A DNA stretch of 35,046 bases from a virus. Positions within the stretch are counted from its first letter, which is position 1; the number at the start of each line of letters is the position of its first letter. Of this stretch, positions 1 to 35,046 are shown in pieces. Below the pieces are notes generated by a model that had not been told where the DNA came from, did not search any database, and saw only the letters and a program-made list of their open reading frames with translations. Location of the stretch: the IMG/VR virus record IMGVR_UViG_3300009537_000083, positions 1 through 35,046 of that record, one strand, 5' to 3'. The position numbers and the translations under genes were made by a program.

Positions 1-201
1 AAGCCTGAGACTATTTATTTAACTTTTAAACGTTTTGTAGAAGAATTCCAAAAAACAGGATGGATAACCTATGATTCTTTGAGATATATTTATCGAAATA
101 GAAATACTAATGGTTTTTCAGATGCTTTTAAAAGGCCAAATAAAAGAATTTTAATTGATGTGAATAAATTTTGGGATATAGTTAGAGAAAAAGGGAATTA
201 A
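1..201 (+). CDS. 5'-truncated small DNA-binding-like protein
   Basis: An open frame runs from the first base to a TAA at 199-201, 66 codons, with no ATG or GTG in frame, so the gene is cut by the window edge. The C-terminal half (ITYDSLRYIYRNRN, then RILIDVNKFWDIVREKG) resembles the end of excisionase/MerR-type small helix-turn-helix proteins, where a wing strand is followed by an I-D-x-x-K-F-W helix; this is a pattern resemblance only. The stop lies two bases before the next ATG, so it is probably the first visible member of the short + strand operon. If the window were circular, the frame would continue 39 bases into the right end, again without ATG, GTG or TTG. Function unknown. Confidence 0.5.
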   Translation, partial: KPETIYLTFKRFVEEFQKTGWITYDSLRYIYRNRNTNGFSDAFKRPNKRILIDVNKFWDIVREKGN

Positions 202-203
202 AA

Positions 204-392
204 ATGGTTGATTGGAATATTATTTTACAAATAACTGTACCCATTTTGGGGGGGATTTTTTGGATCATTACTCGAATGGACAAAGGATTCAAAGATGTTA
301 ATGATAAAATTAATAAGATCGACTCTCGCCTTTCCCGATTGGAAGGAAAATTTGATGAAAGAGGTTATTGGGAATCTAGAGATGAAAAATAG
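204..392 (+). CDS. Small one-TM protein with coiled-coil tail, copy 1 of 4
   Basis: 62-residue protein. Residues 5-24 are hydrophobic (IILQITVPILGGIFWIIT), one membrane segment. The rest is charged and helical with heptad spacing (VNDKINKIDSRLSRLEGKF), a short coiled coil. AAAGGGA lies about 8 bases before the ATG. It is the first of four consecutive genes of the same build, each opening with M-(x)-D/E-W and separated by 1-9 bases. The plan is that of small phage membrane proteins such as holin accessories or the XhlA type, but with the membrane segment at the N-terminus, so no family is assigned. Lysis, membrane anchoring or exclusion are all possible. Confidence 0.7.
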   Translation: MVDWNIILQITVPILGGIFWIITRMDKGFKDVNDKINKIDSRLSRLEGKFDERGYWESRDEK

Positions 393-401
393 GAGAATAA
401 G

Positions 402-584
402 ATGGATTGGGTAAAAAAACATGTAGATACGGTCATCATTCTCGGGGGAATTCTCACTTCAGTTTTGTGGATGAATGGTAAGTTTAATCAACTTGAAAAA
501 GAAGTTGCAGTAGTAAAAACGGTATTAATAATGAAAGATATTTTGCCAAAAGAGCTTGTCAAAAATCATGAAGTAAAAAAATAG
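402..584 (+). CDS. Small one-TM protein, copy 2 of 4
   Basis: 60 residues, with an AGGAG Shine-Dalgarno sequence 6 bases before the ATG. It begins MDWVKKH, has a hydrophobic stretch (TVIILGGILTSVLW, about residues 10-23) and a charged helical tail rich in lysine and glutamate (FNQLEKEVAVVK). Its build matches the neighbours at 204, 594 and 790, but sequence similarity outside the MDW start and the ILGGI core is weak, so it is either an old duplicate or a functional analogue. The tight packing argues for co-translation. Function unknown; a membrane-bound small protein. Confidence 0.68.
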   Translation: MDWVKKHVDTVIILGGILTSVLWMNGKFNQLEKEVAVVKTVLIMKDILPKELVKNHEVKK

Positions 585-593
585 GACAATACC

Positions 594-788
594 ATGGAAT
601 GGGTTCAATTTATTATATTTTTTTTAGGAGTTTTTGGTCTATTTATTTGGAACCGAACAGAAGGAAGGGCAGATGCACGCCATATGGATTCAAAATTACA
701 AGCAAATAGAGATTTAATTTTAGCTATGCATGATGAAATGAAAGATTTTCATTATAGGCTTTTAGAAATAGAAAGAGGTAGAAAATAA
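594..788 (+). CDS. Small one-TM protein, copy 3 of 4
   Basis: 64 residues. It starts MEWVQ, has one membrane segment (FIIFFLGVFGLFIW, about residues 6-19), then a charged helix. Its last 18 residues (DEMKDFHYRLLEIERGRK) match the end of the next protein at 16 of 18 positions. The underlying 57 bases differ at only 5 positions, so the two are recent duplicates at the C-terminal end while their membrane segments have diverged. An AGGA motif lies 8 bases before the ATG. The positively charged residues after the segment suggest N-out/C-in topology, by inference. Function unknown. Confidence 0.7.
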   Translation: MEWVQFIIFFLGVFGLFIWNRTEGRADARHMDSKLQANRDLILAMHDEMKDFHYRLLEIERGRK

Positions 789-789
789 T

Positions 790-1008
790 ATGGACTGGCT
801 TCAAGTTTTAGCAATTATTGCTGGTAATTTAGGAATCATTATTCCTCTATTTCTATGGATTCGAGGAGAATCAAATGCAGATAGAAGAGAAACACAAAAT
901 ATTTTAAGAGAAGACCGCAAGGATTTTTTCACATTAATAACAGAAATTAAAGATGAAATGAAAGATTTTCATCATAGACTTTTGGAAATAGAAAGAAGTA
1001 GGAAATAA
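790..1008 (+). CDS. Small one-TM protein, copy 4 of 4
   Basis: 72 residues, starting one base after the previous stop. It begins MDWLQVL, with a membrane segment at about residues 5-23 (VLAIIAGNLGIIIPLFLW), then an arginine- and glutamate-rich helix ending DEMKDFHHRLLEIERSRK, near-identical to the end of the previous protein. It carries an extra 10 or so residues (REDRKDFFTLITEIK) before the shared tail, itself resembling the tail motif (DRKDFF versus EMKDFH), as if the tail unit had partly duplicated again. No clear ribosome-binding site of its own, so translation is probably coupled. Function unknown. Confidence 0.7.
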   Translation: MDWLQVLAIIAGNLGIIIPLFLWIRGESNADRRETQNILREDRKDFFTLITEIKDEMKDFHHRLLEIERSRK

Positions 1009-1035
1009 AACAAAAAATAATAAAAGGAGATTATT

Positions 1036-1161
1036 ATGATTTTTTGGGCTATTATAATAGGAAGCTGCATTATAGCTTCTTCAATTAATAAAAATGGTTA
1101 CTACGAAGACGATGAGGGCTATGATGGATATTATGCCCCCTACACTTATGATGATGATTGA
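1036..1161 (+). CDS. 41-aa hydrophobic/acidic microprotein
   Basis: Open frame ATG to TGA of 41 codons preceded by a strong AAAGGAGA 6 bases upstream. The N-terminus is hydrophobic (MIFWAIIIGSCIIASS) and the C-terminus is almost only tyrosine, aspartate, glycine and glutamate (YYEDDEGYDGYYAPYTYDDD). I-G-S-C resembles a lipobox, but there are no N-terminal lysines, so a lipoprotein is uncertain; a single-span membrane protein is equally possible. It is the last gene of the short + strand operon, and its 3' end overlaps the 3' end of the opposing ejection-protein gene by 16 bases. Function unknown. Confidence 0.55.
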   Translation: MIFWAIIIGSCIIASSINKNGYYEDDEGYDGYYAPYTYDDD

Positions 1162-2438
1162 GATAATTCATCGAAAATATCGGGATCTTTTTTTTCAATT
1201 TCATTTTCTATTTTTTTGATATTTTTAAGAAATCCCGATTTATTTTCATTTACAGCATCTTTTAACATATTACCATAAAACCTTCGTAAAGTAGGATTTT
1301 TGAACATTCTCGTAAGAAGCTCCCCCCCTTTGAAAGCAGCATAGCCAGGAACAGAAATTTTTAAAGAAGCGGGTTTAAATAAAGCTTCGATAATTAATAA
1401 GCTTTCTTTGTTTAATTTTCCAAAAGGAATATGTCGATTAATCCAATTACTCACTCTTTTACTTTGCTGAAACCCTCCAAATGCTTCATTGGCGGCTTTA
1501 TAATGTTTTAAAAATTTTGGGTTTTCTTTTCCATATCTTTCAATGGTTTCATCTAAAAAATGAGAAATATCATTAATTTTAGTGCGCGCGTATTTTTGTC
1601 CACTTTTCCCTTTTACCTCATCGAAAAGACCGCTTCTTAGTTCATTGATTTTTATCTTTGCAGCGACTGCATCTTCAACACGCATTTCTCCATCTCTGAT
1701 AATTTTTTTAAGATCTTTTAGTGGTTTTTCTACAAATTTTTGAGAAGGGGTTTCAACTCCTCCTTTCCTAAGCTGAGAATTAAGCTTATCTAATTGTCTA
1801 TCTAATTTATTTGCATTTAAACGAGTTCTGGGAGGAACTGATTCTTCTGCCAATTTATACTGTTGGGTCCAATATTTTTTAACATTTCCTCGTCCTGCTA
1901 ACCCAGATAAAAAAAAGGCTCCTAATTTAGCTATTGCTTGTCCTTTCTCTTGAAATCCCATTTTTTTTGCTGCTTCGGCACCAACATTACCAACGATGGA
2001 AGTTCCAATAGATCGCATAAAAGGAATTTTTCCTTTTACTGGAATAGCAAGAACGGCTGCGTCGGACACAATATCATCAATAAAAGATTCAACAGGAGAT
2101 TGAGCGGTTACTTTTTCTCCAAATAACTTTGTTGAAATTTTTTTTAATTCTTCCGAACCAGGAAAACCGGGTCTTTTTTCTTGGGTTTTTAAAGGAGGCA
2201 GCCCTATTTTTTCACGAATTTTGGAAGCCCCTTTTTCTAAACCGCGCGCTCCAATTTGTGCTGTTTGTAAAATGTCGGAAGGGAGGCCTAAGAGACTTTC
2301 CGTAATTCGAGAACCTGTACGCGCAACATGTCGGCCAATTTCTCTTAAAGGAGAAGGAGGAGGTTCATATTCTATTTGATCGAATATATCTCCCTCAGGA
2401 GCTTCTTCTAGAGAAATTTCATCAAATATATCAGGCAT
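1146..2438 (-). CDS. Candidate DNA-ejection (internal virion) protein, large
   Basis: 430 residues, last gene of the leftward virion block. The middle is alanine/glycine-rich with amphipathic stretches (about 115-190), as in podovirus ejection proteins, followed by long charged helices (about 200-330). The acidic motif D-I-F-D-E/Q occurs three times: MPDIFDEIS at the N-terminus, GDIFDQIEYE just after, and DPDIFDELS seven residues from the C-terminus. Its ATG overlaps the stop of the upstream gene by one base (TAATG). Position after nozzle and fibre-tip genes, in a run of three helical Q/A-rich proteins, matches the P22 gene 7/20/16 arrangement. The assignment rests on context and composition, not on a recognised domain. 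Confidence 0.6.
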   Translation of the reverse strand: MPDIFDEISLEEAPEGDIFDQIEYEPPPSPLREIGRHVARTGSRITESLLGLPSDILQTAQIGARGLEKGASKIREKIGLPPLKTQEKRPGFPGSEELKKISTKLFGEKVTAQSPVESFIDDIVSDAAVLAIPVKGKIPFMRSIGTSIVGNVGAEAAKKMGFQEKGQAIAKLGAFFLSGLAGRGNVKKYWTQQYKLAEESVPPRTRLNANKLDRQLDKLNSQLRKGGVETPSQKFVEKPLKDLKKIIRDGEMRVEDAVAAKIKINELRSGLFDEVKGKSGQKYARTKINDISHFLDETIERYGKENPKFLKHYKAANEAFGGFQQSKRVSNWINRHIPFGKLNKESLLIIEALFKPASLKISVPGYAAFKGGELLTRMFKNPTLRRFYGNMLKDAVNENKSGFLKNIKKIENEIEKKDPDIFDELSQSSS

Positions 2439-3439
2439 TAAAGATTAAACCCTCTTTTTTTAGCAATTTTACGAGCCTTTTCTTTATCTCCTCCAGCTTC
2501 TTGAAGAATTTCTAAAGCACTATTTCGACTTAACTGTCTGTCTGGAGCTCCTCCTAATAAAGATTTTATGCGTTGTTCATAGCTTTTTTCAAAAACTTTT
2601 GCCTCATTTTCAAGTTTTTTTCTTACTAAATGCTGAAAATTTCTTGGGATTTCTTTTCCCTGAGAAGTAAACCTGTTTTCTAACTCTAAAGCTATTTCTA
2701 CTTCTTTTTCTTTTAAATCTGCCAGCCCTTTTAAGCCTTCAAAAATTAGTTTATTTGCCTGACTTTGATATTGTGGACTTACAAAAGCTCTCGTAATTTG
2801 TCTTTCAATAAATTGATTAGGGCGCCCGGTTAATCCAGCAAGAGAGCTCATTAAATATTGCTTAGAAGCGCTATTTACAATTTGTGCACTGGATGTTTTT
2901 AAAATATCTTTGTCAAATAAATCGGCAAGCGCATTTCTCCACGTATTAAAATCTCCCGTTTGCAATGCCCCTTCAACTTGAGCAAGCGCCATTTTTTCTT
3001 TCGGAATTTCTGCAGCTATATCCGAAATCCTGTCTAGATATTTTTTGTTTCTCTCAAAATTCCTTTTTTCTAGATCTCGACTATATCTTTCTTTTTCCTT
3101 TCGTGTTCTTCCTATTGGAGGCGACGGAATGTCTTCTATATCTTCATCAATCGATGTAAACGAAGGAGAGGCCAGAGATTTATCTAAAGGTCCTATTTCT
3201 CTTTCTTCTAATACTTTCCTTAATACTTCAGTTTGACCCCCAGTAGTTGCTGCAGCTGCTAATTTAGCTAAATCTTCAGGATAACCCTGTTGTTTAAAAA
3301 TTTGCTCTTTTTCTTCTAGGGCTTTTTCATTATGGAAATCTTGAAGCCTTTGTTGCAATCCCCCAGCTATTCCCGTGCCTAAAGATTGGGCCAATAAAGA
3401 TAGTGGAGATTGTTCTTGAGGAAGCATTACAAAGCTCAT
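2438..3439 (-). CDS. Candidate DNA-ejection (internal virion) protein, middle
   Basis: 333 residues, strongly helical and rich in E, K, Q and L. The N-terminus is hydrophobic and glycine-containing (LSLLAQSLGTGIAGGLQQRL), followed by helices and a proline/serine-rich linker (about residues 90-115, PSFTSIDEDIEDIPSPPIGR). It overlaps the upstream gene by four bases (ATGA) and the downstream gene by one, so the three genes form a translationally coupled cassette. No catalytic motif is visible. The likely role, inferred from position and composition, is a capsid-internal protein ejected with the DNA. It could also be another minor virion protein. Confidence 0.55.
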   Translation of the reverse strand: MSFVMLPQEQSPLSLLAQSLGTGIAGGLQQRLQDFHNEKALEEKEQIFKQQGYPEDLAKLAAAATTGGQTEVLRKVLEEREIGPLDKSLASPSFTSIDEDIEDIPSPPIGRTRKEKERYSRDLEKRNFERNKKYLDRISDIAAEIPKEKMALAQVEGALQTGDFNTWRNALADLFDKDILKTSSAQIVNSASKQYLMSSLAGLTGRPNQFIERQITRAFVSPQYQSQANKLIFEGLKGLADLKEKEVEIALELENRFTSQGKEIPRNFQHLVRKKLENEAKVFEKSYEQRIKSLLGGAPDRQLSRNSALEILQEAGGDKEKARKIAKKRGFNL

Positions 3440-3960
3440 AAAAGACCTCCTAATTTACTTCCTATATGTTGTCCATAGGCTAAATTAATAGGAGAAAGAA
3501 AATCACTTAATATCCCAGGAGACCCTGGTCTAAACCCGGTTGTAAAAGTTGGCTGTAATCCCCGGCCCAATAGTCCTCCTAAAGCTCCAAATTGTTGTTG
3601 ACTGCGCAGACCGGCTAATTTTTCAGATAAACTTTCTGCCGATCGAGTTAAAGCTTGCTGAAATCCAGATGATTTTTGTGCCCCTAAAGAAGTAAACCTT
3701 TCAGCAATCCCTGGTAATGTAGATTCAAAAAATTCTCTTCGATAAGGAGCTGCAAATTGTTCAAATCCCTTTTCACCAAAAAGCTCGCCTAACAACCCTT
3801 CCTGATCTCCTCCTTGTGTAAGAAGAGATAGCAATTGATTTTGCAGCTGTTCTTGCTCCGGGGTAAGTGAAGTAAATTTTTGTTGTGTAGGTTTTTTTGC
3901 GAATAATTGCGAAGCTAAGTTAGCTCCTCCTAATAATAAAGGAAGTAAAAGTGAAGACAT
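3436..3960 (-). CDS. Candidate small DNA-ejection protein (P22 gp7-like position)
   Basis: 174 residues with a clear Shine-Dalgarno sequence (AAAGGAG) before the ATG. It starts with a hydrophobic leader-like stretch (MSSLLLPLLLGGANLASQLF), followed by Q- and L-rich helices and a glycine-rich C-terminus (FGALGGLLGRGLQP, then GSKLGGLL). Small, hydrophobic, glycine-rich proteins at this location are typical first genes of podovirus ejection cassettes; P22 gp7 is processed at its N-terminus, and the leader-like start here would suit that. It is separated from the next upstream gene by 64 bases. Assignment by context. Confidence 0.55.
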   Translation of the reverse strand: MSSLLLPLLLGGANLASQLFAKKPTQQKFTSLTPEQEQLQNQLLSLLTQGGDQEGLLGELFGEKGFEQFAAPYRREFFESTLPGIAERFTSLGAQKSSGFQQALTRSAESLSEKLAGLRSQQQFGALGGLLGRGLQPTFTTGFRPGSPGILSDFLSPINLAYGQHIGSKLGGLL

Positions 3961-4024
3961 GTTTTCTCCTTTTTTTTTAGAGTATTAAAAAAATTATTTA
4001 CTTTCTAGATATCTTTCATTGTAA

Positions 4025-4519
4025 TCAATTTTTTAGAAACTCTATTACGACAAGACCGGAAGTAATTTGGGGTGCTGTAGCACCATTAATGATATTGATG
4101 TTTGTAGCGTCTATATTCAGTTCAATTTGATCAGTAACAACTGTTGCGCTTGCATATGGAATAGGCCGATTATCAATTGTTGATGTTCTGACTGTCCCGT
4201 AAATATGAGTAAATGTTGTTGTGGTATTCGCACTTGTTATTCCATGAGCAATATTTAATGTCCCCCCAGTAGCTATTGTTCCTATGGAGAAAACTTTCCT
4301 ATATGCAAACCTTTTTTTTTCTGGATTGGTAAGGTTAAAAAACTGCTGACCATTAAGTTGCTCTACTGTTTCAAAAGTTCCTATTTCTCTTTGATTAATT
4401 GCCTGAGCGACAGAAGTATAATTATCTGTTAAAACAATAATTCTCTGGGATTGATCTTCAGGAAAAACTTGTGTGGTGGGTAGAAAGGCAGATAAAGAAT
4501 TAGAAGGCAAAAAACTCAT
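4025..4519 (-). CDS. Virion-associated protein, tail module
   Basis: 164 residues. A short N-terminal extension (LPSNSLSAFLPTTQVFPED) precedes an alpha-helical connector and a beta-rich C-terminal domain with the motif FSIGTIATGGTLNIAHGIT and later FTHIYGT. I have seen this combination in structural proteins of environmental podoviruses beside the tail genes, but no biochemical role is known to me. It overlaps the nozzle gene by four bases (ATGA), so the two are translationally coupled. The extension could dock the beta domain onto the tail, as an inference. It might be a short fibre or a tail-hub decoration. Confidence 0.6.
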   Translation of the reverse strand: MSFLPSNSLSAFLPTTQVFPEDQSQRIIVLTDNYTSVAQAINQREIGTFETVEQLNGQQFFNLTNPEKKRFAYRKVFSIGTIATGGTLNIAHGITSANTTTTFTHIYGTVRTSTIDNRPIPYASATVVTDQIELNIDATNINIINGATAPQITSGLVVIEFLKN

Positions 4520-6786
4520 TGAATTAACCGGATATTATCAGTTAAATAAAATGTCATAGCATGCAAAATAAATTCGCTAGAATTAATTTCTTCATCAAAC
4601 ATTTGATCATCATCAAATGTAAATTGTAATTGAAAATTTTGTGTAATTGAATATACAAACATTCTATGCCATATTTTTTCTTGATTAGCTTGAAATGGAA
4701 TTAAATTTGTATTTTCTGGTCTAGTTAAAACTACATTATCACCTAATAATCCTTCATTATTTAAACTATTAGGATCATTTATAGAAATATTAGAATTTTC
4801 GTCGATAAATAAATTTACAGATATTTCTCCTTCTTCTGTTTTTTCTAACAAGAAATCCACATACCCCAAACGAACTTGAGCTCCCTGTGTATAATATGGA
4901 GAAAACCTCTTTGTTAAAATATTAATATTATTTAATACAGTTATTTGCCCCCCTCCCAAATAAGTTCCTCCGGCTAATAAATTAGTATCGACTAAATCAA
5001 AAGTATTTGCATCTATTCTTTCAATTTTATAAATAGTATCATTTAAAGTTGTTGGATTGGGCGATCCGCTTCCAATAATATTTGTAATTTTTATAAATTG
5101 ACCAGACTGTAAATTATGATTTGGCACTGTTAGCCTTACAGGAGAAGCTGGAGTAATAGCTGTAATACTTAAAGAAACATCGTTGAAAATTTGACGATTT
5201 AAAACCTCTACATAACCCTGTTGATTGCCTCCAATAATATCAGGAAATTGAGATTGGATTAGGCCACTATTCCATGGATCATTCCAATCAGCCCATGAGG
5301 GATAGCCCAGTGTTGCCCATGTTAAATCAGACCCTCTTTGAAAATATCCGAAGCATGTAAAGCTATCATTAAATATTGCATACGTTTTATTAACATAATT
5401 ATAAACTAAAATTTTATTTGGAAAGGTTGGGTTTTCTGATGAATTAGGAAAGCTCCAATAAACTAATTGTTGCTGATAATTTCGTATTCCATATACACGT
5501 TTGACACCATCATTGTCATTATTGATTGAAAAAACAACATCTGGAATTTGTTGGTCTATTCTTATTACATTTACACTATCATCGGTTGTAATTCCATAAT
5601 TTCCTACTGCAAAAACACCTCTATCAAAAGGAATTAAGCTAAAAGTTGATTCAGCTCCAAGTTCGGTATTAATTTGTTGAACAACAAAAGGCAACGTTTC
5701 ATTTCCAGTATAAATTACTTTCCATGATGATCTTTCACATTTAATAATTAATGTATCTTTAATGAATTCAGAAGAAATAATTGCTTCATTGGTGGGAATA
5801 TCAATAAATCCCCCTCTTCCAACGATATCTTCACGCCAACCATTAGTAGTATCAGTGGGATCCCCGTTTTGTGAAAATCTTATTCTTTGAGCGAAATTTG
5901 TAGAACCCGCTAAGGTTGCTCCTTCATATGTATTTAGGGCTAACAAACGATCCTTATAAGGCAAGAGAATAAGGCATTGTTGTAAAAAATTTGTTGCGGG
6001 ATTATCTAATGCAGGAGAAAAATTTGTCCATCCAACGCCATCGTAATATCGAATCGGATCACCAGTTGGTCCTGAAAAATTAGTTGCCCAAAATATATCG
6101 CCGTTTGCATTTTGATAATAATTTGTTGTCCAAAAAAAATCTGAATTAGAACCAGACCAAGTTGTTCCAGCTACTAACTCAATAAATTGACCGGCAGAAA
6201 ATTGATAAGCATATTTTGTATCAAATGCAATTAATTCTTCATTATTAATTAATACCGAGCTTTCTCTTGTTCGCAGGCCCATTACAGGCAAGGAAGGACA
6301 ATAACGCGCGTCTGCATCTACGGTTAGTCCCGCGCCTGGGGATGCCGTAAAATTTATTTCCACTGCTGTTGTAGAACTGATATAATTTATTACGCCGGAT
6401 CCTGTAAATGGGCCCGAAATATGAGTTAGAACTCCATCGGTAACACTGTCTCGATAAATTGTTTCATTTGGATTTCCTCGATCAATTGTAATGGTTACCG
6501 ATCCAGGAACAATTTCAGCGTTCGGTTCGGTTGCACGAACAGTGTTCAAAATATCTGCATCAGTATAAGTTGCTGTTCCATCAGTTACATCCATGGAAAG
6601 GGCCGTTAAGGAACGACATAAACGTCCTAATAACTCAAATCCTTGTCTTCTTTTAATTCTTCCCCTCCATGCATAGGCATCTTCTAATTGTGGAAAGGCC
6701 TTTTCAGGAATTAAAAAAGACTCTGCATAGGTATTTATTCCTGATTCATTTTCAAAAGAAGATATATAAAATGGTTTGTAAGGCAT
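4516..6786 (-). CDS. Tail nozzle/stabilisation protein (T7 gp12 / P22 gp10 role)
   Basis: 756 residues, the largest protein in the tail module. The N-terminal signature (FPQLEDAYAWRGRIKRRQGF, residues 32-51) is the start typical of podovirus nozzle proteins, which open with an R-R-x-G-F strand before a beta-propeller. The body is beta-rich and aromatic throughout. Around residues 535-620 there is an inserted small domain (ITPASPVRLTVPNHNLQSGQ, then FDLVDTNL), of the kind automated annotation labels ubiquitin-activating-enzyme FCCH-like. Neighbours are the tail-tube protein upstream and the ejection cassette downstream. It would form the distal tail tube that contacts the cell envelope. Family assignment is good; the exact structural equivalent is inferred. 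Confidence 0.75.
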   Translation of the reverse strand: MPYKPFYISSFENESGINTYAESFLIPEKAFPQLEDAYAWRGRIKRRQGFELLGRLCRSLTALSMDVTDGTATYTDADILNTVRATEPNAEIVPGSVTITIDRGNPNETIYRDSVTDGVLTHISGPFTGSGVINYISSTTAVEINFTASPGAGLTVDADARYCPSLPVMGLRTRESSVLINNEELIAFDTKYAYQFSAGQFIELVAGTTWSGSNSDFFWTTNYYQNANGDIFWATNFSGPTGDPIRYYDGVGWTNFSPALDNPATNFLQQCLILLPYKDRLLALNTYEGATLAGSTNFAQRIRFSQNGDPTDTTNGWREDIVGRGGFIDIPTNEAIISSEFIKDTLIIKCERSSWKVIYTGNETLPFVVQQINTELGAESTFSLIPFDRGVFAVGNYGITTDDSVNVIRIDQQIPDVVFSINNDNDGVKRVYGIRNYQQQLVYWSFPNSSENPTFPNKILVYNYVNKTYAIFNDSFTCFGYFQRGSDLTWATLGYPSWADWNDPWNSGLIQSQFPDIIGGNQQGYVEVLNRQIFNDVSLSITAITPASPVRLTVPNHNLQSGQFIKITNIIGSGSPNPTTLNDTIYKIERIDANTFDLVDTNLLAGGTYLGGGQITVLNNINILTKRFSPYYTQGAQVRLGYVDFLLEKTEEGEISVNLFIDENSNISINDPNSLNNEGLLGDNVVLTRPENTNLIPFQANQEKIWHRMFVYSITQNFQLQFTFDDDQMFDEEINSSEFILHAMTFYLTDNIRLIQ

Positions 6787-7349
6787 TAATTCCCTATAGC
6801 CATATAATGAACAGCATCATTACTTGCCGTACTTGTTTTTATTGTAAATCCACTAGTAGTTAAGGAAGTAAAATATGTAGAAGTAACAGATGTTCCGTTT
6901 CTTCTTTCAGCCATTGTTAAGGCAAACACATTATTAGGAAATGCTCCCCCCGCAAACGAAACTGCAGTACCATCTGAAGGTGTTAATGCAACACCCCATT
7001 TTAATATCAACCCTCCCGGAAGAAAAGTAGAGCCAGAGGTTGCTATAGTAGGATCAGCCCCTGACAATTGTATCACGGTACCACTGCTTTCCTGGCGCAT
7101 AAATAATCGGGTATTTCCTCCGCTATCTTTCGAATATAAACTCAATTCATTAGCAGCAGTCGCAGGGTCTGCTCCTAATTCTATATAAGTGCTTTTATCA
7201 TGTTTTCCCCTATCAGCTGCAGTTGCATCATTAAAAGTTACATGATCTACATCAAAAACAGTATTTAATTGCTGAAAATTTGTTAAGATTTCACCTTGTG
7301 ACTGCGACGGAATATCTGCAGCTTGAGGAATATTTGGATTATATGACAG
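6786..7349 (-). CDS. Fibre-tip-like structural protein, apparent CTG start
   Basis: An ATG- or TTG-based call would begin at 7145 (TTG, SLYSKDSGG), but the same frame stays open to a stop just before 7367 and reads SYNPNIPQAADIPSQSQGE, QLNTVFDVDHVTF and GADPATAANELSLYS, which is the usual start of this phage protein family (M-x-Y-N-P-N-I-P-Q). The only initiator-like codon at the right place is CTG at 7347-7349, five bases after a strong AAGGAGG. This gives 187 residues. The C-terminal half (GGLILKWG, ending HYMAIGN) resembles gp53-type fibre tips. It overlaps the nozzle start by one base. Either CTG initiates here or an ATG has been altered by mutation or sequencing. Confidence 0.72.
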   Translation of the reverse strand: MSYNPNIPQAADIPSQSQGEILTNFQQLNTVFDVDHVTFNDATAADRGKHDKSTYIELGADPATAANELSLYSKDSGGNTRLFMRQESSGTVIQLSGADPTIATSGSTFLPGGLILKWGVALTPSDGTAVSFAGGAFPNNVFALTMAERRNGTSVTSTYFTSLTTSGFTIKTSTASNDAVHYMAIGN

Positions 7350-7492
7350 AAGAACCTCCTTAGTCTACATATAGCTACAATCCCCTATTTTTACTGTAAG
7401 AAATTGTAGATAGATTCAAATTTTCTTTTAACATTTTCGTATATTTTTTTATACTTCAAGAAAAATTTGATGAAAAAAGTATATGAAAAGAT

Positions 7493-7900
7493 TTATGGAG
7501 TACAACCAGGAGCATTTTTACCCATTCTTGATAAAGCGACTCCATTCATTATAATACCTGAAAGATAAGCAATAGTATAAATAGAAGCGATAACAGCAAA
7601 GATATTTCTATTAGGGTGTTTGTCTTTATAAAGAGCATATCCCCATGTTAAACAAAAGATGGTTGCACATAATCCAAAGCCTCCAATAACAAGACCGGCT
7701 AAACCTACATATTGGCCAGTTCCCCACGCTTCATCACACATTCTATCTACCGGGGGTTGACTGAAAACTTCTGCTACTATGCCAATTATAAAAGTTTTAA
7801 CAATAAGCAAAGAACAATATCCGTTAGTTCTGTTTAAAATAACTCTTTCGTTGTCTCCAGGAAGAGCCATTGTCTCAGCAATAATAGGTGCAGTTTCCAT
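7493..7900 (-). CDS. Three-TM membrane protein in the tail module
   Basis: 135 residues. Three hydrophobic segments at about residues 30-46 (SLLIVKTFIIGIVAEVF), 65-92 (GLAGLVIGGFGLCATIFCL) and 98-123 (IFAVIASIYTIAYLSGIIM), with cysteines in the loops and near the C-terminus (CDEAWG, NAPGCTP). A Shine-Dalgarno-like GGGA precedes the ATG. It is flanked by virion genes, and no lysis gene was recognised elsewhere, so a holin-like role is possible; but the loop cysteines and length do not match a known holin class that I can name. It may equally act in exclusion. Function unknown. Confidence 0.6.
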   Translation of the reverse strand: METAPIIAETMALPGDNERVILNRTNGYCSLLIVKTFIIGIVAEVFSQPPVDRMCDEAWGTGQYVGLAGLVIGGFGLCATIFCLTWGYALYKDKHPNRNIFAVIASIYTIAYLSGIIMNGVALSRMGKNAPGCTP

Positions 7901-7950
7901 AATTTCCCTTTGTTTGTAGTTAAAAAGGGCGCTTATACTACATAATATTT

Positions 7951-9024
7951 TTAGAAGCCACTAAATAAATTTCCAAAAGGATATTGTGCAGGAAATTGAT
8001 ACTGATCTTCATAAATTGTAGATGTTCTTTCACTGGTTTGCTGAACTATAGTTCTTCTCTGTACTAGATTTAATTGTTCTTTTAAAAGAGGTCTAAATTT
8101 TTCTAAATCTTCAAAATCTGCATTATCGGCAAAAATTTTATCACATGCTCCATATGCCAATAGTTGCCACCATTCCTGTAATTGAGGATCATCGGTAGAA
8201 GCAGCTAGTGCTGTAGGATATTTATAGACTTCAAATTGAACAGTATAAGCTTGGTCAGGAACAGGATAAAGAATAAATTGATCTTCAAAAAATATGACAG
8301 ACTGTGGCCGAGCCGCATTGTAGGGGATAGCCTGTACATTAATGGCATTCCCAGAAGGAACTCCAACAATAAAATTTGTGATCGAAACTGCTCCTGTTAA
8401 ATAATTAACCGTCCCTCTACGCGCCGCAGGATTGGTTGAAAGATCAGAGGGATCAAATAAATTTCCTTGACCGTCATCAACTAAGGTGATATCCGGAGGG
8501 ATTCCCGAAGTTGGATCTGGAGTCCCTGCGGCAGAAATTAAAACATTCCATTTTAAATCAGCTGCAGCAATGTCATTACCCGCAATCGAGCTATCAGAAA
8601 AAGCCCCTGGAGGATTCGGTTTATAGCCCGTTATTATAGGAGTTTGTGAAATAGTTCCTGTATAAGGTCCAACTGTCCCATCCCCAGTTGCTAATGATTG
8701 TTGTAAAAGATTTAACTGAGGATTGGTACGAAAAAAATTAGCCCTTGATTGTGTCATGTGAGATTCATACCCCCCTATATAAACAGGAGGCATATTTGTT
8801 AAATAGGTGTCTCTTGGAAAATCATAAACAGAAATATTTGGTCGTGTATTAAATTCATAATTTATTAATAAATTTTGAAGCCTTAAATGTTCAGGTAAAT
8901 CAAATCTATAAAAAGTATTTACATAATCATCTATTTCTGCATCGGTTATTTGTGAAGCTGAAGGTCTTCCGGTTATTCTTCGGACTTTTTGGCGTATATC
9001 ACCTAAATTTGATGGAAAGGACAT
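7951..9024 (-). CDS. Head-tail adaptor / tail-tube protein
   Basis: 357 residues. The N-terminus (GDIRQKVRRITGRPSASQIT, then DAEIDDYVNTFYRFDLPEHL, residues 8-47) is the helical start of podovirus tail adaptor proteins (gp4 of P22, gp11 of T7 in role). It is followed by a beta-rich insertion with glycine/proline loops (about 110-235) and a helical C-terminus (LQEWWQLLAYGACDKIFADN, about 280-330). It sits between capsid-associated genes and the nozzle gene, as expected for the ring that joins the portal to the tail. The ATG lies three bases from the stop of the preceding gene. The 130-residue insertion is longer than in the classical short adaptors. Confidence 0.7.
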   Translation of the reverse strand: MSFPSNLGDIRQKVRRITGRPSASQITDAEIDDYVNTFYRFDLPEHLRLQNLLINYEFNTRPNISVYDFPRDTYLTNMPPVYIGGYESHMTQSRANFFRTNPQLNLLQQSLATGDGTVGPYTGTISQTPIITGYKPNPPGAFSDSSIAGNDIAAADLKWNVLISAAGTPDPTSGIPPDITLVDDGQGNLFDPSDLSTNPAARRGTVNYLTGAVSITNFIVGVPSGNAINVQAIPYNAARPQSVIFFEDQFILYPVPDQAYTVQFEVYKYPTALAASTDDPQLQEWWQLLAYGACDKIFADNADFEDLEKFRPLLKEQLNLVQRRTIVQQTSERTSTIYEDQYQFPAQYPFGNLFSGF

Positions 9025-9027
9025 TTT

Positions 9028-9372
9028 TTACTGCTCCGGAATAATATTGTTGTTGTTGTCAGTAGGCAAAATCACGCTATCTTGAAGTGACCCAACTGGT
9101 ATGACCTGGGGAGCCTGAACAGTGCCAATTGGGCTGAAAATATCAAAATTTGTAGTATCCACCCCAATTGAAAAATTTGTATCATCTATAACGGTAATTT
9201 TGACAATTTTATCTTTTAATTGATTCATTCCCACATTAAGAGGAAAAAAGAAACGAACCTCGTAGGCCGTCTCATATCCATGAGCTTGCGTAGTTGTTAC
9301 TACACCAGGATTAGCATTAGTAATAGATGAAACTTCCTGGCGATTAGGAACAAAAAAATTAGCAATACTCAT
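9028..9372 (-). CDS. Small beta-rich virion protein, FCCH-like domain
   Basis: 114 residues. The core (residues 16-80: SSITNANPGVVTTTQAHGYE, then MNQLKDKIVKITVIDDTNFS) is the same small beta domain seen inside the nozzle protein, with the pattern V-T-T-x-x-x-H-G-Y ... G-M-x-x-L ... I-D-x-x-x-F-x-I-x-x-D-T. Automated annotation often names it an E1 ubiquitin-activating FCCH domain; here it is a phage structural module with no link to ubiquitin. Its ATG overlaps the stop of the upstream gene by one base. The acidic, asparagine-rich tail (PTDNNNNIIPEQ) is probably flexible. Likely a head-completion or tail-joining protein, inferred from position. Confidence 0.6.
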   Translation of the reverse strand: MSIANFFVPNRQEVSSITNANPGVVTTTQAHGYETAYEVRFFFPLNVGMNQLKDKIVKITVIDDTNFSIGVDTTNFDIFSPIGTVQAPQVIPVGSLQDSVILPTDNNNNIIPEQ

Positions 9373-9839
9373 TATTCTCCAGAATCAAACTCAAGAGACT
9401 CAAATCCATATCGTTGTTTGCGCTTAGAGATCCCGACAATAGGTACAGGTTCTCCTTTTGGTCCGACAGAACTTTCAGGAGCAGTTTTGCCCGAGTCCCA
9501 TTTGAATCCATGTATAGGATAAGAACATGATCCGATTTTTCCATTTAAAGCCTTTGCTGTTTTATCAATACCATTTAAATGCCTAGCAACCCATAAAGGA
9601 ACTTCATAAACTTCACCATCTTGAAAATTTGCAGAAAAAAGAGGTTGACCTGGGTATTTTCCCGCAGTAAAAGGAAGGCCTCCTCCAGGCGTTTCATAAT
9701 TTTTAAAACGACCTTTTACAAGCTTTGTTTCTTCTTCCATAAATTTTTTTAACTCAGTACTCATATGACCCTTAGGCATATTTAAAGACTCATTTTTCTC
9801 TGTAGTAACAGATTTATCTAATCCTTTTACCTTAACCAT
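9372..9839 (-). CDS. Conserved phage structural-region protein
   Basis: 155 residues. The distinctive core is KGRFKNYETPGGGLPFTAGK, then DGEVYEVPLWVARHLNG, a pattern that recurs in uncharacterised phage proteins encoded next to capsid genes, in which the D-G-E-x-Y-x-x-P-L segment precedes V-A-x-H-L-N. The N-terminus is basic and probably helical; the C-terminus carries KRKQRYGFESLEF. The start has a Shine-Dalgarno AAAGAGAGG nearby and lies downstream of the hairpin pair at 9859-9924. Its stop overlaps the next start by one base. No enzyme motif; probably a minor head or head-completion protein. Confidence 0.6.
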   Translation of the reverse strand: MVKVKGLDKSVTTEKNESLNMPKGHMSTELKKFMEEETKLVKGRFKNYETPGGGLPFTAGKYPGQPLFSANFQDGEVYEVPLWVARHLNGIDKTAKALNGKIGSCSYPIHGFKWDSGKTAPESSVGPKGEPVPIVGISKRKQRYGFESLEFDSGE

Positions 9840-9858
9840 TTTTCCTCTCTTTTTAAAA

Positions 9859-9924
9859 TGGGGCTAAGCGCTTTTTAAGACGCTCGCCCCAAACGAGTGT
9901 CTGAACTTCTTCAGACCTTCTCGT
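9859..9924 (-). terminator. Double hairpin after the capsid genes, likely partial terminator
   Basis: Two compound inverted repeats lie side by side. First in the transcript: arms ACGAG/CTCGT (9893-9897, 9920-9924) enclosing TCTGAA/TTCAGA (9900-9905, 9910-9915). Second: TGGGGC/GCCCCA (9859-9864, 9886-9891) enclosing AGCG/CGCT (9867-9870, 9881-9884), followed on the - strand by TTTT. The second has the form of an intrinsic terminator. It sits between the capsid-associated gene and the next small gene with no other promoter seen, so partial termination or RNA processing is more likely than a full stop. Confidence 0.6.
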
Positions 9925-9925
9925 G

Positions 9926-10909
9926 TTAAATACTTACTCCCCGACGAGCAACCCATTGATACTCTACTCCTGAAGTTTGAATCGTTGTACCGATTGTCAC
10001 TCCTGTAATAGAAACGTTATCAGTTGCATCATCAAGACTATTAGCAAATGTAGCATTTGCAGTTTCCCCAACAGGAACAACAATTGCAGCTCCAACTCCC
10101 GCTCCAGCTTCGGCTGAAGTGGGGAAAGAAAATGCAGTAAAGGCAGACGAATCAATATCTACAGTAATAGTATTTGTAGCACCTGTAGTGACTGCAGTAA
10201 TATTACCAATTAATCCATCTATCTCTGTCATTCCCCATTCTGTAGGCACAGAAAATCTAACCGATTGACCTGCCACAAAATTGTGATTTACAGAAAGGGT
10301 AACTACTGCACTTGTAGCTGCAGTAATATTTGTAATGTACCGATGCCGTGGTAAATATCTAGAATTAGCATTGATAATTCTGTACGTACCCGCAGTTGCT
10401 GCTGCTGCAAACCCACTACTATCTAAATATTTCAACTCAAAGCTAGTACTAGCTACCACTGTTCCAATGGTAAAATCTATACCCGCAATTTGAAGCATAC
10501 CTGTAGTTCCAAAAAGACGTACTACACTGGTATCATCTACTAAATTAGTTGTAGTAGCAGTATTAGCTACAGCTGGATTAGCCTGGTTTACTTCAGTTCC
10601 ATTTAAAGCAACAGAAGCGCTATTGGCTAATGCAGCATCATCGGCAAGGAAAGTAAATCCTCCAGTTGTAGTTGTAGTTGGAATTGCAATTGTGGCTGCT
10701 CCAGATGTCTTATTAGCATAAATTGCAGATCCGGCTGCCATGGAGGAAGTTCCCCATGCTTTCATTACATTTGTATTTGCAGCTGCTGAACCTAAATCAT
10801 CAAGATTGGTCAACTCTATTTCTGTATATCCAGGTGGAAGAGAAATATTTACAGCTGTTCCATCAGAGGTAAATGTACCTGTTAATTGTGCATTGATTGG
10901 TGTACTCAT
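9926..10909 (-). CDS. Capsid-associated/decoration protein
   Basis: 327 residues, low in charged residues and very rich in A, T, S, G and V, with alternating beta patterns throughout. The N-terminus (LTGTFTSDGTAVNISLPPGY) and a block near residues 195-255 (TNITAATSAVVTLSVNHNFV, then FSVPTEWGMTEIDGLIGNIT) resemble bacterial Ig-like and FCCH-like beta domains found in phage head and fibre proteins. It lies 12 bases downstream of the major capsid gene, the usual place for a head decoration or head fibre protein. No enzymatic motif. The same V-N-H-N-F-V-x-G-Q pattern appears in the nozzle insertion (VPNHNLQSGQ), pointing to a shared module. Confidence 0.6.
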   Translation of the reverse strand: MSTPINAQLTGTFTSDGTAVNISLPPGYTEIELTNLDDLGSAAANTNVMKAWGTSSMAAGSAIYANKTSGAATIAIPTTTTTGGFTFLADDAALANSASVALNGTEVNQANPAVANTATTTNLVDDTSVVRLFGTTGMLQIAGIDFTIGTVVASTSFELKYLDSSGFAAAATAGTYRIINANSRYLPRHRYITNITAATSAVVTLSVNHNFVAGQSVRFSVPTEWGMTEIDGLIGNITAVTTGATNTITVDIDSSAFTAFSFPTSAEAGAGVGAAIVVPVGETANATFANSLDDATDNVSITGVTIGTTIQTSGVEYQWVARRGVSI

Positions 10910-10921
10910 TTTTTTACCTCC

Positions 10922-11875
10922 TTATGCTAGCGTACAACGCAGGTTAAAGACCCATTGATCATTTAATATCCTAGGGACTTCAGCAAATTTGTAACCTACT
11001 GAAGCATTAAGAGCTAAAGGACCATCATATATTGGAGGTCTATAAATGAATTGTGCGCTGTAACCATCTTGTTCAACCGCTGCAAACGACTCACGCCCGC
11101 ATACAAAGATGTTATAGACTGTAGCCCCTAAAAGAGAAGCATTTGCAGTTGTTGATCCAATACTAGAAAGTAAGAATCTAACATTTGCCACTGTGCCCCA
11201 CTCAGGGTCTAAAGTTGACAATTGATTAGGATAATTCCATTTTTGAATAAATCCTGTGACATTATCTAATTGACCGATTAAATCAGTATGCCCTAATCCG
11301 AAATATGCATCTCGTACGGGGGCTGTCCCAAATCGATCTTCGCCTTCAACCCCTGATAGGAAGCTGTAAGCATTATTACCACGAAGAGTTCGAACAACAG
11401 TATCAACATCAGAACGAGTAATCTCTGTGGGGTTGTCACCGTTAGTTCCTCCTACGCAATTAATAAAACTTGCAGTTGAAGCAAGCATGTCACGCATTAA
11501 TTGATCCTCAGTTTGACGAAGAGAAACGCCTAGGCGTTGAGCCGCTTCATTAAGTACGGGATCTTGGTTTTGTAATGTTACCTGTTCATTCAAAAGAATG
11601 TAAGTACCATAAAAATCCATTTGCGCGTCAATATTAACCGCAGTTAATTGTTGGGGTGGCGGAGTAATACCGCTGTTTCCCAAAGGAACTGGTGCAGTCG
11701 CAAGAGGGTTATATCTACGCATTCTTAGCGTAGTACCACCATTTCTTGGCATTGCTTTAAGATCCGCTGGGATTTTATGTATCATGTATGGCACAGGAAC
11801 TGAGAGCAGCTTAAAACTAAAGCTTTGCTGCACAGGTGCTGGCAACACACTTGAAGTAGTAATTGACATTGGCAA
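10922..11875 (-). CDS. Major capsid protein, N4 gp56-type
   Basis: 317 residues. The N-terminal third shows the pattern of the N4-gp56 capsid family: PKNNG-like AMPRNGGTTLRMRRYNPL (residues 42-59), then TPPPQQL, then a Y-G-T-Y-I-x-L-x-E-x-V motif with NQDPVLNEAAQRLG (about 103-116) and RQTEDQLMRDML. The remainder fits an HK97-type fold by length and order. The gene lies directly after the scaffold gene and before a decoration gene. The combination of an N4-type coat with a P22-like portal and T7/P22-like tail genes is a mosaic found in many environmental podoviruses. Confidence in the family is high; the fold is inferred. Confidence 0.85.
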   Translation of the reverse strand: MPMSITTSSVLPAPVQQSFSFKLLSVPVPYMIHKIPADLKAMPRNGGTTLRMRRYNPLATAPVPLGNSGITPPPQQLTAVNIDAQMDFYGTYILLNEQVTLQNQDPVLNEAAQRLGVSLRQTEDQLMRDMLASTASFINCVGGTNGDNPTEITRSDVDTVVRTLRGNNAYSFLSGVEGEDRFGTAPVRDAYFGLGHTDLIGQLDNVTGFIQKWNYPNQLSTLDPEWGTVANVRFLLSSIGSTTANASLLGATVYNIFVCGRESFAAVEQDGYSAQFIYRPPIYDGPLALNASVGYKFAEVPRILNDQWVFNLRCTLA

Positions 11876-11898
11876 TACCTATTTTAATGCCAGAGTGA

Positions 11899-12615
11899 TC
11901 AGCCTGTTTTCATCGCCTCTTGCATTTCTTTCCAAAGCTGTGTTTTCAGTTCTTTGGTAAGACCATTTTCAAAGAGGTGAGCATTGCCTATTGCACTTTG
12001 TTTCGTAACAGCATTAACCGATAAAGGTTTTTGAGAGTTTTCCTCTGCCTTTCTTTTTTGAAGACTTGGAGCTTCATCTTTTTTTGCTATTCTTTTAAGC
12101 AACTTATAGGCCGCTATTGCCTGCTGGTAAGGGTCAGGCATATGATACAAGGATTGAGCAAGTTCTGGCTCAGTTTGTTTCAAAAGTTCTATATTTTCTT
12201 TCGATACAATTTCAGCATAATCGGGAAACTTTAATTGAATTCTTTCTTCAACAGTTGCCGCCTCTCTTTTTTTTATTACGTCCTCAGCAACATTTCTTGC
12301 CATTTTTTGCGCAAGCTTTTTTGCTTGTGCGACTGTTAAGATGTCATCTTCGGCAAGCTTTGCTAATTCATCCTCTTCTTCAGAGGTTGGCGTACGATTG
12401 CTGATTTCAGAAAATTGTTTTTTTAATTCATCAATTTGCTGATCTTTTTCTTGCATCTTCCGTCTCATTTCTGCCCAATTATACTCAGCATCATTGCGCT
12501 TACGCTGCTCAGCTTGTTGTGCTTCTTGTGAAACGTCGTTATGCTCTGTCGATTCAGTGGCCTGAGCGGTGGCCTGTTGAGTTTCCTCTACGCTCATTTG
12601 TTCCTCTTCAGACAT
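11899..12615 (-). CDS. Capsid scaffolding protein
   Basis: 238 residues from the ATG at 12615, chosen because AAAGGAG lies five bases upstream; the frame also opens at a GTG at 12621, which would overlap that site. The sequence is acidic and glutamine-rich at the N-terminus (EETQQATAQATEST), then a long predicted coiled coil (RRKMQEKDQQIDELKKQFSE), and a helical C-terminal half ending KELKTQLWKEMQEAMKTG. This is the composition of podovirus scaffold proteins, and the location immediately upstream of the major capsid gene fits. It would assemble inside the prohead and leave on DNA packaging. No protease motif is seen. Confidence 0.75.
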   Translation of the reverse strand: MSEEEQMSVEETQQATAQATESTEHNDVSQEAQQAEQRKRNDAEYNWAEMRRKMQEKDQQIDELKKQFSEISNRTPTSEEEDELAKLAEDDILTVAQAKKLAQKMARNVAEDVIKKREAATVEERIQLKFPDYAEIVSKENIELLKQTEPELAQSLYHMPDPYQQAIAAYKLLKRIAKKDEAPSLQKRKAEENSQKPLSVNAVTKQSAIGNAHLFENGLTKELKTQLWKEMQEAMKTG

Positions 12616-12712
12616 TTGCACTCCTTTGGTTGGCGAAACCCCTTACGCCTATAAGTTGTATTTAATAAGAGGCGATTAACGCACGCTTACGAACTCTTAT
12701 TCAATTAATTAT

Positions 12713-12741
12713 TTGATATCAACAAACCTTAATTATGTCAA
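12713..12741 (-). promoter_or_regulatory. Leftward promoter for the scaffold-capsid-tail block
   Basis: On the - strand TTGACA (12736-12741) and TATCAA (12713-12718) are 17 bases apart, a good sigma70-like pair about 97 bases before the scaffold start. The next upstream - strand genes (13723 and above) are separated from scaffold by the inverted island 12828-13726, so a promoter is needed here. Predicted by eye only. Confidence 0.5.
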
Positions 12742-12757
12742 AAAATATTTTAAACTC

Positions 12758-12796
12758 TTGACAACCTTGACAAACTTATGAATAGTTAGGTTATTT
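12758..12796 (+). promoter_or_regulatory. Rightward promoter with operator-like site before the barrel gene
   Basis: Two TTGACA hexamers stand 9 bases apart (12758-12763 and 12767-12772) as a direct repeat CTTGACAAC/CTTGACAAA. The second can pair with TTATTT (12791-12796, 18-base spacer). The stretch 12759-12772, read on the - strand, is TGTCAAGGTTGTCA, one of four related operator-like sites in the window. It lies between this promoter and the divergent leftward promoter at 12713-12741, so a bound repressor could affect both. Confidence 0.45.
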
Positions 12797-12827
12797 ACTA
12801 CACTTATAAAATTTAAAGGAGACTACA

Positions 12828-13475
12828 ATGAAAAAAACCATTTTCAGCTCATTTTTTGCCCTTAGCTCTATGCTTCTAGCACAAGAATCAGGACCAGTGC
12901 ATCACATTGCCCCAAAAATGTTTTTTAAAAAACACAAAGAAGGAAATTATAGGTATTCAACTACCGGAATTGGAGTAGAATACCATTTAAAAAAAGATGA
13001 AGGCCTCGGCGTTAAAATAGGAATTAAATCTAATGTTTCAAAAGATCAATTGCTTATAGATTCTGAATCTTCTTTGTTTTATAAATTTTGGATAAATCCC
13101 AATCATACTCTTTATCCTATTTTAAGCTCAGAATATATATCCCATGTACAAGATTCGAATGAAGAGAGCTCCTTAACTATAAATAAAGCAATATACTTTG
13201 GCGGTCTTGGGTGGGAATTCTCTTTTTCAAAGGGAATTGTTTTATCTATTGAATCTCTTATTTTTTCCGATTATCATAATTCTCTAATTTGTCAATCAAA
13301 AGAGATTTTTACAGGGATTTTATACTCAAACCCTTCTGGTTTTAAAGAAAAAATAGGGATTCACGCAACCTTTAATGATTCCATTTTTTTGGGAGCAGAA
13401 AGCTTTTTTTGTAAGACGTTTGACAAATGTTATAAAAATCATGGATGTGAAATTTCACTTAAGTGGGGATTTTAA
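12828..13475 (+). CDS. Secreted beta-barrel-like outer-membrane protein (moron candidate)
   Basis: 215 residues. A signal peptide is clear (MKKTIFSSFFALSSMLLAQE, cleavage near residue 18-20). The mature part alternates polar and hydrophobic residues in strand-length blocks (GIGVEYHLKKDEGLGVKIGI, AIYFGGLGWEFSFSKGIVLS) and ends in phenylalanine (EISLKWGF), as bacterial outer-membrane barrels do. A strong AAAGGAG precedes the ATG. It is on the + strand inside the leftward virion block with its own promoter region, the placement of a moron. It may alter the cell surface of the host, for example to exclude other phages; this is an inference. A structural role in the virion seems unlikely given the signal peptide. 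Confidence 0.65.
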   Translation: MKKTIFSSFFALSSMLLAQESGPVHHIAPKMFFKKHKEGNYRYSTTGIGVEYHLKKDEGLGVKIGIKSNVSKDQLLIDSESSLFYKFWINPNHTLYPILSSEYISHVQDSNEESSLTINKAIYFGGLGWEFSFSKGIVLSIESLIFSDYHNSLICQSKEIFTGILYSNPSGFKEKIGIHATFNDSIFLGAESFFCKTFDKCYKNHGCEISLKWGF

Positions 13476-13726
13476 TGAAAAATATTTTATTTTTATCATT
13501 TATTTTTATTTTTAATTTAAGCTTTGCACAATCATCTATGAATTATGAAAAACGATTTATAAATGAAAATGAACGAGGAATAACAATAGAAGACTGTTAT
13601 TTTGACATTGAAAGAATATTTTACAATGTTGAAGAAATAAAAGAAAAACAAAAGGTTGTAATTGAAGTTTTAGATAGAATTCTAAAGATTTTAAATCATT
13701 ACAAAGTAGAAGAACACACTAATTAA
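13475..13726 (+). CDS. Small secreted coiled-coil protein, partner of the barrel gene
   Basis: 83 residues from the ATG at 13475, which overlaps the stop of the barrel gene as TAATG; an upstream GTG in the same frame was not chosen. The N-terminus is a signal peptide (MKNILFLSFIFIFNLSFAQS). The mature 60 residues are charged and helical (FYNVEEIKEKQKVVIEVLDR), probably a coiled coil. No lipobox. The tight overlap and the shared export signal suggest that the two proteins act together in the envelope. Its 3' end overlaps the opposing gene at 13723 by four bases. Function unknown. Confidence 0.6.
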   Translation: MKNILFLSFIFIFNLSFAQSSMNYEKRFINENERGITIEDCYFDIERIFYNVEEIKEKQKVVIEVLDRILKILNHYKVEEHTN

Positions 13727-14202
13727 AAATTACAGGCTTCTTTCACCCAAGTAACAAGCTCCGAATTATACAACTCGGGGCTTTTTAATATTGACCTGCA
13801 TTCTTCACAACCTGGAACAGTCCATAAAAGAGTTATTTCACCCTTTTTTGGATCTACTTCAAACAATGTTTTTGTATGATTTGGATATTCTTTTAACATA
13901 GGCTGCATTAATGGATTTGTTTTTCTAGAAATTTTCCAATGCCTAACTACATTTGCTATCCCAAACTGTCCTAAATCTTTATGAAGAAGAGAGAAAATAT
14001 AAAAGGCCCCATTATACTTTTTTTTCTCAGCTCCTGCAAAGTTTTGAATATCTTTTAAATAGTCTTCTCCAAACTTTTCTAATATTTCTTCAACACGATA
14101 TACGGGTTGATCTTTTTTTAAAATATCAATAACAGCTTGACCAACTCGCTGGCCTTTTGATGAAAAATTGTTATAAGAATATTTATCGGGTTCTACCACC
14201 AT
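13723..14202 (-). CDS. Uncharacterised phage protein
   Basis: 159 residues, mixed helical protein with no domain I recognise. Features: a helical N-terminal half (GQAVIDILKKDQPVYRVEEI, then LEKFGEDYLKDIQNFAG) and a C-terminal part with strands (KTLFEVDPKKGEITLLWTVP) followed by a CxxC pair (GCEECRSI, about residues 131-134) that could bind metal or form a disulfide. It overlaps the upstream lipoprotein gene by 10 bases and belongs to the row of small genes between portal and scaffold. It may be a minor head protein; no direct evidence. Confidence 0.5.
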   Translation of the reverse strand: MVVEPDKYSYNNFSSKGQRVGQAVIDILKKDQPVYRVEEILEKFGEDYLKDIQNFAGAEKKKYNGAFYIFSLLHKDLGQFGIANVVRHWKISRKTNPLMQPMLKEYPNHTKTLFEVDPKKGEITLLWTVPGCEECRSILKSPELYNSELVTWVKEACNF

Positions 14203-14396
14203 TTAAAAATGCTCTTATCTTCCTCTTTATTTTCTTCTTTTATAGGAAATCTAACAATGTTAGGGTTTTTTTTAGAACCTTTTTCTTCTTCACATTTTTT
14301 TTCTTTAAAAAACTTCACATCAAAACGATCTTCTAAATATTTTGCTCCACACCCTAGGAGTATTAAAAAAGGTATTGCTAATATTATTTTTTTCAT
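14193..14396 (-). CDS. Small lipoprotein
   Basis: 67 residues. The N-terminus MKKIILAIPFLILLGCGAKY is a type II signal peptide with lipobox L-L-G-C, acylated cysteine at residue 16. The mature part is short and highly charged (KEKKCEEEKGSKKNP, then KEENKEEDKS). AAGGGG lies upstream of the ATG. Small lipoproteins of this size in phages include outer-membrane spanin subunits (Rz1 type), but those are proline-rich and nested in an inner-membrane spanin gene, and neither is seen here. It could serve lysis or surface exclusion. Location among head genes is unusual for either. Confidence 0.6.
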   Translation of the reverse strand: MKKIILAIPFLILLGCGAKYLEDRFDVKFFKEKKCEEEKGSKKNPNIVRFPIKEENKEEDKSIFKWW

Positions 14397-14400
14397 TATG

Positions 14401-14730
14401 TTACCCCTTTCCTTCTCTTTTAAGTTTACGGTTTTTTAATTGAGGGTATTTTTTATAGACTTTTCTTCGTATAGTTTCTGGATTTTTAGCAAAATGAGCC
14501 CTAGCTAAAGCATTTCTAGCATGTGCTAAATCTTGAATAGGAAAAGTGCCCACCGGCCCCGCAAAGTCTGATTTTTTGACATTTTTCCATTTACCTAAAC
14601 TGGACATCCCGGGCTTTTTTTTGAGCGAATCTACTTTGCCCCTGGGAAGTGACGTTCCTTTAGCTATAATTGTTTTTTTAGTCTTTTTTTCTTTTGCTTT
14701 TTGCTTTTGTGTTACGCGTCGAGGAGCCAT
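14401..14730 (-). CDS. Small basic virion-region protein (DUF6582-like)
   Basis: 109 residues. The N-terminal 40 residues are lysine-rich and probably disordered. The C-terminal part (DFAGPVGTFPIQDLAHARNA, then LARAHFAKNPETIRRKVYKK) matches the compact phage motif F-A-G-P-x-x-x-F-P-I-x-x-x-x-H-A-R-x-A-L-A-R seen in head-gene neighbourhoods and labelled DUF6582-like in annotation, as far as I can recall. It overlaps the upstream gene by 53 bases in another frame, which is long, so a downstream start is possible. The highly basic character suggests contact with packaged DNA; this is an inference. Confidence 0.6.
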   Translation of the reverse strand: MAPRRVTQKQKAKEKKTKKTIIAKGTSLPRGKVDSLKKKPGMSSLGKWKNVKKSDFAGPVGTFPIQDLAHARNALARAHFAKNPETIRRKVYKKYPQLKNRKLKREGKG

Positions 14731-14926
14731 TTTTTACTCGTTTTTTTCTTTTTTTAACATCTCTTCGTGTTTCTGAAAAAGCAATTGCAATGGCTTGTTT
14801 GGGATTTTTAACCAAGGGACCCTTTTTAGACCCTGAATGCAACTTCCCCTTTTTAAATTCTTCCATCACATCTGCAATTTTCATTTCTTTTCTAGCCGTC
14901 AAAGAGTTTTTATTTCTAGCGACCAT
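14678..14926 (-). CDS. Small basic protein (DUF6496-like)
   Basis: 82 residues from the ATG at 14926; a GTG at 14938 in the same frame would add four residues. The core FKKGKLHSGSKKGPLVKNPK, then QAIAIAFSETRR (about residues 24-56) is the hallmark of a small phage family (DUF6496) encoded beside portal genes. The C-terminus is a lysine/arginine tail (RDVKKRKKRVKN). The start overlaps the upstream small gene by 11 bases without a clear Shine-Dalgarno sequence, so translation is probably coupled. Role in the virion is unknown; the charge suggests binding to nucleic acid. Confidence 0.65.
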   Translation of the reverse strand: MVARNKNSLTARKEMKIADVMEEFKKGKLHSGSKKGPLVKNPKQAIAIAFSETRRDVKKRKKRVKNGSSTRNTKAKSKRKKD

Positions 14927-15086
14927 CTGAACGCTCACGATAATATTTTTCCATCCCTTCAGATTCTTTTTCTCTATGCTTCATTGAACGATCATAATCA
15001 TGAGGCCCACGCATTGAATAATGCTTACTCTTATTTTTTTTCATCATGTATTCTTTTTTACATTCATGATAATTCATGTTTTCCAT
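14916..15086 (-). CDS. 56-aa tyrosine/histidine/lysine-rich protein
   Basis: Open frame of 56 codons, ATG at 15086 with AAAGG seven bases upstream, TAG at 14916-14918. The sequence is dominated by K, H, Y, M, E and R (YHECKKEYMMKKNKSKHYSM, then RGPHDYDRSMKHREKESEG). It has no hydrophobic stretch. It lies between two other small basic genes in the same direction with tight spacing, which supports it as a real member of the operon. No family recognised. Confidence 0.5.
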   Translation of the reverse strand: MENMNYHECKKEYMMKKNKSKHYSMRGPHDYDRSMKHREKESEGMEKYYRERSDGR

Positions 15087-15096
15087 TTCATTGCCT

Positions 15097-15228
15097 TTAA
15101 TGTTGTAAATAAGGTCCCTTTAAAGATGTCTTTTGGATGACCTCTCTCTTAGGAACTTTTATTCCTTTGTTCTTTAAAACCTTTTTGGCCACTTCATACC
15201 CTTTTCCGGGAGGCCTTAGTTGAACCAT
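15097..15228 (-). CDS. 43-aa basic protein
   Basis: Open frame of 43 codons, ATG at 15228 with AGGA about 6 bases upstream, TAA at 15097-15099. The sequence is MVQLRPPGKGYEVAKKVLKN followed by KGIKVPKREVIQKTSLKG and PYLQH: one amphipathic basic helix and a basic tail. It fits between 15249 and 15086 with 20- and 10-base gaps. No family recognised; a third small basic protein in this run. Confidence 0.45.
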   Translation of the reverse strand: MVQLRPPGKGYEVAKKVLKNKGIKVPKREVIQKTSLKGPYLQH

Positions 15229-15248
15229 CTTTTCATCCTAAGAAATCT

Positions 15249-15530
15249 TTATTTTTGATGAGAAAGCTGACTTTCAACCTGATGATCCGAATCTACTTGA
15301 ATTGCATCAATTTCAGAAATGCTATCATCCAAATACCCACCTCTTCTAGCTCTATTTGGAGGATATGCAGACATAACAGATTCTCTGGGAAGCCCAGCAA
15401 AATCGGAACGCCCAACTTCAGGATCATGTCCTGTTACGAAATCTCTATGCATTTTTTTTCCACTATATTTTTTCATTCCTCGAGACTCATCCCTTCGGTC
15501 TTTTTCTGTTTGATAATATTTTTTTGCCAT
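15249..15530 (-). CDS. Conserved small protein next to portal
   Basis: 93 residues, preceded by AGGAGA. The sequence has a basic N-terminus (MAKKYYQTEKDRRDESRGMK), then GHDPEVGRSDFAGLPRESVM, PPNRARRGGYLDDSISEID and a hydrophilic tail. The pattern K-D-R-x-D-E-S-R-G-M ... V-G-R-x-D-F-A-x-x-P ... G-x-L-D-D-x-I-x-x-I-D recurs in uncharacterised phage proteins encoded beside P22-like portals. It lies about 74 bases downstream of the portal stop. No enzyme motif. Possibly an internal head protein; role unknown. Confidence 0.6.
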   Translation of the reverse strand: MAKKYYQTEKDRRDESRGMKKYSGKKMHRDFVTGHDPEVGRSDFAGLPRESVMSAYPPNRARRGGYLDDSISEIDAIQVDSDHQVESQLSHQK

Positions 15531-15603
15531 TTTAGTTCTCCTATTTTTGGCCTATTTTTTTTTAACATACATGAAATATATTTTTTCTTAAAAATTTTTA
15601 TAA

Positions 15604-17667
15604 CTATTTTTCAATTATTTCATTTTCACGAATTGTCCTTTCGTGTTGCGGCGCCTGTGAAAGGGCTTCTTCTGTGCGCTCTTTTGCCTCAAAACCCTGT
15701 CTTTTTTGAATCTCTTCAATAATTTTGAGTGCTTTCTCGAGCTGGGAAAGGTCCATGTCGGTAATTTCTTTAACTGCTTTAACCCTATCCAGTGTGCCCA
15801 AATCACGATCTTTTTGAGCCTCTGATATCCTTTCAATGGCAAGAGCCCTATTTTCTTCAATACGGGAGGCTCTTTCAACTCCAAGTCCTTCATTAGCCAT
15901 AGCTCTGGCTTTAATATCTTCAATTTGTGCCTTGAGCAATTCAAGTTGGATTTGTTGTTGCTGTTGCTCTTGCTGAGCCTGTTTTTGTTCTTGCTGCTGC
16001 AACCCATCGATAAGCTCCTGTTTATTTTGTAGGGTAGAAGAATTTAAAAGAATGTCTGTTGGCACAGGGATGCCCAATTCTCTTAAATATAAAAGTTGTT
16101 TAAATTGATATTGTTTTTGGGTAGTGGTATTTAATCCCTCTTCAACTACCGCATCGTATTTTCCAAAGGCTCTATTATAGAATTGCTGTGACGGTTCTTG
16201 ATTGATTATTCTTTTTACTTTTCCTGGCGTCCAATTTTTTTGTATTAACTCCAGGGTAAGAGTGCCTAATAATTTTTGAGATTGATCTAATTGGTCAAAC
16301 AAAATTTGAAGAGTTGTCAGACCTGCCCCTTGACGGAGCATAGAAAGAATTCCCGCTTTATCATCATCCGCGGATCCTAGTAGTTCTTCATTTACTCCTG
16401 AAACCTCTGCAATTTCTTTTCCTAAAAGCTCAGAAAGCTGAATCATAGAAGGAGGTACCTGCGCTGGATCTATTTTTCTGACGTCATCCATAGAAGCTTC
16501 AGCCTTAACAGCAAGCCCTCGACCTTGACCTTGTAAAAACACATCTTTTGGATTAATAAGAGCATTTTCTTTATAGATATAACCTGAATTAATTTGTGAC
16601 TCTAAAATATCTAATTCAATTATTCTTCTTCTATTATATAAATATTGCGCATCTCTTAAACCCCTAACAACACCCTGCACTCTCCAAGGAAAATAGGGTA
16701 TTTGAGGTTCATAGTATCCCCACACTGGCACAAAAGGGTATTTATCTGTTCCCAAAGGATTAGGCCCGTTGTACATTACTTTCCCCTGCAAAACTATAGC
16801 CAATTTGACAGTAGGAATGTTTGACTCACTGATTATGATTTTTGGATAAAATCTTAAAAACTCCTTTAAATCATCATCGCTACCTTTCCACTCAATGGTT
16901 TCTCCTGTCTCACCATCGATTAGAATTTTTTGTTTTCTTGAGTCTAAATACCAAAACTCATCATAAATTAGTAAATCCTGCATGCCATAATTGTAGGCCT
17001 CGGGCATAAACTGAAACTTACCATCACGATTTCCCCATCCTCTGAAGTTTTTTATTTCATTTTCTCTTCCAGGAAGAAGCTGTACAGCTTGCGTTCTAGA
17101 TACATATTTTCTAGTCCAAAGAGAATTACAGTCTGATAGATCCATTTTTTTGAAATAAGGATCGATGAGATAAGCATTATAGCTTACATTATCTACTTGT
17201 AAGTCACCATTAACAGGATCATTTCTATAGTCCATCCAAATAGACAGCAAATTCATTCCGGTGGTAAGAGCTCCTTCAAAAGCATCAGAAATAGTCGATA
17301 GTACATTTCCTTTTGTGTTGACATGATACATTAGTTTAGAAAATTGATCTGAAGTGTCTTGATCGCTGCCTTCTACGGGCTGAACGATAGTAGACTTACG
17401 ATGCTGTCTCTGATGTCCGGTTATCATGTTAATGATACGTCTGATCCGATTGAAGTTGAATTGCCTACGTCTAAATGCGGGTAAGTTTCCATAAATATCA
17501 TTCCAAAGGGTCTGATCCCCTACTTTGAATCTAGTATCAATATCAGCTTCACTCCAAAATGACTGATTTATTGTTATGTATTTTGCATAAGTATAATCCA
17601 TTAATTTTAAAATACTGTGATCATTATCTACATAATATGTATCAGTAAGCTGTGGAAATAGGGTCAT
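15604..17667 (-). CDS. Portal protein, P22-like
   Basis: 687 residues. The region FNFNRIRRIINMITGHQRQH (about 69-88) followed by VQPVEGSDQDTSDQFSKLMY is the characteristic start of the P22-type portal core. Further on come SIWMDYRNDPVNGDLQVDNV, the wing region with DPYFKKMDLSDC, and a helical stem. The C-terminus (residues about 560-640) is a long glutamine-rich coiled coil (QQEQKQAQQEQQQQQIQLEL), the barrel-forming segment in this family. It forms the twelve-fold ring at one vertex through which DNA enters and leaves. There is no classical Shine-Dalgarno sequence at the ATG, only CAGG; a possible TTGTAA/TATACC pair lies so close that transcripts would be nearly leaderless. Confidence 0.85.
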   Translation of the reverse strand: MTLFPQLTDTYYVDNDHSILKLMDYTYAKYITINQSFWSEADIDTRFKVGDQTLWNDIYGNLPAFRRRQFNFNRIRRIINMITGHQRQHRKSTIVQPVEGSDQDTSDQFSKLMYHVNTKGNVLSTISDAFEGALTTGMNLLSIWMDYRNDPVNGDLQVDNVSYNAYLIDPYFKKMDLSDCNSLWTRKYVSRTQAVQLLPGRENEIKNFRGWGNRDGKFQFMPEAYNYGMQDLLIYDEFWYLDSRKQKILIDGETGETIEWKGSDDDLKEFLRFYPKIIISESNIPTVKLAIVLQGKVMYNGPNPLGTDKYPFVPVWGYYEPQIPYFPWRVQGVVRGLRDAQYLYNRRRIIELDILESQINSGYIYKENALINPKDVFLQGQGRGLAVKAEASMDDVRKIDPAQVPPSMIQLSELLGKEIAEVSGVNEELLGSADDDKAGILSMLRQGAGLTTLQILFDQLDQSQKLLGTLTLELIQKNWTPGKVKRIINQEPSQQFYNRAFGKYDAVVEEGLNTTTQKQYQFKQLLYLRELGIPVPTDILLNSSTLQNKQELIDGLQQQEQKQAQQEQQQQQIQLELLKAQIEDIKARAMANEGLGVERASRIEENRALAIERISEAQKDRDLGTLDRVKAVKEITDMDLSQLEKALKIIEEIQKRQGFEAKERTEEALSQAPQHERTIRENEIIEK

Positions 17668-17727
17668 AGGCCTGGGTATATCTTTAAAATATTTTCTTTA
17701 CAATACATTGTTCTCAAATTTCATTCA

Positions 17728-17760
17728 AAAAAAAGGAATCTTTACGCCTTTCCTTTTTTT
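17728..17760. terminator. Bidirectional A/T-flanked hairpin
   Basis: Perfect 11-base arms AAAAAAAGGAA (17728-17738) and TTCCTTTTTTT (17750-17760) around an 11-base loop. Either strand gives a hairpin ending in a run of T. The stem has only two G-C pairs, so it would be weak. It lies between the leftward portal gene and the rightward small-gene island and may separate leftward read-through from the terminase side. Confidence 0.4.
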
Positions 17761-17800
17761 GTTAATTTATGTAATATTTAAAAAATTAAAGGAGGATTCT

Positions 17801-17971
17801 ATGAAACAAATGGATCTTTTTTATAAAAATGAGGAGTTATATTTATATGGAGAAATTGAAAAATTAAAAAACTCTACCGATCGGCGCTGTAGAGCAATTT
17901 TTTCCTTGTTAACAGAGCTTCAAGATCAGGTTTTGAGTTTAAAAAACAATGAAGAGGATAAAAATGGGTAA
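17801..17971 (+). CDS. 56-aa charged helical protein
   Basis: 56 residues from the ATG at 17801, which has AAAGGAGG seven bases upstream; the same frame is open back to 17708 but without a good site. Sequence MKQMDLFYKNEELYLYGEIE, then KLKNSTDRRCRAIFSLLTEL and a QVLSLKNNEED tail, one long amphipathic helix. First gene of a three-gene rightward island lying opposite to the virion block. No family recognised. Confidence 0.55.
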   Translation: MKQMDLFYKNEELYLYGEIEKLKNSTDRRCRAIFSLLTELQDQVLSLKNNEEDKNG

Positions 17972-18209
17972 AGAAATCGATATAGATATCGAAGGGGCCT
18001 TCCGACAAGCTCCAATGACAGCTCATGATTATTTGAATCATGCGTTAATTACTCTTAAAGAATTTAATATTGAATACACTACCGCAGACGCCATAAAATT
18101 AGCTCATATTATGGCAATAGACTTTAATGGGACGATGCAAAATGTTAAGCTACAAGAATTAAGAGATGCAATTAAGGAGATAAGTATAGTCCTTGAACCC
18201 ATGGATTAA
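17964..18209 (+). CDS. Uncharacterised 81-aa acidic protein
   Basis: 81 residues from the ATG at 17964, preceded by AGAGGA; it overlaps the end of the previous gene by eight bases. Sequence features: EIDIDIEGAFRQAPMTAHDY, then LNHALITLKEFNIEYTTADA, and a C-terminal helix (LQELRDAIKEISIVLEPMD). The pattern suggests a small all-helical protein. No transmembrane or zinc motif. Its end overlaps the next start (TTG at 18193) by 17 bases, so the three genes of this island are translated as a unit. Function unknown. Confidence 0.55.
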   Translation: MGKEIDIDIEGAFRQAPMTAHDYLNHALITLKEFNIEYTTADAIKLAHIMAIDFNGTMQNVKLQELRDAIKEISIVLEPMD

Positions 18210-18448
18210 TGTCCGAAAATCTTTACCTAAAACTGGAGAAGAAAATCAACTCGTTCTTCTTAACCATTCTGCGCATGGGGCTCGGTTTGGATATATTTAC
18301 ATCCTCGAATGTCCAGGTATCATTGAAGAGCTTGAAGAAGAGTTTTTGGATGCCTCTACCTCAAGCTCCCCAAAATATAGAAAAATTTCAGAAAAAAATC
18401 CGAAAACTTCTCAAAAAAAGAGAAAAACTCTTGGAAAAACTAAAATAA
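18193..18448 (+). pseudogene. DUF551-type small protein split by a +1 frameshift
   Basis: Two overlapping frames each hold half of one DUF551-like protein. Frame 1 starts at a TTG (18193) and gives NPWINVRKSLPKTGEENQLV, LLNHSAHGARFGYIYI and EELEEEF. Frame 2 continues with FWMPLPQAPQNIEKFQKKIR and LLKKREKLLEKLK to a TAA at 18446-18448. DUF551 proteins open with W-I-x-V-x-x-x-L-P and close with W-M-P-L-P-x-x-P, so the two halves belong together. They join exactly if the run of five T at 18343-18347 has four. The cause may be a real indel, a sequencing error or a slip site. Unrepaired, frame 1 ends at 18456 with an unrelated basic tail. Confidence 0.65.
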
Positions 18449-18452
18449 ATTT

Positions 18453-19751
18453 CTAATGCATCCCAAAATGATCATCCTGATAGAATCTAGGCAACGCCTG
18501 TTGCCCATTTCCTCTACTTTCATTATAGAGAGTATCTAAATCTTTGGCCGTGAGTCGCTGCCGATCCTTTCCAAATAGATGGGTGAAAAGAGCATAGCGT
18601 ATAGCATCCAGTGCGTGATCATTTTCCTTCTTGGGTTTGTCTATTCCAGTTTTAGCCGACTTCTCATCCCAAACATAAGATTGAAATTCTTTTATAACAT
18701 TTTTGCAGCACTTAAGGATTTTAAATGTTCCGTTGTTAAGCAACTTAGAGACAAACCTAATTCCGTCAAGAACCTCATTGTCAGCTTCGTAAAGATTATT
18801 TATTCCTTGTTTTTGAAGCTCCATTTTAAATGATACCGCAGAGGGATCAATATATATGGCCTTGATCGGTCTTCCTGAAATAAATTTGCGTAAATCATCT
18901 GCATATTCCGTGTCTGTTTTCTGCCTTTGATGAACTTTAGAATCAAAATAATATTCATCTTCTACCCAATAATTGGGGAATTTTGAAGGATCATGTCCAA
19001 TTAATACAAAAGCACAAGGATTGGTTGTGCCATAATCAATTCCAACTAAGTAAGAGTTTGTATAAGAAGGAGCGGTGTTTATAACATGAATTTTTTCATC
19101 AAAATAATCATATACAGACCCTTCAGCCTGTACCCATTTTCCTTCAATAAACCTTTGATACCAAAGGCCTTTGTACTGTCTTTTAAGATAATTCTTATCT
19201 TCCTTGGTCAGTTCAGGGTTATCTTCAAGAGTAAACCTCCACGCTTTAACATCCGAATTGTCTTCTAAAAAATCTTTTTTTAGCCAATGATAAGGAGAAT
19301 CTGGATTGGTTGTACCAAATATTTTTGCCCCACGCATTGCACACCGTGAAATGAGCATTTTAAAAACCGACTCAGGGATAATTGTTATTTCATCTACATA
19401 CGCTCCAGAAAATGTAGGTCCACGAATTTTTGCTTCAGCTCTTTCATCGTCGGCCCCTACAATATGAATAGTTTTTCCAAAAATATTCATTTCGCGATTA
19501 CCTTTATAATATTTGGCATCAGCGCCAATCATGGCAGTAAGTTCAGGCAAAACGTTTCTCTTAAAAGAATCATAAGTTCTTGTAATTAAAACATATTCTC
19601 CTGCCGGCCCCTCTGAAAGTTCGGTCAAAAACCTCCATAAAGATATATATGTTTTTCCAGAACGAACAGCGCCTTCCCAAATATTTATTTTGGCGTCTGA
19701 TTCTTTGAAAGATTGAATCTGTTTTGGAGATGGATCTCCTCTAAATCCCAT
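18453..19751 (-). CDS. Terminase large subunit
   Basis: 432 residues, an ATPase-nuclease that packages DNA through the portal. Walker A is GAVRSGKT (residues 27-34). Walker B is AYVDE in FSGAYVDEITIIPE, about residue 115. The C-terminal RNase H-like nuclease has its first aspartate in GIDYGTTNPCAFVLIG (about 224-239), followed by AIYIDPSAVSFK and the final DHALDAIRYAL. Length and motif order match the PBSX/P22-like terminase group. The start is ATG at 19751, three bases from the previous stop. The gene is at the head of the virion block behind a small terminase candidate. High confidence. Confidence 0.93.
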   Translation of the reverse strand: MGFRGDPSPKQIQSFKESDAKINIWEGAVRSGKTYISLWRFLTELSEGPAGEYVLITRTYDSFKRNVLPELTAMIGADAKYYKGNREMNIFGKTIHIVGADDERAEAKIRGPTFSGAYVDEITIIPESVFKMLISRCAMRGAKIFGTTNPDSPYHWLKKDFLEDNSDVKAWRFTLEDNPELTKEDKNYLKRQYKGLWYQRFIEGKWVQAEGSVYDYFDEKIHVINTAPSYTNSYLVGIDYGTTNPCAFVLIGHDPSKFPNYWVEDEYYFDSKVHQRQKTDTEYADDLRKFISGRPIKAIYIDPSAVSFKMELQKQGINNLYEADNEVLDGIRFVSKLLNNGTFKILKCCKNVIKEFQSYVWDEKSAKTGIDKPKKENDHALDAIRYALFTHLFGKDRQRLTAKDLDTLYNESRGNGQQALPRFYQDDHFGMH

Positions 19752-19754
19752 GAG

Positions 19755-19925
19755 TTAGATATGAAATTTTTTAAAGTTTAATGCTTTTTCTTTCCAGTAA
19801 GCAATTTCTTTTTCTAAGCTATAAATGTCTTGGGAAGAAGTTGAAGGATTATCCTCTTTTTCTTTTTTTAAAAGAGATATTTCTTTATCTTTTGCAATAC
19901 ATTTCCTACATTTAAATATTTTCAT
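19755..19925 (-). CDS. 56-aa protein with a CxxC motif
   Basis: Open frame of 56 codons, ATG at 19925, TAA at 19755-19757, three bases before the terminase ATG. Sequence: MKIFKCRKCIAKDKEISLLK, then a linker DNPSTSSQ and a helical end EKEIAYWKEKALNFKKF. One CxxC pair (residues 6-9) is too little for a zinc ribbon unless it dimerises. It overlaps the previous gene by 14 bases. It could be a packaging accessory, judged only from position. Confidence 0.5.
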   Translation of the reverse strand: MKIFKCRKCIAKDKEISLLKKEKEDNPSTSSQDIYSLEKEIAYWKEKALNFKKFHI

Positions 19926-20115
19926 TTTTAATCTTGTTTTTTAATTCTTCAAAAAAGCAATTCTCATTTGTTCTATTTAAATTAGGAATCATTTGTTGCC
20001 AAAGGGCATATGCGAAAAATGCAAACGTTTTCCACTCCATAGATGGATTAACTTTTTGGGACATTTCTATAGAAGATTTTAAATTCATTAAAAAAAAATC
20101 CAGACAGGGGTCAAG
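19912..20115 (-). CDS. Uncharacterised small protein before terminase
   Basis: 67 residues if translation begins at TTG 20115, which has AAGGA six bases upstream and overlaps the previous stop as TTGA. The frame also has an ATG at 20145 without a ribosome site, which would add a lysine-rich MQNKKKKKEN leader and a 35-base overlap. The protein is DPCLDFFLMNLKSSIEMSQK, then WKTFAFFAYALWQQMIPNLN, with an aromatic helical middle that is amphipathic rather than membrane-spanning. No family recognised. Confidence 0.5.
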   Translation of the reverse strand, partial: LDPCLDFFLMNLKSSIEMSQKVNPSMEWKTFAFFAYALWQQMIPNLNRTNENCFFEELKNKIKNENI

Positions 20116-20413
20116 ATTTTCCTTTTTCTTCTTCTTGTTTTGCATTTAGAAGCTCTTCCTCTGTTACAGGTTGAAGTTGTAGCTGAATTTTCCCACTTTT
20201 TTCTAATTCTTCGTAAATTAAAGGGTCTTCTAGTTCAGAAAACTGTAAAATTAATCGCACATTATAGAAAGCCATTTCAGTATCGGTGTATTTTATCTCT
20301 TTCGTTCGCTTTGCAAATTTCTGTAAAAACGGAAGAAACTTTTCATTAAACATTTCATCTAATTCTTCTTTTTTACATATTTGTGCAGGATCAAGGATTT
20401 CTTCTTCGGTCAT
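20111..20413 (-). CDS. Uncharacterised acidic protein before terminase
   Basis: 100 residues from the ATG at 20413, which overlaps the stop of the upstream gene as ATGA and has GGAG seven bases upstream; an in-frame ATG at 20425 would overlap that site. The sequence is acidic and helical: MTEEEILDPAQICKKEELDE, FLPFLQKFAKRTKEIKYTDT, MAFYNVRLILQFSELEDPLI and a TEEELLNAKQEEEKGKS tail. It lies between the small and large terminase genes, so a packaging accessory is possible, but no family is recognised. Confidence 0.55.
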   Translation of the reverse strand: MTEEEILDPAQICKKEELDEMFNEKFLPFLQKFAKRTKEIKYTDTEMAFYNVRLILQFSELEDPLIYEELEKSGKIQLQLQPVTEEELLNAKQEEEKGKS

Positions 20414-20817
20414 GATTTTCTCCATCTATTTGCTAAACTCTTTAGTAATGGCTCACCTGATTCTTTTTGTCCAGAAGTATCTCGATCCCAATCAAACATG
20501 TTCCGCATTATCATTTGATAAATTGCTGGTTGACAATGTTTGGACTCTCCGTTTAACATCTTCACACCCCTTTCAAACCAAAGGGCATAGCTCTTGCATT
20601 CGGCTATTTCCTTGTGTAAAGGTTGAAACTCTTCTGGGTTTTGAGCAAGATATTTTTCAAGCGTTCTCCATGTGCAACTAAATTTAGAGTGTTCAAAAGA
20701 CCAGGCTTTTTTTGGCTTTCCTTCAGCTATCCATTGACAGTATTGAAGGTATGCTTCTTGTCTAATTTTGGGATCTTTTAATTTAAGGCCAAATTTGTTA
20801 CCTTTTCTCGCGGGCAT
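20410..20817 (-). CDS. Terminase small subunit candidate
   Basis: 135 residues. N-terminal basic segment MPARKGNKFGLKLKDPKIRQ, then a helix (EAYLQYCQWIAEGKPKKAWS) and a helix-turn-helix-like unit SCTWRTLEKYLAQNPEEFQP (about residues 47-66), followed by long helices that could oligomerise. This layout is usual for small terminase subunits, which recognise the packaging site and hand DNA to the large subunit. It lies at the head of the leftward packaging genes. AAGGA about 10 bases upstream of the ATG is a weak ribosome site. The GGATATATCC palindrome at 20821-20830 lies just upstream. Assignment by position and pattern. Confidence 0.6.
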   Translation of the reverse strand: MPARKGNKFGLKLKDPKIRQEAYLQYCQWIAEGKPKKAWSFEHSKFSCTWRTLEKYLAQNPEEFQPLHKEIAECKSYALWFERGVKMLNGESKHCQPAIYQMIMRNMFDWDRDTSGQKESGEPLLKSLANRWRKS

Positions 20818-20868
20818 TATGGATATATCCTTTTATCCTACGATAATTTAAGCCGGAGTTTTTAATCA

Positions 20869-21084
20869 ATGAAAAGAGTCGAAAAAAGTGACTATATATT
20901 TATGTTACAGCCAAAACTGAAAGAGATACTTATTAAAATTGTTCAGAATGAAATAAATGAAGGGTTCACTTTAGTAGAATCTTTAGGGTGGGGGATAAAA
21001 TTAGTTGATAAAATTTTAATAGAGATAACTGATGAAATGATAGATCAAGAAATAGAGGGACAATATGGAATTAAAGAAAATTAA
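20869..21084 (+). CDS. Uncharacterised 71-aa helical protein
   Basis: 71 residues, rich in I, E and K: VEKSDYIFMLQPKLKEILIK, IVQNEINEGFTLVESLGWGI and LVDKILIEITDEMIDQEIEG. The profile is an amphipathic helical bundle without membrane segment or metal site. CGGAG lies upstream of the ATG. It is divergent from the terminase block across 51 bases, so this gap should hold two promoters; I saw no convincing pair. Its 3' end overlaps the next gene by 20 bases. Function unknown. Confidence 0.55.
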   Translation: MKRVEKSDYIFMLQPKLKEILIKIVQNEINEGFTLVESLGWGIKLVDKILIEITDEMIDQEIEGQYGIKEN

Positions 21085-21217
21085 AGATTGTTGGTTAAAA
21101 AATGAAGGACTTAGGTATTTAGTTTATAGTATTGCAGGATTTTTTTCTCTAATGCTTATTTTACATTTATTGACTTATTATTTAACAGAACCTTACGTAG
21201 AAACATTTGTGTGTTAA
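21065..21217 (+). CDS. 50-aa single-TM protein
   Basis: Open frame of 50 codons, ATG at 21065 to TAA at 21215-21217. It has a basic N-terminus (MELKKIKDCWLKNEGLRY), then a hydrophobic helix (LVYSIAGFFSLMLILHLLTY, residues 19-38) and a short tail ending TFVC. The positive-inside rule puts the N-terminus in the cytoplasm. It overlaps the preceding gene by 20 bases, supporting translational coupling. Small proteins of this build in phages may be holin-like or exclusion proteins; nothing in the sequence decides. Confidence 0.5.
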   Translation: MELKKIKDCWLKNEGLRYLVYSIAGFFSLMLILHLLTYYLTEPYVETFVC

Positions 21218-21243
21218 ATTTAACTCCTCTTTAAATTTGTTTA

Positions 21244-21353
21244 AGCCTTCTAGGCTCGTTTTAAAGCTTCCTGCTGGTCCTTTTCATTTTTTTGATACAC
21301 AGCTATAGACTAACCACATATGCGCCTTTATTCGAGCCTTAAAACGCGTTTTA
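21244..21353. other. Gap with inverted repeats between converging genes
   Basis: This 133-base gap (21218-21350) has no gene. It contains AGCCT/AGGCT with a 3-base loop (21244-21256) followed by CGTTTT, a weak rightward terminator. It also holds the palindrome TAAAACGCGTTTTA (21340-21353), which covers the stop codon of the leftward gene. GGCTCG (21253) and CGAGCC (21333) can pair across the gap. The set would suit a two-way stop between converging transcripts. Confidence 0.35.
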
Positions 21354-21815
21354 GCTCCCTTCTACCTTATCCCAGTCGACCTTTAAAAAATATGAAGCCT
21401 GTTTTCGAAAGTCTGAGTTTTTTTGCTGAAAATCAATGTTTGCACAAATATTTTCCCCTTTTTCGTTTTTGAACGAGATTTGTACACAAAGAGGTGTTGC
21501 GTCGTAATACCAGTCGGGCATTTTTCTGTTCCCGGGGGAAAGGGTGTCAGAAACGCCTTCATCGTCAGAAGGGGGGTGACGATTTCCGTACAAGTCAGTA
21601 AATGACGGTTTAAATCTATGATAAAAAACCTGGTTATTGTTGAAGATAAAAAACTCCTTAACATTTGCTTTTATTCGGTCAAGTGTTTTTCGAAAACTGA
21701 CTCCTTTGTATACGCTATCCCAATCTTTAAAATTTATATCACAGTCTGGATGGGGTCGGCCAAATTCTTTTTCACCGCTCCTCGTGTCTTTTTGCCATTC
21801 AGTGTTAGGGCTCAT
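21351..21815 (-). CDS. Uncharacterised protein downstream of the initiator-like gene
   Basis: 154 residues. No domain recognised. The N-terminus is charged and aromatic (EFGRPHPDCDINFKDWDSVY), followed by a helix (GVSFRKTLDRIKANVKEFFI) and a mixed section with HRFKPSFTDLYGNRHPP and a strand-rich C-terminal half (ATPLCVQISFKNEKGENICA). It overlaps the initiator-like gene by four bases (ATGA), so the two are co-translated; a role in replication, such as a helicase-loader-type partner, is possible but no AAA+ motif is present. Function unknown. Confidence 0.5.
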   Translation of the reverse strand: MSPNTEWQKDTRSGEKEFGRPHPDCDINFKDWDSVYKGVSFRKTLDRIKANVKEFFIFNNNQVFYHRFKPSFTDLYGNRHPPSDDEGVSDTLSPGNRKMPDWYYDATPLCVQISFKNEKGENICANIDFQQKNSDFRKQASYFLKVDWDKVEGS

Positions 21816-22726
21816 TTTTTTGTTACTCCTAAATATTTACATATTATTTCATCAAAAGTATTAATAGGAAGAGAATAAAGTATGGTTTCTTTTTTGTCGA
21901 TAACATAAACGCCGTCCTCTAATAATCGTATAGTATTTTTTTCCCCCCTTTTTAATAAAAAATCTAATAAACTTAGCGCTGTTTGCTTGTTGATTTTTTT
22001 ATTAGATCCTGCATTTTCAACTGGTTGTCTTTCTGCGTATAATTTATCAAAATGTTTTCTAAGCTTGTCCATGCTTAATATATTTTTACACCAAAACTCA
22101 TGATCAAACACATAATCGATTGTTTCTTTTATCTCCTCCCACGTCCTGTCGTCGATTTTGTGCATCTGCCTTATATCTTTCATCCATCTTTTCATGTTGG
22201 GGTCTTTCATTTTTGGAAAAAGCTTTTTTCTTCTTTCTAAAAAATAATCGCACAGATTTTTTTCGTGAGTACTTGTCCGAGATTCTTGAGAAATCTCGGA
22301 CGTATTTCTAGATACTTCACTTACTATATTTACTTCACTTACTATAGGTGCACCGGTGCCACCTCCCGAGGTGTCATAAATGCACCTCTCGGAGGTGTCA
22401 TCAGCGCCACTTCGTAAAGATTTTTTGAAGTCGTTATGAACTGTAATTATTCTTTGCTTTTTGAAGGGATTGTTCTTCTGGTGACTCTGCTTCCGAGAAA
22501 TAAGTCCTACAGAATCCAGCTTTCTCATGATTCTCTTTATTGTGTCTATAGAGGTATTGAGTCTTTTTGCTAAATAGGCATCACTTGGAAAGCAAGTTCC
22601 GTTTTTATTGGCTAGTCCGGAAAGAAGGATATAACAAAGTTTTTCAAGTGGGTTAATCTGCTCACTATCCATGATGTGAGCTGGCATGACATAATAAAGA
22701 CCTCTGGATTCAACTTTTTCTTCCAT
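21812..22726 (-). CDS. Replication initiator-like winged-helix protein
   Basis: 304 residues, preceded by AAGGAG. Residues about 18-90 form a winged helix of the HTH_36/replication-initiator kind: MDSEQINPLEKLCYILLSGL, ANKNGTCFPSDAYLAKRLNT, SIDTIKRIMRKLDSVGLISR. A low-complexity linker follows (about 105-155; VSEVNIVSEV), encoded by the repeat cluster at 22276-22401. The C-terminal part is helical (EKNLCDYFLERRKKLFPKMK). This order, DNA-binding domain, linker that contains the origin, then helicase-recruiting domain, is that of lambda O. It would bind the repeats and start phage replication. The C-terminal domain is not assigned to a named family. Confidence 0.65.
   Translation of the reverse strand: MEEKVESRGLYYVMPAHIMDSEQINPLEKLCYILLSGLANKNGTCFPSDAYLAKRLNTSIDTIKRIMRKLDSVGLISRKQSHQKNNPFKKQRIITVHNDFKKSLRSGADDTSERCIYDTSGGGTGAPIVSEVNIVSEVSRNTSEISQESRTSTHEKNLCDYFLERRKKLFPKMKDPNMKRWMKDIRQMHKIDDRTWEEIKETIDYVFDHEFWCKNILSMDKLRKHFDKLYAERQPVENAGSNKKINKQTALSLLDFLLKRGEKNTIRLLEDGVYVIDKKETILYSLPINTFDEIICKYLGVTKK
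22276..22401. repeat. Origin-like repeat cluster inside the initiator gene
   Basis: Within 126 bases lie: TCCGAGATT/AATCTCGGA, a perfect 9-base inverted repeat (22276-22284, 22292-22300); two exact copies of TACTTCACTTACTATA (22313-22328, 22331-22346) in an 18-base period; GCACCGGTGC palindrome (22350-22359); and two near-identical hairpin units CACCTC-N2/3-GAGGTGTCAT (22360-22377, 22383-22401). The cluster codes for the linker of the protein, where sequence constraint is low. It resembles the iteron array of phages whose origin lies in the initiator gene. Confidence 0.5.
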
Positions 22727-22843
22727 AATCTTCTCCTTTTGTAATTTTTTTTCAAGAAAGACTTGCCGAAAAAGAGGAGGGTCTTATATTCTACCTTATG
22801 AAGGTAAATTCCTTGACTCGGATTTTTCTTCCTATGTCTATAC

Positions 22844-22869
22844 GGGGTCTTTTTTGGGGCCCCTTTTTT
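22844..22869 (+). terminator. Rightward intrinsic terminator with no visible gene upstream
   Basis: GGGGTC (22844-22849) pairs with GGCCCC (22858-22863, one T-G pair) around an 8-base loop, followed by TTTTTT. The T run is on the + strand only. No + strand gene ends here; the region upstream is the leader of the leftward initiator gene, so the RNA stopped here would be antisense to it. The rest of the gap 22727-22945 also holds TACCTTATGAAGGTA (22792-22806) and two copies of TGTCTATAC (22835, 22927). Confidence 0.5.
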
Positions 22870-22907
22870 CCCAGTGTACACATCGTAAAAATTCTATAAA
22901 AAAAAAG

Positions 22908-22936
22908 TCTACAAAAAACTCCTCATTGTCTATACT
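22908..22936 (+). promoter_or_regulatory. Rightward promoter candidate for the AT-hook membrane gene
   Basis: TCTACA (22908-22913) and TATACT (22931-22936) are 17 bases apart. The ATG follows only nine bases after the -10 box, so a transcript from here would be nearly leaderless; the gene has no Shine-Dalgarno sequence, which fits, but the match may be chance. Confidence 0.3.
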
Positions 22937-22945
22937 TACCTGGAT

Positions 22946-23221
22946 ATGGAATTTTTCATAGTTTTTTTAACTTTTGGTGTTTTTATAGGACTAATATCGA
23001 TTTTCTTGATTTGGTCACTTTTGTCCGGGCTTTTTTATAAGAAAAAGATCAATGCAAAATTGGACAAAATTTTTTTGGAGTTAAGAGAATATCAGACAAG
23101 GATCACAATTTTGGAGACACGCGTTAGTGAACGCTCTTTGTTTTTTCACCCTTCCGAAAAGACCAAAGAGCTCCAAGCTAAAAGAAAACGAGGTAGACCA
23201 AGAAAAAATTCTGAAGGTTAA
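22946..23221 (+). CDS. Membrane protein with coiled coil and C-terminal AT-hook
   Basis: 91 residues. A long hydrophobic N-terminus (FFIVFLTFGVFIGLISIFLI, then WSLLSGLF; residues 3-30) gives one or two membrane passes. KKKINAKLDKIFLELREYQT and RITILETRV (about 32-60) form a coiled coil. The C-terminus KRKRGRPRKNSEG contains a canonical AT-hook (R-G-R-P within basic residues), a minor-groove DNA-binding motif. The sequence therefore suggests a protein that could tether AT-rich phage DNA to the membrane. It lies between the replication and recombination genes, opposite to both. The role is inferred from the motifs; no family is recognised. Confidence 0.65.
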   Translation: MEFFIVFLTFGVFIGLISIFLIWSLLSGLFYKKKINAKLDKIFLELREYQTRITILETRVSERSLFFHPSEKTKELQAKRKRGRPRKNSEG

Positions 23222-23227
23222 AAGAAA

Positions 23228-23247
23228 GGGGAACCTTTCGGTTCCCC
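23228..23247 (-). terminator. Leftward intrinsic terminator after the RecT-like gene
   Basis: GGGGAACC (23228-23235) and GGTTCCCC (23240-23247) form a perfect 8-base stem with a GAAA tetraloop when read on the - strand, followed by the T-rich CTTTCTTTTAA. It lies 15 bases downstream of the RecT-like stop. On the + strand there is no T run behind it, so it mainly serves leftward transcripts. Confidence 0.75.
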
Positions 23248-23262
23248 GTATTTGGAGATCAT

Positions 23263-24060
23263 TTATGCATGCTCTTCAAGGATAGAAGGCATAACTTCTT
23301 GATACGCGTCAGTTTTATTTAGTTCAACGGTTTTTTTGTGGCACCATTTTTCATAATGTTCTTTAAAAGGCTCTGGGTTTTTTAGCCACCCCTCTAATAG
23401 TTCTCTCATTGGTTTTTCGATTTTCTCTTTGCATAGGTGAAGATATTCATCTAAATGCTCATATGAAAAAAGATCAAAATTGTTTTCAACAGCGGACCTC
23501 ATCTCTTCATGTGTAAGGTCGTTCTCTTCTTGTTCTTCTATTTTTAAATCTTGACCAGTTGCTTGTAATATTTCACCATCTACATAACATCCTTTAATCA
23601 CGTCCGGGAAAAGTTGCCTTGCCAGCCTACTTAGGGCCCGCGCAAACAACATGTCTTTGGGGTATTTAAGCCACTGATTGCGATAAATGCCGGCTTGCTT
23701 GGCGTCCTCAATTGAAAAGCTTTCACACCATGTATCTCCAGTGTCCGCTCTTTTCCCGTGTAAGATACAAATTTTATCATCGCTTTTTTTGTCTTTGGTT
23801 ATGCTGTGGCCTTTTCTTCTAATAAGATCATTCATCATAGTAGAAGTAAGCTCTACTTTCCCTTGTACAAAATAGAACCCCCCATTTAGGGCATCCAGGG
23901 GGTCAACGCCAATTGCCTTGGCCTTTTGTACAATGGCAAAAATTCCTTCTGCGCCCATTTTTTTATAATGAGGAGTTTGCATAAGAATATGGCAAAGCTC
24001 CCTTGTTTCCTGTACTAAAGCTACAGTTGTGTTTTCTTCTTTCTTAGTCATCTCATTCAT
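23263..24060 (-). CDS. RecT-like single-strand annealing protein
   Basis: 265 residues from the ATG at 24060, six bases after AAGGAG; an in-frame ATG at 24075 overlaps that site. The N-terminal part (ELCHILMQTPHYKKMGAEGI, FAIVQKAKAIGVDPLDALNG, GFYFVQGKVELTSTMMNDLI; about 23-82) has the pattern of RecT-superfamily annealing proteins, in which a G-x-D/N-P-x-x-A-L segment precedes a V-x-G-K-x-x-L core. A conserved-looking WLKYPKDMLFARALSRLARQ follows. The C-terminus is acidic and variable. With the PD-(D/E)XK nuclease at 24524 it would form a two-part recombination system. It may also serve replication fork repair. Family assignment is moderate. Confidence 0.65.
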   Translation of the reverse strand: MNEMTKKEENTTVALVQETRELCHILMQTPHYKKMGAEGIFAIVQKAKAIGVDPLDALNGGFYFVQGKVELTSTMMNDLIRRKGHSITKDKKSDDKICILHGKRADTGDTWCESFSIEDAKQAGIYRNQWLKYPKDMLFARALSRLARQLFPDVIKGCYVDGEILQATGQDLKIEEQEENDLTHEEMRSAVENNFDLFSYEHLDEYLHLCKEKIEKPMRELLEGWLKNPEPFKEHYEKWCHKKTVELNKTDAYQEVMPSILEEHA

Positions 24061-24071
24061 TTTTTTCTCCT

Positions 24072-24207
24072 TCATTTTATTTGATATGGTCGGTAAGGAA
24101 GTGGAACGTCAAAATATAAATCTGCTTCCTCAACTTCTTCTTCTTTTTCTTCTTCATAAACAATTTCGTTATACTCATCTTCATAATCATCTGTAAACCA
24201 GCGCATT
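24072..24207 (-). pseudogene. Small acidic gene interrupted by one extra base
   Basis: A strong AGGAGA precedes an ATG at 24207 whose frame reads MRWFTDDYE and then ends at AGA-TGA. If the A at 24180 is skipped, the frame continues as DEYNEIVYEEEKEEEVEEAD, LYFDVPLPYRPYQIK and ends at a TGA (24072-24074) just before the RecT-like ribosome site. Alternative starts at 24191 or 24185 would express the same acidic tail without a ribosome site. So this looks like a 44-residue acidic protein with a +1 insertion in GAAAG, or a sequencing error. Confidence 0.5.
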
Positions 24208-24216
24208 TTTCTTCTC

Positions 24217-24414
24217 CTATTTAAAATATTTGTTTATACCTGAATAGATTCTTTTTTCTATTTGTGCAAGGAATCGCATCTCTATTAATTTATATTTGGT
24301 TTCAATCAAATCCATTAATAGGCTTAGTTGTTCCTTTTGAAGATCTGTAATTTCAGACAAAACTTTCTCTAGATCAGAAAAAGCAGTAGATGGTATTGTT
24401 TTGTTAATCGACAT
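24217..24414 (-). CDS. Small helical early protein
   Basis: 65 residues: SINKTIPSTAFSDLEKVLSE, ITDLQKEQLSLLMDLIETKY, KLIEMRFLAQIEKRIYSGIN and KYFK. Nearly all one amphipathic helix with heptad leucines, so a coiled coil or small dimer is likely. AGAGG is near the ATG. It is the first gene behind the strong operator-bearing promoter at 24499-24527 and would be the first early leftward product before the RecT-like gene. It might be an inhibitor or an accessory of recombination; no family recognised. Confidence 0.55.
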   Translation of the reverse strand: MSINKTIPSTAFSDLEKVLSEITDLQKEQLSLLMDLIETKYKLIEMRFLAQIEKRIYSGINKYFK

Positions 24415-24440
24415 AAGGCCTCTCCAGGTTCGTCGGTTTT

Positions 24441-24482
24441 CCCTGTTTTTTGTAAGCTTTCTTTCTCATCCAAAAAACAGGG
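24441..24482 (-). ncRNA. Strong hairpin in the leader of the early leftward transcript
   Basis: CCCTGTTTTTT (24441-24451) and AAAAAACAGGG (24472-24482) are perfect 11-base arms around a 20-base loop. They lie between the promoter at 24499-24527 and the first ATG at 24414, near the expected 5' end of the mRNA. Read on the + strand the hairpin is followed by TTTTTATA, so it could also stop rightward RNA. A protective 5' stem or an attenuator are both possible. Confidence 0.5.
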
Positions 24483-24498
24483 TTTTTATATATCTGTT

Positions 24499-24527
24499 AT
24501 AATATGTCAACGTTGACATTTAGTCAA
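24499..24527 (-). promoter_or_regulatory. Early leftward promoter with palindromic operator in its spacer
   Basis: On the - strand TTGACT (24522-24527) and TATTAT (24499-24504) are exactly 17 bases apart. The spacer is filled by ATGTCAACGTTGACAT (24504-24519), a perfect 16-base palindrome. A dimeric repressor bound there would block RNA polymerase. The promoter overlaps the last codon of the nuclease gene and reads into the small gene at 24414 and the RecT-like gene. Confidence 0.65.
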
Positions 24528-25075
24528 TCATTAAAATATCGATAAATTTTAAGAGCGGCTTCCGCTGTTCGCCTAAGTTCATCGTCTATAGATATTTTAT
24601 GAATTTTTGCTGTCTTTCCATCTTTTTTCAGTTGTACGAAAAAAACGTACGGTTCAATGACATAATCATTTACTCTACATAAATAGTGATAAAAAGCAGC
24701 TTGCAAGCTCCATGTTTTTAAATTAGGGCGCGCTGAAGTTTTGTAATCTATAACATAATTTTTCCTGTCTTTTTTTATTAAACAGTCAATACATCCAGTT
24801 ATTTTTAATCTCTCACAATAAAGTCTTTTTTCGGCCTCTATGGTTTCACAATCTTTAAAGTATTTTTCTTTGCATTTGATCCAACTATCATAATATCCTT
24901 TTTCATCTTCTTGAAGCTCGATATAGATAAGTTCCTTTTGTGCTGCAATTTTAGCATGCACATTAGTTCCTATGCGGCATTTATTGCTTAATACATAAGG
25001 ATCAATATTAGAAAAATCACACCACACGGATAGAATGTCAGAAACGCGAAGGTATCCTTCTTTAATGTTTTTCAT
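24524..25075 (-). CDS. PD-(D/E)XK nuclease (RecB/Cas4-like)
   Basis: 183 residues from the ATG at 25075, six bases after GGGAGG; the frame also opens at a TTG (25081) that adds two residues. The RecB-like motifs appear in order: GTNVHAKIA (H motif, about 37-45), GCIDCLI (first catalytic aspartate, about 93-99), VIDYKTS (D-x-K, about 107-113) and WSLQAAFYHYLC (Q-x-x-x-Y, about 121-132). This set defines the exonuclease fold of RecB, Cas4 and phage recombination nucleases. With the RecT-like gene it makes a likely exonuclease-annealase pair, though the two are in separate transcription units. It is divergent from the Cro-like gene. Confidence 0.8.
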   Translation of the reverse strand: MKNIKEGYLRVSDILSVWCDFSNIDPYVLSNKCRIGTNVHAKIAAQKELIYIELQEDEKGYYDSWIKCKEKYFKDCETIEAEKRLYCERLKITGCIDCLIKKDRKNYVIDYKTSARPNLKTWSLQAAFYHYLCRVNDYVIEPYVFFVQLKKDGKTAKIHKISIDDELRRTAEAALKIYRYFND

Positions 25076-25094
25076 AAACAACCTCCCTAATTTT

Positions 25095-25137
25095 CCTTGA
25101 CTTTAACGGATACATTTTATTATTGTCAAGGTAGACA
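25095..25137. promoter_or_regulatory. Divergent control region with operator-like site
   Basis: Rightward: TTGACT (25097-25102) and TATTAT (25118-25123), 15-base spacer, serving the Cro-like gene. Leftward: TTGACA (25124-25129) and TAAAGT (25100-25105), 18-base spacer, serving the nuclease gene. The operator-like TGTCAAGGTAGACA (25124-25137) covers the leftward -35 and the rightward start. A half-site CCTTGAC (25095-25101), the inverse of GTCAAGG (25125-25131), covers the other pair. The design suits an autoregulated divergent switch. Confidence 0.6.
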
Positions 25138-25154
25138 AAATAAAGGACGTTCAA

Positions 25155-25367
25155 ATGTCAAAAAAAAGCGCTCTTATTATCAAAAGCTTCTTAGAAGAAA
25201 ATAGAATTACCATTTCAGAATTTGCTCGAGTAACAGAAACCTCTAGATTTAGTATTTATAAATATCTCAGTGGAGCACCTATTCATCCAAAAAAGGCAAA
25301 GTCAATAGAAGAAAAAGTTTTAAAACAATACAGAATTTTTTTGCCTTACGAAAAACTTATTGACTAA
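25155..25367 (+). CDS. Cro/CI-like helix-turn-helix repressor
   Basis: 70 residues. The helix-turn-helix runs from about residue 17 to 38: ITISEFARVTETSRFSIYKY, then LSGAPIHPKKAKSIEEKVLK. The pattern I-S-E-F-A-R-x-x-x-x-S-x-x-x-I-x-K-Y-L-S-G is that of the Cro/C1 family with the recognition helix at SRFSIYKYL. AAAGGA precedes the ATG. It has no oligomerisation or cleavage domain, so it is closer to Cro than to CI. It is the first gene of a rightward operon with the RusA-like gene, and the divergent operator-like site just upstream makes autoregulation likely. Confidence 0.75.
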   Translation: MSKKSALIIKSFLEENRITISEFARVTETSRFSIYKYLSGAPIHPKKAKSIEEKVLKQYRIFLPYEKLID

Positions 25368-25408
25368 TTTACTTCTTCCCCCCTATTTATGAAATTATGG
25401 AGGGAAAA

Positions 25409-25861
25409 ATGATTTCTTTAGAATTATTCGGAAGTCCAGTGCCTCAACAGCGTCCACGTTTTGCTAGACAGGGGAAATTTACCAATTGTTATGACCCACT
25501 AGAAAAAATCAAAGAAGGCTGCAAATGGCAATTAAAATCTCAATATAGAGAAGATCCTCTCGAGATCCCTCTTTCTTTGGATATTATTTTTTTTATGCCT
25601 ATTCCAAATTCTTTATCAAGCATTAAGAAAAGACAAATGACTAATGGATTAATTGGTCATATAAAAAAGCCTGACCTTGATAATCTCCAAAAATTTGCGC
25701 TTGATTGTCTTAATAAATTAGTTTTTAAAGACGATTCTCAAGTTTGTGAAATCCGAGCAAAAAAGATATATTCTAACAATCCGAGAACACTTATAAGAAT
25801 ATTTCCTTTAGCTGACGAAAAGAGAAATTTATTATATGAAAATTGTGCAAGAGAAAGTTGA
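25409..25861 (+). CDS. rusA: RusA-type Holliday junction resolvase
   Basis: 150 residues from the ATG at 25409, which has GGAGG five bases upstream; an earlier in-frame ATG (25397) overlaps that site. The family signature is present: PVPQQRPRFA at the N-terminus (about 9-18), strand-rich middle (LSLDIIFFMPIP), and the catalytic KKPDLDNLQKFALDCLNKLV (about 89-108) with the K-P-D-x-D-N motif, followed by FKDDSQVCEIRAKK with the second acidic pair. RusA cuts four-way junctions that arise in phage replication and recombination. It lies directly behind the Cro-like gene, with the recombination genes on the other side of the switch. Confidence 0.92.
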   Translation: MISLELFGSPVPQQRPRFARQGKFTNCYDPLEKIKEGCKWQLKSQYREDPLEIPLSLDIIFFMPIPNSLSSIKKRQMTNGLIGHIKKPDLDNLQKFALDCLNKLVFKDDSQVCEIRAKKIYSNNPRTLIRIFPLADEKRNLLYENCARES

Positions 25862-26018
25862 TAAAGAAAATTATTTAGAATTATGCCTAACAAAAAAAGA
25901 ATTTGATTTAGCCTTAGATTATATGATTATTTCTACTAAATGTGAAATCAATGGAATCGACACAAATATAGGGGTTAAACTGAATTTAGAGAATGAAGGA
26001 AATAACAATGTTTTTTAA
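25836..26018 (+). CDS. Uncharacterised 60-aa protein
   Basis: 60 residues: MKIVQEKVDKENYLELCLTK, KEFDLALDYMIISTKCEING and IDTNIGVKLNLENEGNNNVF. It starts inside the RusA-like gene (26-base overlap) and runs 11 bases into the next one. Mixed helix-strand composition, no metal or membrane motif. The overlaps on both sides support it as a real gene. Function unknown. Confidence 0.5.
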   Translation: MKIVQEKVDKENYLELCLTKKEFDLALDYMIISTKCEINGIDTNIGVKLNLENEGNNNVF

Positions 26019-26172
26019 AAAATCTTCTTTGCATATTAGCCGAAAAAATGTTAACGTTGACAGAAATTTAGGTGAAATTTTGTTAAACCATTATTTATCA
26101 ATACCTTATGTAAAAACGCCACATAACATAATTCATAATTATCAGACTAATAGAGAGAACAACCAAAAATGA
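26008..26172 (+). CDS. 54-aa basic protein
   Basis: Open frame of 54 codons, ATG at 26008 within the end of the preceding gene, TGA at 26170-26172 overlapping the next ATG (ATGA). Sequence: MFFKKSSLHISRKNVNVDRN, LGEILLNHYLSIPYVKTPHN and IIHNYQTNRENNQK. Basic, histidine- and asparagine-rich. The operator-like site at 26049-26062 lies inside it and encodes NVNVD. Function unknown; the overlaps are the main support. Confidence 0.45.
   Translation: MFFKKSSLHISRKNVNVDRNLGEILLNHYLSIPYVKTPHNIIHNYQTNRENNQK
26049..26062. promoter_or_regulatory. Operator-like site inside a small early gene
   Basis: TGTTAACGTTGACA differs by one base from the perfect palindrome at 24505-24518. Its last six bases form TTGACA (26057-26062), which with TTGTTA (26080-26085, 17-base spacer) could be a weak rightward promoter for the genes at 26169 and 26392. 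Confidence 0.4.
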
Positions 26173-26408
26173 AAACAATTGGAGATGTAATTTCATACAC
26201 GGATAAAGTGGGAGGAATTTACCATGATGGTAATCTTGAGGCAATTCCTTATAACCATTGGAGAAAAGATTGTGAATGGCTTGTTCTAGTAATTAAAGAT
26301 TCTAAAGCCGTTAGATTTATCCCTATCACTGCTATTACATCTAAAGATGCAGCAATGACAGCTATTTATAAATTTGTAACGGAGGACAAAAATGAGACAT
26401 CTGCTTGA
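26169..26408 (+). CDS. Uncharacterised early protein, 79 aa
   Basis: 79 residues: MKTIGDVISYTDKVGGIYHD, then NLEAIPYNHWRKDCEWLVLV, IKDSKAVRFIPITAITSKDA and a helical end AAMTAIYKFVTEDKN. A strand-rich small domain followed by a helix. Its start overlaps the previous gene as ATGA, and its end overlaps the next gene by 17 bases. No domain recognised. Part of the rightward operon that begins with the Cro-like gene. Confidence 0.55.
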   Translation: MKTIGDVISYTDKVGGIYHDGNLEAIPYNHWRKDCEWLVLVIKDSKAVRFIPITAITSKDAAMTAIYKFVTEDKNETSA

Positions 26409-26652
26409 AGACTATGGAGTAAGTGCTGGGATCGGCCTTGTTATGATTTTATTAATTATAAACTTAAGAATGACTCATGGAAAAGTAATTGATATTCATT
26501 TACCTTCCCCCTGTGAAAAAAATATGATGGAAAAAGTAGAAAGGGACCGAGAAAATGAAAAAGCAGAAAGAACTTTAAATGACCCTTCTTCAACTCAGCA
26601 AGAAAGAGAAGAGGCCTGTAGAACACTTATTGATAATGAAGGAATGTCGTGA
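26392..26652 (+). CDS. Single-TM protein with charged helical tail
   Basis: 86 residues with GGAGG before the ATG. The N-terminus MRHLLEDYGVSAGIGLVMIL, LIINL contains one membrane segment (about 11-25). The rest is hydrophilic (MMEKVERDRENEKAERTLND, PSSTQQEREEACRTLID). The shape, a signal-anchor plus a charged helical domain, is that of inner-membrane spanin subunits, but no outer-membrane partner is nested here and the helical part is short. It closes the rightward operon; its stop touches the stop of the opposing fibre gene with no gap and no terminator. Function unknown. Confidence 0.55.
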   Translation: MRHLLEDYGVSAGIGLVMILLIINLRMTHGKVIDIHLPSPCEKNMMEKVERDRENEKAERTLNDPSSTQQEREEACRTLIDNEGMS

Positions 26653-27393
26653 TTATCCTAATAAATAACCCTGAAAGATAGTACTTCCAGCTCCTCCTTC
26701 CACATCAACTGTTTTTGGTCCACCTGCCGACTCTACTTCTACTATGACTGTTTCGCCTGCTGCCAGGGAAAAAATATGTGGGGTTGAAGAAGTTAGTTCA
26801 TTAGTGACTGTATTAAAAACACTTCGGGGATCAACATTAAATAACTGTCTAATTCCTGCTACCGAAGCGTGTAAACGGAGGGTCCATGTTGTGTGAGCCG
26901 CCCCAAAATCACGTCCGCGAAGATTTAAATTAAACCAATAAATTCCTGCTACAGGGGCTGTAAATGTTCCAGTAGCCGCATTAAAATCAGAATTGATATC
27001 GAAATATTCGGTAAATCCTGAGAGAGGATAAATTGTTCCGTCACCCGTCACATTTGTATCCGTAGCTGTAAGAAAAGCTGAAAAAGCTGGTTGAAGTGGT
27101 TTTAATATTTCACCAGTTGTAAAAGCTACTATTGAGTCATTTGTTCCAAGAGCAGTTCCTTGTGAAAGCTTCCATTTGTCTGAATCATTATTATCAATGC
27201 CCATTTCCCAATCGGTGGCACCGCTTACATTAAAGTTTAATGTTGGATCAGCTGCAGATACTCCTCCAACTGTGATAATAGTTCTGGCTGCGGAAGACGC
27301 AGTATTTGAAGGATTTGTAATAGTAAATGAATTGGTACTTCCTGAATTACTGGCACCGGATATATTGTTTAACGCATTATTATTTCCTGGCAT
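26653..27393 (-). CDS. Fibre protein with C1q/TNF-like tip
   Basis: 246 residues. The N-terminal part is S/T/N-rich (NNISGASNSGSTNSFTITNP) and includes DWEMGIDNNDSDKWKLSQGT, a fibre strand. The C-terminal 140 residues have the C1q-like jelly-roll pattern: QPAFSAFLTATDTNVTGDGT, FDINSDFNAATGTFTAPVAG, IYWFNLNLRGRD, and the closing TIFQGYLLG. In C1q proteins the G-x-F-x-A-P-x-x-G-x-Y-x-F motif is diagnostic and it is present here. C1q domains in phage fibres form trimeric binding tips. Last gene of the leftward fibre cluster. It could bind a host surface protein or sugar. Confidence 0.75.
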   Translation of the reverse strand: MPGNNNALNNISGASNSGSTNSFTITNPSNTASSAARTIITVGGVSAADPTLNFNVSGATDWEMGIDNNDSDKWKLSQGTALGTNDSIVAFTTGEILKPLQPAFSAFLTATDTNVTGDGTIYPLSGFTEYFDINSDFNAATGTFTAPVAGIYWFNLNLRGRDFGAAHTTWTLRLHASVAGIRQLFNVDPRSVFNTVTNELTSSTPHIFSLAAGETVIVEVESAGGPKTVDVEGGAGSTIFQGYLLG

Positions 27394-27399
27394 ATTTCC

Positions 27400-28482
27400 T
27401 CAATTTAATATCATATTTCCAATTGTTGATAAAGAAGTAAAATCAGTGTTAGCTGTTGTAACTACGAGTTCAATGGCATCTCTTTGTTGAGTAGATTGTA
27501 TTGTCCCTCCCGCCCCTGTAGTAGATGATACCGTTCCAATATGGACGGTCTGTCCGGCATTTTGATTAATTTGCCATCCTCCAGCTCCTTTTCCTACAAT
27601 CCTAATAATGCATCCTAAAGGAGCGACGGCTGGAAGAGTTAATTCAACACGGGCTCCATTATTGGCAATATAACCATTGTCGCATGTCATAGCTGTTGGG
27701 CCCACAACAACTATTTCATTCCATGTTATACCCCCCCCACTCACATCGATTGTAATAGTATCGCCAGCACCGGTTGTAGAACATCCCACTCCACCTAATA
27801 CATTTAAATTATTAGCAGCAGGCGTGGCTACTCCTGTATCACAAGTGTATTGGTTCGCTAAATCTCCATCAGCGTTAATGGTAATTGTATTACCCGCACC
27901 CGCTGTATTAACAGAAGTGCCACCTAATACATTTAAAATGTTTGCAGCAGGAACTGCAGTTCCTGCGTCTGTTACAAAAGAAGTGGGAATGGTGGGGCCT
28001 GAAGTTATGGTTACTGTATTACCGGCTGCAGAAGTATTTGTTCCTCCGGCCCCAAAAATATTTAATATACCAGCTGCGGGAACAGCGCTCCCGGCATCTG
28101 CGTCATATTGATCAGCTACTGTTCCATCTAATGTTATAGTTAATGTGTTAGTAGCAGGAACACCACTTACAGTTAAATTTGTTCCAGAAAGTAAATTAAT
28201 ATTATTTGCACCATCAGCTCCAACTGCTCCACCAACATCCCCCGTTATAGTCAAAATACCGGTTCCTGTGGATGCCATTTGTATCCATGTCCCAGAATTA
28301 ACTGTTCGATCCACCATGATCCAAGCAGTAGGAGTGCTTTCATTAATCCAAAGATCAAATATTTGAAAATTTTTATAATCTCCATTTGCTCCTGATACGG
28401 GATCACGTGTGTCTTTCCATTTCCTTACAGGAAAAGCATTTGTTGCTGGATAAGTGAGAGTGCTTCTATCAATAAATGGCAT
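27400..28482 (-). CDS. Repeat-containing tail fibre protein
   Basis: 360 residues. After a short N-terminal domain (PFIDRSTLTYPATNAFPVRK, LWINESTPTAWIMVD) comes the module LTITGDVGGAVGADGANNIN, shared with two other fibre genes. Then three tandem units of about 40-45 residues follow (about 120-250), each with D-x-G-x-A-x-P-A-A-x-x-L-N-x-x-G-G ... A-G-N-T-I-T-I (for example DAGTAVPAANILNVLGG). The C-terminal 105 residues (WNEIVVVGPTAMTCDNGYIA) form a separate, probably binding, domain. The repeats suit a trimeric beta shaft. It overlaps the next gene upstream by one base. Confidence 0.75.
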   Translation of the reverse strand: MPFIDRSTLTYPATNAFPVRKWKDTRDPVSGANGDYKNFQIFDLWINESTPTAWIMVDRTVNSGTWIQMASTGTGILTITGDVGGAVGADGANNINLLSGTNLTVSGVPATNTLTITLDGTVADQYDADAGSAVPAAGILNIFGAGGTNTSAAGNTVTITSGPTIPTSFVTDAGTAVPAANILNVLGGTSVNTAGAGNTITINADGDLANQYTCDTGVATPAANNLNVLGGVGCSTTGAGDTITIDVSGGGITWNEIVVVGPTAMTCDNGYIANNGARVELTLPAVAPLGCIIRIVGKGAGGWQINQNAGQTVHIGTVSSTTGAGGTIQSTQQRDAIELVVTTANTDFTSLSTIGNMILN

Positions 28483-29558
28483 TATGAAATAAACTCCGTA
28501 ATAATTATGATTCCAGTTGCTCCAGTTCCGCCTGTAACTCCTCCACCTCCAAAAACTTGACAGCCACCCCCTCCGCCAGCGCCAGTATTACTTACTCCAG
28601 CCGATCCTCCGCTACCTGGAGATACAGAAATGGGCGCTCCTCCAAAAAAACTCTGGCCCCCTTGGCCCCCTCTTCCTACATACAAAGTTCCAGATACTGT
28701 TCCCCAACAACCAGCACCACCCACCTGAAAAAAGGACGTTCCAGCGGATGAAGTTCCTCCCGAACCCGCAGCCCCTCCACTAGAAAAGATCTGAGCTACT
28801 GTGCTTGAAGCACCCCCTGCGCCTCCCGACCCTCCATTACAGACCAAAAGAGTTCCCACAGAAGTGTTTCCTCCAGATCCACCAGTACCACCAGTATTAG
28901 CGCCTGCGGCTCCAGCTGTTCCAATGGTCACGGTTTGCGAAGCTCCAACTTGAGCAGAAGTTAATACAACCCTTCCATACTCTCCTGCTCCTCCACCTCC
29001 TCCCACACTTGAACCACTCGCCACATCTGAAGCAGCACCACCACCCCCTCCGCCACCTCCAACTCCTTCTATTATACAATAAACCATTCCGGTTGTAGGA
29101 GTGTAGGTGCCATCGCCAGTGAATATTTGACTCACCACTTCCGTGATAGCTCCAGACGAAGATATATTTTGAAAGGTAGGTAAAGAACCTGCACCATTGG
29201 AAATAAGAACTTGACCACTTGTGCCAACTCCAGCAATTGATTGCACTCCTCGAGATCCTCCATCTCCACAAATGACGGTATAATCTGTCAATGCTGAAGA
29301 AGAAGAAACAGCGTTTTGTGCAACAATATCTAAAGTTCCAGCCCCTCCAGTTAAGGTGAGAAGAGAATCCGATGATGAAATAGTTGCAAAAACTGGATCA
29401 GCTCCAGTTGATCCAATAAGAGCTTGGCCGTTTGTACCGACTGCAAGAGGTGTAATGGCTGCTGTTCCGGATCCAACTAAAACACCATTGTCGGTCAATG
29501 TTATTGCTCCGCTTCCCCCTTCATCTACTGGGATGGGCGAATTTCTTTTATAAGCCAT
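28482..29558 (-). CDS. Glycine-rich tail adhesin
   Basis: 358 residues. The N-terminal part (NSPIPVDEGGSGAITLTDNG, LVGSGTAAITPLAVGTNGQA, then LIGSTGADPVFATI) is a fibre-collar repeat used by many phages. From about residue 165 onward the protein is glycine-rich with runs such as GVGGGGGGGGAASD and GSGGNTSVGTLLVCNGGSGG. Such blocks are known in phage adhesins (for example T4-like gp38), where glycine-rich strands pack as polyglycine-II helices and loops between them bind the receptor. The end (GATGIIIITEFIS) returns to a regular strand. Likely a receptor-binding tip; the structural class is inferred from composition. Confidence 0.7.
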   Translation of the reverse strand: MAYKRNSPIPVDEGGSGAITLTDNGVLVGSGTAAITPLAVGTNGQALIGSTGADPVFATISSSDSLLTLTGGAGTLDIVAQNAVSSSSALTDYTVICGDGGSRGVQSIAGVGTSGQVLISNGAGSLPTFQNISSSGAITEVVSQIFTGDGTYTPTTGMVYCIIEGVGGGGGGGGAASDVASGSSVGGGGGAGEYGRVVLTSAQVGASQTVTIGTAGAAGANTGGTGGSGGNTSVGTLLVCNGGSGGAGGASSTVAQIFSSGGAAGSGGTSSAGTSFFQVGGAGCWGTVSGTLYVGRGGQGGQSFFGGAPISVSPGSGGSAGVSNTGAGGGGGCQVFGGGGVTGGTGATGIIIITEFIS

Positions 29559-29569
29559 TTTCTATTCTC

Positions 29570-31168
29570 CTAAAAAATTTCATAAGACGTTCCATTAAAA
29601 ATGACTGAAATAGCTTGATAATTAGTATTCATTGTGTAAGTAGTTACTCCATCAATAGTAACTGCACCACCTACAGTCGTAACTGAAATATTATTAGTTG
29701 CTGCATCGCCCCCAGAATCTTTAATTCTTATTACTCTTCCAGTGGATGGAGCATCCGGTAATTCAATTGTTAAAATGCCGCCTGATACATCACAGCTTAA
29801 ATATTCATCTGTCGATAATACAGTATATGGTGAGTCTGTATTGTCAATTGCTGTAATATCTAAAGATCCTCCACCATTTGCTGCAATAGTAATAGATCCA
29901 GCGCCGTTGGTAATAGAAATGTTTGCGCCAGCTGTAAGAGTGGCAATTTGAGGATTATTTCCAGTGGACCCAATGATTAGTTGCCCATCCGTATCTACTA
30001 AAGTTGTTCCTCTATCAAAAGAAATGTTTTGAGCATATAAATTGCCAACTTCTGTAATTTCTTGATTGATTGTTAAAGTTCCAGCTACTCCAGTATTTTG
30101 GATATACGAAATATCCCATAAGTCGAAAGTTCCAGTTCCCTGTAATACTTGAGCATTATCACTATTGATTATGCAAGATACTAATTGAATAGTTTGACTT
30201 GAAGTTGTTGTAACAGACGGTCCAGATAAAGGAAAAAATCCAGTATTAAATTTACAATGTCTAAAAATAGCTGATGCACTGCCTGTAAATTGATTTGATC
30301 TTAAAAAACTACAGTCTACAAATGTATGATTTCCTGCGGCCGTATCTATAGCACAGTTGATATCAGAATATTGACAAAACATATCCCCTTGCGTTGAAAG
30401 AGAATTACCTAAACCCGCTCCTATTGTTGAACAATAAAGAATTGTACACGTGGGAAAATCCGTCCCAGACGCAATACCATTATCATTGGACCCTGAAGCA
30501 TCCTCACAATTAAAAAGAGTTAAATTACCTCCCCAATTAGTACCTTCAATAATATAACCCGAATCTATTGAAAAGAAACAATTATTACATGTAAGATTAA
30601 AAGTTGTCATAGCATTATTTAAAAAAATGCTATCATTATCACTAAACGTAATATTATCACATATTATACTACCTGTAGCAGGAGGAGTATGAGATCCATT
30701 TATAGTAACACTTCCCACGCCATTGAGATTAACACTATCATAAAGGGTCAAATCTTCAGTATATGAACCATCTCTTATGTAAACTGTCCCTCCCCCCGCT
30801 GCATTGGCTGCATCAACTGCAGATTGAATAGTGGTATAGGCTCCTCCAGTGGCAACTACATAGGGGGTTACTAAGATGGGTTCTAACCCAGCAGGAGTTA
30901 TTGTTCGTGTAGAATCTGTTAACTGACCTGTTTCAATAGCTGTAGCATATTCAGTAGTTCCACGTTGAGTTGTTGAAGCTTGTAGACCAATAACTGTTAA
31001 TAAATTTGACGCGGGAGTGCCAACAATGTCAATTCCAGAGGCATTATTACCAAGAACATCAATATTAAAAGCGCCATCAGGTCCAACGGCGCCTCCACTG
31101 TTACCAGTTAATGTTTCAATGGGGTTCCCCCCACTTCCACTAGATGTATTAGCGCCTCCTTGGGACAT
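29570..31168 (-). CDS. Beta-helix tail fibre/spike protein
   Basis: 532 residues. N-terminal shared module (ETLTGNSGGAVGPDGAFNID), then a connector with QRGTTEYATAIETGQLTDST, RTITPAGLEP (a known fibre segment), then YVVATGGAYTTIQSAVDAAN, AAGGGTVYIRDGSYTEDLTL (about 110-150), the classic start of a right-handed parallel beta-helix of the pectate-lyase type. The helix continues to about residue 370 with repeated N/D-rich turns (FLNNAMTTFNLTCNNCFFSI). The C-terminus is an intramolecular-fibre-like domain with IRIKDSGGDAATNNISV. Enzymatic residues cannot be assigned, so polysaccharide cleavage is possible but unproven. Confidence 0.75.
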   Translation of the reverse strand: MSQGGANTSSGSGGNPIETLTGNSGGAVGPDGAFNIDVLGNNASGIDIVGTPASNLLTVIGLQASTTQRGTTEYATAIETGQLTDSTRTITPAGLEPILVTPYVVATGGAYTTIQSAVDAANAAGGGTVYIRDGSYTEDLTLYDSVNLNGVGSVTINGSHTPPATGSIICDNITFSDNDSIFLNNAMTTFNLTCNNCFFSIDSGYIIEGTNWGGNLTLFNCEDASGSNDNGIASGTDFPTCTILYCSTIGAGLGNSLSTQGDMFCQYSDINCAIDTAAGNHTFVDCSFLRSNQFTGSASAIFRHCKFNTGFFPLSGPSVTTTSSQTIQLVSCIINSDNAQVLQGTGTFDLWDISYIQNTGVAGTLTINQEITEVGNLYAQNISFDRGTTLVDTDGQLIIGSTGNNPQIATLTAGANISITNGAGSITIAANGGGSLDITAIDNTDSPYTVLSTDEYLSCDVSGGILTIELPDAPSTGRVIRIKDSGGDAATNNISVTTVGGAVTIDGVTTYTMNTNYQAISVIFNGTSYEIF

Positions 31169-31512
31169 TAGACCCCTCCGGTCGCGCTTACTACCTCAAT
31201 CCAAAAAGATCCAGAACTAGGAGCTCCAGATTGTCTTTTAACATAAAAAACTGTTCCTACTGGAACAAATAAACCGTCATCTCTAACTTTATTTGAAGAA
31301 AAATCCAAAATAAAAAAGCTATTTGCAACCATGCGAATATGATCCGTCGAATTATCTAATGATATATATATCTGTGCATCTGTTTGATTTACAAAACGAA
31401 TCAATCTAGCATGATCAGTTAATGCAGATCCTACTGCAGTATAATTAGCTGTAATATCACCAAAGGCAGCTTCTCTGACAGCATCAAATCTTGCTTTTGT
31501 TCCATATGCCAT
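31168..31512 (-). CDS. Fibre-associated small protein
   Basis: 114 residues. The sequence FGDITANYTAVGSALTDHAR, LIRFVNQTDAQIYISLDNST, DHIRMVANSFFILDFSSNKV, then VGTVFYVKRQSGAPSSGSFW follows a pattern I recognise from proteins encoded beside phage fibres (I-x-F-x-N-x-T-D-A-x-x-x-I-S ... D-F-x-S-N ... V-x-x-G-T). It is a single beta-sandwich-like domain without repeats. It overlaps the beta-helix gene by one base, so the two may be made in fixed ratio. Perhaps a fibre connector or fibre chaperone. Confidence 0.6.
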   Translation of the reverse strand: MAYGTKARFDAVREAAFGDITANYTAVGSALTDHARLIRFVNQTDAQIYISLDNSTDHIRMVANSFFILDFSSNKVRDDGLFVPVGTVFYVKRQSGAPSSGSFWIEVVSATGGV

Positions 31513-31521
31513 TTTCTCTCC

Positions 31522-32256
31522 TTATGCTTGGAAGCCAACTTTCTTGTGTATTGATTTAAAGGCTTCCTTCCAATTCAAACCTCTTTTTATAAGACAATGA
31601 ACCTTCTTGTGACAGCTTTTGCAGAGGATGCATAAATTTTCTAATTCATTATTATTACGGTCACAATTCATGTGGTGCACATCCAATCTGTTAATATCTG
31701 TTTGTTTGCAAAAAGTACATTCATTTTTAAACTTTTGTAAAGCCTTTTTTCTAAAAGACCCAATCCCTGTTTTATAGGTTCTGGGCCCATAAATTTTACC
31801 TTGTATTTTCCCATTAATCGTAGCAGTGCATTTTTTACACATGCCGTTATTTCGGCTCCCGTCGAACCTAATAATCTGTATTTTATTGCACTCTTTACAA
31901 GTAAGTTTTTTAGCCCGTCTTTTTTTACCATTTTGAATAATAAATAAATCATTTTTTGATAAATAATTTTTCCGCAACTTACATATGCACTTTCTGCACA
32001 AAATAGAAGGATTACTAACTCTAACAATTTTTTCTTCTTTACAATCTGCACAAATCCTTTTTTTCCCTTTATACTTGTTGCCTTTAAAGTCCGTATATTC
32101 TAAAAAATCCGTTCTTTCCCATTTCCTACAACGACCACATATGAGACCCGGATTACTGTCTCTCACTATTTCTTTCTTCTTACACTTGCGACATTCTCTC
32201 TCTCTTCCCTTGTATTTTCTTCCCTTTTTGTCTAAATAAAAGACTTTTTCTTCCAT
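31522..32256 (-). CDS. HNH endonuclease with three zinc ribbons (homing type)
   Basis: 244 residues. Three tandem CxxC...CxxC units, each about 40 residues long: CRKCKKKEIVRDSNPGLICG (first), CADCKEEKIVRVSNPSILCR (second), CKECNKIQIIRFDGSRNNGM (third). The HNH nuclease follows at about 178-218: CTFCKQTDINRLDVHHMNCD, NNNELENLCILCKSCHKKVH, with the catalytic D-V-H-H, N and H and the two CxxC pairs that hold the fold. The HNH part is the usual phage homing type. The gene sits alone inside the fibre cluster with 77 and 9 bases to its neighbours. Its last six residues (KVGFQA) equal those of the fibre gene upstream. Confidence 0.85.
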   Translation of the reverse strand: MEEKVFYLDKKGRKYKGRERECRKCKKKEIVRDSNPGLICGRCRKWERTDFLEYTDFKGNKYKGKKRICADCKEEKIVRVSNPSILCRKCICKLRKNYLSKNDLFIIQNGKKRRAKKLTCKECNKIQIIRFDGSRNNGMCKKCTATINGKIQGKIYGPRTYKTGIGSFRKKALQKFKNECTFCKQTDINRLDVHHMNCDRNNNELENLCILCKSCHKKVHCLIKRGLNWKEAFKSIHKKVGFQA

Positions 32257-32333
32257 TGTGTCCCTAGTATTATATATGGGATCACTATATCATTTCTGTC
32301 TTTTTATTTCCGCGTTTTCGTAAACCTCTAATC

Positions 32334-34964
32334 CTAAGCTTGAAATCCAACTTTTAGACTAGTAATATTCACTTGTGTTGCACTGGCAGAATGCAAACAG
32401 TGGATATACGGAACGACAACGTCTCCTGCATCAAAAGTAAACGCTGCAGAAGCTGATGGCGCAGACCCGTTAATCGTATAAGTAACAGCACCAGCTCCAT
32501 CTACAAGGACCCTGAGAGTATTGGTTGATCCATCCCCTCCCCATGCATCTGTAGTATCAGTTACTGTTTGTCCTCCGGAATTAAGCTCTGTCATCGTTAC
32601 AATATTAGTCACAGAAGAAGCTGCATTCATTCCAATTGCTGCATAATCAGTATAACTTGCCATTGTCGCGTTGTTTGCTTCAGCTTTTCTAAATCCTATT
32701 ACATAAGGATCCGCTCCATCCATATCGTTAATATAAAGCCCTACTTCAAAGAAGAAGGCTGCTGATGTACCCACAGTAAAAGCATGTCTAGAATTTGTTC
32801 TGGCAGCTCCAAAATTATATTCAGCTCCTTCTGCAGCAGTTAAATCAAGAGAAACAAGCAGCCCATTAGTATCCATTCTTGGTCCAATTATTGTCTGGGT
32901 ACCGATAATGAATTGTTCCATTAAGACGCCTTGTTGAAGATACATTAAGTTTACATCTCCATTTGCTCCCGTGGCTGCTCCAGCTGTGTTAGCTGCTGTA
33001 GTTAAAATAGGACTTTGAGAAAATGATGTAATTTCATCGCCGGAAGCTTCTAAAAACTCGGCATCAATTTCTTTTACGGTTCCAGTAACTGTGATTTCTC
33101 CTGTCCCTGCTTGGAGTGTAAGAGAAGCTGCTCCAGTTGTACTACCCATGGTTACCACGTTGGCAACAGCGCCGGTAGCAATATTTACAGTTTTAATGCC
33201 TGTTCCACCTGTTGCTAAGTTAGTTGTTTGAGCCCCTGTTCCTGTTCCAATATTGATCGTTCCAGTGTTCGCACCAGTTCCTGAAATGGTGTAGGTTGAA
33301 GCTACATTTCCCTCTAAAGTAAAATTTCCCGTTCCAACTAAAAGATCTAAACTAGCAGCGGCAGTAACAGTACCAATCGTAATGACATTTCCTATTGCAC
33401 CCGTTCCAAGATTAATAGTTTTAATCCCCGTTCCACCAGTTCCAATATCTAATGTTTGGGCTCCTGTTCCTCCACCAATTGTAATTGTTCCTGTCTGAGC
33501 GCCTGAGCCACCAATATCGATGGTTCCAGTAGTCATTGCGTCTCCAATTGCAACAGAGCCACCGGTTTGAGTGTTACCTATTGCAATTGTATTTGCTCCA
33601 GTCCCTCCAATATTTATGGCATTAGCCATTGCAGCACCGGTTCCAATATTAACAGTTCCGGCTTGACCTGTTTGAGTAAGAAGATTAAGAGCTTGAGTAC
33701 CTCCTGTAGGCACTCCTCCTAAAATTGTTACTGTTTGAGTACCAGCAGAAGGATTATCACTCATTAATGCAAATGTATCATTTTGAGCAGAATCTCCTCC
33801 GCAAACTGTAACTGTTCTTGCAGCTGCTGGAGCAATATCTGCAATCCCTATAGTAGTCACACGAGTATTATTTCCTATTGCTAAAACGCCTGCGCCAGCT
33901 GTCCCAACTCCGGACATAATATTTACAGTAGTGTCAGCTGCAGAAGCACCATTAGCGACATTAATTGTTTGAGCTGAAGTATTTACTCCGTTTCCAATAG
34001 AAATTGTATTTCCGTCTACACCTGCTCCCATATTAATTGTTTTAGCACCATCTGCATTAGCAATATCTACTTGTTGAGCACCAGTAGAAGGAGAAATCGT
34101 CATAGTGCCGGTATTACCCGTAGCTCCAATAGTAATGGTTCCTGAGGTTAGCCCCGTGCCGATTGTCATAACAGTAGTTGCTGCACCAGTTACTGAAAAA
34201 TTTCCTGTTCCAGCTAAAAGATCAAGTTGAGCAGCACCAGTAACCGAACCTATAGTAATTACATGAGCGGCTGCTGAGCTTCCAAGATCAATAGTACGCG
34301 CTGTGGTTCCATTTCCTATCCCAACAGCATTAGCAGAATTGTCTTCAGAAATGCTCACTACACCAGCTGTTTGGGTAAAGGCCCCTGTTACTGTAAGTCC
34401 AGTTAGAGTTCCGATCCCTCCATTTGAATCAATGGAAAAAACTTCAGCATCATCCGAATCTGTAAAAGAAACTTTATTAGCCGCAGCATTATCACCCATT
34501 TTCATGATTATGTCTTGACCTGATGCGGCATTTATATTCATATCTGTAGCTGCAGCTACTGTATAAATAGGAGAACTTACTGAAGTGGCTAAAGTAATAG
34601 CAGCATCCAAATTAAACGTGATTGTTCCTGGTCCAGCTGTTCCTACTGTTGTAATGTTTGTTCCTCCAGTAATCGCAATGGTGCCGCCTGTTGGTGAAAT
34701 GGCTCCTCCTGAATCACCAGTTAGAGTATCTACATCTGAAGATCCAGGACTCATAAGATTCCACGTTGCACTTCCTCCAGAAACAGCCCCTAATCCATAG
34801 ATAATTCCTGTTGATGTATCAACCCAAAGTTGACCAAATGCATACCCTGTATCTGCAGTAGTAGGAGCTCGAGTAGATTCTATAGGAGCTTGAGCATAAT
34901 TGGTAAATTGGGAAGAAGGACTTCCAGATAATACTTGAGGTTGGGTTTTTAATTTTCGGGCCAT
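32334..34964 (-). CDS. Long repeat-rich tail fibre protein
   Basis: 876 residues, first gene of the fibre cluster. The N-terminus has a particle-anchor-like part (SQFTNYAQAPIESTRAPTTA, then WVDTSTGIIYGLG) and the shared module DTLTGDSGGAISPTGGTIAI. From about residue 130 to 640 it is built of short G/T/I repeats (for example GAQTLDIGTGGTGIKTINLG), with three larger copies of a unit ending ITIGTVTGAASLDL...GTGNF-like. The C-terminal 230 residues (MEQFIIGTQTIIGPRMDTNG) are a globular beta domain ending VNITSLKVGFQA. It would form a trimeric fibre shaft with a binding head. AAGGAA lies 6 bases before the ATG. Confidence 0.78.
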   Translation of the reverse strand: MARKLKTQPQVLSGSPSSQFTNYAQAPIESTRAPTTADTGYAFGQLWVDTSTGIIYGLGAVSGGSATWNLMSPGSSDVDTLTGDSGGAISPTGGTIAITGGTNITTVGTAGPGTITFNLDAAITLATSVSSPIYTVAAATDMNINAASGQDIIMKMGDNAAANKVSFTDSDDAEVFSIDSNGGIGTLTGLTVTGAFTQTAGVVSISEDNSANAVGIGNGTTARTIDLGSSAAAHVITIGSVTGAAQLDLLAGTGNFSVTGAATTVMTIGTGLTSGTITIGATGNTGTMTISPSTGAQQVDIANADGAKTINMGAGVDGNTISIGNGVNTSAQTINVANGASAADTTVNIMSGVGTAGAGVLAIGNNTRVTTIGIADIAPAAARTVTVCGGDSAQNDTFALMSDNPSAGTQTVTILGGVPTGGTQALNLLTQTGQAGTVNIGTGAAMANAINIGGTGANTIAIGNTQTGGSVAIGDAMTTGTIDIGGSGAQTGTITIGGGTGAQTLDIGTGGTGIKTINLGTGAIGNVITIGTVTAAASLDLLVGTGNFTLEGNVASTYTISGTGANTGTINIGTGTGAQTTNLATGGTGIKTVNIATGAVANVVTMGSTTGAASLTLQAGTGEITVTGTVKEIDAEFLEASGDEITSFSQSPILTTAANTAGAATGANGDVNLMYLQQGVLMEQFIIGTQTIIGPRMDTNGLLVSLDLTAAEGAEYNFGAARTNSRHAFTVGTSAAFFFEVGLYINDMDGADPYVIGFRKAEANNATMASYTDYAAIGMNAASSVTNIVTMTELNSGGQTVTDTTDAWGGDGSTNTLRVLVDGAGAVTYTINGSAPSASAAFTFDAGDVVVPYIHCLHSASATQVNITSLKVGFQA

Positions 34965-34993
34965 GGTATTCCTTGGTTTTATCTTTTTTCTTC

Positions 34994-35022
34994 AAAATAT
35001 CACGTAATATAGACTTATTCAA
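34994..35022 (-). promoter_or_regulatory. Promoter candidate of the fibre cluster
   Basis: On the - strand TTGAAT (35017-35022) and TATTTT (34994-34999) are 17 bases apart, about 30 bases before the fibre start, leaving room for a short leader with AAGGAA. The remaining bases to the right edge are A/T-rich with no gene. Confidence 0.45.
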
Positions 35023-35046
35023 AAAATTTTTATATATTTACAAAAA

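Follow-up and report, generated by a model that had tools for sequence, protein, structure and literature searches.

The window analysed in this study is the whole 35,046-base stretch of a virus record in which portal, terminase, head and tail-fibre genes are recognised. The closest deposited phage is far off, with a best portal identity of about 25%. Four consecutive small genes lie on the plus strand at 204-1008, as the initial annotation had stated, with 62, 60, 64 and 72 codons. All of them start with ATG and keep the common opening described for them (MVDW, MDW, MEW and MDW in copies 1 to 4). Copy 1 (204-392, 62 aa, family P1) consists of an N-terminal transmembrane (TM) segment, positive residues just after it, and a coiled coil ending in RLSRLEGKFDERGYWE. 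Copy 2 (402-584, 60 aa, family P2) runs from KKHxDT... through the TM segment, WMNGKF and a coiled coil to IMPxEL. Copy 3 (594-788, 64 aa) and copy 4 (790-1008, 72 aa) both belong to family P4, the former being of sub-type MEWxQF...FGLFIWNRTE and the latter of sub-type ...IIPLFLWIRGESNADRR...EMKDFHHRLLEIER. The row continues on the same strand with a fifth small membrane ORF (1036-1161, 41 aa) carrying an acidic, Tyr-rich tail. Relatives of this ORF are absent among the loci compared; a small TM ORF (MLNVIFWALII...) occupies a similar place in L006 and L014.

Upstream of the array lies the 3′ part of a small plus-strand gene (1..201), with 66 codons in the window and a start beyond the window edge. 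It possibly encodes a winged-helix or DNA-binding protein, the Pfam winged-helix match being weak (E 0.04, below cut-off). A relative in L016 (3848-4102; 33% identity over 39 aa, E 0.001) is found directly upstream of a P4 gene there. Assignment of this ORF to the HTH family c19, which occupies the same place in other phages, was rejected, as the c19 profile gave no match. On the other side, the array converges with the minus-strand gene c28 (1146..2438), the distal end of the virion-gene run, whose cluster is present in 6 loci and adjoins the array in several. At the opposite window end, a minus-strand gene (32334..34964) encodes an 876-aa protein that clusters with the c0 genes, the tail-fibre cluster, of which the member at 29570-31168 matches tail-fibre PHROGs. 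In relatives, a c0-type gene borders the array on its upstream side. No tRNA and no Rfam match was obtained, and promoter and terminator scans of positions 1-2500 gave signals no higher than those of shuffles.

The single-helix plan is supported by AlphaFold2, in whose predictions copy 4 forms an unbroken helix over residues 3-71 (mean pLDDT 94.9) and copy 2 over residues 2-44 (mean pLDDT 86.3). By the positive-inside rule, 147 of 155 P4 proteins are C-in. The rule is less clear for P2, with 33 proteins C-in, 15 tied and 5 N-in. We infer an N-out/C-in topology for P4 and P1, with less certainty for P2.

Although this plan is common to all four genes, they fall into three families and are not four equal paralogs; copies 3 and 4 form the only clearly homologous pair (E 9e-13). 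The last 57 bases of these two copies were reported to be recent duplicates, and the 5 differing and 52 identical positions were confirmed. The duplication, however, does not extend to the whole gene. An orthologue of copy 3 in L014 (8448-8642) matches it at 77% of the residues over 64 aa, the synonymous sites of this pair being saturated, and the ungapped identity of copies 3 and 4 is only 51% over 195 bases; hence only the tail was recently exchanged or homogenised. In the two tails, codons agree at 10 of 12 shared residues, a level that is reached by 1.2% of between-genome pairs. Sharing of tip codons is 0.59 between tandem neighbours, versus 0.47 between copies from different genomes and 0.83 in the window pair; tails are therefore exchanged or homogenised within arrays.

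That the cytoplasmic tail is conserved, as had been noticed for the window pair, turned out to be general across the P4 family. Its tip is nearly fixed as EMKDFHxRLCxIEER (EMKDFHGRLCAIEER) and its membrane helix is variable. In an alignment of 35 P4 sequences, all nearly invariant columns (E56, D59, F60, H61, R63 and L64) fall in the tip. In a larger P4 set, the TM columns have an entropy of about 3 bits and the tip residues E, K, I and E have 0.3-0.7 bits; low entropy at DFH and two further tip positions arises partly by construction because these were used for selection, and the E, K, I and E positions were not. Within one genome, anchors can differ while their tips match (L141, L130, L116), and tip types can also be mixed (L014, L160, L184). 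P4 is a modular family, since its tail types recur on different anchors.

The distance between membrane and tip is also restricted. In 91 of 91 P4 sequences, the stretch from the TM end to the tip has only 25, 29, 32, 36, 39, 40, 43, 47, 54 or 58 residues, lengths that can be built from helical repeats of 7 and 11 residues. The phase order of these lengths is 0.87 at a period of 3.67, which was reached by none of 20,000 random length sets of equal number. Similarly, the P2 stalk spacings are 18, 25 or 32, in steps of seven, in 39 of 41 sequences. Most simply, these lengths point to an uninterrupted helix in which the tip has to keep one orientation with respect to the membrane segment. Heptad-coding repeats may have slipped and so added to the length steps, but slippage alone would not yield the 29/36/43 series.

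P4 and P2 are large gene families found in more than 100 uncultured phage loci. P4 relatives in viral contigs were found by both single-sequence and alignment queries, and the KDFHxRLC sub-type alone accounts for 277 confirmed stretches. P2 was found at 45 viral loci, and H7, D9 and N25 are invariant across 38 aligned sequences. The array thus stands above chance, as P4 and P2 recur in dozens of other phages. The copy 1 query returned 600 pattern stretches with no confirmed relative, and P1 relatives were reached only via the neighbours of other copies; for instance, a P1-type gene with the tail RLSKLEGAFEERGRWE occurs in the L014 array. By tblastn, no P4 or P2 relative was detected in the 50,697 phage records of INPHARED, where one query gave a single weak and unrelated match, and a plasmid search with the P4 and P2 queries gave nothing. 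Pfam and PHROGs held no convincing match to the array families. The matches to phrog_1009 and phrog_1863 are weak (E 0.008 for the array protein P0003; 3e-6 for the best member), and assignment to phrog_1009 was dropped as unspecific because it also matches 12 of 14 unrelated control genomes. PDB profile matches of P2 to GCN4 fusions, HA2 and trimeric adhesins were set aside as generic coiled-coil similarity, and Foldseek with single helices gave nothing useful. In the literature and databases searched, the family, its shared tip, the turn-quantised stalks and the arrays are without earlier description.

Comparison of close pairs gave a pooled dN/dS of 0.09 for P2, and pN 0.19 versus pS 0.84 for P4, with synonymous sites saturated. 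These values point to strong purifying selection on the array genes, in place of the dN/dS near 1 that the initial annotation had named as contrary evidence.

The tandem arrangement recurs in relatives. Across 126 viral loci, a few of them from the same record, 160 groups were counted, with some neighbours recognised by plan and not by homology included. Of these groups, 108 consist of one gene, 36 of two and 16 of three to eight, so that 52 of the 160 have two or more genes. One locus holds up to ten copies. In the largest array (L116, 5717-7405), eight genes follow one another on one strand, mostly at intervals of 1 nt, between c28 and a tail-fibre gene. In L014 this gap is filled by P4, P1, P4 and P4 together with one more TM ORF, and in L059 by P4 and P2; it would also house the array of the window if the record were circular. 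Among 43 P2 loci, 13 lie fully in the gap between tail-fibre and virion genes, 8 touch one side of it, 10 are beside early genes and 12 are elsewhere. Place and copy number therefore vary, yet not randomly. Single copies at random places had been regarded as evidence against the array; many relatives are indeed single-copy and their place varies, but one gap is the commonest niche.

The orientation of the genes differs according to the neighbour. Of 146 nearest recognisable virion or packaging genes, 131 are encoded on the other strand from the array gene and 15 on its own strand; for the nearest DNA-metabolism genes, the split among 52 is 37 same-strand to 15 opposite. The nearest HTH gene is on the same strand in 22 of 22. 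Some P2 and P4 genes adjoin RecT, ERF, YqaJ-type or exonuclease genes that point the same way, at a distance of a few bases; L136 has three P4 genes between RecT and YqaJ, separated by gaps of 0-1 nt. In five loci (L022, L029, L042, L045 and L046), P2 genes or arrays are 0-10 nt from an SPFH/prohibitin-like gene, named from its sequence, and the islands of L029, L042 and L046 also contain an RtcB-like gene.

The likely hosts of these phages are Chlamydiota, as judged from metagenome bins and from relatives on Chlamydiota chromosomes with up to 71% identity. A first scan of genome contigs revealed no relatives. A second scan, with the KDFHxRLC type and no phylum chosen, found 8 genome loci, at least three of which (L064, L067 and L068) are in Chlamydiota. 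Among 234 Chlamydiota genomes, 8 contain a P4 match, in some cases on a phage contig, and 2 contain a P2 match. P2 was found in 0 of 299 genomes of one other phylum, and a third phylum yielded the seed and one weak match in 296 genomes. Several of the matches are entire phage contigs within bins (L064, L068 and L092). In genome G080, genes close to the copies include those for SucC-like and SSF symporter proteins as well as DnaA and biotin carboxylase, and a tandem of four is also present; the copy on C94 shares 71% identity with a phage protein. The Chlamydiota phages that have been studied are small ssDNA microviruses, and tailed phages of Chlamydiota were not found in the literature searched. 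On one Chlamydiota contig without recognisable phage neighbours (L087, 2242-3478, minus strand), four tandem genes encode TM and coiled-coil proteins, with a tail ...LEGAFSSKDCCMIKDSSQLKKVE that resembles the tail of a phage P1 protein in L062 (...MEGAFYSKECCMLKDESQIKKAE).

We tentatively propose, at somewhat less than even confidence, that the array proteins are early inner-membrane tethers that present a common docking tip. Each protein would be one helix whose N-terminal part crosses the inner membrane, while the remainder extends into the cytoplasm as a coiled-coil stalk with the conserved tip at its end. Differing anchors, possibly with different membrane partners, would thus carry the same tip. 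The tip would dock one common cytosolic factor and draw it to the membrane, during takeover of the host or during replication and recombination of phage DNA. The conserved tip, the helical-phase stalks, the C-in topology, the gene orientation and the purifying selection support such a tether. A tether is favoured over a pore because the P4 tip is conserved and the TM segment variable, and the reverse is expected of a pore-former. The proteins are presumed to oligomerise as well.

Several observations count against the tether. RecT, an exonuclease and a replication gene are on the strand opposite the array in the window. The 12 P2 loci found elsewhere are near neither early nor structural genes by the gene labels used. 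A few copies lie inside virion operons (L116, 897-1410), and the length steps could partly reflect repeat slippage instead of phase selection. In its favour was counted a further TM and coiled-coil protein of the same genome, separate from the array (22946-23221, plus strand, 91 aa), which has the AT-hook-like C-terminal end KRKRGRPRK (Pfam AT_hook E 0.0046, 17.1 bits versus a cut-off of 17.4) and is a possible membrane DNA anchor. This protein is without relatives in the loci compared, and therefore says little about the array. The phi29 proteins p16.7 and p1 (PMC4974454), which sit in the membrane and are proposed to hold the replication machinery there, provide an analogy in working only, with no claim of homology. 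p16.7 interacts with the terminal protein and displaced ssDNA, whereas no DNA-binding domain is recognised in the four array proteins.

A more specific form of the tether, which we regard as rather doubtful, is a modular adaptor. In infected chlamydia-like bacteria, varied anchors with the same tip on whole-turn stalks would recruit one cytosolic effector to many membrane targets, and anchors and tips would recombine within the array. The fixed tip and the turn-by-turn stalk lengths lead to clear and cheap predictions.

The main rival is that the microproteins are holin-like lysis proteins: with their one TM segment they would collect in the inner membrane and make it permeable, several paralogs tuning the timing. 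We consider it unlikely, though a serious contender, since the plan has been proven or proposed elsewhere as that of a holin and a low-peptidoglycan host might need no more. Where the peptidoglycan sacculus is not complete, as in a chlamydia-like host, cells could even be lysed without an endolysin. The window has no recognised endolysin, and in 40 mostly near-full-length records (34-43 kb), a scan covering Phage_lysozyme, Amidase_2 and SLT found none of these domains, so that some other lysis agent is needed. No further lysis gene was identified, and the phages in question may not use a classical endolysin.

The plan of the single protein, one TM segment followed by a charged cytoplasmic tail, is already known, and the statement in the initial annotation that no described system has this design does not hold: one-TM, N-out/C-in holins or holin-like proteins with charged tails have been described (PMC13056207; PMC9527704; PMC9671378). 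LysF1b of F1 mycobacteriophages, a putative holin, shares with the array a single N-terminal TM segment, N-out/C-in topology and a charged cytoplasmic C-terminal part; in complementation, a stand-in protein with this architecture depended on its TM segment as well as on its charged tail (PMC13056207). The LysF1b gene stands beside lysin genes in a lysis cassette, whereas the array is multi-copy, has a fixed tip, lies opposite the late strand without a recognised endolysin, and has no homologues in the phage tblastn search. BhlA/UviB/TpeE (PF10960; PMC9527704) are likewise proteins of about 70 aa with one N-terminal TM segment and a C-terminal cytoplasmic helix, but they belong to a different bacterial group, and the array conserves the tip rather than the TM segment. 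The Holin_BhlA profile (PF10960) gave no match at E <= 1 in eight records, namely the window and seven related ones, nor in the single proteins; the controls that matched include B. subtilis. Lysis cassettes of Gordonia phages contain consecutive small holin-like TM genes, some encoding one-TM proteins with a small outside N-terminus and a charged cytoplasmic tail (PMC9671378). These cassettes include lysA, no coiled coil is predicted for the one-TM tails, and no shared tip motif was found described.

Other features agree less with lysis. Besides the conservation of the tip over the TM segment, the genes and the late operon point in opposite directions, which weakens this reading, and in several phages the array genes stand among recombination genes. 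Up to ten copies in one locus are many for a holin, and relatives are found on bacterial chromosomes near housekeeping genes.

Alternatively, the microproteins could act in superinfection exclusion or anti-phage immunity by blocking DNA entry of competing phages, with an arms race driving copy number and swaps of membrane segments. The variable copy number, the shuffled anchors and tail types and the arrays of up to eight genes agree with this, as do the favoured site beside tail-fibre genes, the islands with HTH, SPFH-like, RtcB-like and HNH-like genes (named by eye) and the copies on host chromosomes. The outward-facing part, however, is short and not conserved, selection within each sub-type is purifying and not diversifying, and nothing links the microproteins to entry. 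We therefore regard exclusion as improbable. Another possibility is a borrowed host membrane family, spread mainly by gene duplication, with no single phage function and with copies that modulate different host membrane proteins. The Chlamydiota chromosomal relatives with up to 71% identity, including the tandem of four on L087, and the highly variable copy number would suit such an origin. The near identity of the tip across anchors argues instead for one shared partner, and few Chlamydiota genomes have a match (8 of 234, in part on phage contigs). We judge this origin to be improbable too, slightly more so than exclusion. Rz-like i-spanins, coiled-coil rods of N-in/C-out topology whose partner is a lipoprotein of the outer membrane, are very unlikely: lambda Rz (PMC6139136) also has an N-terminal TM segment followed by a coiled coil, single weak PHROG spanin matches were obtained (E 0.007-0.03, one member each) and a 67-aa lipoprotein-like ORF with an LLGC box, seen by eye, is present in the window (14193-14396, minus strand), but Rz has a periplasmic domain in the opposite topology to that predicted by the charge rule for the 147 of 155 P4 proteins and requires an o-spanin partner, the array of the window contains no lipobox partner gene, the candidate ORF is unlinked to it, and multi-copy arrays with a fixed tip fit poorly.

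The family is absent from the deposited phage records searched and probably belongs to tailed phages of Chlamydiota. As these phages appear to be without the commonest endolysin domains, the microproteins are candidates for a role in host exit or in early takeover. Further proteins of the window may be mentioned. A 215-aa protein (12828-13475, plus strand) with a signal peptide and a beta-barrel-like pattern by eye has no Pfam or PHROG match, and is possibly a phage-encoded outer-membrane protein. An 86-aa one-TM protein with a charged tail (26392-26652, plus strand), which belongs to no Pfam family, is another small membrane protein candidate. A fibre-type protein (26653-27393, minus strand) ends in a C1q-like domain (Pfam C1q E 7e-8).
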